From Alphaproteobacteria bacterium (GTDB taxonomy: Bacteria; Pseudomonadota; Alphaproteobacteria; SHVP01), in NCBI GenBank assembly GCA_016869765.1, contig VGES01000016.1, forward strand, positions 1 through 64,000: a stretch of DNA of 64,000 bases. Reading direction: 5' to 3'. The translations under genes and the position numbers were made by a program. This document shows, one piece after another, positions 1 to 64,000 of this stretch. Below the pieces are notes generated by a model. That model did no database searches and had not been told where the DNA came from. It saw nothing but the letters and a program-made list of their open reading frames with translations. Each line of letters begins with the position of its first letter. Position 1 is the stretch's first letter.

Positions 1-528
1 TCGCTCGACGCCGCCGTCCTCTACTCGCCCCGCGCGGAGCGCGCCCTCACGATCGATACCGTGTTCGAAGAGGACCTGCTTCTCGTTGGTCCGCCCGATC
101 ACGCCCTGATCGCTCGCGGCCACCTGCGGCTCTTGGACCTGGTGGGCGTGCCGCTCCTGCTTCCCAGCCCGAGCCAAGCTCTGCGCCGGACCGTCGAAGC
201 CGCGGCGCGTAAGGCCGGTACGCGGCTCAACGTCGTGCTCGAGCTCGACACCTTGGCCGTGATGCGCCGCTTGGCGGTCGATGGCCGCGGCCTGACGATC
301 TTGACCAGGACCACCGTGGCGACCGAGATCGCGGCGGGTCGTCTCGGGGTCGCGCGGTTCCGGCCGGGGCTGCGCCGCACCGTGACCATCACGACCGCGA
401 CCGGCGCGGCACTATCGCCCGCCGTCCGCCAGGCGCTCGGCACCCTGCGCAAGGTGATGGAGGGGATGGTCCGCGAGGGTCACTGGCAGGGAATCGTGAC
501 GCCGCGCCGGCGCGTTGCCGGCCGGTAG
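1..528 (+). CDS. LysR-type transcriptional regulator, C-terminal part (5' end outside window)
   Basis: The frame is open from base 1 to the stop at 526-528, so the gene begins upstream and the N-terminal winged-helix DNA-binding domain is missing. What remains looks like the second half of a LysR substrate-binding domain. It has a beta-strand ending in a hydrophobic DLLLVGPPDHAL segment, then PLLLPSPSQALRRTVEAAA, which resembles the 'plil...s..lr..id' effector-pocket region, and an ILTRTTVATEIAAGRL segment typical of the inter-subdomain return. The tail is basic. The effector and target genes cannot be inferred because the upstream side, where divergent targets usually lie, is not in the window. 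The family call is moderately sure. Confidence 0.7.
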   Translation, partial: SLDAAVLYSPRAERALTIDTVFEEDLLLVGPPDHALIARGHLRLLDLVGVPLLLPSPSQALRRTVEAAARKAGTRLNVVLELDTLAVMRRLAVDGRGLTILTRTTVATEIAAGRLGVARFRPGLRRTVTITTATGAALSPAVRQALGTLRKVMEGMVREGHWQGIVTPRRRVAGR

Positions 529-540
529 CATTCCCGAGTC

Positions 541-972
541 TCAGGCCCGTCCCACGTACTCGCGAAGGGCGCTGGCCTCGTGTTCGATCTCATCCAGTCG
601 CGTCTTGACGAGATCGCCGATGCTGACGATGCCGCAGAGCGTGCCGTCCTCGACCACCGGCAAGTGGCGAATGCGCCGATCTGTCATGTCACTCATCAGC
701 CGATCGATGCTGTCGGATCGTCGGCAGGTTCGCACCGGACTGGTCATGACCTCGCGCACCGGCTGCGCGAGAATCGCCGCACCGCGCTGTGCCAGCCCCC
801 GCACGACATCGCGTTCCGAGATGATGCCCTCGACGGTGCGACCGTCCCGACTGACCACGACGACGCCGATTCGCCTGGTGTTCAGAAGCGCGACCACGTC
901 CGACACCGGCGAGTCCGGCGAAACGGTGACGACCGACGATCCCTTGCGACGCAAAATGCCTGCGACATCCAT
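541..972 (-). CDS. CBS domain-pair protein
   Basis: A 143-aa protein made almost entirely of two CBS motifs (about residues 8-60 and 75-130). The repeats are visible as VVVVSRDGRTVEGIISERDVVRGL and LPVVEDGTLCGIVSIGDLVKTRL, each with the hydrophobic strand-G-I-(I/V)-S-x-x-D-(V/L) signature that lines the adenosyl-ligand cleft. Stand-alone CBS pairs bind AMP, ATP or SAM and act as energy or ligand sensors; the partner here is unknown. The start at 972 is preceded by a strong AGGAGGTCACT Shine-Dalgarno sequence, which rules out the longer upstream extension. It is transcribed alone, converging on the LysR gene. Confidence 0.9.
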   Translation of the reverse strand: MDVAGILRRKGSSVVTVSPDSPVSDVVALLNTRRIGVVVVSRDGRTVEGIISERDVVRGLAQRGAAILAQPVREVMTSPVRTCRRSDSIDRLMSDMTDRRIRHLPVVEDGTLCGIVSIGDLVKTRLDEIEHEASALREYVGRA

Positions 973-1055
973 AGTGACCTCCTGAAGGTTCCCCCGTCGC
1001 ACCGTCATCTTAGGCGACCCCACGCGCCGTCGAAATCCCCGGGGGTGGGATGTCC

Positions 1056-1430
1056 TCAACCGGCCGCGCTCGGTTGGCGCAAGAAGATCAGGAATCCCGC
1101 GGCGTACAGGAGATCGCCCAGAGCGACAACGAATGCGGAATCGGGTAGCGCGCCGGTCGCCCAGGCGTGGGCGGCCAAGGCCACGACCCCCAACTTGCCG
1201 ATAGCGGTGATAAGCACGAGCGCGCGATAACGTTCGGGCGCGCGCGACACCACGAAGAACACCGCTCCAAAGCAAAGCACGAGAAGACCGGTGAGACGGT
1301 GAAACAGGACGTCCGGTGGCTCGGCAAACCCGAGGAGTGCGAGCGCGTCCGGCGCCGCCACCAGGAACGTCGCCCCAACGACGACGTTGAACGCCGCCGC
1401 CGTGACAAAGAACCTCTTCCAACCAGCCAT
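1056..1430 (-). CDS. Small four-helix integral membrane protein, unknown function
   Basis: A 124-aa protein with four hydrophobic stretches: about residues 8-27 (FFVTAAAFNVVVGATFLVA), 45-62, 70-88 and 98-115. A charged RAPERYR loop separates the second and third. The overall pattern recalls small DoxX-like or hypothetical inner-membrane proteins, but no signature residues are present, so no function is proposed. The ATG at 1430 has only a weak purine-rich region upstream. It lies 83 nt upstream of the CBS gene on the same strand and could be cotranscribed with it. Confidence 0.7.
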   Translation of the reverse strand: MAGWKRFFVTAAAFNVVVGATFLVAAPDALALLGFAEPPDVLFHRLTGLLVLCFGAVFFVVSRAPERYRALVLITAIGKLGVVALAAHAWATGALPDSAFVVALGDLLYAAGFLIFLRQPSAAG

Positions 1431-1479
1431 CGATCGAACCGCCAGGTTTGCCGCGGCTCAGTCTAAGGCGTGGCCCCCC

Positions 1480-1520
1480 GAAAAGAGAACGCCCACGCCG
1501 CCCCGACTCGGCGTGGGCGT
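1480..1520 (-). terminator. Rho-independent terminator after the CHRD gene
   Basis: A perfect 12-bp inverted repeat (1489-1500 with 1509-1520, loop 1501-1508) starts 8 nt past the CHRD stop codon. On the minus strand it is followed by TCTCTTTTC. A GC-rich stem plus U-rich tail in the right orientation makes it an intrinsic terminator for the gene at 1529-1957. Confidence 0.85.
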
Positions 1521-1528
1521 GAAGCGTA

Positions 1529-1957
1529 CTAACGGGTGATCTGACCGCGAATCTCGCCGCCGCCGTTGGCCGCGGTGTGAATGTTGACGTAGGTTCGGCC
1601 GGCCAGCAGTTCGGTCGCCTGCTGCTCGTTGAGGTTCGCCGTGCCCCGGATCGGCGACGCCGGTGAGGCAAAAGGCACCATGACACCGGCGTTGGCGCCG
1701 GCTGCGGCCGGGCCGTGGATGTGTGCGCCGGTCGCCGGGCCGGACAGGCCGGTGTAGGTGATTTCGTACTCGAGGGCGCGCGTCGCCGGGTTGAACGTAA
1801 AGGTCGCCGTGCCGTTACCGGCGGTGGTGACGGCGGGCACCTCCTGCGCGCCATTCAGCGTTGCGCGAAGGGAAACGTTCTGGGCCGACGCCGAGGAAAT
1901 CGCGAGAAGGCCGGCAACTGCGGTCGCCGCGGCCAGACGCACCAAACCAATCTGCAT
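1529..1957 (-). CDS. Secreted CHRD domain protein
   Basis: A 142-aa protein with a cleavable signal peptide (hydrophobic stretch about 5-22 ending ASAQ). The rest is a single CHRD domain (about 27-140). Diagnostic elements are LRATLNGAQEVP near the start, the GAHIHGPAAAG loop and the C-terminal YVNIHT...GGEIRGQI. CHRD domains occur in chordin and in many exported bacterial proteins; no catalytic role is established. The ATG is preceded by AGGGAGAAC. The gene has its own terminator and is a single-gene unit. Confidence 0.93.
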   Translation of the reverse strand: MQIGLVRLAAATAVAGLLAISSASAQNVSLRATLNGAQEVPAVTTAGNGTATFTFNPATRALEYEITYTGLSGPATGAHIHGPAAAGANAGVMVPFASPASPIRGTANLNEQQATELLAGRTYVNIHTAANGGGEIRGQITR

Positions 1958-2148
1958 TGCAAGTTCTCCCTAGGATGATCGGCGGCGATGTGCCGTCGGA
2001 TGGACGCACCTGTGGTGCGCTTCTCACAAACACAGGGATGGTATGGAAAATTCCCGGGTCCGGTCCAGCGCGGAAATCCAGGCCTTTCGCAGCCACGCCA
2101 TGACGCGCATCATGTCCGACGCCGAATGCCGCGCGAGAATCGCGCCGC

Positions 2149-2541
2149 ATGAGAAACGCGTTCCGGGGCGGCGTCGGGTATTTCGCCGTGGTGTTCGCGG
2201 CCGGCTTCGTCCTGGGCACGGTGCGTGTCGTCGTCTTCGCGCCCGCCATCGGCGAGCCGACCGCAACCGTCGTCGAGTTGCCGATCATGCTCGGTATTTC
2301 TTGGGTCGCGAGCCATCGCGTCGTGAACAGGTGTCGTGTCGGGGCCTCCAGCCGGGATCGATTGCGGATGGGCGCATCCGCGTTCGTGTTCCTGATGATC
2401 GCCGAGGCGGTGTTGTCGCTGGTGCTGTTCGCGCGCAGCCCGGTCGAGCACCTGCGCCATTACGCCGAGCCCATGGCGGCCCTGGGGTTGGCAGGCCAGA
2501 CGCTGTTCGCGCTGTTCCCCGTGATGCAACGCCCTAGATGA
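2149..2541 (+). CDS. Small integral membrane protein, unknown function
   Basis: A 130-aa protein with about four hydrophobic helices: residues 8-28 (GYFAVVFAAGFVLGTVRVVVF), 40-55, 78-97 and 108-125. It begins MRNAFRGG, with basic residues facing the cytoplasm. The arrangement resembles uncharacterised alphaproteobacterial membrane proteins of 130-140 aa. The last 8 nt overlap the end of the convergent SDR gene. No clear Shine-Dalgarno sequence is visible, so the start is tentative. No function is proposed. Confidence 0.65.
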   Translation: MRNAFRGGVGYFAVVFAAGFVLGTVRVVVFAPAIGEPTATVVELPIMLGISWVASHRVVNRCRVGASSRDRLRMGASAFVFLMIAEAVLSLVLFARSPVEHLRHYAEPMAALGLAGQTLFALFPVMQRPR

Positions 2542-3301
2542 GCGCGCCACCGTCGAGCACGAGCGTCTGCCCGTTGATCGCCCGGGCCTCGTCGGACGCC
2601 AGGTAGACGACGAGTTCGCCCACGTCCGCGGGTTCGCCGATCATCTTCAGCGGGGAGACCGCGATCGCCATGTCGTTGCGACGTTTGGTGGCCTCGGGGC
2701 CGTTCTTGCGCGCGAAGCGTTCGCCCAGCACATGACCGGGGCAGATCGTATTGACCCGGACGTTGCGCCCGTTGGCGGTTCCTTCGAGCGCGGCGACCGA
2801 GCCCAACATGATCATGGCCGCTTTGCACGGCCCGTAGATGCTGGTGACGGTGCCGCCGCGCAGGCCACCTATGGAGGCCATGTTGAGGATGAGCCCGCCA
2901 CCGGCGCGATCGAACCGGGGCATCGCATGACGCAGGCCGAGAAAACAGGCGTCGATGATCAGGCCCATCTGGTAGTGCAGGTTGTCGAGCGTCAACACCT
3001 CGATCGGTCGCGCCACCATCTGGCCGGCGTTGTTTATCAGGCAGTCGAGGCGGCCATAGTTGTCGAAGGCCCGCTCGAGGATGGCCGGCCACTCGTCTTC
3101 GACCGTGACGTCCTGGCGCCAATAAACTCCGTGGCCACCCGCTTCGCGCAACAGTTCGACCGTTCGGGCGCCATCGGCCTCGTTGCGGCCCGTCGCAATG
3201 ACATGGGCCCCTTCGCGTGCCAGGGCGATGGCGCAACCGCGCCCGATACCTGAGGTCGCACCGGTGACCAGAACCACCTTTCCCGCCACGCGTCCGCTCA
3301 T
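2534..3301 (-). CDS. Short-chain dehydrogenase/reductase (catalytically complete)
   Basis: A 255-aa classical SDR. The nucleotide-binding TGATSGIG is at residues 13-20, NNAG at 90-93, the catalytic Ser at about 143 and the YxxxK dyad at Y156/K160. The C-terminal INGQTLVLDGG is standard for FabG-like enzymes. The R39 region (ATGRN) suggests NADP preference, but this is weak evidence. The ATG overlaps the stop of the preceding SDR-like gene (ATGA, 3298-3301), so the two are translationally coupled. It is the last gene of a cupin / degenerate SDR / SDR operon. The substrate is unknown. Confidence 0.92.
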   Translation of the reverse strand: MSGRVAGKVVLVTGATSGIGRGCAIALAREGAHVIATGRNEADGARTVELLREAGGHGVYWRQDVTVEDEWPAILERAFDNYGRLDCLINNAGQMVARPIEVLTLDNLHYQMGLIIDACFLGLRHAMPRFDRAGGGLILNMASIGGLRGGTVTSIYGPCKAAMIMLGSVAALEGTANGRNVRVNTICPGHVLGERFARKNGPEATKRRNDMAIAVSPLKMIGEPADVGELVVYLASDEARAINGQTLVLDGGALI

Positions 3302-4050
3302 CGTCCGTACCCCGTACGTCGATTGCCCGCGTCCTCGATCACGAGGTCGGTGCCGGTCAGAAACCGTGCCGCGTCGCTCAGGGCATAGGTCACGGCATGG
3401 GCGACATCGAAGGGCGACGGTGAGCCGCGTTCGTCGTCGGCCGTGGCCAAGTCGAGATCGAGGTGGCGCGCCCCGACGAGCACCGCGTTGACCCGCACCT
3501 TGGGGTCGCGCGCGGCAAACTCCGCGGCGGTCGATCGGACGAGCAAACGGGTCGCGGCGCCCGACACCGCGAGCGCCCCAAGGCCGGCGCGGGCTTCGAG
3601 GCCGTGGGCCGACGACACGACGACCGCCGCCCCATGGCCGTAGATGCGCATGGCCGGCCCGGCGTATTTGAGGCCGAGCCATGGGCCCTGAAGGTTGGGG
3701 CGCGTCGCCCGGCGAAAATCGTTCAGCGTCAGGTCTTCGAGGCGGCCCCGCGTCGATGCGAGGTGGGCATAGGCGAACGCGTCCAAGCGATAGAACCGGT
3801 TGAGGGTGGCGTCGATCAGCGCGCGCCACTGGTTCTCGTCATCCAGATCGTGTCGGCGGCTCATCGCGGCGCCCCCCGACTGGACGATGCCGGCCGCCGT
3901 TTGATCGCCCTCGGCCGGATCCGGGTTGGCGACGACAAGTCGTGCGCCCTCTCGTGCCAGGGTGACCGCACAGGCCCGGGCGATCGCCCCCTGGCCGACG
4001 ACCAGCGCGACGCGTCCTGCGAAACGTCCAATGTGCGGTTCGGAGGCCAT
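3298..4050 (-). CDS. SDR-like protein lacking the catalytic Tyr and Lys (probable pseudoenzyme)
   Basis: The fold is plainly SDR, ending in FLTGTDLVIEDAG where active enzymes have ..GQ.L.vDGG. The functional residues are gone. The glycine-rich loop reads VVGQGAIARA (18-27) instead of TGxxxGIG, NNAG reads AYAHLAS, and the position of YxxxK reads LAVSG (Tyr to Leu160, Lys to Gly164). Only a Ser at 146-147 remains. The reading frame is intact, so it is under selection for something other than ordinary dehydrogenase chemistry, perhaps as a partner of the active SDR that follows. ATG 4050 is chosen; a TTG at 4056 overlapping the cupin stop is an alternative. Confidence 0.85.
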   Translation of the reverse strand: MASEPHIGRFAGRVALVVGQGAIARACAVTLAREGARLVVANPDPAEGDQTAAGIVQSGGAAMSRRHDLDDENQWRALIDATLNRFYRLDAFAYAHLASTRGRLEDLTLNDFRRATRPNLQGPWLGLKYAGPAMRIYGHGAAVVVSSAHGLEARAGLGALAVSGAATRLLVRSTAAEFAARDPKVRVNAVLVGARHLDLDLATADDERGSPSPFDVAHAVTYALSDAARFLTGTDLVIEDAGNRRTGYGR

Positions 4051-4052
4051 CG

Positions 4053-4838
4053 TCAAACCGGGGGCAACTTGCGCGGGTCGCCGTCGCGCGCCTGCCCGAG
4101 GCGACTCTCGAAGGCCCAGGCGTCCGCCGGGAACTGAAGCACCAGCACTTCCAGGCCGTCGCGGCCGGCGTGCAACGGCGGATCGACGTCATCCTTGCCA
4201 ATCCAGACGCTGGCCAAGCCTTCGAGAGTCCGATCGCCGTACTGCAGCGTGCCCGCGGTGACGAGATAGAAACGTCCGGCACCGCCGGGATGACTCGGCG
4301 GTGCTGTCATCGCGCGCGGCGGTACTCGGACCCGCCAGGCGGCGAGGCCACTCACAATCGGCGGCAGAATGGCGTCGACCGACACATGATCCTGGCCGGG
4401 CAACGCCGCTCCGGCTGGTTCCTGGTGCTGTCCGGTGGTCTGACCCTTCGGGATCGTGCGGTCGACCATCTTCGCCGCCTCGGGCAAGAACCACGCCCCG
4501 AACTCGGTCACCGGCCGCAACGTGACGTAGGACAACCCGCGGTCGCCGGCGACGATCGGGCCGTAGCCCGTCTGCTGACCGGCGTAATGCACCAGAAGCG
4601 GAGCCACGGGATGACGGCCGAGGCGCCCAGCCCCTGCCACCATCACCTGAAATTCGGCGTTGTGGTGAAAGTGCGCGCGTACCTCGCTGCCCGGCGTTTG
4701 CTCGATCAAGAACACATGGGGCGAGGGCCGATCGGTTTCGGCGCCACGGATGAGCGTGTGACGGTGGGCCACCCCGTTCAGGAGTGGGAACGTCTCGTGC
4801 GTAGGGCCCGCCTCACTCAGGGCACCAACCTGAATCAT
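4053..4838 (-). CDS. Cupin-fold protein (bicupin), unknown substrate
   Basis: A 261-aa protein with two beta-barrel-like halves. The first half has the metal-cupin-like EVRAHFHHNAEFQVMVAGAGRLG (about residues 52-74), with His residues and a Glu placed as in germin motif 1. The second half has GGAGRFYLVTAGTLQYGDRTL (about 183-203) but lacks the His cluster. It is the first gene of a three-gene operon with two SDR genes, overlapping the next start. A metal-dependent dioxygenase, isomerase or sugar/aromatic-acid binder is possible. The pairing with SDRs suggests a small catabolic or tailoring pathway, but this is inference only. Confidence 0.7.
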   Translation of the reverse strand: MIQVGALSEAGPTHETFPLLNGVAHRHTLIRGAETDRPSPHVFLIEQTPGSEVRAHFHHNAEFQVMVAGAGRLGRHPVAPLLVHYAGQQTGYGPIVAGDRGLSYVTLRPVTEFGAWFLPEAAKMVDRTIPKGQTTGQHQEPAGAALPGQDHVSVDAILPPIVSGLAAWRVRVPPRAMTAPPSHPGGAGRFYLVTAGTLQYGDRTLEGLASVWIGKDDVDPPLHAGRDGLEVLVLQFPADAWAFESRLGQARDGDPRKLPPV

Positions 4839-4911
4839 AGGCCGTCCGATCGTCGAAATCTGCCTATCATCCTAGCGCACGCGGGTCGGTTGTCGTACCT
4901 GCGGCAGCCTT

Positions 4912-5313
4912 GTGGAGCATGAATTGGACAGGAAACAACTCCAGGATCGCGGCATCGCGATTCGGAACGAAGTGTTGGGGCCGGCGTATCACACCAAGTC
5001 GCTGGCCGATTTCGACGATTTTACGCGACCGTTTCAGGAGTTTGCCGCTGCCTACTGTTGGGGCGAACTGTGGGGCCGGGACGATCTCCCGCGCAAGACC
5101 CGGAGCCTGATCAATGTTGCGCTTCTGGCCGGCCTCAACCGTTTGCCCGAGCTCCGGCTCCATGTGCTGGGGGCGCTGCGCAACGGCTGCACGGAGAAGG
5201 AAATTCAGGGGGCCCTTTTACAGTGCATCGTCTATTGCGGTGTTGCGGCGGGAGGTGAGGGATTTCGTGTCGCGCGTGAGGCGATCGCCGAATTCCGGCG
5301 CCAGCCGGCGTGA
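4912..5313 (+). CDS. Carboxymuconolactone decarboxylase family protein (PcaC-like)
   Basis: A 133-aa all-helical CMD-family protein, the usual length of 4-carboxymuconolactone decarboxylase. Matching elements are the early RxxVLG segment (RNEVLGPAYH), the AAYCWGELWGRDDLPRKTRSLINVALLAGL block, ELRLHVLGALRNGCTEKEI and the C-terminal YCGVAAGGEGFR. It has no CxxC pair, so it belongs to the PcaC branch rather than AhpD peroxidases. In the pca pathway PcaC decarboxylates gamma-carboxymuconolactone, but no other pca gene is present, so the real substrate is open. The start is a GTG. It is divergent from the cupin/SDR operon. Confidence 0.85.
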   Translation: MEHELDRKQLQDRGIAIRNEVLGPAYHTKSLADFDDFTRPFQEFAAAYCWGELWGRDDLPRKTRSLINVALLAGLNRLPELRLHVLGALRNGCTEKEIQGALLQCIVYCGVAAGGEGFRVAREAIAEFRRQPA

Positions 5314-5407
5314 CGACCGCCCGGTGTGGCGATCCTGAGGCCGACGCGGCGCATGTACAGCATGCCCTTCAACGGTCACAATGCGCCGCCGTTGGGAGGG
5401 ACGCAGG

Positions 5408-7687
5408 GTGATTGATCACGTGCGGTCGGCGGAGCGACCGGGGCGTATCGACGCGTGGCTGTTCGGGTTGTTCTTCGCCTCGGGGCTGTCGGCCCTGACC
5501 TATCAGACCGCCTGGCAGCGGATGCTGGGCCTGTTCAGTGGCTCGGACACCGTGTCTGCGACCATCGTCGTCGCGGCGTTTCTGCTCGGTCTCGGGATCG
5601 GCAGCCTGGCTGGGAGTTGGATCGCCGACCGCCTCTCCGACCGGCGCGCGATTGTCGCGTTTGCGCTGTGCGAGGTTGGGATCGCCGGTTTTGCGGCGCT
5701 GAGCAAACTGGCGTTTTACGACGTCGTATTCGAACGGCTGACGGGTCTTGCGGCGAGCCGGCCGCTCGTGTTTGCGATTGCGTTCGTCGGCCTGCTGGTT
5801 CCCACGTTCCTGATGGGCTTGTCGCTGCCGCTGCTCGCGAAGGCGATCGTGCGGAGTATCGCCACGGCCTCGCAACGCATCGGTTGGCTTTATGGCATGA
5901 ACACGCTGGGAGCGGCCGCGGGCGCGTTCACGGCCGGATGTTTTCTCATCGGGACCATTGGGTTCGAAAGCGCGGTCTATGTCGCGGCCATCGTGAACCT
6001 CGTTGTGGCTGCCGGAGCCATTGTTATCGCACCGCGATTCGCCATCGAAACGCCATTTCGCGCGGCGCCGAAGGTGGCGAACCGCGCGAACCGTGAGCTC
6101 TGGCGCTGGTGCGTCCTCGTCTTCGTGTCGGGCGCTCTCATCATTTCCCTGGAGATCGTGTGGTTCCGCATTTTCGGCACCATGATGCAGTCGACCGCCT
6201 ACGCCTTTGCCGTCGTGCTCGGTTGGTTCCTGGTCGGTGATGCGCTCGGAATGATGCTCGGCGCCGCGCTCGTTCGCCGGATGGCGGATCCGGAGCGGGT
6301 CTTTCTGCGACTCCAGGGCCTGGTTGCCCTCTATGCGGTCGGGGCTCTGTGGCTTGTCGCCGAAGCCCATGAAGCGACGACGATCGGCCAACGTTTCATC
6401 GCCTTCGACTTCTTTCGCACGCCGGCGATCACGGCCGGGCATATCTCCGTCGTGATGGCGATCGCGGCCGCCGCGGTCGTGCCCCCCGCGGCGCTGCTCG
6501 GCATGTCGTTTCCGATCACCCAGAAAGCGATTCAGCTCGATCCGGCACTCGTCGGTCAACGGGTGGGCCAGATCCAGGTCGCCAACATCTTCGGCAACGT
6601 GGTGGGAAGCGCCGTCACGGGGCTGCTGCTGCTGCAGTGGCTGGGCAGCGCCGACACGCTGCGATTGCTGGTCGGCATCGCGCTCGTTTTGACTTTGCTC
6701 GGTGCCCTGCCGTGGCGGCCACCGCGCTTGGCGGCCGTCCCTCGCCTGACCCTCGGGCTCGCCGCGGCGCTCGTCGTCATGATGATCGGATTTCCGGCTT
6801 CTGACCGGTTCTGGTCGATGCTGCACGGCGCGACGGCACGGGAAGGGGTGATCGTAGCGGAGGATCATACCGGCGTCGCCGTGCTGCGCCATGGCACGCC
6901 GGACACCGCGCTGTTGTTCATCGGCGGCCACGCGCAGAGCAATGTTCCCTTCAGTCCGGTTCACGGCCTGCTCGGCCTAGTCGGCGTGTTGTCTCATGAG
7001 CGTCCCGAAACCGTGCTCGTGGTGGGGAGCGGCGCCGGGGGGACACCCTATGGGGCCGGGAGCAACCCGGCGACCCGGCGCATTCACGTCGTCGAGATCG
7101 TTGCGCCGGTCTATGACGTCATGAAGCGCTACGTGTCGGTGGGCGGGCGAACGGCCGTCGACCGGCTGTGGCGCGACTCGCGCTACGAGTGGACCGTAGG
7201 CGATGCCCGGCGTGTGCTTTACACCAGCACCGCGACCTACGACGTGATCGAGGCCGATGCCATCTTGCCGCGTTCGTCCCACAGCGGCCTTCTCTACTCG
7301 ACGGAGTACTTCCAACAGTTGCGCGGGCGATTGCGTCCAGGAGGGATCGCGGTCCAGTGGGCGCCAACACCACGTACGATCGCCAGTTTCTTGGCCGTGT
7401 TCGATCATGTCGTCGAGCTTCAAGTCGGTTTCGACACGATTCTCCTAGGCAGCGATCGTGCCATGGGGTTCGATCAGGCGCGTCTCATCGGTCGGATGCG
7501 CCAAGAGGACGTGGCGGACTATCTCCGTCGTGGCGGTTGGGACAACGAATCGTTGGTGCGTTCGATCCAGGGCGCCCGGGTGCGCGTCTGGTCACCGGCA
7601 GACCCGCGTCGTTCGGAGGACGTGAACACCGACCTTTTTCCGAAGGACGAGTTTTATCTCAATCGACGGAAAGCCAGCCTTTTCTGA
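5408..7687 (+). CDS. Membrane-fused spermidine synthase-like protein
   Basis: A protein of about 760 aa with two parts. Residues 1 to about 450 hold some 12-14 membrane helices, including a GLGIGSLAGSWIADR-type loop. The C-terminal part resembles a class I aminopropyltransferase domain (VLVVGSGAGGT, HVVEIVAPVYDVMKRY, YDVIEADAILP, LLYSTEYF, RLRPGGI). Canonical GGGDGG reads GSGAGG and the usual DxxDP reads DAILP, so important Asp residues are lost and polyamine synthesis is doubtful. GTG 5408 has GGGAGGG 8 nt upstream and is preferred over ATG 5381. It stands alone on the plus strand. Confidence 0.85.
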   Translation: MIDHVRSAERPGRIDAWLFGLFFASGLSALTYQTAWQRMLGLFSGSDTVSATIVVAAFLLGLGIGSLAGSWIADRLSDRRAIVAFALCEVGIAGFAALSKLAFYDVVFERLTGLAASRPLVFAIAFVGLLVPTFLMGLSLPLLAKAIVRSIATASQRIGWLYGMNTLGAAAGAFTAGCFLIGTIGFESAVYVAAIVNLVVAAGAIVIAPRFAIETPFRAAPKVANRANRELWRWCVLVFVSGALIISLEIVWFRIFGTMMQSTAYAFAVVLGWFLVGDALGMMLGAALVRRMADPERVFLRLQGLVALYAVGALWLVAEAHEATTIGQRFIAFDFFRTPAITAGHISVVMAIAAAAVVPPAALLGMSFPITQKAIQLDPALVGQRVGQIQVANIFGNVVGSAVTGLLLLQWLGSADTLRLLVGIALVLTLLGALPWRPPRLAAVPRLTLGLAAALVVMMIGFPASDRFWSMLHGATAREGVIVAEDHTGVAVLRHGTPDTALLFIGGHAQSNVPFSPVHGLLGLVGVLSHERPETVLVVGSGAGGTPYGAGSNPATRRIHVVEIVAPVYDVMKRYVSVGGRTAVDRLWRDSRYEWTVGDARRVLYTSTATYDVIEADAILPRSSHSGLLYSTEYFQQLRGRLRPGGIAVQWAPTPRTIASFLAVFDHVVELQVGFDTILLGSDRAMGFDQARLIGRMRQEDVADYLRRGGWDNESLVRSIQGARVRVWSPADPRRSEDVNTDLFPKDEFYLNRRKASLF

Positions 7688-7786
7688 ACCACGATCGTCT
7701 TCAACGCCGAGATCGCACCCGTGTGGTCGTGCCAGGCCTGGAACGGGAAAGCCCTACGGACGTGCCGGATCGAGGCGGCGGCAGAC

Positions 7787-8509
7787 ATGGGCGGCGATTT
7801 GTCGGACACTAATGCCAATGCGCTTTCCCCGTCAGCGTTTGCCGAAACTGGACACGCTCGCGTGACGATCGCCGATCGTCGGGGCTTCATCGTGCGACAC
7901 ACGCGCTTGAGCCCGGTGCCCCATGCGCCGGAGATCGTCCTGCACGTCGCCAACGAGGCCACCTCGCTGTGGCAGACCACCGAGGATCAGTTGGGCGAGA
8001 TCGGCCTTCCACCGCCCTATTGGGCGTTCGCCTGGGCGGGGGGCCAGGCCCTCGCGCGCTATCTGCTCGACCATCGTCACGAATCCGCGGGGCGTCGGGT
8101 TTTCGACTTTGCGTCGGGATCCGGCTTGGCCGGCATTGCCGCGGCGCGCGCCGGTGCGGCCGAGGTCGTGGCGAGCGATGTAGACACGTTCGCGATCGAT
8201 GCAATCGCGCTCAACGCCGCAGCCAATCGCGTCGTGATCGAGACCATCGAAGACGATTGCGTCGATCGCGACGAGGGCTGGGACGTGATCTTGGCGGGCG
8301 ACGTATTCTATGAGCGCCCGATGGCCGAGCGGCTGCTGCCATGGTTGCAACGTCTCCACCATCGAGGGGCGCGCGTCTTGATCGGCGATCCTGGTCGAAC
8401 CTACCTGCCACGGGACAGTCTCGTGCAGTTGGCCGAGTATCAGGTTCCGATGACCGGCGCGCTCGAGGATTCCGAGATCCGCCGCACGGCCGTCTATGCG
8501 CTGCGCTGA
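7787..8509 (+). CDS. METTL20-type class I SAM methyltransferase (likely ETF-beta lysine methyltransferase)
   Basis: A seven-beta-strand methyltransferase whose core carries the signature of the ETFB-lysine methyltransferase group: LWQTTEDQLGEIGLPPPYW, then WAFAWAGGQALARYLLD, the SAM loop VFDFASGSGLAGIAAARAG, acidic D at the end of beta 2 (VVASDVD) and the catalytic DVFYERP motif. Alphaproteobacterial members methylate lysines of the electron-transfer flavoprotein beta subunit near its recognition loop. The start is uncertain: ATG 7787 is used, but GTG 7862 gives a length closer to homologues. The 3' end overlaps the convergent monooxygenase by 16 nt. It is often labelled PrmA-like; the WAGGQALARY motif argues for METTL20. 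Confidence 0.85.
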   Translation: MGGDLSDTNANALSPSAFAETGHARVTIADRRGFIVRHTRLSPVPHAPEIVLHVANEATSLWQTTEDQLGEIGLPPPYWAFAWAGGQALARYLLDHRHESAGRRVFDFASGSGLAGIAAARAGAAEVVASDVDTFAIDAIALNAAANRVVIETIEDDCVDRDEGWDVILAGDVFYERPMAERLLPWLQRLHHRGARVLIGDPGRTYLPRDSLVQLAEYQVPMTGALEDSEIRRTAVYALR

Positions 8510-9594
8510 AGTTCTCGGCGAACCCGCGGCAGGACCTCGCGACCCAGCAACTCCATGGATCGGAACCAACCGGCGCGAGTCTGAGCGTCCGCGTAGTCGA
8601 AGCCGATCTGAAGCAGGACCCCGAACCCGCCGGTCAATCGGTACTGTTCGATGATTTGCGAGGCAACCCGCTCGGGATCGCCAACGAACCACGTGCCATG
8701 GTCGACGAGGTAGCGGCTGTCGGGTTCGACGTTGGGAGGCGCGCCGCTGCGGCGGAACATGTCGAGGATCCCGAGGCCACCCGCAACGATGCGAAAATGA
8801 CGATCCCAGAACTCGGCCATGAAGCCATCGAGCACAGCGCGACGGGCCTCGGCCGTCGTGTCGGCCACGTAGATCTCGCGAATTTGGCGCCAGTTGGTGC
8901 GTGACGGGCTTCGCCCGGTCTTCGCGCCGCCGGCGCAGACCGAGTCCCAATGCACCGAAACGTGTTCCGGCGCGACATTGAAGCTCATGGGAATGTAGCC
9001 GCGCTCGCCAGCGATCGTGAGCGATCCCGACTTGGGCATGAATCCGGCAAACGCCACCCGTGACGTCGGGTCGGAAAACGGCGAAAGGTGCCAGTGGAAG
9101 CGGTCGTTGTAGCCGCTCGGTCGGCGGATGGACCAGAAACGACCCTGGAAATCATCGGGCCCGCCCGGCTTCCAGCAGTCGAGGATGATATGCAGCGCTT
9201 CGCGTGCCATCTCCTGCTGAACGCCGGATTTGAAATCGAGGCCATACAGCTGGCCGTCGGTGACCGTCCCACCGGCGCCGAACCCGAACATCACGCGACC
9301 TCGCGCCAAGTGGTCGAGCTGCAAGAGTTCCGCCGCGAGTCGCACCGGGTGCTGTTGGTAGAGCACCTCGACCCCCGTGCCCAAGCGCAGTTGGGTCGTC
9401 TCGCCGAGAGCGCGTGCGATCAACTGCTGTGGTGACGGTACCGGTTCCCACGGGGTGGTGATGTGCTGGCCGATCCACACCTCGTCGTAGCCATAGGCCT
9501 CGGCGCGTCGTACGACCTCGAGGTTCCAATCGAGGACGTCGGCGAGCGGCCGGCCGGGCCGCGTCGCCGGCATGAGGAACATGCCGAGACGCAT
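8494..9594 (-). CDS. LLM class flavin-dependent oxidoreductase (luciferase-like monooxygenase)
   Basis: A 366-aa TIM-barrel bacterial-luciferase-family protein. Visible elements are MRLGMFLMPATRPGR at the start, VVRRAEAYGYDEVWIGQH, LRLGTGVEVLYQQHPVRLAAE and LDHLARGRVMFGFGAGG (FMN phosphate region), and near the end FVGDPERVASQIIEQY, the typical 'GtPeevaeqi' segment. Such enzymes use FMNH2 and O2 to hydroxylate or cleave small organics, with reductant supplied by a separate flavin reductase not seen here. It follows two CMD-family genes on the same strand with short gaps (25-26 nt), so all three are probably one transcript. Confidence 0.92.
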   Translation of the reverse strand: MRLGMFLMPATRPGRPLADVLDWNLEVVRRAEAYGYDEVWIGQHITTPWEPVPSPQQLIARALGETTQLRLGTGVEVLYQQHPVRLAAELLQLDHLARGRVMFGFGAGGTVTDGQLYGLDFKSGVQQEMAREALHIILDCWKPGGPDDFQGRFWSIRRPSGYNDRFHWHLSPFSDPTSRVAFAGFMPKSGSLTIAGERGYIPMSFNVAPEHVSVHWDSVCAGGAKTGRSPSRTNWRQIREIYVADTTAEARRAVLDGFMAEFWDRHFRIVAGGLGILDMFRRSGAPPNVEPDSRYLVDHGTWFVGDPERVASQIIEQYRLTGGFGVLLQIGFDYADAQTRAGWFRSMELLGREVLPRVRRELQRSA

Positions 9595-9619
9595 ACGGAT
9601 CGCCGGTTTCGAGCGCGGC

Positions 9620-10204
9620 CTACTCGGCGGCTTGGGCGACCGGTCGACGTGGCCGCACGGGGCAGCTCGCGGTCTTTTCGACGGTGTCGAGCACGAAGAT
9701 CATTTTCGCCCATCCGGTGAGGACGGCCGCCGCCACACCCATGTTGTAGATCTGGCCGTCGTCGAAGTGGGCCTTGAGTTCGTCGTGGAGCTCGGGCGAC
9801 AGCTCGCCCTCCATGTTGGTCAGCGCCATCTGGCGCGCGAACTTGAGCACGGCGCGATGCTTGGGCGAGAAGCAGGGCGCGTCATCGTCCATGATGTGAT
9901 CGAGTTGTTCATCGGTGATGCCGACCGAGCGGGCGGCTTCGGCATCGCCCATCTGGCAGTAGACGCAACCGTGCTCGTGCGCCAGCCGGTTGCGCAGGAT
10001 TTCCATGCTGACCACGTCGACGCGCCCGCCGTAGAAGATCTTCTTGTAGAAGCTCTCGTAGTACCACTCGATCACCTCGGGGGCGTTGGCGCCCACCTCG
10101 ATCTGCGTCGCATCGTCGTAGATGCGCATCGAGCGGTCGAATCGGGTTTGCAGGAACGCATTCATCTCGGCGCGTGGCACGCGTCGCAATAGGGTATTGG
10201 GCAT
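9620..10204 (-). CDS. Carboxymuconolactone decarboxylase/AhpD-like protein, copy 2
   Basis: A 194-aa helical CMD-family protein with the AhpD-like pair C80-x-x-C83 in AHEHGCVYCQ. The proton-relay His expected four residues after the second Cys in AhpD is absent (Asp87). It has the HDELKAHFDDGQIYNMGVAAAVLTGWAKM segment typical of long CMD proteins. A GGAGGTTCC ribosome site precedes ATG 10204. It is closely similar along its full length to the next gene upstream, so the pair is a tandem duplication. It lies in a three-gene unit ending in a flavin monooxygenase. A redox (thiol peroxidase/disulfide) role is more likely than decarboxylation, by inference. Confidence 0.88.
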   Translation of the reverse strand: MPNTLLRRVPRAEMNAFLQTRFDRSMRIYDDATQIEVGANAPEVIEWYYESFYKKIFYGGRVDVVSMEILRNRLAHEHGCVYCQMGDAEAARSVGITDEQLDHIMDDDAPCFSPKHRAVLKFARQMALTNMEGELSPELHDELKAHFDDGQIYNMGVAAAVLTGWAKMIFVLDTVEKTASCPVRPRRPVAQAAE

Positions 10205-10230
10205 CGGAACCTCCGTAACGAATGATTGCG

Positions 10231-10815
10231 CTATTCCGCCGCCTGCGGCAACGAGCGCGGAAGGCGGACTGGACAGGCCGCGGTCTTTTCGACCAGATCG
10301 AGCACAAACAACATCTTGGCGACCCCCGTCAACACCGCCGCACACATAGCGAGGTGATAGATCTGTCCGTCGTCGAAATGCCGCCGCAGGCGATCGTACA
10401 ACTCCGGACTCAACTCGCCGTCCATCGTCGGCAGGGCCATCTGTTTGGCGAACGTCAGAACCGCTCGCTGGCGGTCGTCGAAGCCGGGATCGTCCTCGTC
10501 CATGATCCGATCGAGCTGCGCCTCGGTGAGGCCGGCGTCGCGCGCCGCGGGAGCATCGGCCAACTGGCAATAGGCACAGCCATGTTCGTGGGCGAGCCGA
10601 TATCGCAGCAACTCCATCGTCAGCGTGTCGACAACGCCGCCGTAGAACATCTCACGATAGAAGCCGTCGTGGTACCAGCGAAACGCGGCGGGCGCATTGG
10701 CGCCGATCTCGATCGGGGTCGCGTCATCGAAGAGAGCCATGGTCTTGTCGAAGCGCCGCTGGAACGCGGCGTCCATCTCGGCTCGCGGCACTCGGCGCAA
10801 CTGGGGGTTAGGCAA
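10231..10815 (-). CDS. Carboxymuconolactone decarboxylase/AhpD-like protein, copy 1
   Basis: Also 194 aa, and colinear with the downstream copy: MPNPQLRRVPRAEMDAAF against MPNTLLRRVPRAEMNAFL, the same C80-x-x-C83 (AHEHGCAYCQ) and the same GELSPELYD..HFDDGQIYHLAM block. The two copies differ mainly in surface positions, suggesting an older duplication with retained structure, possibly a heteromer. It is the first gene of the CMD-CMD-LLM unit; the 66 nt upstream separate it from a divergent small gene and should hold the promoter. The substrate is unknown. Confidence 0.88.
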   Translation of the reverse strand: MPNPQLRRVPRAEMDAAFQRRFDKTMALFDDATPIEIGANAPAAFRWYHDGFYREMFYGGVVDTLTMELLRYRLAHEHGCAYCQLADAPAARDAGLTEAQLDRIMDEDDPGFDDRQRAVLTFAKQMALPTMDGELSPELYDRLRRHFDDGQIYHLAMCAAVLTGVAKMLFVLDLVEKTAACPVRLPRSLPQAAE

Positions 10816-10881
10816 GGCGACCCTCCGGCATAGGCTTTTCCCCGCTCGCGGCTCAGCCTAGCATGGTCGCCCGGAGGGTTC

Positions 10882-11211
10882 ATGCAAACCGAAAAGTGGT
10901 TCGGCGCGACCGGTCACGGCTGGGTCTTCACGGTCGACGCCCTGCCGGTCGCCTTCGAACACAAGGGCCGAAACGGCAACTACGTCTTCTGCCGGCGAGA
11001 CGGCAATTCCTGGCGGGCAATTCTCATCGGGCAGGGGAATCTCGAGGAGGCGGTCACGCAAGGCCAGAAGAACCCCTGCATCGCGGCCAAGGGCGCCACC
11101 CACGTGCATTGGCGTTTCACCGGTGGCGGTGAACCGATGCGTCGCGAAATCGACCAGGACCTGCGCTCCGGGCACCCTTCGGCCAAAGCCCCGGCCGGGT
11201 GCGGCCCGTGA
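10882..11211 (+). CDS. Small hypothetical protein
   Basis: A 109-aa protein that I do not recognise. It begins MQTEKWFGATGHGWVF and carries a VFCRRDGNSWRAILIGQGN beta-rich stretch, then ATHVHWRFTGGGEPMRREIDQDLRSGHPS. The last segment, with basic-x-E-x-D-L followed by a turn, recurs at the end of some short uncharacterised proteins. A GGAGGGTTC site directly before ATG 10882 supports translation. No signal peptide or membrane segment is visible. It is divergent from the CMD operon and followed 40 nt later by another small unknown gene. Confidence 0.6.
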   Translation: MQTEKWFGATGHGWVFTVDALPVAFEHKGRNGNYVFCRRDGNSWRAILIGQGNLEEAVTQGQKNPCIAAKGATHVHWRFTGGGEPMRREIDQDLRSGHPSAKAPAGCGP

Positions 11212-11251
11212 TCATGCCTGTGCGACTTCGATCGCCGCGATAGGTTTGCCG

Positions 11252-11665
11252 ATGCCGTCGATCTATGTTGCCAAGAGCCGAACGCTCACCGAGTGGGGTC
11301 ACAGTGTCGGTCTCACCAAACACCTCTATCTCGTCGCATTCACCGCGGAGAAGCCCGACGCCGCGGTCGCGGCCATGAACGCGGCGGGCTTTGCCGGCCA
11401 GTCCGACTGGGTGATCCTGAAGAAAGAGAAGGTCGAAGGCGTCGATCCCGCGGCGGCGCTCGCCAAGCTCTCGGCGCGGGAGAAGATGGTGGATCCCGAC
11501 ATGTACCCGAAGATCAAAGGAGTCCGCGGCATCTTCAAGGTCAAGTTCGAGAACGTCGAGAACCACTTTATGGTCAAACGGGCGCTCGCCGGTACCGCGG
11601 AGATCGATCGCAAAACGAAGCCCGCCGACATCGGCACCTACCTGATCCGATCGGCGCTCGACTGA
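11252..11665 (+). CDS. Hypothetical protein, 137 aa
   Basis: This is a soluble alpha/beta protein of unknown function. The sequence runs MPSIYVAKSRTLTEWG, then YLVAFTAEKPDAAVAAMNAAGFAGQSDWVILKKEKVEG and a Lys-rich KIKGVRGIFKVKFENVENHF. The balanced charge and G-D-W turns suggest a genuine folded protein. ATG 11252 is chosen because the region upstream in frame is Arg/Pro-rich and reads like translated intergenic sequence. Its stop is 6 nt from the M20 gene start, so the two are probably cotranscribed. Confidence 0.65.
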   Translation: MPSIYVAKSRTLTEWGHSVGLTKHLYLVAFTAEKPDAAVAAMNAAGFAGQSDWVILKKEKVEGVDPAAALAKLSAREKMVDPDMYPKIKGVRGIFKVKFENVENHFMVKRALAGTAEIDRKTKPADIGTYLIRSALD

Positions 11666-11671
11666 GGAGTG

Positions 11672-12844
11672 ATGATGTCGATTCTGCCCAATCTCGCCGT
11701 CGCTCACGACGAAATGATCCGGTGGCGGCGCGATCTTCATGCCCACCCCGAGATCGCCTTCGAGGAGCGCCGCACCTCTGATCTGGTGGCACGCGAACTC
11801 GAGCGCTTCGGCATCACGGTCACCCGCGGCCTGGCCAAAACCGGTGTCGTTGGAACGCTGACAACAGGTCGTGGCGATCGGGCGATCGCGCTGCGCGCCG
11901 ACATGGATGCGCTGCCACTTCAGGAAGCCAACACCTTCTCCCACGCTTCGCAGCACCAAGGAAAAATGCATGCCTGTGGTCACGACGGGCACACGGCGAT
12001 GCTGCTGGGAGCGGCCAAGCACCTCGCCACGACGCGCAACTTCGACGGCACCGTCCATTTCATCTTTCAGCCGGCCGAAGAGAACGAAGGTGGCGCCCGT
12101 GTCATGATCGAGGAGGGGCTGTTCGAGCGTTTTCCCGTCGGCGCGGTCTATGGCATGCACAACGTGCCGGGCATGCCGGCCGGTTCGTTTGCCGCCAAGG
12201 CGGGCCCGATGATGGCGGCCTTCGATGTGTTCGAGATCGTCGTCACGGGGCGGGGGTCCCATGCGGCGTTGCCGCATCAAGGGATCGATTCGGTCGTGGT
12301 CGCCGCGCATATCGTGACGGCGCTCCAGAGCATCGCGAGCCGCAACGTCGATCCCCTCGACGCCGTCGTGGTCAGCGTCACCCAGGTCCACGCCGGCGAT
12401 GCCTGGAACATCATCCCCGACCAAGCGGTGCTGCGCGGAACCTGCCGGACATTCACGCCGGCGTTGCACGCCAGCATGGAGAAACGGATCGAGCGCGTGG
12501 CCCGAGGCCTCTGCGAGGCGATGGGGGCAACCATGACGCTTCGCTATGAAAAGCGTTACCCACCGACGGTCAACAGCGACCTGGAAACCGCCGCCGCGGT
12601 TCGCGCGGCCGAGGCCCTGGTTGGTGCCGAGGGCGTCAACAAGCGACCGGTGCCGATGATGGGTTCGGAGGATTTCGCGTTCATGCTCCAGGCGCGGCCG
12701 GGCTGCTACATCTGGATCGGCAACGGCGACGGCGAAGGGAGCTGCATGCTCCACAACCCGCGCTATGACTTCAACGACGCCATCCTGCCGCTCGGGGCGA
12801 GCTACTGGGTGCGTCTGGTCGAGCAGGAGTTGGCGCGCGCCTGA
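11672..12844 (+). CDS. M20D family amidohydrolase (hippurate hydrolase/N-acyl amino acid deacylase type)
   Basis: A 390-aa zinc-dependent M20D peptidase. Metal and catalytic motifs are in order: WRRDLHAHPEIAFEE (11-25), ALRADMDALP, the HACGHDGHTAML cluster, QPAEENEGGARVMIEEG with the catalytic Glu pair, YGMHNVPGMPAG, and MGSEDFAFMLQARPGCYIWIGNG near the end. The lid domain includes GRGSHAALPHQGID. Such enzymes hydrolyse N-acyl or N-benzoyl amino acids in the cytosol. GAGGAG at 11664-11669 precedes a GTG/ATG/ATG cluster; ATG 11672 is used, 11675 is equally possible. It is coupled to the upstream 137-aa gene. Confidence 0.93.
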   Translation: MMSILPNLAVAHDEMIRWRRDLHAHPEIAFEERRTSDLVARELERFGITVTRGLAKTGVVGTLTTGRGDRAIALRADMDALPLQEANTFSHASQHQGKMHACGHDGHTAMLLGAAKHLATTRNFDGTVHFIFQPAEENEGGARVMIEEGLFERFPVGAVYGMHNVPGMPAGSFAAKAGPMMAAFDVFEIVVTGRGSHAALPHQGIDSVVVAAHIVTALQSIASRNVDPLDAVVVSVTQVHAGDAWNIIPDQAVLRGTCRTFTPALHASMEKRIERVARGLCEAMGATMTLRYEKRYPPTVNSDLETAAAVRAAEALVGAEGVNKRPVPMMGSEDFAFMLQARPGCYIWIGNGDGEGSCMLHNPRYDFNDAILPLGASYWVRLVEQELARA

Positions 12845-12861
12845 AGCCTCCCGCCAATCGA

Positions 12862-12875
12862 TTGACCGGCGTCAA
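12862..12875. promoter_or_regulatory. Candidate FNR/FixK-family binding site
   Basis: TTGAC-CGGC-GTCAA is a perfect inverted repeat matching the CRP/FNR half-site TTGA(T/C) with a 4-nt spacer. It sits 34-47 nt upstream of the universal stress protein start and is the only palindrome in the 64-nt gap. This suggests oxygen- or nitric-oxide-responsive control of that gene. Confidence 0.6.
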
Positions 12876-12908
12876 GGTCGCCGGGGTCACATCCTCTAAG
12901 GTGTTCTA

Positions 12909-13730
12909 ATGATCAAGACGATCCTCGTGCATCTGCTGCCCGATCGCGAAAGCGACGAGCGGGTAAAAAGCGTCCTTCCTTTGGCTCGGGCGCTCGGCGC
13001 CCATGTCAGCGGGGTCTACACGATCGAACCCTATGCGATGCCAGCCGTCTCCGTGGGCCGCAGCGCCTCGGGGACGTTCCTCGCCGAGATGCGGCACATG
13101 GCCGAACGCAAGGCCAGCGAGTGTGAACGCACGTTCTCGCAGGTCTGCTCGGCCGCCGGGGTCGCCGCGGACTGGCGCGCCGAACGAGGGCCGGCGGTCG
13201 AGATGCTGGCACAACGCATGCATTACGCCGACCTCGCGGTGGTGGGCCAATCCGCGCCGCGAAGTCTCGAAGAGGCCTTCATCGGGTATCCGCCCGATCA
13301 CTTGGCGATGTTGGCCGACGGGCCGGTCATCATCGTCCCGTCGGGCTTCGCGGGTCCCATCAAGGCCGAGCGCATCCTGCTCGGCTGGAAGCCCTGCCGG
13401 GAGGCCGGTCGTGCGGTGCGTGACGCGTTGCCGCTGCTGGCTCGCGCCAAGGTGACGGTCCTATCGGTCGGTGCGACACCCACGCCGCACGACTCCGCGC
13501 GCGAACTGCAGCAACGGTTGAAACGGCTCGGCATCAGTGCCGAGGTCCTCGACAGCCCGCGGCACGATGACGACGCGGCCACCGTGATCGAGCACATCAT
13601 CACCGACCAGAAGAGCGACATGCTGGTCATGGGCGCCTACAGTCGCAGCCGTTGGCGCGAGATTCTGCTCGGCGGCGTCACGCAGCGAATGCTGAGCCAG
13701 ACCAATATCCCGGTGTTGATGGCACGCTAG
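12909..13730 (+). CDS. Universal stress protein with two UspA domains
   Basis: A 273-aa tandem UspA protein. Domain 1 (about 1-145) starts MIKTILVHLLPDRESDERV and includes YADLAVVGQSAPRS. Domain 2 (about 152-273) starts ERILLGWKPCREAGRAVRDALPLL and ends KSDMLVMGAYSRSRWREILLGGVTQRML..TNIPVLMAR, close to the GxxxxS..GG(V/S)T nucleotide-binding pattern. These proteins aid survival under starvation and low oxygen. AAGG precedes ATG 12909. An FNR-like box lies upstream. The stop shares CTAG with the convergent IOR gene. Confidence 0.93.
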   Translation: MIKTILVHLLPDRESDERVKSVLPLARALGAHVSGVYTIEPYAMPAVSVGRSASGTFLAEMRHMAERKASECERTFSQVCSAAGVAADWRAERGPAVEMLAQRMHYADLAVVGQSAPRSLEEAFIGYPPDHLAMLADGPVIIVPSGFAGPIKAERILLGWKPCREAGRAVRDALPLLARAKVTVLSVGATPTPHDSARELQQRLKRLGISAEVLDSPRHDDDAATVIEHIITDQKSDMLVMGAYSRSRWREILLGGVTQRMLSQTNIPVLMAR

Positions 13731-16700
13731 CCGCGAAGTGCGGTGTATTCCTCGAGCAACCGCCGGCGTTCGCCGGCTGCGTTCTCGATCGCCATTTCCT
13801 TGACCGGCCCGAAACCACGGATGGTCGCCGGCAATGCCGCTATCTGCACGGCCTTGGCGTGATTGGCCGGCGAAAGCGTGCGGCAGAGTTGTTCGATCGT
13901 TGCCTCGTACTCGGCGATCAATGCCCGCTCGCGTCGCCGTTCCGCCGTCCGTCCGAACGGGTCGAGCGCCGTCCCGCGTAGGAATTTTCCGCGTGCCAAG
14001 ACACGGAGGAACGGCAACAACCACTTGCCGAAGGCCCGTTTACGCGGCCGCCCGGTACGCTCGTCCGGCGGTCCGCCGAGGATCGGCGGAGCGAGATTGA
14101 ATTTGATCCGATAGCCGTCCTCGAACTGCGCCGCGAGCGCGGCATGGAAGGCCGGATCGCTCAGGAGGCGCGCGACTTCATACTCGTCCTTGTAGGCCAT
14201 CAGTTTGAACGCCCCGGCGATGACCGCGTCGGTCAACGTTCGATTGGCCGTGACAGCAGCCTCGGCCGCGCGGACGCGGTCGACCAATGCCCTGTAGCGA
14301 GCGGCGTAGGCATCATCCTGGTAGGCGGCCAGAAATGCCATGCGGCGGGCAAGGTGCTCCTCGCGGGACGTGGGCTCCGGACCCGGGACGGCGAGCGGCA
14401 ACTTCGCTGGATCGTGGGCCAGCACCCGTCCCCAGGCGAACGCCGCCAGGTTGTCGCTCACCCGTGCTCCGTTCAGCCGAATGGCCTGCTCGATCGCGGC
14501 GCGCGATAGCGGGATCCAGCCACGCTGCCACGAATAGCCGAGCAGCAACGTGTTGGTCATGGCCGCATCGCCGGTGAGCGCCACTGCGATGTCCGTTGCG
14601 GCAAGGTAGGCGATCGCGCCGGCACCAGCGGAACGCTCCAGAAGGACTCGCATCTCGGTGTCGAGGAACGATTGATCCGGGTTGCGGGTGAACTCCCCGG
14701 TCATGGTCCGGCGCGTGTTGACGACGCCGACGGTGACCCCGGGCGCCAGCCGTTGGGCGGAGTCGGGCATGGCGCTGACCACGAGATCGGCCCCGATCAG
14801 AACCCGGGCCGCCGCCACCGGAACCCGGATCGCCGCGAGCGTGGTTCCCGCCGGCGCCAATGTCACGTGGGACATGACCGGCCCGCCCTTCTGGGCCATG
14901 CCGGTGATGTCGTTGACGTTGGCAAGGATGCCATCGATGCGGGCCGCCACTCCGAGCAATGCCCCGATGGTCACCACGCCGGTCCCACCGATACCGGTGA
15001 CGAGTATGCTGTAGCTTCCACTGAGGGTTGCGCGCGTCGGTTCGGGTACGTCCGGCGGAGCGGCGAGGCCGCGGCCGCGGCGAAGATCGGCGCCCTCGAC
15101 GGTGACGAAACTCGGACAAAAACCTTTGAGACAGCTGAAGTCCTTGTTGCAGGCGCTTTGATCGATCTGACGCTTGCGCCCGAATTCGGTCTCCACGGGC
15201 ACGATCGCGACGCAATTCGAAACCTGGCCGCAGTCGCCGCACCCTTCGCAGACCTGTTCGTTGATGACGACTCGACGCTTGGGATCGGGGTAGGCATCGC
15301 GCTTCCGCCGTCGCCGTTTCTCCGCGGCGCAGGTCTGGTCGTAGACGATGGCGCTGACCCCCGGGATCCCACGAAGTTCCCGCTGAATCCGGTCCAAAGC
15401 ATCGCGGTGATCGACGGTGACGCCTGAGGCGAAGGGTTCGTGGTAGCCCGCATACTTCTCCGGTTCGTCACTGACCACGGCGATGCGTGTCACGCCCTCG
15501 GCGTGCAACTGGCGTGTGATCTGCGGCACCGTGAACTGGCCTTCGACCGGCTGGCCGCCAGTCATCGCCACCGCGTCGTTGTAGAGGATTTTGAAGGTGA
15601 TGTTGACGCCCGCAGCGACGGCGGCGCGGATGCCGAGCGAGGCTGAGTGCGTGTAGGTGCCGTCGCCCACGTTCTGAAAGACGTGCGGCCGGTCGGTGAA
15701 CGGGGCCTGGCCGATCCACGTTGCGCCCTCGCCCCCCATGTGGGTGAAGGTCTGCACGCCGCGATCCATGTAAGCGGCCAGCGTGTGGCACCCGATGCCC
15801 CCGATGGTGACGCTGCCCTCGGGCGTCCGGGTCGACGTGTTGTGCGGACAGCCAGCGCAGAAGTACGGGGTTCTGGCAGTGACGACGACCGAGCTGCGCC
15901 GGGCCCAACGGGCTTCGACTTCTTGTTTGCGCCCAGCGATCGTCGCGTCCTCTGGAAACACCGTCGCCAGTTGGCGCGCCAGGGCGCTCGCCACCTCCAG
16001 GGACTCGAATTCCATGGTCGAGCGAAACAGCGGCCGGCCCGTCTCATCGTCCTTACCGACGACGAGCGGCCGATAGGTCTCGCCGTACAGCGCTTCTTTG
16101 ACCTGGGCTTCGATGAAGCCGCGCTTCTCCTCGACCACGATGATGCGATCGAGGCCGTGGGCGAAGGCGTGAAGGCCCTGCCGATCGATCGGCCACGTGA
16201 GGCCGAGCTTGCGGACCCGTACTCCGAGCACGGCGGCACGCCCGCGATCGATGCCGAGATCCTCGAGCGCTTGGCTCACGTCGAGGGAGGCTTTTCCGGC
16301 CGTGAGGATGCCGACGCGCGCGTTCGGAGTATCGAAGAGCGTGCGATCGATGGAGTTGCGCTGCGCAAAGGCCGCAGCCGCTGGCAACCGATGATACTTG
16401 ACGCGTTCTTCCTGGGCGGCCTGGGCATCGGGCCACCTCAGGTTCAGGCCGCCAGCGGGGAGCGCGAACGACTCCGGGATGGCAAACACCGGAGGTTGAT
16501 CGGGCACATGAATCGTGCCTGAGCTTTCGGCCACGGATCCGGCCAGCTTGACGCCAACCCACAGGCCGGAGAAGCGCGACAGCGCAAAACCGAACAAACC
16601 GAAATCGATGATGTCCTGCAAGGACGCCGGATTGAGCACCGGCATCATGTAGTCGGCGAAGGCGTATTCGCTCTGAACGCCGAACGCCGAGGACTTGCCG

Positions 16701-17146
16701 GTGTGGTCATCGCCGACCACGCACAGGACGCCGCCACGGGTGGCGGTGCCCGCCGAGTTGGCGTGCCGTATGGCATCGCCGGAGCGGTCGAGCCCTGGGT
16801 TCTTGCCGTACCAGATGGCGAACACGCCGTCGTAACGGTTGCCGCCGAACAGGTGCAGTTGCTGCGTGCCCCAAATGGCGGTGGCCGCAAGGTCTTCGTT
16901 CAGGCCGGGCTCGAAGTGAACATGGTGGGCCTGGAGGTGCTGCTGCGCCCGCCATAGTTCACGGTCGTACCCACCGACCGGGGAGCCCCGGTAGCCCGAG
17001 ACGAAACCGGCGGTGTTGAGTCCGCGCGCCTCATCGAACTGGCGCTGCATCATCGGCAGGCGCACGAGCGCTTGCATGGCGCTCAAGAAAAGATCCCCGG
17101 AACGCTGGGCGTATTTGTCGTCGAGCGAAAGCGGAAGGACGGTCAT
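13727..17146 (-). CDS. Indolepyruvate:ferredoxin oxidoreductase, fused IorA-IorB type
   Basis: An 1139-aa single-chain 2-oxoacid:ferredoxin oxidoreductase. The N-terminal part has RGSPVGGYDREL and GDDHTGKSSAFGVQSEYA. The TPP-binding part has PYFCAGCPHNTSTRTPEG...GIGCHTLAAYMDRG...NVGDGTYTHSASLG. A cysteine-rich cluster follows (CEGCGDCGQVSNC, CNKDFSCLKGFCPS), then the gamma-type domain TGIGGTGVVTIGALLGVAA. It oxidatively decarboxylates arylpyruvates or branched 2-oxoacids to acyl-CoA with reduction of ferredoxin, in amino-acid degradation. The fused form is common in alpha- and betaproteobacteria. It is a single-gene unit converging on usp. Confidence 0.95.
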   Translation of the reverse strand: MTVLPLSLDDKYAQRSGDLFLSAMQALVRLPMMQRQFDEARGLNTAGFVSGYRGSPVGGYDRELWRAQQHLQAHHVHFEPGLNEDLAATAIWGTQQLHLFGGNRYDGVFAIWYGKNPGLDRSGDAIRHANSAGTATRGGVLCVVGDDHTGKSSAFGVQSEYAFADYMMPVLNPASLQDIIDFGLFGFALSRFSGLWVGVKLAGSVAESSGTIHVPDQPPVFAIPESFALPAGGLNLRWPDAQAAQEERVKYHRLPAAAAFAQRNSIDRTLFDTPNARVGILTAGKASLDVSQALEDLGIDRGRAAVLGVRVRKLGLTWPIDRQGLHAFAHGLDRIIVVEEKRGFIEAQVKEALYGETYRPLVVGKDDETGRPLFRSTMEFESLEVASALARQLATVFPEDATIAGRKQEVEARWARRSSVVVTARTPYFCAGCPHNTSTRTPEGSVTIGGIGCHTLAAYMDRGVQTFTHMGGEGATWIGQAPFTDRPHVFQNVGDGTYTHSASLGIRAAVAAGVNITFKILYNDAVAMTGGQPVEGQFTVPQITRQLHAEGVTRIAVVSDEPEKYAGYHEPFASGVTVDHRDALDRIQRELRGIPGVSAIVYDQTCAAEKRRRRKRDAYPDPKRRVVINEQVCEGCGDCGQVSNCVAIVPVETEFGRKRQIDQSACNKDFSCLKGFCPSFVTVEGADLRRGRGLAAPPDVPEPTRATLSGSYSILVTGIGGTGVVTIGALLGVAARIDGILANVNDITGMAQKGGPVMSHVTLAPAGTTLAAIRVPVAAARVLIGADLVVSAMPDSAQRLAPGVTVGVVNTRRTMTGEFTRNPDQSFLDTEMRVLLERSAGAGAIAYLAATDIAVALTGDAAMTNTLLLGYSWQRGWIPLSRAAIEQAIRLNGARVSDNLAAFAWGRVLAHDPAKLPLAVPGPEPTSREEHLARRMAFLAAYQDDAYAARYRALVDRVRAAEAAVTANRTLTDAVIAGAFKLMAYKDEYEVARLLSDPAFHAALAAQFEDGYRIKFNLAPPILGGPPDERTGRPRKRAFGKWLLPFLRVLARGKFLRGTALDPFGRTAERRRERALIAEYEATIEQLCRTLSPANHAKAVQIAALPATIRGFGPVKEMAIENAAGERRRLLEEYTALRG

Positions 17147-17182
17147 CGTCCTTCGATGATGCCACCACCGGTTGGGTGGCGG

Positions 17183-18607
17183 CTACAGGAAGAAGATGAC
17201 GGTCATCGGCAGGAACACCGGAATCAACACGGCGCCTGACCACGCCATGTAGCCGAAGAACGACGGCATCTTGATGCCGGACGCCTCGGCGACGGCCTTG
17301 ACCATGAAGTTCGGAGCGTTGCCGATGTATGTGTTAGCCCCCATGAACACCGACCCGGCGGAGATCGCCAGCAGGGTCGTTGCGAGCGGGCCCATCAGGT
17401 GCGCGGCATCGCCGCCCGCAGTGTTGAAGAACACGAGGTAGGTCGGCGCATTGTCGAGGAAGCTCGACAGTAGGCCCGTCAACCAGAAGTACATCGCATT
17501 GATGGGCTGGCCGGATTCGTCGGTGACCAAGCGTACGACGCTGGCCAAGGCGCCCTGCTCGCCGGCCCGCAGCATCGCGATTGCCGGGATGATCGTGACG
17601 AAAATTCCGGCAAACAACTTCGCGACCTCGAGAATCGGCCCCCAGCTGAAGGCGTTGTCGCTACGGGTCGTCTTCGACGTCTTGGCCCACGACCAGTAGG
17701 CGATGAGCAACAGGAGGACATCGCGCAACAGGTTCTGCAGTTCGATCTCGATGTGATAGATCGCGAACGACACGCCGGGCTTCCACACGCCGCTCATCAG
17801 GACGGCCCCGACGACGAGAACGAGCAACCCGATATTCGACCAACCCTCGATGCGGAGCTTGCTATCCGGTGTCGGGTCGGGCGGCGGTGGTAGTTGCTCC
17901 CGCCGGAAGTAGTAGCTGTCGAGCACGTAGAAGATCGCGAGCACGATGACCGATGCGAACAGCACCGGCAGGGCCATGTGAATCGTCGGCCAGAAAAAGT
18001 CGACGCCTTTCAGGAATCCGAGAAACAGCGGTGGGTCGCCCAGTGGAGTCAAACCACCACCGATGTTGGCGACCAGAAACGTGAAGAAGATCAGCACGTG
18101 GGCGTTGCGCCGCCGGTTGTCGTTGGCCCGGATCACCGGCCGCACCAGCAGCATTGCGGCGCCGGTCGTCCCGGTGATGCTGGCGATCAACGTTCCGACC
18201 CCGAGGAGCGCGGTGTTCGTCTTGGGGCTGCCGTGAAGGTTGCCCCGCAGCATGACACCGCCGGTCACCGTGAACAAGGTTCCGATCAGGATGATAAACG
18301 GAACGTAGTCGAGCAGTGCCGTGTGCAGCAGCTCATAGGCAGCGACCGAGGGGCCTTCGACGATCGTGAGCGGCACGAACAACAGCAACGCCCATGCGGC
18401 TGCGATCTTGCCGTAGTGATGATGCCAAATCGACGGGGCGGCGAGCGGGAAGACGGCGATCGAGAGCAGCAGACCCACGAACGGGACAACCGCTATGAGT
18501 GGGAGCTCCGCGCCTTTCATGGCGGGCGAGTCGGCCCCGGCGGCCAGGGCGGCACCGGCAAGAAACACCAGGGCGATCGCCAGGGCGCACGCAAGAAGGC
18601 GGTTCAT
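17183..18607 (-). CDS. NhaD-type sodium:proton antiporter
   Basis: A 474-aa inner-membrane protein with about 12 helices and an N-terminal hydrophobic signal-like helix ending ALAAGA. Features of the NhaD/ion-transporter fold are FPLAAPSIWHHHYGKIAA, LIASITGTTGAAMLLVRPVIRAN, the inverted partner ANIGGGLTPLGDPPLFLGFL (broken-helix TPLGDPP motif) and the C-terminal SSFLDNAPTYLVFFN and GANTYIGNAPNFMVKAVAEASG. It exports Na+ in exchange for H+. GGGGAC precedes ATG 18607. It follows a secreted amidohydrolase gene on the same strand with a 76-nt gap; no functional tie is obvious. Confidence 0.9.
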   Translation of the reverse strand: MNRLLACALAIALVFLAGAALAAGADSPAMKGAELPLIAVVPFVGLLLSIAVFPLAAPSIWHHHYGKIAAAWALLLFVPLTIVEGPSVAAYELLHTALLDYVPFIILIGTLFTVTGGVMLRGNLHGSPKTNTALLGVGTLIASITGTTGAAMLLVRPVIRANDNRRRNAHVLIFFTFLVANIGGGLTPLGDPPLFLGFLKGVDFFWPTIHMALPVLFASVIVLAIFYVLDSYYFRREQLPPPPDPTPDSKLRIEGWSNIGLLVLVVGAVLMSGVWKPGVSFAIYHIEIELQNLLRDVLLLLIAYWSWAKTSKTTRSDNAFSWGPILEVAKLFAGIFVTIIPAIAMLRAGEQGALASVVRLVTDESGQPINAMYFWLTGLLSSFLDNAPTYLVFFNTAGGDAAHLMGPLATTLLAISAGSVFMGANTYIGNAPNFMVKAVAEASGIKMPSFFGYMAWSGAVLIPVFLPMTVIFFL

Positions 18608-18683
18608 TACTAGTCCCCAATTTGTCCCCCGCCGGACGCGAGAGTCGCATGTCTTTCTAGCCGTAGCCAAGGATTTTCACGCG

Positions 18684-19541
18684 TCACTGTCGGGTTGTCG
18701 ATCGCGCTGCGGATGTCGCCGGCCTAATTCGGTAGAGCGCGCTGGCATTGCGAAAGGCGATCGCTTCCGCGTGGTCGCGCGGGAGTTGCTCGAGCCAGCG
18801 ACGATGCTCATCGATGAGGCGCGCGTAACTCTCCCACCGCGGCGTGATGTAGGTGTCGCTGCCGATCATGATCCGTTTCGAGTACTTGATTAGGACCTCG
18901 CGCCACTCGGCGGACAACGTGCCTCCTGGAGCGATGTCGCCGGAGCGAAACGACACTTCGGTCCAAAGTGTTGGGAAACGCTCGAGCATAGCGGCGACGA
19001 CGCTCGCTGGTTCGCTCATGCCGGCGTGGGCCCACAGAATCTTGACGCCGGGGTCGACGCGAAAAAGCGCCTCGATTGGTGCGGCGCCAGAATGGACGTG
19101 GATCATCACGTCGTACCGCCGCGCGAGCGCCACCGTTCCCCGCACGGTCGGCCCGTCGACCTCGGATGAGTCGAACAAATGGAACTCGCCAATGCCCGCG
19201 TAGCGGGTCTTCTTCAGGCGTTCGGCGAGGTACTCGACGACGCCCGGATCGCGGGTCCAATTGCCCGAGCCGATGGTCCCGCGATAGGGCCGGAGAACCG
19301 GAGTCACAATGCTCGGCGCATGACGTTGCAGCGTCAGCGACCCATCATCGGGTGTGCTCGAAACCAACGCCTTGGTAACCCCGGCCTCGCGCAGCACGGC
19401 GATCGCCTTCTTGGGCGGAAACGGCTTCCAGGCGGGGTTCGAATAGTGCACGTGGGTGTCGAAGATCGGCAGCCGTTCCGCCGCCTGTGCCGACCCCATG
19501 AGGGCCAGGGCAGACACGATCACGAGCCACAGCCGATGCAC
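18684..19541 (-). CDS. Exported amidohydrolase-2 family metal-dependent hydrolase
   Basis: A TIM-barrel amidohydrolase of 285 aa. The mature part starts with the metal motif FDTHVHYSNPAW, followed by GIGEFHLFD, MIHVHSG (metal His), ILWAHAGMSEP and MIGSDTY with the catalytic Asp. GTG 19541 is chosen because GGGGAGG lies 5 nt upstream. It yields a clean signal peptide (MHRLWLVIVSALALMGSAQA|A), so the product is periplasmic. Upstream in-frame ATGs would bury the signal. The substrate is unknown; relatives include lactonases and decarboxylases. Confidence 0.88.
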   Translation of the reverse strand: MHRLWLVIVSALALMGSAQAAERLPIFDTHVHYSNPAWKPFPPKKAIAVLREAGVTKALVSSTPDDGSLTLQRHAPSIVTPVLRPYRGTIGSGNWTRDPGVVEYLAERLKKTRYAGIGEFHLFDSSEVDGPTVRGTVALARRYDVMIHVHSGAAPIEALFRVDPGVKILWAHAGMSEPASVVAAMLERFPTLWTEVSFRSGDIAPGGTLSAEWREVLIKYSKRIMIGSDTYITPRWESYARLIDEHRRWLEQLPRDHAEAIAFRNASALYRIRPATSAARSTTRQ

Positions 19542-19596
19542 GGCGACCTCCCCTGAGGTCATTGTAGCGAATTTTCGCGATGGTTCTGTAGCGACG

Positions 19597-19612
19597 CCAC
19601 TTGGCAAAGTGG
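19597..19612. promoter_or_regulatory. Palindrome in a divergent intergenic region, possible operator
   Basis: CCACTT-GGCA-AAGTGG is a perfect 6-bp inverted repeat, with further imperfect pairing outside. It lies midway between the divergent amidohydrolase (start 19541) and HtrA-like (start 19655) genes. The size and position suit a dimeric regulator. No regulator gene lies next to it. Confidence 0.35.
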
Positions 19613-19654
19613 TGCGAAGTCCCCTAATCAGACACGGAGAGAAGTCCGATCACC

Positions 19655-20629
19655 ATGTCCGAACAGCAGGATTGGGAAATCCCAGACGACGCAAGGCCAC
19701 AGGTCGAAGACGTGGCCTTTGACCTCGACCGGACGTTGTCGTCCGTCGTCAACGTGCGTGCCTTGGTGCCGGAGGACGTGTTCACCGCCCCGATTCTCGG
19801 CACCGATCGTTATGGCAACGGCGTGGTCATCCGCGAGAACGGCATCGTCCTGACCGTCGGGTATCTCGTCACCGAAGCGGAACAGATCTGGATGACGACG
19901 ACCGAAGGACGGGTCGTGCCCGGCTCGGTGCTCGCCTACGATCACGAGACGGGGTTCGGACTGATCATGGCGCACGCCCCGCTCCGGACTCCCGTGATGC
20001 CTATGGGTAGCGTCCGTGATGTCAGGATCAACGATCCGATGATCGTCGGGGCTGGCGGTGGGCGTCGTCATGCGCTCAACGTTCGCGTTGTCTCGAAGCG
20101 GGAGTTCGCGGGCTCGTGGGAGTACCTGCTCGACGAGGCGTTGTTCACCGCCCCGGCCCACCCGTCGTGGGGCGGCGCCGGCTTGATCGATCGTCAGGGC
20201 CGGCTGGCGGCGATCGGCTCGCTGTTCGTCCAACAGGCGCGCGAACAGACCGAGCTCGCCGGGAACATGTTCGTGCCGATCGACCTGCTGTCCCCGATCT
20301 ACGACAACCTGGTGGGTGGGGGACACACAAGGGTCGCGGCCCGGCCGTGGCTCGGCGTCTATCTCGCGCAGTCGGAACGGTCGGTCGTAGTCGTCGGGCT
20401 CGCCAACGGCGGCCCGGCGCAGCGTGCCGACGTACGACCCGGCGACCAGATCATCGAGGTGGCCGGGCAGCCGGTCGATGATCTCGCCCGGGCCTTTCGC
20501 CTGATCTGGGCTCAGGGCAAGGCTGGAGCCGAGATTCCGTTGACCCTGCGGCGCAACGGCCGCATGCTTCAACTATTCGTTCGCTCCGCCGAGCGCAACA
20601 GCATCCTGCGTCGTCCGCGCCGTCACTAG
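19655..20629 (+). CDS. HtrA/Deg-like protein with PDZ domain, catalytic triad absent, cytoplasmic
   Basis: A 324-aa protein with the trypsin-like Deg fold (about 25-215) followed by one PDZ domain (about 230-312, with WLGVYLAQ..GGPAQRADVRPGDQIIEVAGQPV). Alignment by eye to Deg proteases puts Tyr70 at the catalytic His (VLTVGYLV against ILTNxHVV), Gly100 at Asp (ETGFGL against xTDLAL) and Trp172 at Ser (SWGGAG against NSGGPL). All three catalytic residues are therefore lost. There is no signal peptide, unlike periplasmic Deg proteins. A binding or scaffold role is inferred. GGAGAGAAG supports ATG 19655. An MFS gene follows. Confidence 0.88.
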   Translation: MSEQQDWEIPDDARPQVEDVAFDLDRTLSSVVNVRALVPEDVFTAPILGTDRYGNGVVIRENGIVLTVGYLVTEAEQIWMTTTEGRVVPGSVLAYDHETGFGLIMAHAPLRTPVMPMGSVRDVRINDPMIVGAGGGRRHALNVRVVSKREFAGSWEYLLDEALFTAPAHPSWGGAGLIDRQGRLAAIGSLFVQQAREQTELAGNMFVPIDLLSPIYDNLVGGGHTRVAARPWLGVYLAQSERSVVVVGLANGGPAQRADVRPGDQIIEVAGQPVDDLARAFRLIWAQGKAGAEIPLTLRRNGRMLQLFVRSAERNSILRRPRRH

Positions 20630-20683
20630 GGCCCTGCCCGCGTCAGGCGGGAGGTGTCGTCCGAGGATTGCGGAAAGGCCTGC

Positions 20684-21916
20684 TTGGACCAAACGGCTGC
20701 TCTTTCGACCAACCGACGTGACGTCAAGGTGATCGGGCTGATCAGTACCGCTCACATGTTCAGTCACGCCTACACCATCGTCCTCCCGCCACTCTACCCT
20801 CTGCTCAAGGAGGAGTTCGGCGTTTCCTACGCCGCCCTCGGGTTCGTCATGACGGCGTTCAGTATTGCGAGCGGCATCGGTCAGACTCCAGTGGGCTTTC
20901 TCGTCGATCGCATCGGCGGTCGCGGCCTCCTGATCGGCGGGCTCATTCTCATGGCCGCCTCGATTGGTGCGGTCGGTCTGGTCCATTCCTATTGGGCGTT
21001 GTTGGCGTTGTTCATGGTGGCAGGGATCGCCAACACCGTTTTTCATCCGGCCGACTACGCGATCCTTTCGGCCTCGGTCGATCGCAGCCGCCTCGGGCGA
21101 GCCTTCAGCGTTCACACGTTCTCCGGCAATGTCGGCTGGGCGATCACGCCGACCGTGATTATCGTGCTGACCGCCTGGATGGATTGGCGGACGGCGGTGA
21201 TCCTGATCGGCGTCGCCGGCATCGTCTGTGCGCTGCTGTTGTGGTCGCAGAGTTCCGTTCTCAGCGACGAAAAGGCGCCCGAGCCCGACGCCAAGCCAAA
21301 GTCGCAGGCCGTGGATTCGGGCGGGAGAACCGAGAAGCTCGGGATGGCGCTCCTGCTCTCGCCGCCGATCCTGATGGCGTTCCTGTTCTTTCTCTTGGTT
21401 TCTGCCGGTACGGGCGGCCTTCGGGCCTTCCTCGTGTCGGCCTTGGTCGCGGCCGAGCAGACGCCCCTCTCGGTTGCCAACGGGGCCTTGACCGGGTTTC
21501 TCGTCGGCGGCGCCGCCGGGATTCTCGCCGGCGGCGTCGTCGTCGATCGGCTGGGCAAGCCCGAACGCACGGCGGTGTTCGGCTTCCTGTTGACGGCCGC
21601 CTTCATCGTCCTTGCGGGACTACCCTCGATGCCGTTCGTGATCATGCTTGGGGCCTTGAGCGCCGCCGGCTTCTTCAGCGGCATTGTTCAGCCCAGCCGC
21701 GATATCCTGGTGCGCAACGTCACGCCGGAGGGTCAAGCGGGCAAGGTGTTCGGCTTCGTCTCGACCGGCCTATCGATCGGCGGCGCCGTGATTCCTCCGG
21801 TGTTCGGCTGGATCATGGACAACTCCGACCCGCGATGGGTTTTCTGGCTCGCCGCCGCGATGGTCCTCGCGAACGTGCTGACGGTGGGCGGCCTCGCCCG
21901 CGCGGCGCGCCGCTAG
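20684..21916 (+). CDS. Major facilitator superfamily transporter
   Basis: About 410 aa with 12 predicted helices in two halves. Helix 1 is VIGLISTAHMFSHAYTIVLPPLYPLL. The MFS loop 2-3 motif appears as GFLVDRIGGRGLLIGG, and the half-repeat as GGVVVDRLGKPERTAVFG. The HMFSH start recalls fosmidomycin-resistance-like and other 'HxxSH' MFS proteins. A charged cytoplasmic loop (SDEKAPEPDAKPKS) lies between the halves. TTG 20684 is chosen for GGAAAGG 5 nt upstream; GTG 20654 is the longer alternative. The substrate is unknown. It probably shares transcription with the HtrA-like gene 54 nt upstream. Confidence 0.85.
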   Translation: MDQTAALSTNRRDVKVIGLISTAHMFSHAYTIVLPPLYPLLKEEFGVSYAALGFVMTAFSIASGIGQTPVGFLVDRIGGRGLLIGGLILMAASIGAVGLVHSYWALLALFMVAGIANTVFHPADYAILSASVDRSRLGRAFSVHTFSGNVGWAITPTVIIVLTAWMDWRTAVILIGVAGIVCALLLWSQSSVLSDEKAPEPDAKPKSQAVDSGGRTEKLGMALLLSPPILMAFLFFLLVSAGTGGLRAFLVSALVAAEQTPLSVANGALTGFLVGGAAGILAGGVVVDRLGKPERTAVFGFLLTAAFIVLAGLPSMPFVIMLGALSAAGFFSGIVQPSRDILVRNVTPEGQAGKVFGFVSTGLSIGGAVIPPVFGWIMDNSDPRWVFWLAAAMVLANVLTVGGLARAARR

Positions 21917-21920
21917 CCGC

Positions 21921-22580
21921 TCAGAACTCGTATTTGTCGATGCGCGGTTCCTGTTCGGCGTCGCGCCGCCACGTCTGCATGGCGGGCAATTGCTGGATGC
22001 TTTGCATGTATTCCTCGCCCACCGGATCAAGGCGGACGCCATAGGTGGCAAAACGCGTCACCACTGGCGCGTAGAAGGCGTCAGCAGCCCCGAATCGGCC
22101 GAACAGGAAGTCGCCACCGCTCGGTCGACCATAGCGATTGCGGCATTCTCGCCAGATCGCCGCGATCCGTTCGATGCTCGGTTGGACGTCATTCCCAATG
22201 ACAAAGTTGGTGTAACGCCGCCGGATGTTCATCGGTAGACGCTCGCGTAGCGGCATGAATCCGGAATGCATCTCGGCGCAAATGCTGCGGGCCAGAGCGC
22301 GTTGCTTGGTGTCCTGCGGCCAGATCTGTTTCTCCGGGAAGCGTTCGGCCAGGAACTCGGCGATGGCGAGCGAATCCCAGATCACCTGATCGCCCACCTT
22401 GAGGACGGGAACGCGACCGGTCGGTGAATGCTGCTGGATTCGGCTCGTCGTTTCCTCGGTTCCGAGGGGGACCATCACCTCGGTAAAGGGCAGGGCGTTG
22501 GCAGCCAGGATCAACCATGGTCGCAACGACCACGACGAATAGTTCTTGCTGCCAATAACGAGTGTCATCGGATCGGCCAC
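21921..22580 (-). CDS. Glutathione S-transferase family protein
   Basis: A 219-aa GST. The thioredoxin-like N-terminal domain starts VIGSKNYSSWSLRPWLIL, with Ser in the glutathione-activating region as in Zeta/Beta-like GSTs. The glutathione-binding TGRVPVLKVGDQVIWDSLAIAEFLAERFP has the cis-Pro and Asp-Ser pair. The all-helical C-terminal domain includes FGAADAFYAPVVTRF, the N-capping box motif. GAGGAG 6 nt before GTG 22580 fixes the start. It conjugates or reduces electrophiles in the cytosol; the substrate is unknown. It is divergent from the M17 aminopeptidase. Confidence 0.92.
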   Translation of the reverse strand: MADPMTLVIGSKNYSSWSLRPWLILAANALPFTEVMVPLGTEETTSRIQQHSPTGRVPVLKVGDQVIWDSLAIAEFLAERFPEKQIWPQDTKQRALARSICAEMHSGFMPLRERLPMNIRRRYTNFVIGNDVQPSIERIAAIWRECRNRYGRPSGGDFLFGRFGAADAFYAPVVTRFATYGVRLDPVGEEYMQSIQQLPAMQTWRRDAEQEPRIDKYEF

Positions 22581-22698
22581 GGCTATCTCCTCAATGTCGC
22601 TGCCGATGGCGTAGCCAAAGCCGCCGGCCGGGTCAACGTGCCCCCTGTCCGTTTCGCGAAATCGCGCTACTCTCGGCCGCCGTTTCAACGAGGAACCC

Positions 22699-24069
22699 GT
22701 GCCAACCTTCGTGACTCGATCGCGTCAGGCTCAGCCAATCTGGTCGATTGCCGCCGCAGACTATGGATCCTGGCTGAAGACCCAGGCCGTGGACATCCGA
22801 CAGTGGCTGACCCATACCGGCTTTCGCGCAACTGCCGGCAAGTTCGCCCGCATCCCGGGGGCCGGGCGTCGCCAGCCGGGGGTCCTGCTGATCCTCCCCG
22901 ACCGCGTCGGCACCTTCGCCTTTGCCGAGCTGCCGCGGGCGCTCGGGGCCGGCGTTTTTCGTCTCGCAACGGCGATGAGCGCCCGCGATGCCACGATGGC
23001 CGCCGTCGGTTGGGGTCTCGGCACGTATCGCTACCAGCGCTACAAGCGCAACGGGAACGGCCATGCCTCCCTGGTGTGGCCGGCGAACGCAGACCGCACT
23101 CGCGCCGAACACCTGATCGAGGCCCACACGCTCGTCCGCGACCTGATCAACACACCGACCGAGGACATGGGACCAGACGCGCTGGCCGCGAACGTGAAAC
23201 AGGTGGCCCGGGCCTTCGGTGCCAAGGTCCAGGTCATCGTCGGGGCCGATCTATTGCGGCGCAATTTTCCCGCCATCCATGCCGTCGGACGCGCCGCGGC
23301 GCGTGAACCTCGCCTGATCGATCTGCGCTGGGGCCCGGCCGATGCTCCCAAGTTGACCTTGGTCGGCAAGGGCGTGTGTTTCGATTCCGGGGGGCTCGAC
23401 ATCAAACCAGCCTCGGGCATGCGCTGGATGAAGAAGGATATGGGCGGGGCTGCGACGGCGCTCGGCCTCGCACAACTCATCATGGCCTCGCAATTGCGGG
23501 TTCGCCTGCGCGTTCTCATCCCGGCCGTCGAAAACGCGATCGCCGGAAACGCCTATCGGCCGGGGGATGTGATCCGCACGCGCAAGGGCCTGTCGGTCGA
23601 AATCGGGAACACCGATGCCGAGGGGCGGGTGATCCTGTGCGATGCGCTCGCCCTCGCCGATGAGGAGGCACCGGAGCTGCTGCTCGATTTTGCGACCCTT
23701 ACCGGCGCTGCCCGCGTGGCGCTCGGGCCAGAATTGGCGGCGCTCTTCACCGATGACGACCAATTGGCCGAGGATGTGACCAGATTCGGATCGAGCCACG
23801 ACGATCCCGTTTGGCGTCTGCCGCTGTGGGCGCCCTACCGTCGCATGATCGACAGCAAGTTTGCCGACATCACCAACTCCTCCGACAGCGGATTTGGCGG
23901 AGCGATCACGGCCGCGTTGTTCCTGAAGGAGTTCGTCACCCGGTCCCAGGCGTGGGCGCACTTCGACCTGTTCGCCTGGAACGACTCCGACAAGCCCGGT
24001 CGGCCCTACGGCGGTGAGGCGATGACCATGCGGGCTCTGTTTGGGCTGCTCGAAGATCGCTACGGCTGA
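22699..24069 (+). CDS. Leucyl aminopeptidase family protein (M17)
   Basis: A 456-aa M17 metallopeptidase. The C-terminal catalytic domain has all expected two-zinc and catalytic residues: VGKGVCFDSGGLDIKP (Lys, Asp, Lys), MKKDMGGAA (Asp), NTDAEGR (Asp, Glu, Arg) and LLDFATLTGAARVALG. The N-terminal domain is divergent, as in PepA-like paralogues of alphaproteobacteria. It removes N-terminal residues from peptides in the cytosol, and the neighbouring GGCT-like and downstream peptide-importer genes fit a peptide-salvage setting. The start is a GTG at 22699. A GGCT-like gene follows within 30 nt. Confidence 0.93.
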   Translation: MPTFVTRSRQAQPIWSIAAADYGSWLKTQAVDIRQWLTHTGFRATAGKFARIPGAGRRQPGVLLILPDRVGTFAFAELPRALGAGVFRLATAMSARDATMAAVGWGLGTYRYQRYKRNGNGHASLVWPANADRTRAEHLIEAHTLVRDLINTPTEDMGPDALAANVKQVARAFGAKVQVIVGADLLRRNFPAIHAVGRAAAREPRLIDLRWGPADAPKLTLVGKGVCFDSGGLDIKPASGMRWMKKDMGGAATALGLAQLIMASQLRVRLRVLIPAVENAIAGNAYRPGDVIRTRKGLSVEIGNTDAEGRVILCDALALADEEAPELLLDFATLTGAARVALGPELAALFTDDDQLAEDVTRFGSSHDDPVWRLPLWAPYRRMIDSKFADITNSSDSGFGGAITAALFLKEFVTRSQAWAHFDLFAWNDSDKPGRPYGGEAMTMRALFGLLEDRYG

Positions 24070-24097
24070 TGACGAACAACGACCGAGGCCTTCGATC

Positions 24098-24544
24098 GTG
24101 AACGATCTGTTGTTCGTCTATGGCACGCTGCGCCGGGCTGTCGGGGCGCCCGCCCACGAATTGTTCCGCGAACATGCATCGTTCGTGGACGAGGCCATCA
24201 TTCAGGGCTGTCTCTACGACCTCGGGAATTTTCCCGGGCTCGTGCTGTCCGATCGGTTGACCGACAAGGTGCAGGGCGAGGTCTACCGCCTGTTCACCCC
24301 AAAGCCAACGCTCGACCTCCTGGATCAGTACGAGGGGGCCCACGGCGGCACCAAGCCCTGGCCGGCCCAGTACCAGCGGCTGCAGCACACCGTCGCCGGT
24401 CGGCAACACGGGCGCCTCGTCGCTTGGGTCTACACCTACGCCCTGGCCGTCAAAGAAGAGCAACGCGTTGTTGGTGGCGACTATGCCGTCCACCTCCGCG
24501 GCAAGCCGAATTACCGCCCACCGTCGATCGATCGTCGATCGTAA
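24098..24544 (+). CDS. Gamma-glutamylcyclotransferase-like (AIG2/YtfP) protein
   Basis: A 148-aa GGCT-fold protein. It starts NDLLFVYGTLRR, the invariant YGTL substrate loop, continues GCLYDLGNFPGLVLS, and has the acidic segment LLDQYEGAHGG..YQR, where the conserved Glu acts as catalytic base. Family members cleave gamma-glutamyl bonds to 5-oxoproline, or act on gamma-glutamylamines. GTG 24098 is chosen because it places FVYGTL near the N-terminus as in homologues. It lies 28 nt after the M17 aminopeptidase, so the two are probably cotranscribed for peptide/glutathione turnover. Confidence 0.88.
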   Translation: MNDLLFVYGTLRRAVGAPAHELFREHASFVDEAIIQGCLYDLGNFPGLVLSDRLTDKVQGEVYRLFTPKPTLDLLDQYEGAHGGTKPWPAQYQRLQHTVAGRQHGRLVAWVYTYALAVKEEQRVVGGDYAVHLRGKPNYRPPSIDRRS

Positions 24545-24598
24545 GCCCGATGCGTCGGGCGCCAGCGTTTTCCCGCCGGTGCTGCTAGATTCCGCCCT

Positions 24599-24925
24599 AT
24601 GGACGCTGCCGATCATCAGGCGCTCGAGCGCTGGCTCCACGTGCTCAGCGCTGGTTTGCGGGACAAAGGCCCCGACCTGACCGCACGCCAGACGGCGGTC
24701 CTGCTTTCGATCTACCTCACGCCGCCGCCGCACACCGCAGGTCGCCTGGGTCGGGAGCTGGGACTGGCCAAGCCCGCGGTAACGCGTGCCCTCGATGTTC
24801 TGGAACAGCTCGAGTTCGTCCGTCGCCTGCCCAACGCCGAGGACGGTCGCAGCCGGTTGCTGCAACGCACGGTGAAGGGCAGCGTCTACCTCGACTCCTT
24901 CGCCGCGCGGGTGCGTGCGACTTAG
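24599..24925 (+). CDS. MarR family winged-helix regulator (short)
   Basis: A 108-aa winged-helix protein, shorter than typical MarR (about 140). It has LTARQTAVLLSIYL, the recognition region TAGRLGRELGLAKPAVTRALDVLEQLEFVRR and the wing NAEDGRSRLLQRTVKG. The DGRSR wing is diagnostic for MarR. The N-terminal dimerisation helix is reduced. Its stop (24925) directly abuts the stop of the convergent ABC ATPase gene. Targets and ligand are unknown; the neighbouring M17/GGCT or yej genes are candidates. Confidence 0.87.
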   Translation: MDAADHQALERWLHVLSAGLRDKGPDLTARQTAVLLSIYLTPPPHTAGRLGRELGLAKPAVTRALDVLEQLEFVRRLPNAEDGRSRLLQRTVKGSVYLDSFAARVRAT

Positions 24926-26548
<1,623 letters not shown>

Positions 26549-26551
26549 CGC

Positions 26552-27637
26552 TTATCCGAGGTTCTTGCGTGGATCGAAGGCGTCGCGGACCGCCTCGCCG
26601 ACGAAGATGAGCAACACCAGCATCACCGCAATCGAGAGGAACGCGGTGAGGCCGAGCCACGGGGCCGTGAGATTGTTCTTGGCCTGGTTCAGGAGTTCGC
26701 CGAGCGAGGCCGACCCGGGCGGTAGGCCGAAGCCGAGAAAGTCGAGCGAGGTGAGGATCGTGACCGATCCCGCGAGAATGAACGGGAGGAATGTCAAGGT
26801 CGAAACCATGGCGTTGGGCAGCAGGTGCTTGAACATGATCTTGGCATCGCGAACGCCGAGGGCGCGGGCGGCGCGAACGTAGTCGAAATTGCGCGCCCGC
26901 AGGAACTCGGCTCGCACCACACCCACCAGGGCATCCCAGGAGAACAGAAGCAGGATTCCCATCAGCATCCAGAACGACGGTTGGATGATGCTGGCGAGGA
27001 TGATGAGCAGGAACAACACCGGAATCCCGTTCCAGATCTCGATGAAGCGCTGGAACACGAGATCGACGAGCCCGCCGGAATAGCCCTGCCATGCGCCGGC
27101 CGCGATGCCGATGATCGAACTGATCAGCGTGAGAACGAGCCCGAACAGCACCGAGATACGGAAGCCGTAGATCAGGCGTGCTACCACATCGCGCCCCTGG
27201 TCGTCGGTGCCGAGCCAGTTGTCCACAGACGGCGGTGCCGGGGCCGGAACGCTGAGTTGGTAATTGATCGTCCGGTAGCTGAACGGAACCGCGGGCCACA
27301 CCGCCCACCCGCGCTCGTCGATCAATCCACGGACGAAGGGGTCGCGGTAGTCGGCCGCGGTCTCGAAATCGCCGCCGAAGCGGGTCTCGGGGTAGTCGAC
27401 AAGGACCGGAACCAGCCAGCGGCCCTCGAAGGACACCAGCAACGGTCGGTCGTTGGCGATGAACTCGGCAAACAGCGACCCGACGAAGAGAACGGCGAAA
27501 ACGACCAGCGACCAGAAGCCACGACGGTTGGCGCGAAAATTCCGCAGGCGCCGTCGCGCGAGGGGCGTGAGCCGCAGGCCGAACACATGGTCATCCGCCA
27601 CGGTTCGCCTGGTCGTGGTGATGACGGCCTCAGACAT
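26552..27637 (-). CDS. yejE: Peptide ABC transporter permease (YejE-type)
   Basis: A 361-aa DppC/OppC-like permease. It has one N-terminal helix after a basic leader ([21 protein letters not shown]), then a long periplasmic insert (about 55-150) typical of YejE, containing [16 protein letters not shown]. Five helices follow, with the EAA loop [40 protein letters not shown] is the conserved DppC segment. It overlaps yejB by 8 nt, so translation is coupled. It pairs with YejB to form the channel. Confidence 0.95.
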
Positions 27638-28739
27638 CGCGCCGCTCGAAATCGATCCGCGGATCGACGAAGTGGTAGGTGAGGTCGCCGATAAGGCGCA
27701 GCAACAACCCGATCAGCGTGAAGACGTAGAGCGTCGCGAACATCACCGGATAGTCGCGACTGAGCGTCGCCTCGAAGCCCAGGAGCCCGAGGCCGTCGAG
27801 GGAGAAGATGATCTCGATCAGCACCGAGCCGGTGAATAGGATGCCGAGAAACGCACCCGGAAAACCAGCGATCACGATCAGCATGCCGTTGCGGAACACG
27901 TGACCGTAGAGCACGCGGCGTTCGCTCAGCCCTTTGGCGCGCGCCGTCGTCACGTATTGCATGTTGATCTGGTCGAGGAACGAGTTCTTCGTGAGCATGG
28001 TGAGCCCGGCAAAGCCCCCCAGCACCATGGCCACGACCGGCAACACCATGTGCCAGAGGTAGTCGAAAATCTGAGCGAAGAAGCCGAGTTCGCTCCAATT
28101 GTCGGAGACCAGGCCGCGCAGCGGGAAGACCTTGAAGTACGAGCCGCCGGCAAACAGCACGATCAGGAGGACCGCGAAAAGGAACCCCGGGATGGCGTTG
28201 CCGATGATGATGATCGTGCTCGACCATACGTCGAATCGCGAACCGTCCCGAACGGCTTTTCGGATTCCGAGCGGGATGCTGATGAGGTAGATCAGCAATG
28301 TCGTCCACAGGCCGAGCGAGATCGAGACGGGCAGCTTGTCGATCACCAGGTCGACGACCGAGCGGTCGCGAAAGTAGCTCGTCCCGAAATCGAAGCGGAT
28401 GTAGTTCCACATCATCAGGGCGAAGCGCTCGTGCACCGGGCGATCGAAGCCATAGAGCTTCTCGATCTCGGCGATGAACTCGCGCGGCAATCCCTGGGCA
28501 CCACGGTACTGCGACTGGCTCGACTCGCTCGCCCCGCTGGCTTGACCCTGGCCTTGCGCGGTATCGGCGGTGCCGCCCGAAAAGCGGGCCGTCGGGTCGA
28601 CGGCTGTCCCCTGAATCTGGGCGATCAACTGCTCGACCGGGCCGCCGGGCGCGAACTGCACGATGGCGAAATTGATGACCATGATCCCGAACAGGGTCGG
28701 GATGATCAGCAACAGGCGGCGGATGATGTACGCGAGCAC
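27630..28739 (-). CDS. yejB: Peptide ABC transporter permease (YejB-type)
   Basis: A 369-aa DppB/OppB-like permease. It starts [40 protein letters not shown], the classical DppB N-terminus. A Gln/Ser-rich periplasmic insert follows (about 50-85), then [27 protein letters not shown]. The cytoplasmic EAA loop is [22 protein letters not shown]. The 5' codon is GTG with no strong Shine-Dalgarno; it follows the second substrate-binding gene by 12 nt. Confidence 0.95.
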
Positions 28740-28751
28740 GAGGTAAGTGGT

Positions 28752-30587
28752 TCAGCGTCGGGTGCGGTCGATCTTGGCGGCTTTGGCCTGGTCGATCCAC
28801 CAGGTATCGAGCACGCCTTGCGCGAATTTTGGCCGAATGGCGGGTCGCGCAAACATGTCCCAATAGGCGAACAGGTCGTTGGCGCGGAACCACTGCGGCA
28901 CGATGTAGTGGTTCCACAGCAGCGTCCGGTCGAGGGCGCGCGAGGCCGCGCGCAGGGTGGCGCGATCCTGGGCATTGGCGATGCGCTCGAGCATGTCGTC
29001 GATCGCCGGATCGGCAATCCCGGCGTAGTTGAGATTGCCCTCGGTCGCGGCCGCGGTCGAACTCCAGAAGTTCCGCTCGCTGATCCCCGGCGTTGTTGGG
29101 GTCGCGAAGGCTTTGGTGGTGACATCGAAATCGTAGGTCTGCATGCGGCTGGCGTATTGCGCCGATTCGACCTGACGCATGCGGGCCTCGATCCCGAGGC
29201 GTTCGAGATTGCGCACGACCGGCGCAAAGATGCGTTCGAACGTCGGCTCCTCCATCAGGTACTCGATTTCGAACACCTGGCCGCGGGCGTTGCGCGCCTT
29301 GCCGTCGCGGACGTTCCAACCGGCGGCGGCGAGCAGGTTGCGCGCCTTGGCGAGTTGGGTCCGGTTGTTGCCGGTGCCGTCCGTGACCGGCGGCTCCCAC
29401 ACCTGGGTGAACACCTCGGGGGGCAGCCTGTCGCGATAGGGGTTGAGGAACTCGAGTTCGAGCCCGTCGGGCAAGCTGCGTGCGGCCATGTCCGAGTTCT
29501 GGAACACGCTCTTCGTTCGTTCGTAGATCCCATAGAACAGGTTCTTGTTGGTCCACTCGAAATCGAATGCGAGGGCAAAGGCCTCGCGCACCCGGCGATC
29601 GGAGAATTTTTCCCGCCGGCCGTTCAAGACGAAATATTGGCGCGGCGCCGGTGCTTCGTCGGGAATCGTCTCGCGCACCACGCGACCGTCTTTGACGGCC
29701 GGAAAGTCGTATTCGGTGGCCCAGGTCTTCGAGGTGAATTCCTCGCGGAAATCGAATTCGCCCGCCTTGAAGGCTTCGAACTCGACCGAGCGGTCGCGAT
29801 AGAATTCGAGGCGAATCTGGTCGAAGTTCCAGCGACCGCGGTTGACCGCGAGGTCGCGACCCCAATAGTTCTCGACACGCTTGAGAATCAAGGAGCGGCC
29901 CGGGACGACCTCGACGATGCGGTAGGGTCCGCTGCCGAGCGGCGGGTCGAGCGTCGTTCGGTCGAACTCGACCCGCGAAAAATGGCTCTTCGACAGGATC
30001 GGCATGCCGGCGGCCAGCTGCGGCAGGTCCCGCAGAATGGCGCCGTCGCGAAAACGGAACTGAACGCGGCGACGATCGAGCGCCTCGACGCGTTCGATGT
30101 CGCGGTAGAGCAGTCGGTACTGCGGCGCGCCCTTGTCGCGCAGCGTTTCGAAGGAAAACACAACGTCGTTGACCGTGAGCGGAGAGCCGTCGTGCCAACG
30201 CACGCTTTCGCGCAGCGCGAACGTCACCGAGCGCCGGTCGGTTGCCACGTCGATCGATTCGGCGATCAGCCCGTAGAAGCTGTCAGGCTCGTCTCCCGCC
30301 GCCGTCATGAGCGATTCGAACGGCAACCCGACGATCGTGGCCGACATTCCGGGCAGACGAATTCCCCGCGTGATGAACGGGTTGAGGTTGTCGAACGATC
30401 CCTGGCCATGACCGAAGCGAACCTCGCCGCCTTTGGGAGCAATCGGGTTCACGTAGTCGAAATGGGCGAAGTCCTGTCGGTACTTGAGTTCTCCGAACGT
30501 CGAGTAGCCATGCCGCGGTTCGGCGGAGGCCGCCGCCGCAAACAGCGTCGCCGTCAGCAGGCCTGAGACTACCCCGGGACGGCGCAT
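28752..30587 (-). CDS. Extracellular solute-binding protein of the peptide importer, second receptor (YejA-like)
   Basis: A 611-aa SBP family 5 protein with signal peptide (LLTATLFAAAASAEPRH). Elements of the YejA group are FGELKYRQDFAHFDYVNPIAPKGGEVRFG, ESVRWHDGSPLTVNDVVFSFETL, FVLNGRREKFSDRRVREAFALAFDFEW and a late LLWNHYIVPQWF. It captures peptides in the periplasm. It is clearly homologous along its length to the gene directly upstream; its ATG abuts that gene's stop (TAGATG). A second receptor may widen the ligand range of one transporter. Confidence 0.93.
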   Translation of the reverse strand: MRRPGVVSGLLTATLFAAAASAEPRHGYSTFGELKYRQDFAHFDYVNPIAPKGGEVRFGHGQGSFDNLNPFITRGIRLPGMSATIVGLPFESLMTAAGDEPDSFYGLIAESIDVATDRRSVTFALRESVRWHDGSPLTVNDVVFSFETLRDKGAPQYRLLYRDIERVEALDRRRVQFRFRDGAILRDLPQLAAGMPILSKSHFSRVEFDRTTLDPPLGSGPYRIVEVVPGRSLILKRVENYWGRDLAVNRGRWNFDQIRLEFYRDRSVEFEAFKAGEFDFREEFTSKTWATEYDFPAVKDGRVVRETIPDEAPAPRQYFVLNGRREKFSDRRVREAFALAFDFEWTNKNLFYGIYERTKSVFQNSDMAARSLPDGLELEFLNPYRDRLPPEVFTQVWEPPVTDGTGNNRTQLAKARNLLAAAGWNVRDGKARNARGQVFEIEYLMEEPTFERIFAPVVRNLERLGIEARMRQVESAQYASRMQTYDFDVTTKAFATPTTPGISERNFWSSTAAATEGNLNYAGIADPAIDDMLERIANAQDRATLRAASRALDRTLLWNHYIVPQWFRANDLFAYWDMFARPAIRPKFAQGVLDTWWIDQAKAAKIDRTRR

Positions 30588-32426
30588 CTAGCGGGCCGCC
30601 TGTTTGCGTTGCTCGAGGCTTGCGTCCTTGGCGGGATCGATCCACCACGAACCGAGCCCGAGCCCGTACTTGGGCGGTGCGACGGGGCGCCCGAACTTGT
30701 CCCAATAGGCGAGGCGGTAGCTTTGGATGTGGAATTGCGGGATCACGAAGTGCTGCGACAGCAGCACGCGGTCGAGGGCGCGGGTCACGGCGATCAACTG
30801 CTGGCGATCGGGCGCCTCGATGATCTTCTCGATCAGATCGTCGACCGCCGCCAGTTTGATGCCGGCCAGGTTGCGGCTGCCCTTTTCATCGGCCGCCTTC
30901 GAGCCCCAGAAGTCACGCTGTTCGTTCCCCGGAGACAGCGATTGCGCGAATGTCGTGATCACAATGTCGAAATCGAACTCGTCCTCGCGGCGCTGATATT
31001 GCGCGGTATCGACCGTGCGCACCCGAGCCTTGACGCCCAGGCGTTCCATGTTCTGGACGACGGGCAAAACGATCCGTTCGAACTGCGGGTCGGCCAGTAG
31101 GAACTCGACCTCGAACACCCTGCCCGACTTGGTGTTGGTGAGAACCTTGTCCTTGATCTCCCAGCCGGCGTCCTTGAGCAATTGTGTGGCGCGCCGGAGC
31201 CCCTCGCGGTTGTTGCCGCTGCCGTCGGTGACGGGCGCCCTGAACTCGCGTGTGAACACCTCGGCCAGAAGATCCTTGCGATGGGGTTCCAAGTAGCGCA
31301 GCTCCTGGGCGTCGGGGAGCCCGGTGGCGGCGAGTTCCGAGTTCGAAAAATAGCTCGCCGTCCGGACGTATTGGCCGAAGAACAGGTTCCGGTTGGACCA
31401 TTCGAAGTCGAAGGTGTGAGCCAGTGCTTCGCGAACGCGCCGGTCTTGGAACTGCTCGCGTCGCGTGTTGAACACGAACGCCTGCATGCCGGTCGGGTTC
31501 TGGTGACGAATTTCCTCGGTCTTCACGACGCCGCGCTGCTTGGCCGGGAAATCGTAGGCGGTCGCCCAATTGCGGGCGGAATTCTCGGCCCGGAAGTCGT
31601 ACTCGTGTGCCTTGAACGCCTCCAATGCGACCGTCTGGTCGCGGTAATAATCGATGCGGATCGTCCCGAAATTGTGTTGGCCGCGATTGACCGGCAGATC
31701 TCTGCCCCAGTAGTCGGAAACGCGCTCGAGAGTCACCGACCGGCCGGCGTCGACAGCCTTTACCCGGTAGGGCCCGCTACCGAGTGGCGGCTCGAGGGAG
31801 GTCTCATCGAAATTGACGCGTGTGTAATAGGCCTTCGATAGGACGGGGAGCTCCCCGGCGATCTGCGGCAATTCACGGTTGAGCTTGCCCTCGAAGTGGA
31901 ACTTGACCCGTCGTTCCCCGAGTTTTTCGGCCTGCGTGACGTTGGCGTAGTAGAAACGATAGTGCGGGTGCCCTTTGGCCTTGAGGATGTCGAAACTGAA
32001 CACGACATCGTCGGCCGTAACAGGAGTGCCATCGTGCCACCTCGCCTCTGGGCGAAGGTTGTAAATCACCCACGTCAGGTCGGTCGGTGTTTCTACGGAC
32101 TCGGCGATCTGTCCGTAAACGGTACTCGCCTCGTCAAGAGACCGAGACATCAGCGTCTCGAAGACGCCGCCGATGGCGGCCGCGCGGCCCTTGAGGATGA
32201 ACGGGTTGAGCGAATCGAACGAGCCGATACCGAATTGGCGGATCGTTCCGCCCTTCGGGGCGTCGGGATTGACATAGTCGAAGTGCTTGAAGTCCGGGCC
32301 GTACTTGATGTCTCCGAACAGCGAGAGCGCGTGCGACTTCCGGACATTCTCCTGCGCCGCGGCCACCGTGACCGACAACGCGGCGCCACAGGCAGCACCC
32401 ACGATCCACCAGCTTCCCCGCGCCAT
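30588..32426 (-). CDS. yejA: Extracellular solute-binding protein of the peptide importer, first receptor (YejA-like)
   Basis: A 612-aa SBP family 5 protein and the first gene of the operon. The signal peptide (WWIVGAACGAALSVTVAAAQ) follows ATG 32426, which has GAGGAGGCGACGGT upstream; this excludes the longer in-frame start at 32486. Conserved blocks are FGDIKYGPDFKHFDYVNPDAPKGG, PEARWHDGTPVTADDVVFSFDIL, FVFNTRREQFQDRRVREALAHTFDFEW and LLSQHFVIPQFHI, parallel to the second receptor. The yejA symbol is given to this copy by position; which copy matches E. coli YejA best needs an alignment. Confidence 0.92.
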   Translation of the reverse strand: MARGSWWIVGAACGAALSVTVAAAQENVRKSHALSLFGDIKYGPDFKHFDYVNPDAPKGGTIRQFGIGSFDSLNPFILKGRAAAIGGVFETLMSRSLDEASTVYGQIAESVETPTDLTWVIYNLRPEARWHDGTPVTADDVVFSFDILKAKGHPHYRFYYANVTQAEKLGERRVKFHFEGKLNRELPQIAGELPVLSKAYYTRVNFDETSLEPPLGSGPYRVKAVDAGRSVTLERVSDYWGRDLPVNRGQHNFGTIRIDYYRDQTVALEAFKAHEYDFRAENSARNWATAYDFPAKQRGVVKTEEIRHQNPTGMQAFVFNTRREQFQDRRVREALAHTFDFEWSNRNLFFGQYVRTASYFSNSELAATGLPDAQELRYLEPHRKDLLAEVFTREFRAPVTDGSGNNREGLRRATQLLKDAGWEIKDKVLTNTKSGRVFEVEFLLADPQFERIVLPVVQNMERLGVKARVRTVDTAQYQRREDEFDFDIVITTFAQSLSPGNEQRDFWGSKAADEKGSRNLAGIKLAAVDDLIEKIIEAPDRQQLIAVTRALDRVLLSQHFVIPQFHIQSYRLAYWDKFGRPVAPPKYGLGLGSWWIDPAKDASLEQRKQAAR

Positions 32427-32510
32427 ACCGTCGCCTCCTCGAACGTCGTCAAGCCGGAGCATAGGGCATCGCCACGGCGAAGGCATGGCCGGGCCCCATC
32501 ACTTCGATCG

Positions 32511-33293
32511 CTATTGCGTGAGAATCCCTGAGGCCGGGACCAGCAACCCCGCGTCCCCTACGGCCAACACGTGTCCGTCGCTGGCTGCCGAGAGGGGCTG
32601 CCCAGCCCAATCGCGAATGGCCCCGCCAGCCTCTTCGATCACCGGCACCAGAGCCGCGTAGTCGTAGAACTTGAGCCGCGACTCGACCACGAGATCGATT
32701 TGGCCGCTGGCCAGCAGCGCGTAGCCATAGGCATCGCCACCCCAATGGTTCTGGCGAACCGCGCGCTTCAGCCGCTCGAAGGCGACGGCATCAGCGCCTT
32801 CGAACATCTCGGGTGAGGTGGCGCTCAAGAGGGCCTGATCGAGCGAAGAAACCCGGCGCGTGCGGACCGCGGCACCGTTCATGGTCGTGCCCCGGCCCAC
32901 GGCTCCCAGCCAGCGCTCGCCGAGCACCGGCTGATCGATCACCCCGAGGATCGGGCGATTCCGGGATACCAGGGCGATCAGGGTCGCGAACAGGGGTTTG
33001 CCCGCGACAAAGGCGCGGGTCCCATCGACCGGATCGAGCACCCAGACGTGTTCGGCATCGGAACGAACCGCAGGAAATTCTTCGCCGATGATGCCGTGAT
33101 CCGGAAAGCGCCTGCCGATCAAGTCTCGGATCGCCAGCTCCGCCCCGCGATCGGCGACGGTCACGGGGGATTGGTCGGCCTTGGTATCGACGGCGAATGG
33201 CGAGCGAAAGTGGCTCCGGATGATGGCGCCGGAGGCATCGGCGAGTTCGTGGGCAAAGGCGCAGAACTCAGCGGGGCACGCACCAGACGCCAT
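32511..33293 (-). CDS. hisN: Histidinol-phosphatase, inositol-monophosphatase family (HisN-type)
   Basis: A 260-aa Mg2+/Li+-sensitive phosphatase. Metal-binding motifs in order are GIIGEEF (67-73 region), WVLDPVDGTRAFVAGKP (Asp-Pro-x-Asp-Gly-Thr) and WGGDAYGYALLASGQIDLVVE. The WGGD-x-YGY form of motif 3 is typical of HisN-type histidinol-phosphatases in alphaproteobacteria and actinobacteria, acting at the penultimate step of histidine synthesis. It lies 84 nt upstream of the yej operon on the same strand and 39 nt after the cytochrome gene. A general IMPase is the alternative. Confidence 0.88.
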   Translation of the reverse strand: MASGACPAEFCAFAHELADASGAIIRSHFRSPFAVDTKADQSPVTVADRGAELAIRDLIGRRFPDHGIIGEEFPAVRSDAEHVWVLDPVDGTRAFVAGKPLFATLIALVSRNRPILGVIDQPVLGERWLGAVGRGTTMNGAAVRTRRVSSLDQALLSATSPEMFEGADAVAFERLKRAVRQNHWGGDAYGYALLASGQIDLVVESRLKFYDYAALVPVIEEAGGAIRDWAGQPLSAASDGHVLAVGDAGLLVPASGILTQ

Positions 33294-33332
33294 GCCGGAT
33301 TGTCGTTGCCGAGAACTCCGGCCGCAACTCCC

Positions 33333-33863
33333 TTACGGGGTGGGTAGGGCGGGCGGGTTTTCGTGTTGCCGGCGCAAATAGGCCAATAGATTGGCGCGTT
33401 CCTGAGCGCTGCGGATGCCGGCAAACGTCATCTTCGTTCCGGGAACGACTTCTTTGGGCGCCCGCAGGAAGTGGTCGAGATCAGGGTAGCTCCAGGTGCC
33501 GGACTTCATACCAGCCGAGTAAGCAAAGCCATCGACCCGGCCGCGGTTGGCGCCGACGACGCCAAACAGGTTGGGCCCGATGCGGTTCGCGCCGCCCTTT
33601 TCGAAGGTGTGGCAGGACACACACTTCTTGGCAACCTTTTCGCCCTCGGTCGGATTGGCCGAGGCGAGCAGCACCGGCAAGGGTGCGGCGGCCGGCTCCG
33701 GTCCGCCTTTCGGGGTCGCTTCCTCGACGTTGATCGTGCCGTAGACTTGGCTTTCGAGCTTGGTCGGGTGCACCACGCCCTCGCCCACCCGGGCCAGGAC
33801 GAAGACAAACAGCAACGTCGCCAATATGACTCCGGCGAAACGGTTGATTTCGTACATATCCAT
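33333..33863 (-). CDS. Membrane-anchored cytochrome c (CycM-like)
   Basis: A 176-aa class I cytochrome c. An uncleaved N-terminal helix (FAGVILATLLFVFVLARVGEG, about 9-29) anchors it in the inner membrane, followed by a Pro/Ala-rich linker. The heme domain has KKCVSCHTFEKGG (CxxCH), GPNLFGVVGANRG and the sixth ligand Met in PGTKMTFAG. This is the layout of CycM, which carries electrons from the bc1 complex to the aa3 oxidase. ATG 33863 is used. It is divergent from kdsB, and an AT-rich palindrome lies between the two. Confidence 0.93.
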   Translation of the reverse strand: MDMYEINRFAGVILATLLFVFVLARVGEGVVHPTKLESQVYGTINVEEATPKGGPEPAAAPLPVLLASANPTEGEKVAKKCVSCHTFEKGGANRIGPNLFGVVGANRGRVDGFAYSAGMKSGTWSYPDLDHFLRAPKEVVPGTKMTFAGIRSAQERANLLAYLRRQHENPPALPTP

Positions 33864-33980
33864 GGAGCTCACCGGGCGAAAGACCGGCGCAGAATATCGG
33901 CGAATTCCCCAGGGGGCGCAACCGGACGGCTCGCCCGGCCTCGACCACCACCGCGGATTCACCCGTCCTTCCGTCAGCGG

Positions 33981-34010
33981 AAATAACTGTTAATATTCAA
34001 TCAGTTATTT
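33981..34010. promoter_or_regulatory. AT-rich perfect palindrome between cytochrome c and kdsB
   Basis: AAATAACTG (33981-33989) and CAGTTATTT (34002-34010) form a perfect 9-bp inverted repeat around a 12-nt AT spacer that contains TAATAT. It is strikingly AT-rich for this genome and sits in the 210-nt divergent gap. An operator overlapping promoter elements is the simplest reading; the stem is too AU-rich for a terminator. Confidence 0.45.
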
Positions 34011-34073
34011 GGACGTTCGAAAGGCGGATGGTCGTCGCGGCAATATGTCACGCCGCATCACCTCCGAACGCGC

Positions 34074-34814
34074 GTGCCCAAGACCCTGATCGTGATCCCG
34101 GCCCGCCTCGCGGCCTCCCGGCTGCCGCGTAAACCGCTGGCCGACATCGCGGGCCGTCCGATGATCGTCCACGTTTGGGAGCGTGCGGTCGCGGCGGACG
34201 TCGGTCCGGTCGTGGTCGCCTGCGGCGAGCGCGAGATTGCAGACGCCGTCGAACGGGCGGGGGGGCGTGCCGTCCTGACTCGGTCCGACCACGCGACCGG
34301 TTCGGATCGCATTGCCGAAGCGCTGCATCGCATCGACGCCGAGCGATCATTCGACAAAGTCGTGAACGTGCAGGGCGATGTGCCGACGATCGAGCCGCGC
34401 CTGATCAGCACGGCGGCTCGCTTGCTCGACGATACCGAGACGGACATCGGCACGCTCGTGTCCGAGATCCGCGATGCCGAGGAGATCACCAACCCCAATG
34501 TCGTCAAGGCGGCGGTGGGATTTGCCGCCGGCAGCCGCGTCGGCCGGGCGCTCTATTTTTCGCGCAATCCGATACCCTCGGGCGCGGGGCCGTACTTCCA
34601 CCACATCGGCATTTATGCCTACCGCCGTGAGGTGCTCGAACGTTTCGTGACGATGCCGCCGGCCGTGCTCGAACAACGCGAGCGCCTCGAGCAGCTGCGG
34701 GCGCTTGTGGCCGGCTACACCATCACGGCGGCCCTCGTTGACACGATTCCGCTCGGTGTCGATACTCCCGCCGATCTCGAACGCGCCCGGGCGGTCCTAC
34801 GCCCGGGCGCTTAG
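34074..34814 (+). CDS. kdsB: 3-deoxy-manno-octulosonate cytidylyltransferase (CMP-KDO synthetase)
   Basis: A 246-aa cytidylyltransferase that activates KDO with CTP for lipid A core synthesis. Signature blocks are IVIPARLAASRLPRKPLADIAGRPMI (nucleotide loop), LTRSDHATGSDRIAEAL, VNVQGDVPTIEPRLI (metal Asp), YFSRNPIP and HIGIYAYRREVLERFV. The length is standard. The start is GTG 34074, as no ATG fits. Presence of kdsB implies a KDO-containing LPS outer membrane. It is followed 12 nt later by pheA, the usual alphaproteobacterial pairing. Confidence 0.96.
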   Translation: MPKTLIVIPARLAASRLPRKPLADIAGRPMIVHVWERAVAADVGPVVVACGEREIADAVERAGGRAVLTRSDHATGSDRIAEALHRIDAERSFDKVVNVQGDVPTIEPRLISTAARLLDDTETDIGTLVSEIRDAEEITNPNVVKAAVGFAAGSRVGRALYFSRNPIPSGAGPYFHHIGIYAYRREVLERFVTMPPAVLEQRERLEQLRALVAGYTITAALVDTIPLGVDTPADLERARAVLRPGA

Positions 34815-34826
34815 TTTGCGACGGCC

Positions 34827-35696
34827 ATGACCAACACCAACGCCGACAACGCGATCGCCTTTCAGGGCGTACTCGGAGCCTATTCCCACAAAGCCTGCCG
34901 CGAGGTCTATCCTTCGCTCGCGCCGCTGCCCTGTCAGTCGTTCGAGGACGTGTTCGACGCTGTCAACCAGGGGCGCGCGCGTCTGGCGATGATCCCGATC
35001 GAAAACACCGTGGCCGGGCGCGTCGCCGACATTCACCATCTGCTTCCCGACTCGGGCCTCTACATCATCGGCGAGCACTTCTTGCGGGTGAACCACTGCC
35101 TGCTCGGTGTGCGTGGGGCCAAACTCGGTGACATCAAGGTCGTGCGTAGCCACGTCCATGCGCTCGGCCAGTGCCGCAACTTCTTGCGGCGTCTCGGGGT
35201 CCGGGCGGAGGTCCATGCCGATACGGCCGGCTCAGCCAAGGACACCGCCGCTTCGGGCGAGCGTTCTGCGGCGGCGATTGCCTCGGAGCTTGCGGCCGAA
35301 ACCTATGGGCTCGAGATCCTGGCCCGCGACATCGAGGACGCCAGCCACAATACGACGCGTTTCGTCATCATGACGCGAACCGCGCAGCGCCCGGTGGTCG
35401 GCGCGGGTCCGGCGATCACGACGTTTGTCTTTCAGGTGCGCAACGTGCCGGCGGCGCTCTACAAGGCCATGGGCGGCTTTGCCACCAACGGCGTCAACAT
35501 GACCAAGCTCGAGAGTTACCAGATCGGCGGCAGCTTCACGGCGACGCAGTTCTACGCCGATATCGAGGGTCACCCGGACGAAAAGAACGTCAGCCTTGCG
35601 CTGGAGGAACTCCACTTCTTCACCTCCAAGCTCAAGATCCTCGGCGTCTATCCGGCACATCCCTTCCGTGGTCTCGAGACCAACGAGCCGCGCTAG
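34827..35696 (+). CDS. pheA: Prephenate dehydratase
   Basis: A 289-aa monofunctional prephenate dehydratase (no chorismate mutase domain). The catalytic domain has FQGVLGAYSHKACREVYP, the IPIENTVAGRVADIH motif, NHCLLGV and DTAGSAKDTA. The conserved Thr-Arg-Phe is in NTTRFVIM. A C-terminal ACT domain (about 198-280) holds LESYQIGGSFTATQFYADIEG, the phenylalanine-binding site for feedback inhibition. It converts prephenate to phenylpyruvate. It follows kdsB closely. Its stop is shared with nudC on the other strand as CTAG. Confidence 0.96.
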   Translation: MTNTNADNAIAFQGVLGAYSHKACREVYPSLAPLPCQSFEDVFDAVNQGRARLAMIPIENTVAGRVADIHHLLPDSGLYIIGEHFLRVNHCLLGVRGAKLGDIKVVRSHVHALGQCRNFLRRLGVRAEVHADTAGSAKDTAASGERSAAAIASELAAETYGLEILARDIEDASHNTTRFVIMTRTAQRPVVGAGPAITTFVFQVRNVPAALYKAMGGFATNGVNMTKLESYQIGGSFTATQFYADIEGHPDEKNVSLALEELHFFTSKLKILGVYPAHPFRGLETNEPR

Positions 35697-36688
35697 CGGG
35701 ATTCGATCGACCACCAGCGTAGCAGTTGATGGGCGATCGCCATCGGCGTTGGCACCACCAATCCGTGCGGGCCGACCCCGGGAACGCTGCCCGGCTTTGC
35801 GAACGGATCGGCTGCCGCGCGGGTCACGCGTTCGATGGCCTCGCGAACCGTGGCGCGATCGAACCAGCGCGCGTCTTCGATCTCGCTGAGGTCGATGCGA
35901 ATCTCGCGACTCGCGGCTTCGGCGAGGCAGCCGATCATCAGTGACGACGGATACGGCCAGGGCTGCGAAGAGTGATAGCGCACGGCGCCGACATGAACGC
36001 CGGCTTCTTCGAACACCTCACGACGGACCGCCTCCTCGATCGACTCGCCCGGCTCGATGAACCCGGCGAGTGTGGAGTACATGCCGGACGGGAAACGCCC
36101 TTGGCGCCCCATCAGGCATTCGTCACCGTGCGCCACCAACATGATCACCACGGGGTCGGTCCGCGGGAAATGCTGCGCCCGGCACTGCGGGTTCGTGCAG
36201 CGGCGCACATAACCTGCATCCTCGGCCCGGCTCGGAGTCCCGCACACCGCGCAGAACCGATGCCGCGCATGCCAATCGATCAGGGCACGGGCTTGAGCGA
36301 TAACGGCCGCCTCCCCGCGCGGGACTCGCGGTGCCAGGAGGCGCGCCTCCTCGAATGCGACGAGATCGCCGAACGGCGCGGCGTCGTTGTTTGCCGCCAG
36401 CGCCGAAGCATCGAGCGCAAAATACGCGCGTTCCTCGGCCGAGCCGAGGTAGATGGCCGACCGTGGATCGAGGCCGGACCCCCCGATTGCCGCCGGCGGC
36501 AACCAGGCGAGAGTCGTTTCTCCGTTAGGTCGCACTGGGACCTTGAGGTGCCACAGCGGCAAGAAACAACTCCGCTCGTCACTACAACGTGCATCGAGCC
36601 ACGCCTCGTCGGTGCGATGGGTCGCGTCACGATCGAGGTGGCTGCCCGCGAAGACGTTGCCGCGGAAGGACGCGCTGTCGAACACCAT
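35693..36688 (-). CDS. nudC: NAD+/NADH diphosphatase (Nudix)
   Basis: A 331-aa NudC-type hydrolase. A zinc ribbon (FCAVCG ... CTNPQC) is followed by FPRTDPVVIMLV, the Nudix box GFIEPGESIEEAVRREVFEEAGV (complete GX5EX7REUXEEXGU) and the NADH-specific SQPWPYPSSLM motif 13 residues later. It cleaves NADH to NMNH and AMP and can decap NAD-RNA in other bacteria. ATG 36688 is chosen; upstream in-frame sequence would run into the SRP RNA gene. It converges on pheA, with both stops lying in one CTAG. Confidence 0.94.
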   Translation of the reverse strand: MVFDSASFRGNVFAGSHLDRDATHRTDEAWLDARCSDERSCFLPLWHLKVPVRPNGETTLAWLPPAAIGGSGLDPRSAIYLGSAEERAYFALDASALAANNDAAPFGDLVAFEEARLLAPRVPRGEAAVIAQARALIDWHARHRFCAVCGTPSRAEDAGYVRRCTNPQCRAQHFPRTDPVVIMLVAHGDECLMGRQGRFPSGMYSTLAGFIEPGESIEEAVRREVFEEAGVHVGAVRYHSSQPWPYPSSLMIGCLAEAASREIRIDLSEIEDARWFDRATVREAIERVTRAAADPFAKPGSVPGVGPHGLVVPTPMAIAHQLLRWWSIESR

Positions 36689-36746
36689 GGGGACCGGCAG
36701 CGTCGCACAGACCGTCCGCTCCGGGCAATTTTTCCTACGCGCCCTT

Positions 36747-36775
36747 TTGGTGGCGCCCACGCGATACGATATAGT
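36747..36775 (+). promoter_or_regulatory. Promoter of the SRP RNA gene
   Basis: TTGGTG (36747-36752), a 17-nt spacer and TATAGT (36770-36775) form a good sigma70-type promoter. The predicted initiation point, about 7 nt on, coincides with the first base-paired nucleotides of the SRP RNA at 36782. Confidence 0.7.
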
Positions 36776-36780
36776 CCCCT

Positions 36781-36880
36781 CGGGAGGTTGGCGGCGGACA
36801 GCGGCGCTCGCCAACCCGGTCAGGTCCGGAAGGAAGCAGCCGTAACGGGCCGCTTCTGGGTCGTTGTCCAGCCTCCCGCC
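36781..36880 (+). ncRNA. ffs: Bacterial small signal recognition particle RNA (4.5S RNA)
   Basis: The universally conserved apical domain is present: GGTCAGGTCCGGAAGGAAGC (from 36818) with the GGAA tetraloop and asymmetric bulges, closed by AGCAGCCGTAAC and GGTCGTTGTCCAGCC. The terminal stem GGGAGG (36782-36787) pairs with CCTCCC (36872-36877). The length near 100 nt fits the short Gram-negative form, which binds Ffh to target membrane proteins. It lies directly upstream of dnaX, the usual alphaproteobacterial position. Exact ends are estimated from the stem. Confidence 0.95.
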
Positions 36881-36914
36881 TTCCTTGGTCGCCGCTAGCC
36901 GCTGAACCGAACGG

Positions 36915-38669
36915 ATGCCCGCCGACGCCGCCTCGAGCTATCGCGTACTTGCCCGGAAGTACCGGCCTTCGACCTTCGCCGACTTGATCGGCCAGGAGGC
37001 GATGATACGGACGCTGGCCAATGCCTTTGCCACCGGCCGGATCGCTCATGCCTTCATTCTCACCGGCGTGCGCGGGGTCGGGAAGACGACGACAGCGCGC
37101 ATCATCGCGCGCGCCCTGAACTGCGTCGGGACCGACGGCAAAGGGGGACCGACGATCACGCCGTGCGGCCAATGCGAACCCTGCCGTGCGATCGCGGAGG
37201 ATCGTCACGTCGACGTACTCGAGATCGATGCTGCCAGCCACACCGGGGTCGCCAACATCCGCGAGATCGTCGACAACGTGCGCTACTTGCCGGCGGCCGG
37301 GCGCTACAAGGTCTACATCATCGACGAAGTGCACATGCTGTCGACCGCGGCCTTCAATGCGCTGCTCAAGACCCTCGAAGAGCCGCCGCCGCACGTGAAG
37401 TTCGTGTTCGCCACGACCGAGATCCGCAAGGTTCCGGTCACCGTGCTGTCGCGCTGCCAGCGCTTCGACCTGAAGCGCCTCGATGGCGAAGCGCTGATCC
37501 GTCATCTCGGGGGGATCGCCGAGAAAGAGCAGGTCAAGGCCGACGTGGCGGCGCTGGCCCTGATCGCGCGCGCCGCGGAAGGGTCGGTGCGCGACGGTCT
37601 TTCGTTGCTCGATCAGGCGATTGCCTTCGCCGAGGACCGCGTCAGCGAAGAGCAGGTTCGCGACATGCTGGGCCTGGCCGATCGGGGGCTCGTCATCGAC
37701 CTCACCGACGCCTTGATGAAGGGCGAGATCGCGGCCGCGTTGGCCCTGGTCGATCGCCTGCACTCCCATGGCGCCGATCCGCTCGCGGTGGTCCAGGACC
37801 TGCTCGAGTTCGTCCATTGGCTCACGCGCCTCAAGGTCACGAAGGCGGCGGCCGACGACCTGACGGCCTCGGAGGCCGAGCGGGTTCGTGGCCAGGAAAT
37901 GGCGGCGCGGTTGTCCGTGGCCGAATTGTCGCGCGCTTGGCAAATCCTGCTCAAAGGGTTGACCGAGGTGCAAGGAGCGCCATCCCCCGACGCGGCGCTG
38001 GAAATGGTGCTGATTCGCCTCGCCTATGCGGCGACCCTGCCGAGCCCCGGGGAACTGGTACGACAACTTCAGCAGGACGGGCGGCCCGCGACTCCGGCGC
38101 CGGTCCGCCAAGCGCCGGCCAGCGAGGGTTCGACAGTTGCCGCGATGGCCCCGCGGGGGAGTGCGGCGGTCGCGACCGGGGCTCCGGCCGTACGGGTGAG
38201 CGCTCCGACCCCGCAACCGACGACGGCCGTCAACACGGCACCGTCCATTCGCAGCTTTCAGGACGTGGTCGACCTGGCCGAGAAGCGGACGGAGTTCATC
38301 CTGCGCAGCCAGTTGGTGACCAACGTCCACCTGGTGCGATTCGAGCCGGGACGGATCGAAGTGCGGCTCAGCGACCGTGCGCCGGCTCGACTGCCGCATC
38401 AGCTCAAGGAGTTTCTCGATCGCGAAACCGGCACGCGCTGGACCGTCACCCTGTCGCGCGAGGCGGGTCAACCGACGTTGCACGAGCTGCGCGAGGCGAC
38501 CACCCGCAAGATCAAGGCCGAGGCGGAGAGCGATCCGCGCGTGCAAGCCGTGCTCGACGCGTTTCCCGGAGCCAAGGTGCGCGAGGTCGTCGAACGAAAC
38601 GACGCGGCCGACGTCGGTGAGGCGAGCGAGGTCCCTTCGGTCGAAGACGTGGTAGAGGATGACGCATGA
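36915..38669 (+). CDS. dnaX: DNA polymerase III subunit tau (gamma/tau)
   Basis: A 584-aa clamp-loader subunit. The AAA+ domain starts YRVLARKYRPSTFADLIGQE, with Walker A GVRGVGKTTTARI, a zinc module (CGQCEPCRAI, plus C of ALNCVG), Walker B YIIDEVHMLS and sensor 1 FATTEIRKVP. The C-terminal tau region (after about 390) is Ala/Pro-rich and then folds again (FILRSQLVTNVHL.. to the end). No A-rich slippery heptamer like the E. coli one was noticed, so a separate gamma product by frameshift is unlikely. It overlaps ybaB by 4 nt (ATGA). Confidence 0.96.
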   Translation: MPADAASSYRVLARKYRPSTFADLIGQEAMIRTLANAFATGRIAHAFILTGVRGVGKTTTARIIARALNCVGTDGKGGPTITPCGQCEPCRAIAEDRHVDVLEIDAASHTGVANIREIVDNVRYLPAAGRYKVYIIDEVHMLSTAAFNALLKTLEEPPPHVKFVFATTEIRKVPVTVLSRCQRFDLKRLDGEALIRHLGGIAEKEQVKADVAALALIARAAEGSVRDGLSLLDQAIAFAEDRVSEEQVRDMLGLADRGLVIDLTDALMKGEIAAALALVDRLHSHGADPLAVVQDLLEFVHWLTRLKVTKAAADDLTASEAERVRGQEMAARLSVAELSRAWQILLKGLTEVQGAPSPDAALEMVLIRLAYAATLPSPGELVRQLQQDGRPATPAPVRQAPASEGSTVAAMAPRGSAAVATGAPAVRVSAPTPQPTTAVNTAPSIRSFQDVVDLAEKRTEFILRSQLVTNVHLVRFEPGRIEVRLSDRAPARLPHQLKEFLDRETGTRWTVTLSREAGQPTLHELREATTRKIKAEAESDPRVQAVLDAFPGAKVREVVERNDAADVGEASEVPSVEDVVEDDA

Positions 38670-38989
38670 AAAATCTTGGCCAGATGATGAAACAGGCCGC
38701 CGAGATGCAGGCCAAGATGGCCGAGTTTCAGGCCCAGCTCGCCCAGGTCGAGATTCCCGGAAAGGCGGGGGGCGGGATGGTCGAGGTGACTCTCAACGGC
38801 AAGGGCGAGATGCGACGCCTGCGAATCGACCCGACCTTGGTGCGTCCGGAGGACGCGGCGATTCTCGAGGATCTGGTGGTGGCGGCGCATAACGACGCCC
38901 GTGCCAAGGTCGAGCAATACATGGCCGAAGAGATGAAGAAGCTGACCGGCGGCCTCAACCTGCCGGCCGGCCTCAAATTGCCGTTCTAG
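38666..38989 (+). CDS. YbaB/EbfC family nucleoid-associated protein
   Basis: A 107-aa protein of the expected length. It begins [30 protein letters not shown], the amphipathic N-terminal helix, followed by [20 protein letters not shown], the beta-sheet core, and [23 protein letters not shown]. YbaB dimers bind DNA as tweezers and bridge it. Sandwiched between dnaX (ATGA overlap) and recR, as in most bacteria, so the three are one operon. Confidence 0.96.
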
Positions 38990-38996
38990 GGGTGCC

Positions 38997-39590
38997 GTGG
39001 TCGGGCCCGAGATCGAACGGCTGATCCAGATACTCGCCCGTCTGCCCGGCCTGGGGCCGCGCTCCGCGCGCCGGGCCGTCCTCCATCTGTTGAAGCGCCG
39101 CGAGACGGTGCTCGTCCCGCTGATGGCGGCGCTCGAAGGTGTGGCCAACGCCGTTCGCGTCTGCTCGACCTGCGGCAACCTCGATACCACGGACCCCTGC
39201 GCGGTGTGCAACGATCTGCGGCGCGACCCGAACGTGATCTGTGTCGTCGAGGATGTCGCCGACCTCTGGGCGCTGGAACGGGCCGGCGTGTTCCGCGGGC
39301 GGTTTCATGTACTCGGTGGAACCCTTTCGGCCCTCGAAGGCGTCGGCCCTGACGATCTGCGGATCGCCACGCTCGTCGCGCGGGTCAAGTCGGGCGGCGT
39401 CAAAGAGGTCATCCTCGCCATGAATGCGACCGTCGACGGCCAGACGACGGCGCATTACGTGACCGACCGTCTCGTTGAGTTCGGAGTTACGGTCTCGCGG
39501 CTGGCGCATGGCGTACCGGTCGGCGGTGAGCTCGATTACCTCGATGAAGGCACCCTGTCGGCGGCGATGAAAGCCCGGCGACCCGTCTGA
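38997..39590 (+). CDS. recR: Recombination mediator protein RecR
   Basis: A 197-aa protein. It has the N-terminal helix-hairpin-helix [20 protein letters not shown], the C4 zinc finger [16 protein letters not shown] and a TOPRIM domain (about 80-175) with [12 protein letters not shown] and [17 protein letters not shown]. The C-terminal Walker-like loop includes [16 protein letters not shown]. With RecF/RecO it loads RecA onto SSB-coated gaps. GTG 38997 is the start. It is the third gene of the dnaX operon. Confidence 0.97.
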
Positions 39591-39591
39591 G

Positions 39592-40260
39592 ATGGACCGA
39601 CCCAAGGCGTTGTTGGCGTGGAGTTCGGGCAAGGATAGTGCCTTTGCGCTGCACGTCGTGCGTGAAGAGGGGGCCGTCGAGGTCGTCGGTCTGCTGACGA
39701 CCGTCAACGACGTGTACGACCGTGTTGCGATGCATGGTGTTCGCCGTGCATTGCTTTCGGCCCAGGCGGAGGCCGCCGGGCTCCCGCTCACCGTCGTGAC
39801 CATTCCCTCGCCCTGTCCGAACGAGGTCTACGAGGCTCGCATGGACGTTGCGATGCGTGCGGCGAAGGCCCAAGGCATCGAGCACGTCGTGTTCGGCGAT
39901 CTGTTTCTCGCCGACATTCGCGCCTACCGCGAGCGTCAGCTGTCGCGTGTCGGCATGCAGGGGGTGTTCCCGCTCTGGCTTCGGGATACATCAAGCTTGG
40001 CTCGGGCGATGATCGAATCAGGCCTGCGGGCCCACGTCGTATGCATCGACCCGACCAAGCTCGATCGGCGCTTCGCCGGTCGTACGTTCGACGAGACGTT
40101 CCTCGCCGATCTGCCGGCCGGCGTCGATCCGTGTGGCGAGAACGGGGAGTTCCATTCGTTCGCCTTCGCCGGTCCGATGTTCGCTCGGCCCGTGGCCTGC
40201 CGCACCGGCATCGTCGTGGAGCGCGACGGTTTCGTGTTCGCCGACGTGGTTCCGACCTAG
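39592..40260 (+). CDS. PP-loop ATPase of the diphthine-ammonia ligase (Dph6)-like family
   Basis: A 222-aa protein with the adenine nucleotide alpha-hydrolase PP-loop WSSGKDSAFALH at residues 10-21. It also has HVVFGDLFLADIRAYRERQL, FPLWLRDTSSLA and the family hallmark DPCGENGEFHSFAF. Eukaryotic and archaeal members amidate diphthine on EF2. Bacteria lack diphthamide, so the substrate of bacterial homologues is unknown. Its ATG follows the recR stop by 1 nt, making it a fourth gene of the dnaX-ybaB-recR operon. Its stop lies in the same CTAG as that of rmuC. Confidence 0.88.
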   Translation: MDRPKALLAWSSGKDSAFALHVVREEGAVEVVGLLTTVNDVYDRVAMHGVRRALLSAQAEAAGLPLTVVTIPSPCPNEVYEARMDVAMRAAKAQGIEHVVFGDLFLADIRAYRERQLSRVGMQGVFPLWLRDTSSLARAMIESGLRAHVVCIDPTKLDRRFAGRTFDETFLADLPAGVDPCGENGEFHSFAFAGPMFARPVACRTGIVVERDGFVFADVVPT

Positions 40261-41405
40261 GCGCTTCGCGTTGGACGATCGATCAACGGCAATTGAGCGG
40301 TGGGGTCGGCTTTCTCGGGAGCCTCGATCTCGACCTCGCGGATGCGGGCCCCCCGGCGCGTGATCTTGTCGGTCGAGGTCCGGGCCTGGCGCACGTCCTC
40401 GCCCGCTTGATCCAGGTGCTTCTGCATCGCGACGATCCGTTGGTCGAGGCGGTAGACGTCCTCCAACAGAACGGCGACCTCGCGCTGGATGATGTTTGCC
40501 TGGGTCCGCATCCGAACGTCCTTGAGGACCGCTCGCACGGTATTGAGCAACGCCCACAACGTCGTCGGCGATACGATCCACACGCGCCGTCGGTAGGAGT
40601 CCTCGATCACGTCGCGGAAGTTCGTATGGATCTCGGCGTAGATTGCCTCTGACGGGAGGAACATCAGCGCGGACTCGGCCGTTTCACCGACGACGATGTA
40701 GCGCTCGGCGATGTCGCGCACGTGCTTCATCACCGCGAGGCGAAATTCCCGCGCCGCGCGGATCCGCGCCGCCTCGTCGGGCGCCGCCCGCATCGCCTGG
40801 TAGCCCTCGAGCGGGAACTTCGAATCGATCGCGATCGGGCCCGGCGGGTTGGGCAGCCGGATCAGGCAATCGGCTCGGCTTCCCGAATTGAGCGTCGCCT
40901 GGAGCTCAAAGGCGTCCGGCGGCAGGGCGTTCCGCACCAGGTCGTTCAGTTGGATTTCCCCGAACGCGCCGCGCGCTTGTTTGTTCGCCAACAAATCCTG
41001 GAGCCCGACGACCTGCTGCGACAATTCGATGATGTTGCGCTGCGCCTGATCGATCACGGAGAGGTGCTTTTGCAGGGAACCGAGACTCTCGGCGGTCCGC
41101 ACCGAGGATAGATCGAGCGTTTCCCGCATTTGCGCCGCCATCGTGTCGAGGCGCGCGTTGACGACACGAGTTTGTTCAGATTGGGCGCTCGCCGTGACAT
41201 CGGAGAGCTGTTTCAGGCGCCCCATAACCTCGGCTTGGGTCTGTGACAGGCCCGAGGCCACCACCGAGAGTTCGACCAGCTTGTGGTCGATGGCGCGCTG
41301 ACGATCGCGTCGTGCCGCGAACGCGACGAGCGCCAGCAGGACGGCCAAGGCCAGGACCGCCACGAGCAGCCACGGGAGTACGGTTTCGTCGAACGGCAAC
41401 GTCAT
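40257..41405 (-). CDS. rmuC: DNA recombination protein RmuC
   Basis: A 382-aa RmuC. An N-terminal membrane helix (LPWLLVAVLALAVLLALVAFAA) is followed by a coiled coil (about 30-125) and the nuclease-like domain. The latter includes GAFGEIQLNDLVRNALPPDAFELQ, DCLIRLPNPPGPIAIDSKFPLEGYQ (PD-(D/E)xK-like DSKF) and MFLPSEAIYAEI with SPTTLWALLNTVRAVLKDVR. It limits rearrangements at inverted repeats. It is a single gene between two plus-strand groups. Confidence 0.95.
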   Translation of the reverse strand: MTLPFDETVLPWLLVAVLALAVLLALVAFAARRDRQRAIDHKLVELSVVASGLSQTQAEVMGRLKQLSDVTASAQSEQTRVVNARLDTMAAQMRETLDLSSVRTAESLGSLQKHLSVIDQAQRNIIELSQQVVGLQDLLANKQARGAFGEIQLNDLVRNALPPDAFELQATLNSGSRADCLIRLPNPPGPIAIDSKFPLEGYQAMRAAPDEAARIRAAREFRLAVMKHVRDIAERYIVVGETAESALMFLPSEAIYAEIHTNFRDVIEDSYRRRVWIVSPTTLWALLNTVRAVLKDVRMRTQANIIQREVAVLLEDVYRLDQRIVAMQKHLDQAGEDVRQARTSTDKITRRGARIREVEIEAPEKADPTAQLPLIDRPTRSA

Positions 41406-41481
41406 CGGTCGCTCTGGCTTGACGGTGACGGGAAGCCCGCCTACCTAGGGGCAGGACGTAGCCCGGATTCGGGCCCACCAT

Positions 41482-42003
41482 ATGGCAATCCTCCCGATCA
41501 TCAAAGCGCCCGACCCGCGACTCAAGCGACGTTCCGAGCCGGTGGCGGTGGTCGACCGCGATGTCCGTCGCCAGCTCGCCGATATGCTGGAGACGATGTA
41601 CGCCGCTCCCGGGGTTGGCCTCTCGGCGATCCAGGTAGGGGTTGCGCGACGACTGATCGTGATCGATGTCGCCAAGGCCCCAGACGCGCCAGCACCCCTC
41701 AAATTGATCAATCCCGAGATCATCGAGCAAAGCGGCGATACGATCTTGACCGAAGAAGGATGCCTGTCGTTTCCCGAGCAGTTCGCCGAGGTGACTCGGC
41801 CGACCGCTGTCGTCGTGCGCTACCTCGATGAACAGGGGGAAATCCGCACGCTCCGAGCCGACGGGTTGTTGGCCCGATGTCTGCAACACGAGATCGACCA
41901 TCTCGAGGGCAAGGTCTTCGTCGAGTACCTCTCGCCACTCAAGCGCGGCATGATTCTGCGCAAGATGGCGAAGGTAAAACGTTTGGCGCCGGCGGAAGCC
42001 TAG
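41482..42003 (+). CDS. def: Peptide deformylase
   Basis: A 173-aa metalloenzyme. The three motifs are [10 protein letters not shown] (motif 1, with Ser for the more usual Ala), EEGCLSFP (motif 2, metal Cys) and [10 protein letters not shown] (motif 3, HExxH). It removes the N-formyl group from nascent proteins. It is 7 nt upstream of fmt, the enzyme that adds the formyl group, and the two form an operon with truA. Confidence 0.97.
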
Positions 42004-42010
42004 AACCGCC

Positions 42011-42925
42011 GTGCGTCTCGTTTTCATGGGGACGCCCGACTTCGCCGTGCCGGCGTTTCGTGCCTTGCATGCGGCGGGTCACGCGATCGTCGCCGTCTAC
42101 TGCCAACCGCCGCGTCCGGCCGGTCGCGGGTATGACGAGCGCCGCTGTGCCGTCCACGAGGCAGCCGTGGCCCTGGGCCTCCCCGTGCACACGCCAGTCG
42201 CGCTGCGCGATGCGGCGATTCAGGCGACGTTCATCGGTCTCGAGGCTGACATCGCCGTCGTCGCGGCCTACGGCTTGATTCTGCCCAAGCCCGTGCTGGC
42301 CGCGCCGCGGTTGGGCTGTCTCAACATACACGCCTCGTTGTTGCCACGCTGGCGCGGCGCGGCGCCGATCCATCGGGCAATCATGGCTGGCGACCGCGAG
42401 ACCGGTGTCTGCATCATGCAGATGGAGGCGGGACTCGACACCGGCCCCGTCCTTCGTACGGCCCGCGTTGCGATCGGACCCAGAACCACGACGGGTGAGC
42501 TGCACGACGCGCTGGCCGGACTCGGAGCCTCCTTGGTTGTGGACGTTGTCGCTGATCTGAGCCGCGGCGTGGTCACAGCGACGCCGCAGCCTACCCGAGG
42601 CGTCACGTACGCGGCCAAGATCAAGAACGAGGAGACGCGCATCGACTGGCGACTCGAGGCGGTCGTCCTCGATCGCCTGATCCGCGGTCTCAGCCCCGTC
42701 CCGGGGGCGTGGTTCCAGCACGCGGGCTTCAGGGTCAAAGTCTTGGCGGCGGAACTGGCGGAGGGACGCGGCGACCCTGGGGTCGTACTCGACGAGCAGC
42801 TGACGATCGCTTGCGGGTCGGGGGCGATCCGGTTGCTGCATCTGCAGCGCGATGGCCGCAAGGCGATGGCGGCGGATGCGTACCTGCGCGGCCAGGCGCT
42901 GCCGGCTGGCACGCGCGTGGCGTGA
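42011..42925 (+). CDS. fmt: Methionyl-tRNA formyltransferase
   Basis: A 304-aa protein starting [17 protein letters not shown], with [11 protein letters not shown] and the formyl-transfer motif [25 protein letters not shown] (Asn, His, and downstream Asp in GLDTGPV). The C-terminal OB-fold tRNA-binding domain covers about 205-300. It uses 10-formyl-THF to formylate initiator Met-tRNA. GTG 42011 is the start. It is in the def-fmt-truA operon, with 4 nt between fmt stop and truA start. Confidence 0.97.
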
Positions 42926-42929
42926 GGCA

Positions 42930-43685
42930 ATGCTGCGCTATCGCCTCGATCTCGAATACGATGGGCGGCCCTATGTCGGCTGGCAGCGCCAGGACAACGG
43001 TGTGTCGATCCAGGAGGTCCTCGAACGGGCGGTCTTCTCGTTCTGTGGCGAGACGGTCGTCGTGTTCGGCGCTGGGCGCACCGACTCGGGCGTTCACGCT
43101 TTGGGTCAAGTCGCGCACATCGACCTCGCCAAGACCGTGGCGCCCGAGACCGTGACCAACGCACTCAACTACTTCCTGCGCCACGACAGCGTCGTGGTGC
43201 TGCGCACGACATTGGTCGACGGCGAGTTCCATGCCCGTTTCAGTGCCGTTTGGCGGCGCTACGAGTACCGTATTCTCACGCGTCGCGCCCCGCCCACGTT
43301 CGAGCGCGGGCGGGTCTGGCACCTGCCTGGCGGTCTCAACGCGGCGGCCATGAGCCGTGCCGCCAAGGCGCTGGTCGGTCGACACGACTTCACGAGTTTT
43401 CGCTCGGCCAATTGTCAGGCGGCCTCGCCGATCAAGACGCTCGATGAACTTCGTGTCATCCGCGACGGAGATCGCATCACGGTGCACGCCAAGGCGAGGT
43501 CGTTCCTGCACAACCAGGTTCGCATCATGGTGGGATCGCTGAAACGGGTGGGCGATGGGTCGTGGCCGGAGCACGCGATCCGCGAGATGCTGGCGGCGCG
43601 GGATCGCACGAAAGGCGGTCCGACCGCCCCCGCCGAAGGGCTTTTTTTCGTCGCGGTCGGTTACGCGTCCGACGACGCCAGGTAG
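42930..43685 (+). CDS. truA: tRNA pseudouridine(38-40) synthase
   Basis: A 251-aa protein starting MLRYRLDLEYDGRPYVGWQRQDNG. The catalytic Asp is in FGAGRTDSGVHALGQVAH. It also has FHARFSAVWRRYEYRI, DFTSFRSANCQA and the late HAKARSFLHNQVRIMVGSL. It modifies uridines in the anticodon stem-loop of many tRNAs. ATG 42930 fits family length; the in-frame extension lies inside fmt. The last 25 nt overlap the convergent membrane-protein gene. Confidence 0.97.
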   Translation: MLRYRLDLEYDGRPYVGWQRQDNGVSIQEVLERAVFSFCGETVVVFGAGRTDSGVHALGQVAHIDLAKTVAPETVTNALNYFLRHDSVVVLRTTLVDGEFHARFSAVWRRYEYRILTRRAPPTFERGRVWHLPGGLNAAAMSRAAKALVGRHDFTSFRSANCQAASPIKTLDELRVIRDGDRITVHAKARSFLHNQVRIMVGSLKRVGDGSWPEHAIREMLAARDRTKGGPTAPAEGLFFVAVGYASDDAR

Positions 43686-44221
43686 TCGGTCGTTATCGCG
43701 ATCGCGAAGTCCAGCGTCAACTGGAGCGCGACGATTCCGACCGCCGTCACGGCCGGAGCTTGGAGCGCCGTACGCGCCACGAACCACTGATAGGCGATGA
43801 CAATGCCGAGCGCGAAAAAATACGCCACGGCCGAATAGGCGGCGGTCGTCGGCGAACGCATCAACACCATGGCCGGCACGAGCAGCAGCGTCTGCCAGAC
43901 GACCGCCCAATTGTTGGCAACGATGAACGGTACGTAGCCGCGGCTCAACCGCAGGAGCAGCGCGATCGGAACCATCGCAAGGGGAAAGACCACCCAACCT
44001 GCGGCATAACCCACGGCCTGGACGACGACGAATTCCGTGTCGGTTCCACCGTCGGTTTGCGTCAGACGAAAGAAGCCGACGATGGGAAGGCAAAGGAGGG
44101 CGGCGAGAAACGATCGCTGGAGCCCGGAGATCGTGAGGTCCAGATCCGCCATGCCACCGGCATCGAAGCGCGCCAGGCGGAGCGCCCCGCGCAACGACGT
44201 CGCGACATAGGCCGCGTTCAT
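43661..44221 (-). CDS. Multi-pass membrane protein, unknown function
   Basis: A 186-aa protein with about five hydrophobic segments: roughly residues 38-55, 68-95 (a long [25 protein letters not shown]), 102-120, 124-145 and 155-178. The N-terminal 30 residues are polar ([19 protein letters not shown]). Similar short proteins often sit after dapE in alphaproteobacteria. It overlaps the dapE stop by 4 nt (44218-44221), so it is translationally coupled as the last gene of dapD-dapE. No function can be assigned. Confidence 0.8.
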
Positions 44222-45378
44222 CGGGCGGCGAAATAGAGGTCGAGAACCCGCTCGTAGATCGTCGTCAAGGCGACGATGTCAGAAAGCTTGGACCGTTCGT
44301 CGACCTTGTGCATCGTGGCGCCGACCAGGCCGAACTCGACGACCGGTGCGTAATTCTTGATGAAGCGTGCGTCCGACGTGCCGCCGGTCGTGCTGAGCTC
44401 GGGCTCTCGCCCGGTGCAGTCCTTGACCGCTCGGGCCACCAACGAGGACAGCGGCCCGGGCGGCGTGAGAAACGCTTCGCCGGTGATCTGGTGCGTGAAC
44501 TCATAGGCGCCGCCGACCTCGGCGAAGGTGCGCTCCAGCCACGCTAGGAGAGAGGCCGAGGTGTGGCGGTCGCTGAAGCGAATGTTGAACGCGGCGCGCG
44601 CCTCGGCCGCAATGACGTTCGAGGCGGCATTGCCGACATCGATCGTGGTGATCTCCAGGTTCGACGGCTGGAAATGCTCGGTGCCCTGATCGAGGGGCCG
44701 CGCCGTGATCGCGTTCAGCATCTTCAGCAATCGTGGGATCGGGTTGTCGGCCAGATGGGGATAGGCGACGTGGCCTTGAGCGCCGAACACGCGCAGTTGG
44801 CCCGATACCGAACCGCGACGACCAATCTTGATCATGTCGCCGAGTTCGTTCGGGTTGGTTGGTTCACCGACCAGGCACGCGTCGATTCGCTCGCCGCGCC
44901 TGGCTAGGTGTTCGAGGACCTTGCGCGTGCCGTTGACTGCCGGTCCTTCCTCGTCGCCGGTGATCAGGAGGCTGATCGAATCGCCGAATGTCCTGCCGGC
45001 GCGGGCGAGAAATCGGCCCGATGCGGCGACGAAACACGCGATACCGGCCTTCATGTCCGAGGCGCCCCGGCCAAAGAGCATGCCGTCCGCGATGACCCCG
45101 CCGAAGGGGTCGACGGACCAACGGTCACGGTCGCCGACCGGCACCGTGTCGCTGTGACCGGCGTAGCAGAAATTCCGCCCGCGATCGCCCCAGCGGGCGT
45201 AAAGGTTCTCCACGGGAGCGGTTCCCGACTCCTCGAACCGCAGGCGCTCGCACCGGAAGCCGAGCCCACGCAAGGCCTCTTCCAAATGGCCCAGCGTTCC
45301 TCCGTCGGCCGGCGTCACGCTGTTGCAGCGGATCATCGCCTGGGCGAGCGCAATCGGATCGATCGAGGTTCCCGACAT
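44218..45378 (-). CDS. dapE: Succinyl-diaminopimelate desuccinylase
   Basis: A 386-aa M20 metalloenzyme of the lysine/meso-DAP pathway. Motifs in order are [32 protein letters not shown] (metal His), [15 protein letters not shown] (bridging Asp), [14 protein letters not shown] (catalytic Glu pair), [43 protein letters not shown] and a late [13 protein letters not shown]. It hydrolyses N-succinyl-LL-DAP. It is 9 nt downstream of dapD, which makes the succinylated precursor chain. Confidence 0.97.
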
Positions 45379-45387
45379 CGTCGCCCG

Positions 45388-46227
45388 CTAGTCTCTGAGA
45401 AGCTCGTTGATTCCCGTCTTGGCGCGGGTTTGAGCGTCGACCTTCTTGACGATGACGGCGCAATAGAGCGATGGCCCGGGCTGGCCGCTGCTGGTCGGCC
45501 GACCGGGCAGCGTGCCGGGCACGACGACGGAGTAGGCCGGCACCCGCCCGTAGTGAATCTCACCGCTCGCCCGATCGACGATCTTGGTCGAGGCCCCGAT
45601 GTAGACACCCATCGAAAGGACCGACCCGGTTTCGACGACAACGCCTTCGGCGACCTCCGAGCGGGCACCGACGAAGCAGTCGTCCTCGATGATCACCGGG
45701 TTGGCTTGAAGCGGTTCCAACACGCCGCCGATTCCGGCGCCGCCCGAAATGTGGCATTTCTTGCCAATCTGGGCGCAGCTTCCGACGGTCGCCCAGGTAT
45801 CGATCATCGTGCCTTCATCGACATAGGCGCCGACGTTGACGAACGATGGCATCAGGACGACCCCTTTGGCGATGAACGCCGATCGGCGAACGAGGCTGCC
45901 CGGGACGGCCCGGAAACCCGCGGCGTTGAACGTCTGGCCGGTCCAGCCCTCGAACTTCGAGGCCACCTTGTCGAACCACGGTGTCGCCGCTCCCGGACCA
46001 CCGGCGATCGATTGGTTGTCGTTGAGGCGGAAGGACAACAGGACGGCCTTCTTGAGCCACTGATGGACGACCCAACCCGCCGGTGACTTCTCGGCGACCC
46101 GCCGCTCCCCGCGGTCGAGCAGCGTGAGGGCCTGGTCGACGGCGTCGCGAATCGCCCCGCGCGTCTGGCCGTTGACCTTGTCCCGGCCATCCCAGGCCTG
46201 TTCGATCGTCGCCTGCAGATCCGTCAT
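45388..46227 (-). CDS. dapD: 2,3,4,5-tetrahydropyridine-2,6-dicarboxylate N-succinyltransferase
   Basis: A 279-aa left-handed beta-helix acyltransferase. The N-terminal helical domain includes [20 protein letters not shown]. The hexapeptide repeats run from about 100 to 220 ([75 protein letters not shown]). It transfers succinate from succinyl-CoA in lysine/DAP synthesis. GGAGGGAGCC supports ATG 46227. First gene of dapD-dapE-membrane protein. Confidence 0.97.
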
Positions 46228-46278
46228 CGTCGGCTCCCTCCGGTTTGGCGGCAGAACATACCGGCGCAAGGCCGGGAG

Positions 46279-46953
46279 TCAACGCAGCCGCTCCGCGAGG
46301 ACCCTTGCGAGCCAATCTTCCAGGTCTGCGACGGGATGATGGACGAAATCCGGCGCTGCATTCGATGGCTCGGGCCGGACCCACACGGTCGTCATGCCGC
46401 AGGCGGCGGCCGGGCCCAGGTTGCGCACCGTATCCTCGACCATGACGGTCTTGTTCGGATCGATGATCGCTGTTGCGATCAGGCGTTGGTACGGCTCGGC
46501 GAAGGGCTTCGGCCAATAGTCGGCTGCCGCGATGTCGAAGATCGTCGGGAAGTGATGCGTGATGCCAAGCCGGCTCAGGACGCTGACGGCATGGCGCGTC
46601 GAGCCATTCGTGTAGATGAGTTTCCGTCCGGGCAGCGCGGCGAGCAGCGTGTCGAGGCGCGCGTTGCGATCGAGCACGCCGTAGTCGATGTCGTGGACGA
46701 AATTCAGGAATCCCTCGGGTTCGATGGTGTGTTCGGTCATCAGGCCGCGAAGGGTGCTACCGTGCTCGACGTGAAATCGTCGACGCAGGGTCCGGGACTG
46801 TTCGCTGTCCAGGCCGAGGTGCCGTTCGACGAACTGCCCGATCCGGTGATCGACCTGGGTGAATAGGGCGCAGCGCGCTGGATAGAGCGTATTGTCGAGA
46901 TCGAACACCCAGGTCTCGGCGCCGGCAATGTCGCTTGAGTGGTGAAGGGGCAC
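46279..46953 (-). CDS. HAD-superfamily pyrimidine 5'-nucleotidase
   Basis: A 224-aa HAD hydrolase of the SDT1-like pyrimidine 5'-nucleotidase group. Motif I is WVFDLDNTLYPARC, the DLDNTLYP variant of this group, with a helical cap including RFHVEHGSTLRGLM. Motif II is LIYTNGSTRHA, motif III Lys is in YWPKPFAEPY, and motif IV is VMVEDTVRNL. It dephosphorylates UMP/CMP-like nucleotides in other organisms. It lies 51 nt upstream of dapD on the same strand and commonly neighbours it in alphaproteobacteria. Confidence 0.93.
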   Translation of the reverse strand: MPLHHSSDIAGAETWVFDLDNTLYPARCALFTQVDHRIGQFVERHLGLDSEQSRTLRRRFHVEHGSTLRGLMTEHTIEPEGFLNFVHDIDYGVLDRNARLDTLLAALPGRKLIYTNGSTRHAVSVLSRLGITHHFPTIFDIAAADYWPKPFAEPYQRLIATAIIDPNKTVMVEDTVRNLGPAAACGMTTVWVRPEPSNAAPDFVHHPVADLEDWLARVLAERLR

Positions 46954-47033
46954 GTCCCAGTGTGCGAAAGCGGGGCTCGCCGTTCAAGGCCGGGTGAGTC
47001 CAAGAGCCAGCAGATTTCGGTTAGGGTGGACGG

Positions 47034-48227
47034 GTGACCACGACCGTCGTCAAGATCCCGGACGAGTTGACGCTGACGCCGCGCGCGATCGTAGCCGGCT
47101 TTCCTGGGCCAGCCCTCCTGCTCGACTCCGGCGGCCATGTCCTGGCGGCCAATCAACCCGGGGCGGAACTGGCCGACGGCGTCCGCTTGGGCAAGACCCC
47201 GCGAATCGGGGAGATCGCTCGCGAAGCTGCGGCCCATGGCCGACCGGCCCAGGGCGATATCGAGATCATGCGCGGTGATGACCCGACGACCCTCGATATC
47301 ATCGCGTTGCCGCTGAGCCACCGAACGACAATGTTCGTCCTGGTCTTGGCCCGCGAATCGACGCTCGAACGGAATTTCATCAACGCCCTTGTGTCCTCGC
47401 GTCAGTTGTTCAAGGACCTCGTCAGCTGCTCCTCCGACTTCGCCTGGGAAACCAAAGCCGACGGCACGTTCGCTTTCGTCTCCAACCGCGGGGCCCTTGG
47501 CCACGGTGCGCGGGAGTTGTTTGGCCGTTCGCCGGCCAACATGCGGGTCGCGCCCCCCGATGGCAGTGAACCGGGCCCATTTCCCTTCGACAGTCGCGAA
47601 CCGCTCAACGACATCGAGGTTTGGCTGGAGGACGCCCTGGGGGAACCAGCCTGCCTCTTGACGTCGTGTGTGCCCGTGTTCGACGAGCAACGGGTGTGGC
47701 TGGGTGCGCGTGGCGTTTGCCGCGACGTAACCGAGGCGCGCAAGCGCGACTCGGCGCTTCGCCGATTGCGCGACCGCGAACACCTGATCGGTGAGATCGT
47801 CAACGCGATCCGCACCGAGGTCGAGCCAGGGGAGATTTTCGATGCCGCAGTTCGCTCGACGGCAACGACGCTGCGTGCGACCCACTGCTGGGTCGTGCGA
47901 CGCTTCTCCGATGGCCGGTTCACCCGACCGCTGCGTCACGCCGGACCGGGCGGAGAACCGTCCTCGGACTTGTCGGAATCGGTGGCCGCGCAACTCGGCG
48001 GCGCCGCCGACGATGTTTTCGTGCGCCTGTCGGATACGACCTGGCATGTGCCAACCGGCCTCGCCCGACATCACAATCTCATGAAAGGTGCGATTTGCGC
48101 GGCGCGGGCGGAGGGCGACCAGCCCTGGGACGACGAGGATCGGGCACTGATGGTGGGCGTGAGCGATCACCTCGGAATCGCCATCGCGCAAATCGAGAGC
48201 CGTGAACGCCTCGAGGAGTTGTCGTGA
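47034..48227 (+). CDS. PAS-GAF sensor part of a diguanylate cyclase, ended by an in-frame TGA
   Basis: The 397-aa open frame holds a PAS-like region (about 20-110), a second PAS domain (about 125-235, with FAWETKADGTFAFVSNRGA and GARGVCRDVTEARKRD), then a GAF domain (about 255-390, ending SDHLGIAIAQIE). It stops at TGA 48225-48227 in LEELS-stop-TDELT. The same frame then resumes with a GGDEF domain, so TGA sits at one codon of the usual PAS/GAF-GGDEF linker, often CGA or CGC for Arg. A CGA-to-TGA change would explain it. The intact gene would span 47034-48761 (575 aa). The start is GTG 47034. Confidence 0.85.
   Translation: MTTTVVKIPDELTLTPRAIVAGFPGPALLLDSGGHVLAANQPGAELADGVRLGKTPRIGEIAREAAAHGRPAQGDIEIMRGDDPTTLDIIALPLSHRTTMFVLVLARESTLERNFINALVSSRQLFKDLVSCSSDFAWETKADGTFAFVSNRGALGHGARELFGRSPANMRVAPPDGSEPGPFPFDSREPLNDIEVWLEDALGEPACLLTSCVPVFDEQRVWLGARGVCRDVTEARKRDSALRRLRDREHLIGEIVNAIRTEVEPGEIFDAAVRSTATTLRATHCWVVRRFSDGRFTRPLRHAGPGGEPSSDLSESVAAQLGGAADDVFVRLSDTTWHVPTGLARHHNLMKGAICAARAEGDQPWDDEDRALMVGVSDHLGIAIAQIESRERLEELS
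48225..48227 (+). other. In-frame TGA interrupting the PAS-GAF-GGDEF reading frame
   Basis: The codons around it read GAG GAG TTG TCG TGA ACC GAC GAG TTG ACC (E-E-L-S-stop-T-D-E-L-T). Domain architecture and frame are continuous on both sides. It may be a nonsense mutation, a consensus base error, or a read-through/re-initiation site. Confidence 0.85.
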
Positions 48228-48236
48228 ACCGACGAG

Positions 48237-48761
48237 TTGACCAAGTTGTTCAACCGACGGGCCTTCACGGAGGAGGTCGAACGGCGCCTCCATGCCTTGG
48301 CGCGGAGCAAGCGTCGGGCCGCGCTGTTCTACGTCGACCTCGACAACTTCAAAAAGGTCAACGACATCCGCGGTCACCAGCAGGGGGACGAGGCCCTGAA
48401 AGCGTTGGCGGCAATGCTGGTCCGTACGAGCCGGGCCGGGGACATCGTCGCGCGCCTCGGGGGCGACGAATTCGCGATGTGGCTGGAGGAAACCGACATG
48501 CCTTCGGCGCAGGCCAAGGCGGATCTTCTCCTGGGAGAAAGCCGGGTGCTGCGTCCCTATTCCGGCAGTGACGATTTCCCGCTCGGAATTTCGATCGGTG
48601 TGGCGATGACGGATCCCGCCTCGGACGAGAAATTCGAGGCCCTGGTGCATCGCGCCGATGAGACGATGTATCACTCGAAACGCGGCGGAAAGGGCCGCTG
48701 GGTCATATCCCCGGGTCCCGGATTGCCGACCGTGGAGAGAGCGCGGAGAGAACATGCTTAG
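48237..48761 (+). CDS. GGDEF (diguanylate cyclase) domain part, separated from its sensor by the TGA
   Basis: A 174-aa GGDEF domain in exactly the same frame as the upstream PAS-GAF part. It has LTKLFNRRAF, FYVDLDNFKKVNDIRGHQQGD (metal Asp, substrate Asn/Asp), and RLGGDEFAMWLE with an intact active site at 48459-48473. The inhibitory I-site RAGD lies five residues before GGDEF. The domain should make c-di-GMP from two GTP if expressed. TTG 48237 could serve as a re-initiation codon 9 nt after the TGA, but no Shine-Dalgarno at correct spacing is seen. It overlaps the ATG at 48754 of the next gene. Confidence 0.8.
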   Translation: MTKLFNRRAFTEEVERRLHALARSKRRAALFYVDLDNFKKVNDIRGHQQGDEALKALAAMLVRTSRAGDIVARLGGDEFAMWLEETDMPSAQAKADLLLGESRVLRPYSGSDDFPLGISIGVAMTDPASDEKFEALVHRADETMYHSKRGGKGRWVISPGPGLPTVERARREHA

Positions 48762-48773
48762 TCGGCTGTTTGG

Positions 48774-50075
48774 TTGGAGCGCGGGACGCAAAAGCCGCCG
48801 ATCACCTACGATCAGGAGAAGGAGTTGGTGGCGCATCCCGACGCCGAGGTGCGTGCCGACCTCGCCAGTCGTGAGGATGCTCGCCCCGAGATCCTGTATT
48901 TTCTCGCGAACGACAAGTCGCCGTCCGTCCGTGCCGAGATCGCCGCCAACGCCTCGACGCCGCGCCAAGCCGACAAGCTTCTGGCCAGCGACGTCGATGA
49001 CGACGTTAGAAAAATCCTCGCCCGCAAGATCGGTCGCCTGATTCCTGGGTTGTCCGAGCGCGAGGCCGAGCGGCTTCGCAATCTGACCTTCGAAGTGCTG
49101 GAGATCCTCGCGGAAGACCACGTCGCCGAGGTCCGCCAGATCGTGGCCGAGGAGATCAAGCATGCGGCCAACGTGCCGCCGCATATCGTCAAGAAGCTCG
49201 CCCGTGACATCGAACACATCGTCTCGACGCCGATCCTCCAGTATTCGGTGCTTTTGAGCGATCAGGATTTGCTCGAGATCGTCGCGGGCGGTGGATCGCC
49301 CGAGGTTTTGAGCGCGATTTCGCGGCGCCTCAACGTCAGTACGAAGGTGTGCGACGCCATCGTCAGCACCAACGAAACAGCAGGTATCGCGGCCCTGCTG
49401 GCCAATCCGAGTGCGCAGATTCGCGAGGAGACGCTCGATTCGCTCATCGACAAGGCCCCGAGCCGGCGCAGTTGGCACGAGCCCCTGGTGCGTCGTCCCA
49501 GGCTTTCGCCAAAGGCCGTGCGCCGCATCGCCGGGTTCGTCGCGGCGGCATTGCTCAACGTCCTGAGTGAGCGCGAGGACATCGATGACCATGCCCGCGA
49601 AGAGGTGCGACGCGCGGTCAAGAAGCGGCTTGCGGAAGAGCCTGACGAAGCGCCGGCGGAGAAGGAGAAACGGGGTGGCGCCGAGGGTGACGCCGAGGCC
49701 GCCAAGCGCGCCAAGAAGCTCCTGGCCGAGGGAAAACTCGACGACGAAGCGATTCGCGCCGCGGCCGAAATGGGTCAACGGCCGTTCGTCAACCATGCGC
49801 TCGCGCTTCGCGCCAAACTGCCGGTCGAACTCGCGCGGGCCGTGACGGCGAGCCAGGCTGGAAAACCGATGACGGCGTTGTGCTGGCGCGCCAGTCTTTC
49901 GATGCGCACGGCGCTCACCCTGCAGAAGCACCAGGCGAGGATTTCATCCGCCTCGATCGTCAACGCGCGAAACGGCGTCGACTACCCGATGACGGAAGAG
50001 GAGATGGCCTGGTTCGTCGACTATTTCGCGAACGCCACCCCGGCCTCAGCCGGCGAACCCGTCAATCGCGGGTGA
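48774..50075 (+). CDS. DUF2336 family HEAT-repeat-like protein, probable frameshift near the start
   Basis: A 433-aa alpha-helical repeat protein that matches the DUF2336 family of alphaproteobacteria: [40 protein letters not shown], then repeated helical pairs such as [16 protein letters not shown] and [23 protein letters not shown]. There is a Glu/Lys-rich linker (about 285-315) and a conserved C-terminus [22 protein letters not shown]. The expected N-terminus, [13 protein letters not shown], is present in another frame from ATG 48754. Adding one A to the run at 48790-48793 would join it as ..GRKKPPITY. No known activity. The last 14 nt overlap argB. Confidence 0.85.
48790..48793 (+). other. 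Putative single-base frameshift in an A run at the DUF2336 start
   Basis: ATG 48754 (preceded by GGAGAGAAC) encodes [14 protein letters not shown], then loses the conserved frame. A run of five instead of four A at 48790-48793 restores [14 protein letters not shown]. The position in a homopolymer makes a sequencing indel or slippage plausible. Confidence 0.75.
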
Positions 50076-50970
50076 TCATCGTGCCGACGCCGTGTTCGGT
50101 GAACACCTCGAGCAGCAGCACGTGTTCGAGGCGACCATCGAGAATGTGGGCCGCCTTCGCGCCCTGACGAACGGCCTGCAGGCAGGTTTCCAGCTTCGGA
50201 ATCATGCCGCCGCTGATCGTGCCGTCGGCGAGCAGCCGTTCGCATTGCTCCGGGCTCAGGCGGTTGAGGAGCTTCTTCTGTTTGTCGAGCACGCCCGGGA
50301 CGTCCGTCATCATCAGGAGCTTGCTGGCCTGGAGGGCGCCCGCGATGGCACCGGCGGCGGTGTCGGCGTTGATGTTGTAGGTGTTGCCATCCAAGCCCAC
50401 GCCGGTCGGGGCGATCACCGGGATGATGTCCGACTGCTCGAGGACCCGGAGCACGTGAGGGTTCACCTTGGTCGGTTCGCCCACGAAACCGAGATCGAGC
50501 ACCTTTTCGATATTGGAGTCGGGGTCGCGGGCCGTGCGCTTCAACCGCGTGGCCTCGATCAGACGGCCGTCTTTGCCGGAAAGCCCGACCGCCGTGCCGC
50601 CGGCAGCGTTGATGCTCGCCACGAGCTGCTTGTTGATGGTGCCAGCCAGGACCATCTCGACGACCTCGACGGTCGCGGCATCCGTGATGCGCAGGCCATC
50701 GACGAAGTTGCTCTTGATATTGAGACGCTCGAGCATCTTGCCGATCTGCGGGCCGCCACCGTGGACGACGACCGGATTGATGCCAACCTGTTTGAGCAGC
50801 ACGATGTCTTCGGCGAACGATCGTCCAAGGCTGTCGTCGCCCATCGCGTGGCCGCCGAACTTGACGACAAACGTGTTCTTGTTGAACTGGCGCATGTAGG
50901 GCAACGCTTCGGCCAGCGTGCGCGCCGTTTCCATCAGTCGGCCGTGATCGGGCGGGGCTTGGTTCGTCAT
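50062..50970 (-). CDS. argB: Acetylglutamate kinase
   Basis: A 302-aa amino-acid kinase. It has [12 protein letters not shown] (phosphate Lys and Gly loop), [39 protein letters not shown] and [34 protein letters not shown]. An N-terminal helix of about 20 residues ([15 protein letters not shown]) is the extension linked to arginine-feedback-sensitive hexameric enzymes. It performs the second step of arginine synthesis. It is the last gene of the rpmH-rnpA-yidD-yidC-engB-argB block, 9 nt after engB. Confidence 0.97.
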
Positions 50971-50979
50971 GGCGTCGCC

Positions 50980-51603
50980 TTATAGCGCGTCTCGCGCGCC
51001 GGTGGCCAGGGAGGCCAGGTCATCCCGAAGTTCGGCCAATCCGACGTCGCGTCGCACGCTCGTCATCAGGATCGCTGGCAGAACGTTGGCGAACCCCGCC
51101 GTAGCGGCCTGGACGGATCGCTGCATCGCAGCGGGGTCTTTGTTGCGGTCGACCTTGGTAAGGACGATCCGTGTCTCCACGGCCAGGGCGGCCAACGATT
51201 CGAGCGCGGTCAAGTCGGTCGATTTCAAGCCGACGTAGCCGTCGACCAGCAGACAGACGCGTCGGAGCGCGCGGCGGCTTTCGAAGTATCCCGCCACGAG
51301 CCCTTGCCATGAGACCATCGCCGCTCGTCCGGCGGCGGCGAAGCCGTAACCAGGAAGATCGACGAGGGTCAGATCGTGACCGATCCGGTAGAAGGCAATC
51401 GTGCGGGTCGTTCCAGGGGTACGCGAGGTTCGGGCCAGGTCGTCACGGCCGACCAGCGCGTTGATCAGGCTCGACTTACCGACGTTCGAACGACCGGCGA
51501 AGGCGACCTCGGCGGTTCGTTCCGGTGGCCAGGCGCCGCCGGGACGGACGACGGCGTCGACCCGGCATTCCTGGGCGAACACGGAGCGAGTCCGAGCCGC
51601 CAT
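50980..51603 (-). CDS. engB: Ribosome biogenesis GTP-binding protein (YihA/YsxC)
   Basis: A 207-aa GTPase with G1 GRSNVGKSSLINALVG, G2 region SRTPGTTRTIAFY, G3 DLPGYGFA and G4 LTKVDRNKD. The fold is circularly ordinary and of standard length. It is essential for assembly of the 50S subunit. Positioned between yidC (9 nt gap) and argB, as in many alphaproteobacteria. Confidence 0.97.
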   Translation of the reverse strand: MAARTRSVFAQECRVDAVVRPGGAWPPERTAEVAFAGRSNVGKSSLINALVGRDDLARTSRTPGTTRTIAFYRIGHDLTLVDLPGYGFAAAGRAAMVSWQGLVAGYFESRRALRRVCLLVDGYVGLKSTDLTALESLAALAVETRIVLTKVDRNKDPAAMQRSVQAATAGFANVLPAILMTSVRRDVGLAELRDDLASLATGARDAL

Positions 51604-51612
51604 GGCAACGCC

Positions 51613-53349
51613 TCAGTTCGCGATCGGATTCTTGACGCCCGACTGCCGCATGATGACCCACTGCTGGGCGATCGAGAGGACGTTGTTCCACGTCCAGTAG
51701 ATCACGAGGCCAGCCGGGAAACTCGCCAGCAGGAACGTGAAGAAGATCGGCAGCAGCATGAAGATCCGCGCCTGAATCGGATCCGTCGGCTGCGGATTCA
51801 GCTTCTGCTGCAGGAACATGGAAATGCCCATGAGAATCGGCCACAAGCCGATGATCGGTAGCCACGACGGTGGCCCCCAAGGCACCAGATTGAACAACGT
51901 GAACAGGTTGAGGTGGTCGAGTTCGGAGAGATCTGTGATCCAGCCGTAGAACGGCGCGTGCCGCATCTCGATCGTGACGAACAACACCTTGTAGAGCGCG
52001 AAGAACACCGGAATCTGCACGACGATCGGCAGACATCCCGACAGGGGATTGGCGCCTTCCTTGCGATATAGCGCCATGACCTCCTGCTGCATGCGCTGGC
52101 GATCATCCTTGAAGCGTTCTTGGATTCGCTTCATCTCGGGTGCGAGCACCTTCATTTTGCTCATCGCCCGGTAAGATTTGTTGGCGAGCGGGAAGAACGC
52201 GAGTTTGACCAGAACCGTCAGCAGCAAGATCGCCAGTCCAAAGTTCCCGAGGTGCTCGTTGAAGTACCGCAGCGCCAAGAACATTGGTTTCGTGAGAAAG
52301 AAGAACCAACCCCAGTCGATGGCGAGATCGAACCGGCTGATGCCGAGCGACCGCTCGTAACCGTCGATGACGCGGACGACTTTGGCGCCGGCGAACAATC
52401 GGTCGGTTACCTCGATCGTCGCCCCGGGCTCGACGGCCATCGCGTCGTGACGGAACTCGGCACGAAAGCGGTTTTCGGCCGTGATGTAGCGATAGGCGGT
52501 GGTCACCGCCCTGGCTTGATCGGGAATGACTGCGGTCAGCCAATATTTGTCGGTGAACCCGAGCCAGCCCTTGGTATTTCGACGCTCGATCGTGCCTTTC
52601 GAACGAATGTTCGAGTAACTCTCTTCCGAGAGCGCGCCGTCGAGTACGCCGAGCCCCCCTTCGTGCAAAATGAAGAACCCCAGCGTTTCGGGTTCGCCGG
52701 TACGAGCCACGAAGGCAAATGGGTAGACGACGGCCGCGGTCGCGCCGGTGTTGCGCACCCGCTGCGTCACCTGAAACATGTAGTCGCGGTCGATGGTGAT
52801 GGTGCGCGAGAACACCAGTCCGGCCCCGTTGTCCCAGGTGAACGTGACGGGTCGTTCCGGCGTTAGGACATCGCCGTCGGTCGCCCACGGGGTGTCGTCG
52901 CCGGGGACCGCCACCCCGGGGGAGGCAACCCAACCGAACTTGGCCACGTAGGCATTGGGCGCGCCGGCGGGGGACAGCAACACGACGTTCGGGCTGCCTT
53001 CCGTCGGGTGGACGCGGTAGTGGCTCAGCGTCAGATCATCGAGCGAACCGCCGATCTTGGCGATCGAGCCTTTGACGTTCGGCGTTTCGATCAGGACCCG
53101 CGGGGACTCGCGCAGGATCGTGGCGCGATCGCGTACGGCGGCGAGGGTCGGTCGCTGTGGCGCACCTACGACCGGGGCCTCCGATGGGGTGCTGCCGGCG
53201 GGTGACGTCTGCCCGGGTTGGGTCGTCGCTGTCGGTGCCGTGGTCGCAGGCGGTGGCGCGTCCTGGCGTGACGTTGGAAACAGCAAGTGAAAGCCGAGCA
53301 GGATCGCGATCGACAGCGCGATAGCGGCGATGAGGTTCTTCTGGTCCAT
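51613..53349 (-). CDS. yidC: Membrane protein insertase YidC
   Basis: A 578-aa Gram-negative YidC. Helix 1 (LIAAIALSIAILLGFHLLFP, about 5-24) is followed by a Pro/Thr-rich linker and the large periplasmic beta-sandwich domain (about 65-345). The conserved five-helix core follows, with FGLAILLLTVLVKLAFFPLANKSYRAMSKMKVLAPEMKRIQERFK and the hydrophilic-groove Arg region, LSGCLPIVVQIPVFFALYKVLF and ASFPAGLVIYWTWNNVLSIAQQ. It inserts inner-membrane proteins with or without SecYEG. It lies 3 nt downstream of yidD. Confidence 0.98.
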   Translation of the reverse strand: MDQKNLIAAIALSIAILLGFHLLFPTSRQDAPPPATTAPTATTQPGQTSPAGSTPSEAPVVGAPQRPTLAAVRDRATILRESPRVLIETPNVKGSIAKIGGSLDDLTLSHYRVHPTEGSPNVVLLSPAGAPNAYVAKFGWVASPGVAVPGDDTPWATDGDVLTPERPVTFTWDNGAGLVFSRTITIDRDYMFQVTQRVRNTGATAAVVYPFAFVARTGEPETLGFFILHEGGLGVLDGALSEESYSNIRSKGTIERRNTKGWLGFTDKYWLTAVIPDQARAVTTAYRYITAENRFRAEFRHDAMAVEPGATIEVTDRLFAGAKVVRVIDGYERSLGISRFDLAIDWGWFFFLTKPMFLALRYFNEHLGNFGLAILLLTVLVKLAFFPLANKSYRAMSKMKVLAPEMKRIQERFKDDRQRMQQEVMALYRKEGANPLSGCLPIVVQIPVFFALYKVLFVTIEMRHAPFYGWITDLSELDHLNLFTLFNLVPWGPPSWLPIIGLWPILMGISMFLQQKLNPQPTDPIQARIFMLLPIFFTFLLASFPAGLVIYWTWNNVLSIAQQWVIMRQSGVKNPIAN

Positions 53350-53352
53350 GAT

Positions 53353-53577
53353 TCAGCGCTCGGGTACCGGGTCGTAGCCGCTGCCGCCCCACGGATGACA
53401 GCGCGCGATACGTCGGGCAGCGAGCACAGAACCACGCCAAGCGCCGTGCTTGTCGAGAGCCTCCAGCGCGTAGGCGGAGCAGCTCGGCGCGAAGCGGCAT
53501 CGTGGACCGAGGAGCGGTGATATCAGACAACGATAGAGGAAAATCGGTACGCGCAAGAACCAGACGCCCAGCGTCAT
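53353..53577 (-). CDS. yidD: Membrane protein insertion efficiency factor
   Basis: A 74-aa YidD. It starts [41 protein letters not shown], with the family's PSCSxYxxEA motif, and ends [16 protein letters not shown]. It is a peripheral inner-membrane protein that assists YidC-dependent insertion. ATG 53577 overlaps the rnpA stop (ATGA); longer in-frame starts lie inside rnpA and are rejected. Confidence 0.96.
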
Positions 53578-53936
53578 CGCACGGCCTCCAAAGTGTCGGT
53601 CCACAGGTGGAGACCCTTGAGCGCTTTTTCCATGTCTTCGCACAGCGCGGCGAATGGACGTGTCAGGGCGTCCGACCGCCCGATCACGACGAAATCTTGC
53701 CCAGGCAAGGCGTGATGCTCCAGCACGTGCTCGGCCACCGCGCGCAAGCGTCGTTTGATGCGGTTGCGGGCCACGGCCTTTCCCAAACGTCTGGTGACAG
53801 TAAATCCGACCCGCACGGCATCAGTTGGAGCACGGTCGGTCTGCAGCGTCAAACCGGGCGTGACCCATCGCCGATTGCGGCCGGCGATACGCACGAAATC
53901 GGCGCGTCGAGTGATACGCCCGACACGGCCACGCAC
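53574..53936 (-). CDS. rnpA: Ribonuclease P protein component
   Basis: A 120-aa small basic protein. It has [54 protein letters not shown] (the RNR motif that contacts M1 RNA and the metal site) and [15 protein letters not shown]. It pairs with RnpB RNA to process tRNA 5' ends; rnpB is not in the window. GTG 53936 is the start, 7 nt after the rpmH stop. Confidence 0.96.
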
Positions 53937-53943
53937 AGGTCAC

Positions 53944-54081
53944 CTAGGTGGGAGTAAGGCGCTTGCGCCCTCTGGCTCGGCGGCGCGACAGAACCTCGCG
54001 GCCACCCGCAGTGCTCATGCGCTTGCGGAAACCGTGGCGGCGCTTACGGACCACTTTGCTGGGCTGATAGGTTCGTTTCAC
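53944..54081 (-). CDS. rpmH: 50S ribosomal protein L34
   Basis: A 45-aa highly basic protein, [21 protein letters not shown]..., with the invariant FRKRMST and [16 protein letters not shown] segments. GTG 54081 is preceded by GGTGGGAGC. Longer in-frame starts run through the promoter and are rejected. It leads the rnpA-yidD-yidC-engB-argB block behind a near-consensus promoter. Confidence 0.97.
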
Positions 54082-54132
54082 GGGTTTGCTCCCACCAAGG
54101 CAGGGCGCCCGGCCGGTAAAAACAAGGCCCGC

Positions 54133-54161
54133 TGTATAAGGGTAGGACCGCACCAAGTCAA
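54133..54161 (-). promoter_or_regulatory. Sigma70-type promoter of the rpmH operon
   Basis: On the minus strand TTGACT (54161-54156), a 17-nt spacer and TATACA (54138-54133) are near consensus. Transcription would begin around 54126, giving a leader of about 45 nt before the L34 start. Confidence 0.85.
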
Positions 54162-54214
54162 TTGTGACCGGCGGGAAACCGCGACATCTTACCAATAGGG
54201 CCATGGGGGCAGGG

Positions 54215-55639
54215 ATGGCAGAAGAGTTCAAGCCCGATATCTGCGTGATCGGCGCCGGGAGCGGCGGTCTCGTCGTCGCGAGCGGCGCCGCCTTGATGGG
54301 GGCCTCGGTCGTCTTGGTCGAGAAGCACCGCATGGGCGGCGAATGCTTGAACGTCGGGTGTGTCCCCTCGAAGGCGATGATCGCGGCCGCCGCCATGGCG
54401 ACGGCCGGCCGCCAGGGTGCGGCGTTTGGCGTCCGGTTTGCTCCTCCCGTCATCGATTTCGCAGCCGTACAGGCGCACGTCAAGAACGTCATCGAGCAGA
54501 TCGCTCCCAACGATTCCGTCGCCCGCTATCGTGGTCTGGGAGTCGAGGTCGTCGAGGGCGCGGCTCGTTTCACAGGGCCGCGGACCATCGCAGTGGCGGG
54601 ACGCATGATCAGAGCCCGGCGTTTTGTCGTGGCGACCGGCTCGTCGCCGCTGGTTCCGCCGATCCCAGGTTTGGCCGCAACACCCTACATGACCAACGAA
54701 TCGGTGTTCGACAACGCGGTGCGGCCCGACCATTTGGTCGTAATCGGTGGTGGGCCCATCGGGCTCGAACTTGCCCAAGCTCATGCCCGATTGGGCGCCC
54801 GCGTCACCGTCATCGAGATGGCACGATTTCTTCCCAAAGACGATCCGGAGCTAGTCGAGGTCGTGCTGCGTTCCCAACGGCGCGACGGTGTCGACCTCGT
54901 GGACTCGGCGCGTGTGGTGTCGGTGTCCGGGACGGTGGGCGCGATCGTCGTGACGCTCGAGCGTAACGGTCGGCGCGAAGAAATCGTGGGCTCCCACCTG
55001 TTGGTCGCCGCCGGGCGTCGCGCCAACGTTGAAGATCTGGGGCTTGATCGCGCCGGAGTCGCCTACTCCGGCAAAGGCATACAAGTCGATTCCCGGCTTC
55101 GTACGACGAACCGACACGTCTACGCCGTGGGTGACGTCGTCGGTGGCCTGCAATTCACGCACGTGGCGTCCTTCCAAGCGGGCATCGTTCTGCGGAACAT
55201 CCTGTTCCGCTTGCCGGCGCGTGTTCGCTACGACTCCGTTCCCTGGGTGACGTACACCTCCCCGGAACTGGCGAGCGTCGGTTTGCAGGAGCACGCGGCC
55301 CGCGAAGCGGTCGGAGACATCCGGGTTCTGCGCTGGCCCTTGGCGGAGAACGATCGGGCGGTCGCCGAACGCGATACCGAAGGACTCATCAAGGTGATCA
55401 CCGATCGCCGCGGGCGCGTCCTGGGCGCGCACATCGTGGCGCGCCATGCCGGGGAGATGGTCCTGCCCTGGGTGATGGCGGTTGCCCGGCGACGCAATGT
55501 TCGGGAGTTCGCCGGGACGGTGGTGCCGTATCCGACCGTGGCCGAAGTCGGGAAACGGGCCGCTGGCAGCTTCTTCCTGCCCGCCCTCTCGAGCGAACGG
55601 ACGCGCCGAATCGTCCGATTCCTGGCCCGATTCGGCTGA
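54215..55639 (+). CDS. FAD/NAD(P)-dependent disulfide oxidoreductase (mercuric reductase/lipoamide dehydrogenase-like)
   Basis: A 474-aa class I pyridine nucleotide-disulfide oxidoreductase. FAD loop [17 protein letters not shown], redox disulfide [27 protein letters not shown](P) loop [21 protein letters not shown] and [17 protein letters not shown] are all present. The C-terminal dimer segment reads [16 protein letters not shown] where lipoamide dehydrogenase has HAHPTLSE, so the catalytic His is replaced by Tyr. That argues against lipoamide dehydrogenase. No mer genes are near. The substrate is unknown. Start 54215 has GGGGGCAGG upstream; 54203 is an alternative. Confidence 0.9.
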
Positions 55640-55677
55640 CGTCTGGCCGCGATCCCAGAATCCTGATATCCCAAGGC

Positions 55678-57141
55678 ATGCCTCTCGATCAGCCACGGGC
55701 TGTGCCGTTGGCCCGGAGCCTGTCGGCGAAGCTGCTCGCCCTGACGCTGCTGTTCGTGATGATCGGCGAAGTGTTGATCTATGTTCCTTCGGTCGCGGGC
55801 TACCGCCTCGACTACCTGCGTGAGCGAATTGCCGCAGCCCAGTTGGCGTCACTAGCCCTCGTCGCAACCAGCGACCAGCAACTGACCGACGAGCTCGAGA
55901 GGGACCTGCTCGATCGGGCGGAAATCCTCGCGGTGATGATCAAGCGCGCCGAGGCAAGATCGCTCATTCTCGGCGGCAACGCGACCTTGCCCGCGGATAT
56001 CGATGCGCACTTCGATCTTCGCGACACGAATCGATTCACGTCGATCGGTGACGTGTTCACCACCATGGTTACGCCGGGGCGCACGATTCGCGTAACCGGG
56101 GCTGCGCTCGAGACGCCCGATACGGTGGTCGAGGTCGTGTTGGACGAATCGGCGTTGCGCCGGGAGCTGTTTCGCTACTCGCGCGGCGTGGTCGTGGTGT
56201 CCCTGATCATTTCGGGTTTGACCGGCGGGCTCGTATTCCTGACCTTGCATTGGATCATCGCCCGCCCGTTGCGTCGCTTGGCGGCCGGAATGGTGGCCTT
56301 TCGCCGCGACCCCGAGGACGAGGCCGCGCCACCCGCGTTCGGCGAGCGCGGCGATGAGCTTGGCTTGGCCCAGCGCGAACTGACGACCATGCAGGCGGAT
56401 CTTCGTGCGGCCCTCCGCCAGCGGGCGCGCTTGGCCGATCTCGGCTTGGCGGTCAGCAAGATCAACCACGACCTGCGGAACATTCTCGCGACGGCGCAAT
56501 TGGTGGTTGATCGCCTCGAACACAGCGGTGATCCAGAAGTGCGTCGCACGCTGCCCGTGCTCGTCGGTGCTATCGATCGCGCCATCGCGCTCTGCACCAG
56601 GACATTGCAGGCCGGGCGCACCGACGAACCACCACCCGACCGCGCGCCGTTTGATCTCCATCAGCTCGTGCGGGACGTTGCCGAAGCGCTTGGCGATGGG
56701 CGTGAACCCGGACCGATGTGGCAGAACGCGGTCCCCGTCGGGATGACGGTCAGCGCCGATCGCAGCCAGATCTTTCGCGTCCTGATAAACCTGGGCCGTA
56801 ACGCGATCGAGGCGCTCGAAGGACGGGCGAACGGTCGGATCGTCATTGCGGCCGCAGCCTTGGCGCAGAGCATCGTGATCGAAGTGACCGACAACGGTCC
56901 CGGCCTCAGCGATGAGGCGCGGGAGAATCTGTTCAAGCCGTTCCGTGCGACCGCCAAGCCGACTGGGACGGGGCTCGGGCTCGCCATCGCGCGGGATCTG
57001 GCCCGTGCGCACGACGGCGATCTCGTCCTGCACCGCAGCGATTCGTTCGGCACGACGTTCCGGATCGAGATTCCGGGCAACATCCAGGAGATTCGGCGTG
57101 TCCGCACGCCGGTGCGTCCCGCGGCGGTCGATCGGGCATAG
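55678..57141 (+). CDS. Sensor histidine kinase, no cognate response regulator nearby
   Basis: A 487-aa membrane kinase. Helix 1 is about 17-40, a periplasmic sensor domain covers about 45-180 and helix 2 is about 183-205. HAMP (RPLRRLAAGMVAFRRDPED) is followed by a dimerisation helix with the phospho-acceptor His264 in KINHDLRN, a variant H-box. The ATPase domain has N-box NLGRNAIEAL, G1 VTDNGPGLS, F-box NLFKPF and G2 GTGLGLAIARDL. The G-E-D-E-x (ERGDELGLA) linker is typical of HAMP output. No receiver gene lies within several kb, so it is an orphan. Confidence 0.94.
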   Translation: MPLDQPRAVPLARSLSAKLLALTLLFVMIGEVLIYVPSVAGYRLDYLRERIAAAQLASLALVATSDQQLTDELERDLLDRAEILAVMIKRAEARSLILGGNATLPADIDAHFDLRDTNRFTSIGDVFTTMVTPGRTIRVTGAALETPDTVVEVVLDESALRRELFRYSRGVVVVSLIISGLTGGLVFLTLHWIIARPLRRLAAGMVAFRRDPEDEAAPPAFGERGDELGLAQRELTTMQADLRAALRQRARLADLGLAVSKINHDLRNILATAQLVVDRLEHSGDPEVRRTLPVLVGAIDRAIALCTRTLQAGRTDEPPPDRAPFDLHQLVRDVAEALGDGREPGPMWQNAVPVGMTVSADRSQIFRVLINLGRNAIEALEGRANGRIVIAAAALAQSIVIEVTDNGPGLSDEARENLFKPFRATAKPTGTGLGLAIARDLARAHDGDLVLHRSDSFGTTFRIEIPGNIQEIRRVRTPVRPAAVDRA

Positions 57142-57149
57142 GCGGCGGC

Positions 57150-57914
57150 TTGGCCTGGGATCCGGACCTCTATCTGCGGTTTGCCCGATTTCGCGAGCAA
57201 CCGGCGCTCGATCTCCTGGCGCGACTCGAGCCGAGGACGGCGAGCCTCATTTACGACCTCGGTTGTGGAACCGGCGGTGCGGCGCGACGGCTCGCGGATG
57301 GTTGGCCGCAGGCCCGGGTGATCGGCCTCGATTCTTCCGCCGAGATGCTCGCCAAAGCGCAGTCCGGTGGTGGCCGTGTCGTCTGGCAACAGGGCGATGC
57401 GGCTGGCGCCGCGGCGATCAGCGATGCCGACATTTTGTTCTCGAACGCCGTGTTCAACTGGATCGCGGACCATCCGCGCGTCCTGCCCGCCCTCCTCGCA
57501 CGCCTGCGCCCCGAGGGACAGTTTGCGTTCCAGATGCCGCGAAACTACGAGCAGCCCTCCCACACGCTCATCGCCGATGTAATCGCCGAAGGGTCCTGGG
57601 CAGGTCGCCTCGACAACCATTTGGCGCGGCCCCACGTCATGAAACCCGCAGACTACTACCGTTGCCTCGGGCCACACTGTGCGGATCTCGAGATCTGGGA
57701 GACCGACTACGTCCATCGACTCGAGGGGGAGGATCCCGTGTTCGTGTGGTTGAGCGGTACGGCGCTACGGCCGCTGTTGGGCGCGCTCGACCCGGGCGAG
57801 CGCCCCGATTTCGAGACGGCGCTCCAGGCGAAACTCCGCCGCGCTTACCCGCGCGGCGACGATGGTTTCACGTTGTTCGCAATGAAACGGCTGTTCATCT
57901 ACGCCCGCCGCTGA
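57150..57914 (+). CDS. tam: Trans-aconitate 2-methyltransferase
   Basis: A 254-aa class I SAM methyltransferase matching Tam along its length. It starts LAWDPDLYLRFARFREQPALDLLARL, with SAM loop YDLGCGTGGAARRLA, VIGLDSSAEMLAKA, FSNAVFNWIADHPRVLPALLARLRPEGQFAFQMPRN and a C-terminal FTLFAMKRLFIYARR. It methylates trans-aconitate that forms spontaneously from the TCA intermediate and inhibits aconitase. The start is TTG 57150, 8 nt after the kinase stop, so the two may be cotranscribed. Confidence 0.94.
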   Translation: MAWDPDLYLRFARFREQPALDLLARLEPRTASLIYDLGCGTGGAARRLADGWPQARVIGLDSSAEMLAKAQSGGGRVVWQQGDAAGAAAISDADILFSNAVFNWIADHPRVLPALLARLRPEGQFAFQMPRNYEQPSHTLIADVIAEGSWAGRLDNHLARPHVMKPADYYRCLGPHCADLEIWETDYVHRLEGEDPVFVWLSGTALRPLLGALDPGERPDFETALQAKLRRAYPRGDDGFTLFAMKRLFIYARR

Positions 57915-57916
57915 GA

Positions 57917-59626
57917 TCAATCGCCGAGGGCGACCCCGTCCCGTCGCCGATCGGCGCCACCACGCAGACCCCGCGCGGTCACGATGATGCCGTGGAGCCC
58001 GCTGTTGAGTTCCTCGACGCTTACGCGATGCCCCATGGCTTTGAGCGGTTCCTGGTGCGCTACCAACGACGTACCGGCTTCGATTTCAGTCTCGCCGTTG
58101 CGGTTGACGATGTGCGGTAAGTCGATCGCCTCTTGGATTCCCAGCCGCCAGTCGACCACGCCCATCAGCGTTTGAGCGACATAGGCGATGATGCGAGGTC
58201 CGCCCGGTGATCCGATTACCATTTCCAAGCGATCGCGTTCATCGAGCACGATCGTCGGGGCCATCGATGACCTTGGCCGTTTTCCGGGCTCGACTCGGTT
58301 GACGGCAAGTTGTCCGTCGCGCCGTGGTCGAAAGGCGAAGTCGGTCATGTGGTTGTTCAGTAGGAAGCCGCGCACCATGAGTCGCGAGCCGAAGGCGCTC
58401 TCGATGCTCGCCGTCATGGCCACGGCATTGCCGTTTCGGTCGACGACACTCAGATGCGTCGTACCATTGGCTTCATCGGTGTCGTCGACCGGGGCGGCCG
58501 CCTGGCGCCGAAACGGGGGCTCGCCGGGTTCCGCCCGTCGTGCCGCTTTTTTGAGGTCGATCAGGCGGCTGCGCCGCCGCAGGTAGGTCTCGTTGAGCAA
58601 CCCGCCGGTCGGCACGTCGACGAATGCCGGGTCGGCAATGAAGACGTCGCGATCGGCGTAGGCGAGGCGGCTCGCTTCGGCGAACAGGTGCAGGGTTTCG
58701 ATCGACTGCGGGTCTCGCCGCGCCATGTCGAAACGACCGAGCTTGGTGAGAATCTGCAACGCGGTGATGCCGCCGGACGACGGTGGCCCCATGCCGCAGA
58801 CGGTTCGTTTGCGATACGTGCCGCACACCGGTTCGCGCTCCCGTATCTGATAGGCGCCGAGATCCCCAACGGTCATGCGTCCGGGACTCGGATTGCTGGT
58901 GCGGATCGCCTCGACCATCGTGTGGGCGAGCGGACCGTCGTAGAAGACGTCGATGCCCTGTCGGGCAACATCACGCAAGGTCTCGGCCAGCGCAGGGTTG
59001 CGCAGCCACTCGCCCTGCTGACGTGGCGTACCGTCATTCCGGTAGAAGTGCTCGCGCGATTCACGGAACACCCGGAGCGCACGATCCTCGCGGACGATCG
59101 CGGCGGCGAGCCGCGGTGGAACAGCGAAGCCCTCTTCGGCGGCGCTGATCGCCGGCTCGAACAGGGCGTACCAGGGCAAGGCGCCGTGCCTTCGGTGAGC
59201 CTCGGCAAACAACCGCAACAGGCCGGGAACACCGACGGAGCGGCCGCCGATGATTGCGTCGGCGAAACGGATCGGTTCTCCGTTGGCATCCAGGAACATG
59301 TCGGGTGTTGCCCCCGCCGGGGCCGTTTCGCGCCCGTCGTAGGTCCGCACGGCGCGCGAGGCGGCATCGTAGAAAACCAGGAACGCGCCGCCACCGATTC
59401 CCGCGGATTGCGGTTCGACGATGTTGAGCACGAGGGCCGTGGCGATCGCCGCATCGATCGCGTTACCGCCGCGGCGCAATATCGTGCGCCCGGCCTCGGC
59501 TGCGAGTGGGTGGGCGGCGGCGACCATATGTTGGCGCGCCGTGACGCCTTGCGCCGGGCGCTCCGCCGCAACACTGGCGGTCGCCAACAGGAACACGAGA
59601 GCCAGGGTCGTCAGAGAACGGGTCAT
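57917..59626 (-). CDS. ggt: Gamma-glutamyltransferase
   Basis: A 569-aa Ntn-hydrolase with signal peptide (LTTLALVFLLATASVAAE), so it is periplasmic. The large-subunit part has ATALVLNIVEPQSAGIGGGAFLVFYD and GRETAPAGATPDMF. The autoprocessing site is NGTTHLSVVDRNGNAVAMT, the nucleophile being the Thr before HLS. The small subunit has RSSMAPTIV and IGSPGGPRII. It splits gamma-glutamyl bonds of glutathione and peptides, a natural partner for the cytosolic GGCT-like gene far upstream. It ends 2 nt from the convergent tam stop. Confidence 0.95.
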   Translation of the reverse strand: MTRSLTTLALVFLLATASVAAERPAQGVTARQHMVAAAHPLAAEAGRTILRRGGNAIDAAIATALVLNIVEPQSAGIGGGAFLVFYDAASRAVRTYDGRETAPAGATPDMFLDANGEPIRFADAIIGGRSVGVPGLLRLFAEAHRRHGALPWYALFEPAISAAEEGFAVPPRLAAAIVREDRALRVFRESREHFYRNDGTPRQQGEWLRNPALAETLRDVARQGIDVFYDGPLAHTMVEAIRTSNPSPGRMTVGDLGAYQIREREPVCGTYRKRTVCGMGPPSSGGITALQILTKLGRFDMARRDPQSIETLHLFAEASRLAYADRDVFIADPAFVDVPTGGLLNETYLRRRSRLIDLKKAARRAEPGEPPFRRQAAAPVDDTDEANGTTHLSVVDRNGNAVAMTASIESAFGSRLMVRGFLLNNHMTDFAFRPRRDGQLAVNRVEPGKRPRSSMAPTIVLDERDRLEMVIGSPGGPRIIAYVAQTLMGVVDWRLGIQEAIDLPHIVNRNGETEIEAGTSLVAHQEPLKAMGHRVSVEELNSGLHGIIVTARGLRGGADRRRDGVALGD

Positions 59627-59719
59627 GGCGGCTCATTGTGGGGACGGGACGAGCCCGAGGCAATTCGTTGACCGAGTCTGGCGCCGCCCCTAGTGTCGCC
59701 GGCGAAACGGGGAGTCTCC

Positions 59720-60727
59720 GTGCGACCGGGACCGCGCAACACCATTACAGACGTCGATGGCCTCAAGGTCGGCCAGGCCGACGACGCCAGCGCCTGGTCG
59801 GGGGTCACCGTCGTTCTGCCGGATGCCAGGGCAGTCGCTGGCGTCGATGTCCGGGGCGGTGCTCCAGGGACCCGTGAAACCGAAGTCCTCGCGCCGAGCA
59901 ATCTCGTGGACCGCATCGATGCCGTCGTCCTCAGCGGCGGTTCGGCGTTCGGGCTCGACGCCGCGTCGGGCGTCATGGATTGGTTGGTCGAGCGCGGACA
60001 GGGCTTTCGGGTCGGTGCCGCCGTCGTTCCGATCGTCCCCGCCGCGATCCTGTTCGATCTGCTCAACGGCGGCGATAAGTCGTGGCGGGAGCCGCCGTAT
60101 CGCCGGCTCGGCACCGAGGCCTGCCGCAATGCCGCGCTCGAGGTACGGCTCGGAAACGCGGGCGCCGGCTATGGCGCCAAGGCGGGAACGCTGAAAGGTG
60201 GCTTGGGCAGTGCCTCGCTGATCAGCGATGACGGCATCCAGGTTGGGGCCCTGGTCGCGGCTAATCCCGCCGGATCGGTGGTGATGCCCGGACAGTCGGC
60301 GTTCTGGGCGTGGCCGCTCGAACGCGCGGGTGAATTCGGCGGCGCGATGCCGCGGCGTGCCTTGAGCGATGAGGAGTTGATCGTCGGTCCGACGTCGCCT
60401 CTGGCGGCGAACACCACGATCGGGGTTGTCGCGACGAACGTGGCGATCGACAAGGCGATGGCGCAGCGCCTCGCGATCATGGCCCATGACGGGTTGGCGC
60501 GCGCGATACGCCCCGTGCACACGCCGTTCGATGGCGATGTCCTGTTTGCCATGTCGACAGGGACGGACTCGCGGCCCGCGACGCCGCAGACTCTGACTCG
60601 GGTCGGCTCGATTATGGCCGACTGTGTGGCGCGCGCGATCGCGCGTGGTGTCTACCACGCAGAATCGCTAGGGCCTTATCCGTCGTATCGCGAGAAGTTC
60701 GGACACGTCCGCGCTCAGCGAACGTAG
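59720..60727 (+). CDS. P1 (DmpA/L-aminopeptidase D-esterase) family peptidase
   Basis: A 335-aa self-cleaving Ntn-type hydrolase. It starts RPGPRNTITDVDGLKVGQADD, typical of P1, with VDVRGGAPGTRETEVL, VLSGGSAFGLDAASGVMDWL and GAVVPIVPAAILFDL-like segments. The predicted autocleavage nucleophile is the Thr in AANTTIGVVATNVAID, followed by MAHDGLARAIRPVHTPFDGD. GTG 59720 has GGGGAG upstream and is preferred over 59693. Family members cleave N-terminal D/L residues or beta-peptides. The 3' end overlaps the lipoprotein gene by 13 nt on the other strand. Confidence 0.92.
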   Translation: MRPGPRNTITDVDGLKVGQADDASAWSGVTVVLPDARAVAGVDVRGGAPGTRETEVLAPSNLVDRIDAVVLSGGSAFGLDAASGVMDWLVERGQGFRVGAAVVPIVPAAILFDLLNGGDKSWREPPYRRLGTEACRNAALEVRLGNAGAGYGAKAGTLKGGLGSASLISDDGIQVGALVAANPAGSVVMPGQSAFWAWPLERAGEFGGAMPRRALSDEELIVGPTSPLAANTTIGVVATNVAIDKAMAQRLAIMAHDGLARAIRPVHTPFDGDVLFAMSTGTDSRPATPQTLTRVGSIMADCVARAIARGVYHAESLGPYPSYREKFGHVRAQRT

Positions 60728-61863
60728 AGGTGGACCTCGTTCGTGAACGCCTCGCTGCTCTGGGCCGAGGACAAGTTCACGCGATTGGCCGGCAGTCCCA
60801 TTTCGACGAGCGACCGCAACACACGCTCGGAATTCTGCTTGGAGCGGTTCGTGTTGAGCGCCACTTCCGCGGGCGTGCCGCGGTTGGGGGCGATCGCCAC
60901 CAAGTCGAACGCTGCCTGGGCGCGCTGTTCGAGCGCGCGGCTAACCGCGGCATAAAGGGCCTGCTGATAGGGCACGTCCGGACGATCGAAGCGAATGACG
61001 ACCAGCGGGCGGCGCGCGGCCCCCAACGCCGCCTGATCGGCTGGCGCGGCGGCTGGGGCCGCGAGCCCCGAACGCGGACCGAAGGCGCGGTTGGCCAAGC
61101 TCGGTCCGATCAACTCGCCGTTCTGGATCGCGAGCGACATCGTCGTCAGGTTGGCGCGTTCATTGCCGACATAGGCGGTCTGACGGCTGACGTCTTCGCT
61201 AAGCTCGTTCAGCAGTCGATCGATCAACACCACCGTGCGATTGGTTTCGTCTTCGAGAATGACGAGCTGACGGTGGTCTTCATCGATGGCGCCCGACAAG
61301 CCAAACGCGGCACGGGCGCTCTCGAGCACGAAGGTCGCGAACGCCGAGTCGCTCGCCACCGAGTTGGCCAAGGCGTTGAGCTGGTTGATCTCGCTCGACA
61401 ACCGGTCGAGTTCGGCCTGAGCGACGTTCCGCTGGTTGACCAGGACGGGATTGCCCGGCGTCGTCCCGACCTGGAGCCGCGACTGAATGGCGGCGATCGT
61501 TCCGTGATAGCGCTGCGAGGTCGCGGAAACCTGGTTGCGAATGTCCTGCAGACGCTGGTTCTGGGTGACGATGTTGGACTGAAGCTGCGAAAGCTCCTGC
61601 CGCAGCTGCGACACCTTCTGGCCCACGAACGTGCCGGTGTTGACCCCCGGCGTGACCGCTGGCGGTGCGATCGACGTTGCCGTGAGGACCGGTCCCTGCG
61701 GCGCTGCGGGGCCATCGGCCGGCCGGGGCGGCAAGGCCGGCGGCGGTGGCGCGGCAGCCGTGGCTGGCGTCGTCGACCGTCTGGGAAACAAGGAATCCGA
61801 AACGTAGGAGCAACTCGCCAGGAGGAGTGCCGTCCCCAGCAACACGGCGGTTTTCATGAACAT
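60715..61863 (-). CDS. Coiled-coil outer-membrane-type lipoprotein with OmpA-like C-terminus
   Basis: A 382-aa lipoprotein. Lipobox LLASC follows a short signal helix (TAVLLGTALLLAS), then a Pro/Ala-rich spacer (about 30-75) and a long coiled coil (about 83-220, e.g. GQKVSQLRQELSQLQSNIVTQNQRLQDIRNQ) with Gln/Asn-rich heptads. The C-terminal domain (about 285-382) has RPLVVIRFDRPDVPYQQALYAAVSRALE and NTNRSKQNSERVLRSLVEMGLPANRVNL, which recalls OmpA-like folds, but the peptidoglycan Asp is not evident. It could span the periplasm. Start 61863 or 61857. Confidence 0.8.
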   Translation of the reverse strand: MFMKTAVLLGTALLLASCSYVSDSLFPRRSTTPATAAAPPPPALPPRPADGPAAPQGPVLTATSIAPPAVTPGVNTGTFVGQKVSQLRQELSQLQSNIVTQNQRLQDIRNQVSATSQRYHGTIAAIQSRLQVGTTPGNPVLVNQRNVAQAELDRLSSEINQLNALANSVASDSAFATFVLESARAAFGLSGAIDEDHRQLVILEDETNRTVVLIDRLLNELSEDVSRQTAYVGNERANLTTMSLAIQNGELIGPSLANRAFGPRSGLAAPAAAPADQAALGAARRPLVVIRFDRPDVPYQQALYAAVSRALEQRAQAAFDLVAIAPNRGTPAEVALNTNRSKQNSERVLRSLVEMGLPANRVNLSSAQSSEAFTNEVHLYVR

Positions 61864-62182
61864 GCCCGGCAATACCGTCAATTTGCCGCGTCGGCCAGTC
61901 CCACTTCCCAACCGCCCGATCGACAATCGGGCGACTTTTCGTGATGGGCCAGCGAGATACGGACGAAACGCAGCAGCTTACGTGAAGTAGATCGACCCGG
62001 GGCGATCTTAGCCAATCGCCATCCCATGGGACAAGGGCCAATCCCCCGGTATTTCAGGAGCTTCGGCACGGCGCCCGCGAAGGCCGGCCGCGGTGATTGC
62101 TTGCGGCGCGGGGGTGATTTGATTAGGTTCCACACCCTCTTCGGGCCGACCAGCATGAGGAATGCCGGTCGAACCGGGGTTT
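61864..62182. other. Intergenic region before tRNA-Arg(ACG) with one inverted repeat
   Basis: No convincing gene is present in these 319 nt. A perfect 7-bp inverted repeat GCCCGAT-CGACA-ATCGGGC lies at 61914-61932. On the plus strand it is followed by GACTTTTC, but no plus-strand gene ends just before it. It sits 51 nt upstream of the divergent lipoprotein start, so it may be part of that gene's leader or operator. The tRNA promoter must lie in the right half, but no good hexamer pair was recognised. Confidence 0.6.
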
Positions 62183-62259
62183 GCGCCCGTAGCTCAGCTG
62201 GATAGAGCACTAGACTACGAATCTAGGGGTCGGACGTTCGAATCGTTCCGGGCGCGCCA
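62183..62259 (+). tRNA. tRNA-Arg (anticodon ACG)
   Basis: A complete 77-nt cloverleaf with encoded CCA. The acceptor GCGCCCG pairs with CGGGCGC, the D-arm is GCTC...GAGC, the anticodon stem CTAGA/TCTAG has loop CTACGAA (anticodon ACG, read as ICG), and the T-arm is GGACG-TTCGAAT-CGTTC. It decodes CGU, CGC and CGA. A run of six T follows after an A (62260-62265 region) and may terminate it. The body is nearly identical to the tRNA-Arg gene 1.1 kb downstream. Confidence 0.96.
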
Positions 62260-62371
62260 TTTTTTGTCAGATACGAACGCTGGTGGCCGCCGCCTCGACA
62301 TCAGGGGTGGCCGCCGGCGTTCGGTCCATTTCACTCGGGTTGCAGCTCGCCAGGCTTGGACACGCGTCATC

Positions 62372-62665
62372 CTATTCGCCCGACTTGAGTTCGCGGCTTT
62401 CGCGGTGATGCCAGAGTCTCAGGATGAAAATGGTGGCATCGCGAATCTCGTAGCGCAGCTCGTAGTGGCCCACGAGGATCCGCCTGACCTCGCGCGGGGC
62501 GAACGCTTCCAGCTTCTCGCCGATCCTCGGGTATTCGAGCAGCCGATTGGGCGCCCGGGCCAGCTGCTGCACGACCCGCGCCGCCGCATCAAGGGCGACT
62601 GGGCGGAGATGCTCGTGTAAACGGACGAGATCGGAGGCCGCCTTTCCGGTCCACGTGATCCTCAC
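62372..62665 (-). CDS. Type II toxin of the RelE/ParE superfamily
   Basis: A 97-aa ParE/RelE-fold protein. It begins MRITWTGKAASDLVRLHEHLRP, has ARAPNRLLEYPRIGEKLEAFAPREVRRILVGHYELRYEI and ends IFILRLWHHRESR, the canonical 'i.vlrv.H.re' C-terminus that usually carries activity. The pattern fits ParE (gyrase-directed) better than RelE mRNA interferases, but this is tentative. It overlaps its antitoxin's stop by 4 nt (ATGA), in antitoxin-then-toxin order. It lies between two tRNA-Arg genes. Confidence 0.92.
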   Translation of the reverse strand: MRITWTGKAASDLVRLHEHLRPVALDAAARVVQQLARAPNRLLEYPRIGEKLEAFAPREVRRILVGHYELRYEIRDATIFILRLWHHRESRELKSGE

Positions 62666-62931
62666 GTCTTGGGTGGCAGCAGCACGGCGTCGGTTCCAAG
62701 ACTATCCGCCCAAGCTTGCACGGCTTGCTGGTCGATGACGCGACCAGCGTCGACGTCTGCCAGGGCTTCGAGCGTCATGCGATGACGCTCTTCCTCCTGG
62801 TCCACCCAGGCGGCCAGCGCCTGCTTCATTACCCAGCCGCGCGAACGCTCGAGCCGCACCGCCATCGCTTCCACTTTCTGGGCGAGGGCGATCGGGACGT
62901 GTGCGGTAAGCACCTTCGTATCTGTGGGCAT
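62662..62931 (-). CDS. Ribbon-helix-helix antitoxin of the ParE-like toxin
   Basis: An 89-aa antitoxin. The N-terminal RHH DNA-binding fold reads TKVLTAHVPIALAQKVEAMAVRLERSRGWVMKQALAAWVDQEE, and a C-terminal toxin-binding tail follows (EALADVDAGRVIDQQAVQAWADSLG), as in CopG/ParD-like and StbD-like antitoxins. ATG 62931 has GAGAGAAC upstream. The operon promoter is overlapped by a palindrome (62949-62965), consistent with autorepression by the RHH domain. Confidence 0.92.
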   Translation of the reverse strand: MPTDTKVLTAHVPIALAQKVEAMAVRLERSRGWVMKQALAAWVDQEEERHRMTLEALADVDAGRVIDQQAVQAWADSLGTDAVLLPPKT

Positions 62932-62948
62932 AGTTCTCTCTATCAACG

Positions 62949-62984
62949 TGATTAGAAATTAATCATAGAGTGTGGGAAACGCAA
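62949..62984 (-). promoter_or_regulatory. Promoter-operator of the toxin-antitoxin operon
   Basis: On the minus strand TTGCGT (62984-62979), a 17-nt spacer and TAATTT (62961-62956) form a plausible promoter. The perfect palindrome TGATTA-GAAAT-TAATCA (62949-62965) covers the -10 hexamer, 18 nt before the antitoxin start, as expected for RHH autorepression. Confidence 0.65.
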
Positions 62985-63352
62985 TGCGGGGTCGAGTGCG
63001 TTTCTGGCAGGCCGCATTCAACGGGCCGGTCTTGGTATGCATCCTTTCATCCGATGAGACGATCGGTCGCGGCCGGCGTCACGAAGCATCAGATGCAGGG
63101 CCACCGGTTCTTGACGCAAAGACGTTCGTCGCGGGTTCAAGATCGGCGACCGCACCGAGGAAGCGACACCTGTCTGACAAAGTGAGGACAAGCATTGATG
63201 CCGATTCGCTCGCGAGATTTCTCCGGAGCAGTAGGAACGGTAAGACGTATTCGTTATGTTTGCGCCACGCGGGGCACCACCTCGCATGCCGCCTTGCCAT
63301 CGGCGACGGCATATCCACGGTCGTCTGGGCCTTCGCCCAGAGGTCACGGTCT
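62985..63352. other. Non-coding gap between the TA promoter and tRNA-Arg(TCG)
   Basis: I see no supported gene in these 368 nt. Short open frames here have no ribosome site, and one of them runs through the tRNA gene, so they are rejected. Local composition is less GC-rich around 63180-63260 (ATTGATGCC.., GTAAGACGTATTCGTTATG) than in the neighbouring core genes, which may mark older inserted DNA. Confidence 0.5.
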
Positions 63353-63429
63353 GCGCCCGTAGCTCAGTTGGATAGAGCACTAGACTTCGAATCTAGGGGT
63401 CGGGAGTTCGAATCTTCCCGGGCGCGCCA
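63353..63429 (+). tRNA. tRNA-Arg (anticodon TCG)
   Basis: A complete 77-nt cloverleaf with encoded CCA: acceptor GCGCCCG/CGGGCGC, D-arm GCTC..GAGC, anticodon stem CTAGA/TCTAG with loop CTTCGAA (anticodon TCG), T-arm GGGAG-TTCGAAT-CTTCC. It decodes CGA/CGG. It differs from the upstream tRNA-Arg(ACG) only at one D-loop base, the wobble base and a few T-stem bases, suggesting duplication followed by an anticodon switch. Confidence 0.96.
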
Positions 63430-63447
63430 CCGTGACCAGGGGGCAAC

Positions 63448-64000
63448 GTGCTCGACGTGATCGCGAACCGTCTGGCGCCCCACGGCTTGATCGTCCGGGG
63501 CGCGTTCCACCCGGACCCGGCCGACGACGTGCCCGTCCTGGCGAGCGGCACGTCAGTAGGGACCGTGGTACTCGTCGGCAACGCCGGATCGGCGATGTGG
63601 CGATCCTTCAGCCGGGAGCCACGTCCGATGGAGCGTCATCCGCTCAACGAGTGGATCGAATCGGTCATGGGCGTCTTGGTGCAGGACCTCGGGGCCGAGG
63701 TGTGCTACCCGCATCACGGTCCGCCGTTCCGCCCGTTCCTGCACTGGGCCCAACGCGCCGAGCCGATCGCACGGTCGCCCCTCGGGTTGTTCATCCATCC
63801 CCGCTTCGGCCTGTGGCACGCGTATCGGGCGGCGCTGCTGTTTTCGGAACGATTGCCGGTGCCGCTGCGCGAGCCCGTGGCGGCGCCGTGTGAAGGCTGC
63901 GCCGCGAAGCCGTGCCTCACCGCCTGCCCACTCGCGCACCTGCGCGGGGTCGTCCTGCACGTCGTTGAGTGTGCGACCAGTGACGCTGGTCGTACCTGTC
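63448..64000 (+). CDS. 4Fe-4S ferredoxin-like protein (3' end outside window)
   Basis: The frame opens at GTG 63448 (GGGGGCAAC upstream) and is still open at the window end, giving at least 184 aa. The N-terminal part (MLDVIANRLAPHGLIVRGAF.., TVVLVGNAGSAMWRSF) and FGLWHAYRAALLF lead to a cysteine motif CEGCAAKPCLTACP at about residues 150-163. This resembles one 4Fe-4S binding site of ferredoxin/QueG-like proteins, and further Cys would be expected beyond the edge. A conserved alphaproteobacterial 'ferredoxin-like' family is my best guess; the redox partner is unknown. Confidence 0.75.
   Translation, partial: MLDVIANRLAPHGLIVRGAFHPDPADDVPVLASGTSVGTVVLVGNAGSAMWRSFSREPRPMERHPLNEWIESVMGVLVQDLGAEVCYPHHGPPFRPFLHWAQRAEPIARSPLGLFIHPRFGLWHAYRAALLFSERLPVPLREPVAAPCEGCAAKPCLTACPLAHLRGVVLHVVECATSDAGRTC

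Follow-up and report, generated by a model that had tools for sequence, protein, structure and literature searches.

One gene in the window, by which we mean the whole stretch of 64,000 nucleotides that was analysed, encodes an HtrA-like protein of 324 amino acid residues in which the catalytic His-Asp-Ser triad is absent, and the His and Asp are likewise gone from all 151 distinct family members compared. By descent and fold the protein is an HtrA, but by the features tested it is not an HtrA protease. The reading that we favour, with a probability of about 0.58, is that this dead HtrA scaffold works as a binding protein through its PDZ groove and a remodelled cleft, most likely in the cytoplasm. 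In this view, the PDZ domain would grip a partner in its groove by peptide ends that are C-terminal or hydrophobic and exposed, while the former substrate cleft, which has been remodelled yet is strictly conserved, would hold a peptide segment or a small ligand without cutting it. A binding role had been suggested in a preliminary description of this DNA; the family-wide triad loss, the R-P-W-L-G motif kept in the PDZ domain, and purifying selection support it, and we infer that binding is the function of both the window protein and its family.

Overall architecture of the window protein

The frame is intact over all 324 codons (window 19655-20629, plus strand), as the preliminary description had it, and its Trypsin_2 and PDZ_2 matches both exceed the curated Pfam cut-offs (Table 1). 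Besides the Trypsin_2 and PDZ families, the Pfam scan of the 324-residue protein gave nothing above these cut-offs, and the NCBIfam HtrA models all matched far under theirs, the Do family with 62.3 bits against a cut-off of 416.2. The AlphaFold2 model, built with 102 aligned homologues, has a mean pLDDT of 94.2 and a pTM of 0.91. The top solved matches of this model in Foldseek were all HtrA/Deg proteases; structural re-alignment to them gave Z values of approximately 22-25 among the alignments listed, most of which run from residues 16-18 to residues 312-324. The window protein thus shows the HtrA/Deg architecture of a chymotrypsin-like protease domain and a PDZ domain, and the latter retains its carboxylate-loop motif (R-P-W-L-G), of which the Trp-Leu-Gly is found in the canonical HtrAs of the window's genome as well. 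Canonical HtrAs are trimers. A 314-residue antisense open frame (window 19628-20572, minus strand) lies opposite the gene and appears to be a mirror frame in GC-rich coding sequence.

Table 1. Coordinates in the window of the pseudoprotease gene, its features, and the adjoining genes.
Feature	Position	Strand	Evidence
Amidohydrolase-family gene, divergent upstream neighbour	18684..19607	-	PF04909, E 7e-14
HtrA-like pseudoprotease CDS, 324 aa	19655..20629	+	Intact frame; Trypsin_2 and PDZ_2; confident HtrA fold
Protease-like Trypsin_2 domain, residues 54-187	19814..20215	+	PF13365, E 1.1e-11
Tyr70 codon, catalytic His position	19862..19864	+	Aligned with the catalytic His in HhoA and in three HtrAs of the same genome
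Gly100 codon, catalytic Asp position	19952..19954	+	Alignment to HhoA and three HtrAs of the same genome
Trp155-Glu156-Tyr157 loop, preceding the strand into the old S1 pocket	20117..20125	+	Invariant in 104/104 and 53/53
Ser171-Trp172-Gly173, oxyanion-hole/nucleophile loop (chymotrypsin 193-194-195)	20165..20173	+	Alignments; Gly173 is the Ser position
PDZ domain, residues 232-307, W-L-G-V carboxylate-loop motif at its start	20348..20575	+	PF13180 (PDZ_2), E 1.9e-12; motif common to three canonical HtrAs of the same genome
C-terminal tail, residues 311-324, in the form characteristic of signal-less members	20585..20626	+	Family C-termini
MFS transporter gene, 24-54 nt downstream	20654..21916	+	PF07690, E 7.4e-55

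Loss of the catalytic triad

The triad was read against the solved HhoA and three canonical HtrAs encoded in the window's own genome (L003, L004, and L006). Since the latter three read H, D, and S in the triad columns, the alignment is able to reveal a triad where one is present. In the window protein, these columns hold Tyr70, Gly100, and Gly173. The preliminary description had placed Tyr, Gly, and Trp there by eye; the alignments to HhoA and the three HtrAs bear out the Tyr and the Gly, but the Trp was misplaced. Trp172 was rejected as the Ser position because it stands one residue ahead of that column, at chymotrypsin position 194 (chymotrypsin numbers were transferred by counting from the Ser column). 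Position 193, a glycine in active enzymes, is Ser171; the accessible text of the MamO study argues that a non-glycine residue at 193 blocks the oxyanion hole (PMC4794232).

Two samples of homologues were compared. The first comprised 104 loci that align across nearly the full length of the window protein (24 plus the best 80 of 496 matches; 102 distinct proteins); His and Asp are gone in 104/104, a universality that is partly by construction given the choice of best matches, and Ser173 is present in 33/104. The second comprised 53 loci, mostly genome matches to the family profile plus four plasmid records, with His and Asp gone in 53/53 and Ser at 173 in 6/53. Once the repeats were set aside (L149, L155, L166, and L157, the last judged to be the same place as L106), the joint set held 151 distinct members. 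The His column is Tyr in 148 of these and Phe in 3, the Asp column is Gly in 151/151, Trp occupies 172 in 142/151, and position 193 is other than Gly in 150/151. Because the pattern recurs in 151/151 distinct homologues, chance is not an issue. Shared loss of the triad, a point raised in the preliminary description, thus holds throughout for His and Asp, but a lone Ser is kept at column 173 in 38/151.

The second sample serves as a counter-check on selection bias, as does the family-profile search of 21 genomes, in which members scored at least 390 bits and all other matches at most 99.7 bits (the triad of the low-scoring proteins was read for three, all in the window's own genome). A preserved triad at shifted positions, which by the preliminary description would have refuted its assignment, was not found: the polar residues that are nearly invariant across the protease domain contain a single His, His169, and no two of them are arranged in the manner of His57/Asp102. 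The window protein is probably without proteolytic activity.

Extent of the family

In the tree, a long, fully supported branch parts the pseudoprotease family from the three canonical HtrAs; the tree was made by a quick method with three outgroup rows, and its long branches were flagged by the program. The family is present in 65/289 sampled genomes of the window's class and 35/398 of its phylum. Named carriers include plasmids of Azospirillum, Rhizobium, Neorhizobium, and Phyllobacterium, and the record titles of the matches represent alpha, beta, and gamma groups, with many Burkholderiales and Betaproteobacteria. The contig that carries the nearest relative (L029:5001-5972, 79% identical) bears the title 'Planctomycetia', probably that of a mislabelled metagenome bin; this locus has the same MFS gene downstream and apparently the same amidohydrolase gene upstream.

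Conservation of the remodelled cleft

The remodelled cleft is almost invariant, namely Tyr70, Gly100, His169, Trp172, Ser189, Asn204, and the Trp-Glu-Tyr loop. Asn204 is invariant in both samples, and His169, which like Ser189 is nearly invariant, is kept in 139/151 distinct members. Mean identity is 84% over twelve columns that line the former active site (70, 100, 167-173, 189, 190, and 204) and 65% over the protease domain; of 20,000 random column sets, 63 reached as high a value. The chosen column set follows known active-site positions but was fixed after several had been seen to be conserved, so the comparison is supportive only. Strong conservation of the cleft could be due in part to fold stability. 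Pairwise dN/dS was 0.036-0.118 in seven of eight family pairs, dS being saturated in the eighth (L007-L008). The family-wide loss, the near-invariant new cleft, and the dN/dS of about 0.04-0.12 together show that the triad loss is not local decay; the conserved residues of the cleft are not those of a decaying site.

Cellular location and C-terminal tails

No signal-like hydrophobic stretch was found in the first 50 residues of the window protein, where the best 12-mer has a mean hydropathy of 1.32, and there is room for only nine further codons upstream of its start. This agrees with the preliminary description, which had seen no export signal; judged by hydropathy and not by SignalP, the protein has neither the export signal nor the membrane anchor of the HtrAs. 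The 102 distinct proteins of the first sample were sorted into two signal-less types of 71 and 19 and a secreted-looking branch of 12. A 12-mer hydropathy of at least 2.0 was reached by 1/71 and 0/19 of the signal-less types and by 8/12 of the secreted-looking branch, in which L025 is either truncated at a contig end or short and L028 shows no clear signal. A cytoplasmic location, also proposed in the preliminary description, is presumed from the missing signal peptide for the window protein and most homologues, but does not extend to the secreted-looking branch.

The window's own genome holds members of both kinds, in addition to the three canonical triad-bearing HtrAs. Its second copy (L002; G000:C27:42940-43833, which is L002:1483-2475 on the minus strand) is 41% identical to the window protein, has a signal-like start, and likewise lacks the His and the Asp. 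The two kinds differ in their tails. The form S-x-D-R-x-x-F-L-K-K-P-x-L-H closes many signal-less members, which end mostly in His, Gln, or Asn, whereas secreted-looking members end mostly in a hydrophobic residue. The last residue is hydrophobic in 10/12 of the secreted branch against 4/90 of the others in the first sample and, in the second, in 8/10 signal-like members against 3/39 others, all counts of related proteins and hence not independent. The tail of the secreted form may be a PDZ-ligand-like end, or that of the signal-less form a partner site.

A more elaborate reading is possible, if doubtful: the family, undescribed and Proteobacterial, would be an HtrA scaffold moved to the cytoplasm as an allosteric switch that binds peptides, with the cleft turned into an invariant ligand pocket that controls the PDZ groove according to whether it is occupied, and with compartment-specific tails. 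The cytoplasmic and secreted versions within one cell would then carry different C-terminal tails.

A possible metal or ligand site in the cleft

We consider it unlikely that the cleft has been remodelled into a specific site for a small molecule or a metal, like that of MamO, with the PDZ domain used for assembly only and the protein acting as a cytoplasmic ligand or metal sensor or chaperone. The most conserved cleft residues do include ligand-capable sidechains (Tyr70, His169, Ser189, Asn204, and Glu156), and MamO, a pseudoprotease of the trypsin fold, binds transition metals via surface histidines according to the accessible description (PMC4794232). According to that same text, however, the metal residues of MamO sit in other loops (PMC4794232). 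Moreover, the polar-residue scan of the present family gave a single well-conserved His, His169, and no conserved Cys, and no metal-related neighbours recur among the neighbouring gene families listed.

Genomic neighbourhood

The MFS gene downstream follows after 24 nt if it starts at GTG 20654 and after 54 nt if it starts at the in-frame TTG 20684; the 54 nt of the preliminary description hold for the latter start, which was presumably the one used. That the pseudoprotease is a scaffold dedicated to this transporter is, in our view, quite improbable. The two genes share a strand with this short gap, no terminator-like site was found between them, and among the 10 genomes of the window's bacterial family they are adjacent in 5 of the 6 that have a close MFS homologue (in one of the 10, the pseudoprotease and the MFS homologue lie on different contigs). 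However, no close MFS homologue was found in the other 4 of these 10 pseudoprotease-bearing genomes, and tblastn at an E-value of 1e-8 or better placed an MFS homologue at 7/104 family loci, although many of the 104 have short flanks, those from the genome search only ~1.5 kb. All seven MFS-bearing loci belong to the window's bacterial family or are a near-copy. The transporter-associated scaffold put forward in the preliminary description is therefore not supported as the role of the family, for which an MFS-tied function is unlikely, although the two genes may be linked locally.

Pfam scans of 52 downstream and 52 upstream co-directional neighbours found no conserved operon partner. Downstream, MFS occurs in 7 and every other Pfam family in at most 4/52; upstream, no family exceeds 5/52. 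The scans covered 52 of 54 downstream neighbours (without L077 and L081) and 52 of 53 upstream neighbours (without L066); neighbours were picked by a GC3 heuristic at 96/104 loci downstream and 94/104 upstream, so that AT-rich loci are under-represented. At other loci, unrelated genes lie downstream, among them those for MlaC, methionine synthase domains, GGDEF-EAL, and NUDIX. Since no operon partner is widely conserved, a stand-alone adaptor fits better than a subunit of one pathway. PADLOC gave no match that would link the gene to anti-phage defence.

At five loci of one subgroup (L089, L096, L098, L099, and L105), a CHASE2-cyclase of the same cluster was picked upstream, and a MlaC-like protein was picked downstream in four of them, these picks likewise being heuristic. 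Beyond the MFS gene, window 21921-26548 holds a peptide- or glutathione-type run of a glutathione S-transferase, an M17 leucyl aminopeptidase and a gamma-glutamyl cyclotransferase-like protein, whose frames overlap, and a MarR regulator; the ATPase that follows the regulator presumably belongs to a dipeptide ABC transporter.

Residual hydrolase activity or decay as improbable alternatives

It is very improbable that the protein is a hydrolase using unusual residues, such as Ser173 where present or Ser189 with His169. The lone Ser in a quarter of the members and the near-invariance of Ser189 and His169 would suit such an enzyme, but none of the 151 has a His at the general-base position, the glycine of 193 is replaced in all but one, and the window protein itself has Gly in the Ser column. 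We take His169 and Ser189 to be chymotrypsin positions 191 and 214, which are not known to act as a catalytic pair. Decay of a gene copy without function, which the loss of catalytic residues taken alone would fit, is refuted by the conservation data, namely the intact frames, the low dN/dS of 0.04-0.12, and the new residues invariant across the alpha, beta, and gamma groups.

Comparison with known HtrA-like proteins

The window protein shares with HtrA, DegP, DegS, and HhoA (MEROPS S1C) the chymotrypsin-like domain followed by a PDZ domain, the fold, and the PDZ carboxylate loop, but it has no His, Asp, or Ser at the triad columns, no signal-like segment, and a Do-family score far under the cut-off (62.3 against 416.2 bits). 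The plasmid search also gave annotated direct homologues from Phyllobacterium and Neorhizobium (47-51% identical). Of the annotations read, two are 'S1C family serine protease' and the third is 'signal protein PDZ'; the sequences read (L118-L120) have the same Tyr and Gly as the window protein and lack the triad despite the two protease labels, and 'serine protease' is probably a wrong label for members of this family.

Inactive relatives of proteases are known: a 2008 survey, as far as its accessible text goes, classed 42 of 966 prokaryotic serine proteases as inactive homologues (PMC2605481). MamO of magnetotactic bacteria, judged here by the accessible description, is an HtrA-derived metal-binding pseudoprotease with a degenerate triad, a residue other than Gly at 193, and a Trp in loop L1 (PMC4794232), and all three of these active-site features recur in the window family. 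However, the L1 Trp is at 194 in the window family and at 192 in MamO, and the window family replaces the His and the Asp themselves, whereas MamO as described has a threonine substitution with the catalytic residues otherwise properly placed. MamO also carries a C-terminal transporter (TauE) domain, which the Pfam scan did not find in the window protein; the latter instead has a PDZ domain and no signal-like segment.

PflC, from the flagellar motor of Campylobacter jejuni, is, in the accessible part of its description, an HtrA-derived scaffold without a triad (PMC12222027), and it resembles the window family in that a triad-less HtrA is re-used for binding or scaffolding, as we propose here. 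As described there, PflC is periplasmic, its active-site region is atrophied, and it carries two PDZ-like domains, the C-terminal PDZ being without the binding loop. The window protein does not show these features: its single PDZ domain retains the loop, its cleft is conserved, and it lacks a signal-like segment.

Pseudoprotease HtrAs as such are thus already known from MamO and PflC, but the present family is apparently undescribed: no published description was found in a search made largely without subscription papers and preprints, and the HtrA reviews that it returned (PMC11642142) do not describe the family in their accessible parts. The family offers an apparently undescribed and widespread example (65/289 class genomes) of an enzyme scaffold turned to a binding role. 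Its members are seemingly located for the most part in the cytoplasm, a place where bacterial HtrAs are not expected. The relatives in Azospirillum, Rhizobium, and Neorhizobium make genetic and interaction studies directly feasible.

Follow-up and report, generated by a model that had tools for sequence, protein, structure and literature searches.

A diguanylate cyclase gene at positions 47034 to 48761 on the forward strand of the 64,000-nucleotide stretch of alphaproteobacterial DNA analysed here (the window) is interrupted by one in-frame TGA, which probably is a genuine nonsense mutation in a cyclase-DUF2336/SpbR operon undergoing decay, i.e. a recent loss of function with pseudogene formation. 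The stop is derived, the cyclase is otherwise intact, the adjoining gene carries a frame lesion of its own, and the same operon has been damaged or lost independently in related genera.

Translation of the cyclase gene yields a single reading frame with exactly one internal stop, the TGA at 48225 to 48227, placed at the joint between sensor and GGDEF parts by translation and by ortholog alignment. Its context is LEELS-stop-TDELTKLFNRR, with 397 residues upstream and 177 residues downstream. The sensor part (47034 to 48224) consists of an N-terminal PAS-like region, a PAS_4 domain (residues 142 to 236, above the Pfam cut-off), a GAF-like region (residues ≈265 to 385, where GAF models score below their own cut-offs) and a linker helix ending in LEELS; orthologs align with it along its full length. 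The GGDEF part (48228 to 48761, ending in TAG) belongs to the GGDEF family by score (PF00990, 2.5e-39; 135 bits versus a cut-off of 23.8), and the match begins at the first codon past the TGA. Both the RxxD-type I-site, RAGD, and the GGDEF active-site motif are present. The sequence-only reading, which had proposed a PAS-GAF-GGDEF cyclase held in one frame across a lone TGA, with active site and I-site intact, is thus borne out, the GAF-like region being the weaker of its domain assignments. Coding composition is good in both halves, on either side of the stop. Because the TGA lies between them, the catalytic domain is not translated jointly with the dimerising input domain. When the window was scanned by codon composition for pairs of same-frame segments separated by a single stop, the cyclase pair was recovered, but most pairs were antisense or came from adjacent genes. 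On the reverse strand, a 1063-residue open frame (46740 to 49931) lies antisense to the entire cyclase and to the greater part of the DUF2336 gene; it is probably a shadow frame of the GC-rich coding sequence.

Relatives of the cyclase were sought among related genomes and among GTDB genomes, the latter contributing 80 loci, all alphaproteobacterial where named; the source genus and species are represented by one genome. In the orthologs that contain this region, sensor and GGDEF are fused in one frame, and a stop in the linker was found only in the relative G005. Since all orthologs but this one carry both parts in one protein, the TGA is the derived state and the fused cyclase the ancestral one. 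In G002, the relative closest in sequence, contig ends interrupt the cyclase within the GAF region; the second of its contigs runs through LEELSRTDELTQLFNRR with no stop. At the TGA column of a 77-row alignment, arginine occupies 56 rows, followed by E (6), S (4), F (3) and N (3), with C, K, T and Y also present. Among the options named from the sequence alone, a nonsense mutation is best supported by this predominance of arginine. PAS/GAF-GGDEF sensor cyclases of other alphaproteobacteria (Magnetospirillum, Azospirillum, Emcibacter, Terasakiella and others) show the same domain order, the same linker and a downstream DUF2336 gene; unlike them, the window copy is broken by one stop. It is scarcely conceivable that this lineage natively encodes sensor and GGDEF as two genes. 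Although the good coding composition on both sides of the stop and the linker stop of G005 would fit such an arrangement, all other relatives including G002 are fused, the G005 stop lies at a different codon and is accompanied by GGHEF, and the joint of the window gene has no ribosome site. A search of the relatives for separate genes, each with its own ribosome site, which would speak against a split cyclase, returned single fused genes instead.

A second lesion, which the sequence-only reading had missed, lies about 550 bases beyond the cyclase TGA in the next gene of the operon, the DUF2336/SpbR gene. Comparison with relatives places a one-base frame change in the stretch from approximately 48778 to 48802. 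The conserved start of the gene (48754 to 48777, forward strand; ATG, MLSRLFGW, motif MLxRLFGW) is in a frame that differs from the gene body; in relatives of the family the protein starts MLNRLFGW or MLDRLFGW, in frame with KPPITYD or similar. The main frame (48774 to 50075, forward strand) encodes 433 residues from TTG 48774, a codon with no evident ribosome site upstream, and matches PF10098 at 3.7e-48. Its match to the NCBIfam SpbR model NF052659 (8.3e-38) reaches 130 bits versus a curated cut-off of 400, and the gene is therefore treated as an SpbR-like member of the DUF2336 family and not filed as SpbR. Relative to SpbR of Caulobacter crescentus, to which it is related through both this model and Pfam DUF2336, it is a distant family member with an N-terminal frame lesion. 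SpbR of Caulobacter crescentus was reportedly the subject of Wang and Bowman 2019, a work cited in PMC12700997; our literature search on DUF2336 found no papers on the family. The frames of both the cyclase and the DUF2336 gene are thus disrupted where those of relatives are intact, as in pseudogenes, and the flanking dapD, dapE, pyrimidine 5'-nucleotidase, argB, yihA and yidC genes are full length when compared with their families.

The two damaged genes form a conserved pair. DUF2336 lies downstream on the same strand at 76 of the 82 sensor loci, the other six ending 0 to 681 bases past the sensor match; accordingly, a DUF2336/SpbR-like gene adjoins the cyclase at every alphaproteobacterial locus with enough downstream sequence (76/76; L025 to L104), an adjacency that is known in the direction from cyclase to DUF2336, all of these loci having been found via the cyclase. 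Together with the joint absence of both genes from one genus described below, this adjacency suggests one functional unit. The earlier view of the locus as intact save for one stop, the lesion being recent or tolerated, holds for the cyclase but is incomplete for the operon, and the frame shift in the partner gene points to decay of the whole unit and not to a tolerated split.

An error of the consensus sequence, affecting both lesions or the TGA alone and leaving the gene intact in the cell, is an unlikely explanation. It would be in keeping with the draft state of the source genome (3.99 Mb in 164 contigs; 99.64% complete, 2.27% contamination) and with the conservation of everything else in the cyclase and DUF2336 gene; that the remainder of both genes looks unimpaired is likewise what consensus errors would produce, and in this respect counts against decay. 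As a background for internal stops we used domain matches of large families in the source genome. None was interrupted among 112 ABC_tran, 67 adh_short and 16 receiver domain matches (0/195), versus one of the four GGDEF domains in the genome (Fisher p 0.02), these controls bounding the error rate better than the decay, because they count in-domain stops only and because selection on ABC genes is stronger than on the cyclase. The TGA stands out against this background, and with neighbouring genes at full length, two errors within one non-essential operon would need an unusual local error rate. Favouring decay, the GGDEF part does not deviate at any of the 35 columns that 95% of orthologs conserve, which is expected of a recent lesion.

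A stop that is tolerated through a restart at TTG 48237 or 48246, giving a sensor-free and unregulated GGDEF protein, has little probability. In Shigella flexneri, dgcE, dgcM, dgcN and dgcQ are degenerate diguanylate cyclases of which several have been shown to make c-di-GMP, although the authors could not fully explain the production routes (PMC11327459). Like the window gene, they are intact in relatives and carry a premature stop ahead of a GGDEF domain that is itself undamaged; dgcE, dgcQ and dgcN still make c-di-GMP despite such stops, some of these genes without a clear ribosome site (PMC11327459). These precedents and the intact GGDEF sequence of the window speak for a restart, and given the activity of the Shigella cyclases a small amount of GGDEF product may be made from the window gene. 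However, neither TTG 48237 to 48239, the first in-frame start after the TGA, nor TTG 48246 or TTG 48297 has a Shine-Dalgarno-like site at a usable distance. The GAGGAG at 48213 to 48218 lies 18 nt from TTG 48237, in agreement with the earlier judgement that it is too far away to serve this codon. Moreover, dgcM and dgcQ of Shigella have an ATG beside the stop whereas there is none at the joint of the window gene, the GTG at 48224 overlapping the TGA opens a different frame, and initiation at TTG 48237 would leave out both the dimerising input part and the conserved TDE of the TDELT entry. Re-initiation, which had been offered as one option for the TGA, hence finds no ribosome-site support at any in-frame start. 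The window cyclase, known from sequence alone, further differs from the Shigella genes in that its partner gene is broken too, which also argues against a restart. We consider it improbable, to a slightly greater degree, that the stop was selected for, uncoupling GGDEF from the sensor and yielding a low-level sensor-free cyclase by re-initiation, with the linker stop of G005 representing the same route.

Basal read-through of UGA occurs in bacteria. Read-through of the window TGA by a near-cognate tRNA or as selenocysteine, with a full-length cyclase made at low level, is highly improbable here. The TGA column tolerates many residues in orthologs, and full-length products have been seen, unexplained, for Shigella dgcQ and dgcN (PMC11327459). 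Against this, the RNA fold around the TGA is unremarkable (z -0.88), and of the 54 high-scoring coding segments in the window 24 terminate in TGA, indicating that it is an ordinary stop here. Selenocysteine, the form of read-through for which no tRNA-Sec could be found in the genome, is very unlikely: the eight best matches to the tRNA-Sec model are Ser, Leu, Tyr/Gly and Cys tRNAs, the two that pass the gathering score are ordinary tRNAs (the matches over the cut-off being tRNA-Ser), and cysteine is rare at the TGA column of relatives (1/77).

Decay of the operon, the reading we prefer, has parallels elsewhere in the family. The cyclase-DUF2336 operon is intact in G001, G003 and G006, and in G002 as far as its contigs show. 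G005, a metagenome-assembled genome (PW3.metabat2.2) with a contig coverage of 8, has a linker TAA 11 codons upstream of the position of the window's TGA, GGHEF instead of GGDEF, and a stop inside the DUF2336 gene. In this genome, stops are found inside or at 3 of the 6 GGDEF genes and inside 2 of the 20 receiver domains (L006, L025, L121, L122). That G005 is simply error-ridden is not supported by its ABC genes, of which none of 68 matches holds a stop, though the two receiver domains do; decay of its signalling genes seems to be under way, unless they are error-prone at 8-fold coverage. In G008, the frame shifts within the cyclase sensor. Neither the cyclase nor the DUF2336 gene was found in the three genomes of genus g5. 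Elsewhere, L034 and L060, the latter from outside the family, have a change of frame in the sensor near residues 80 to 107; the shift at L060 indicates that cyclase loci in metagenome-assembled genomes are occasionally broken. Breakage or loss of the cyclase-DUF2336 unit has occurred several times within one family, the two partners going together.

Loss of flagella is a possible setting for these events. Of ten genomes of the order, G000 (99.6% complete), G003 and G005 gave no match to flagellar rod families, versus 4 to 6 such matches in most of the others, which suggests repeated loss of flagella in the order. Of the seven genomes that keep the operon, lesions are present in two of the three without rod genes and in one of the four with them. 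Exceptions occur in both directions: the operon is intact in G003 although no rod genes were found there, rod genes coexist with a lesion in G008, and they are present in genus g5, where the operon is missing. Any connection between the loss of flagella and the operon lesions is therefore only suggestive, and the poor tracking of one by the other counts against the decay reading. An attractive, though loose, parallel is the convergent loss of c-di-GMP regulators and of SpbR in those Caulobacteraceae lineages that have no flagella (PMC12700997); the 2025 survey lists SpbR among the regulators lost convergently with dimorphism in this family, and counts it as one of only two such lost regulators that are not tied to c-di-GMP (PMC12700997).

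Under the decay reading, the ancestor would have had an ordinary fused PAS-GAF-like-GGDEF diguanylate cyclase, co-transcribed with the DUF2336/SpbR gene. With the nonsense mutation at the joint, translation would stop at LEELS and yield a sensor that has no output, and the cyclase would be absent or made only in traces; the frame of the partner gene is lost as well, just past its conserved start. Selection on the cyclase-DUF2336 signalling branch would have been relaxed, possibly alongside the loss of flagella. Three points here are inferences: the presence of both lesions in the living cell, a low output of GGDEF protein, and relaxed selection on the branch.

As a cyclase interrupted by a nonsense codon, the window gene probably adds another example of decay among c-di-GMP genes, which is a familiar type of event. 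What gives it value is its setting, as the cyclase is fused and adjacent to DUF2336/SpbR in many alphaproteobacteria, yet repeatedly damaged in one family. The conserved adjacency of cyclase and DUF2336/SpbR suggests a tie between the SpbR-like protein and c-di-GMP that can be tested.
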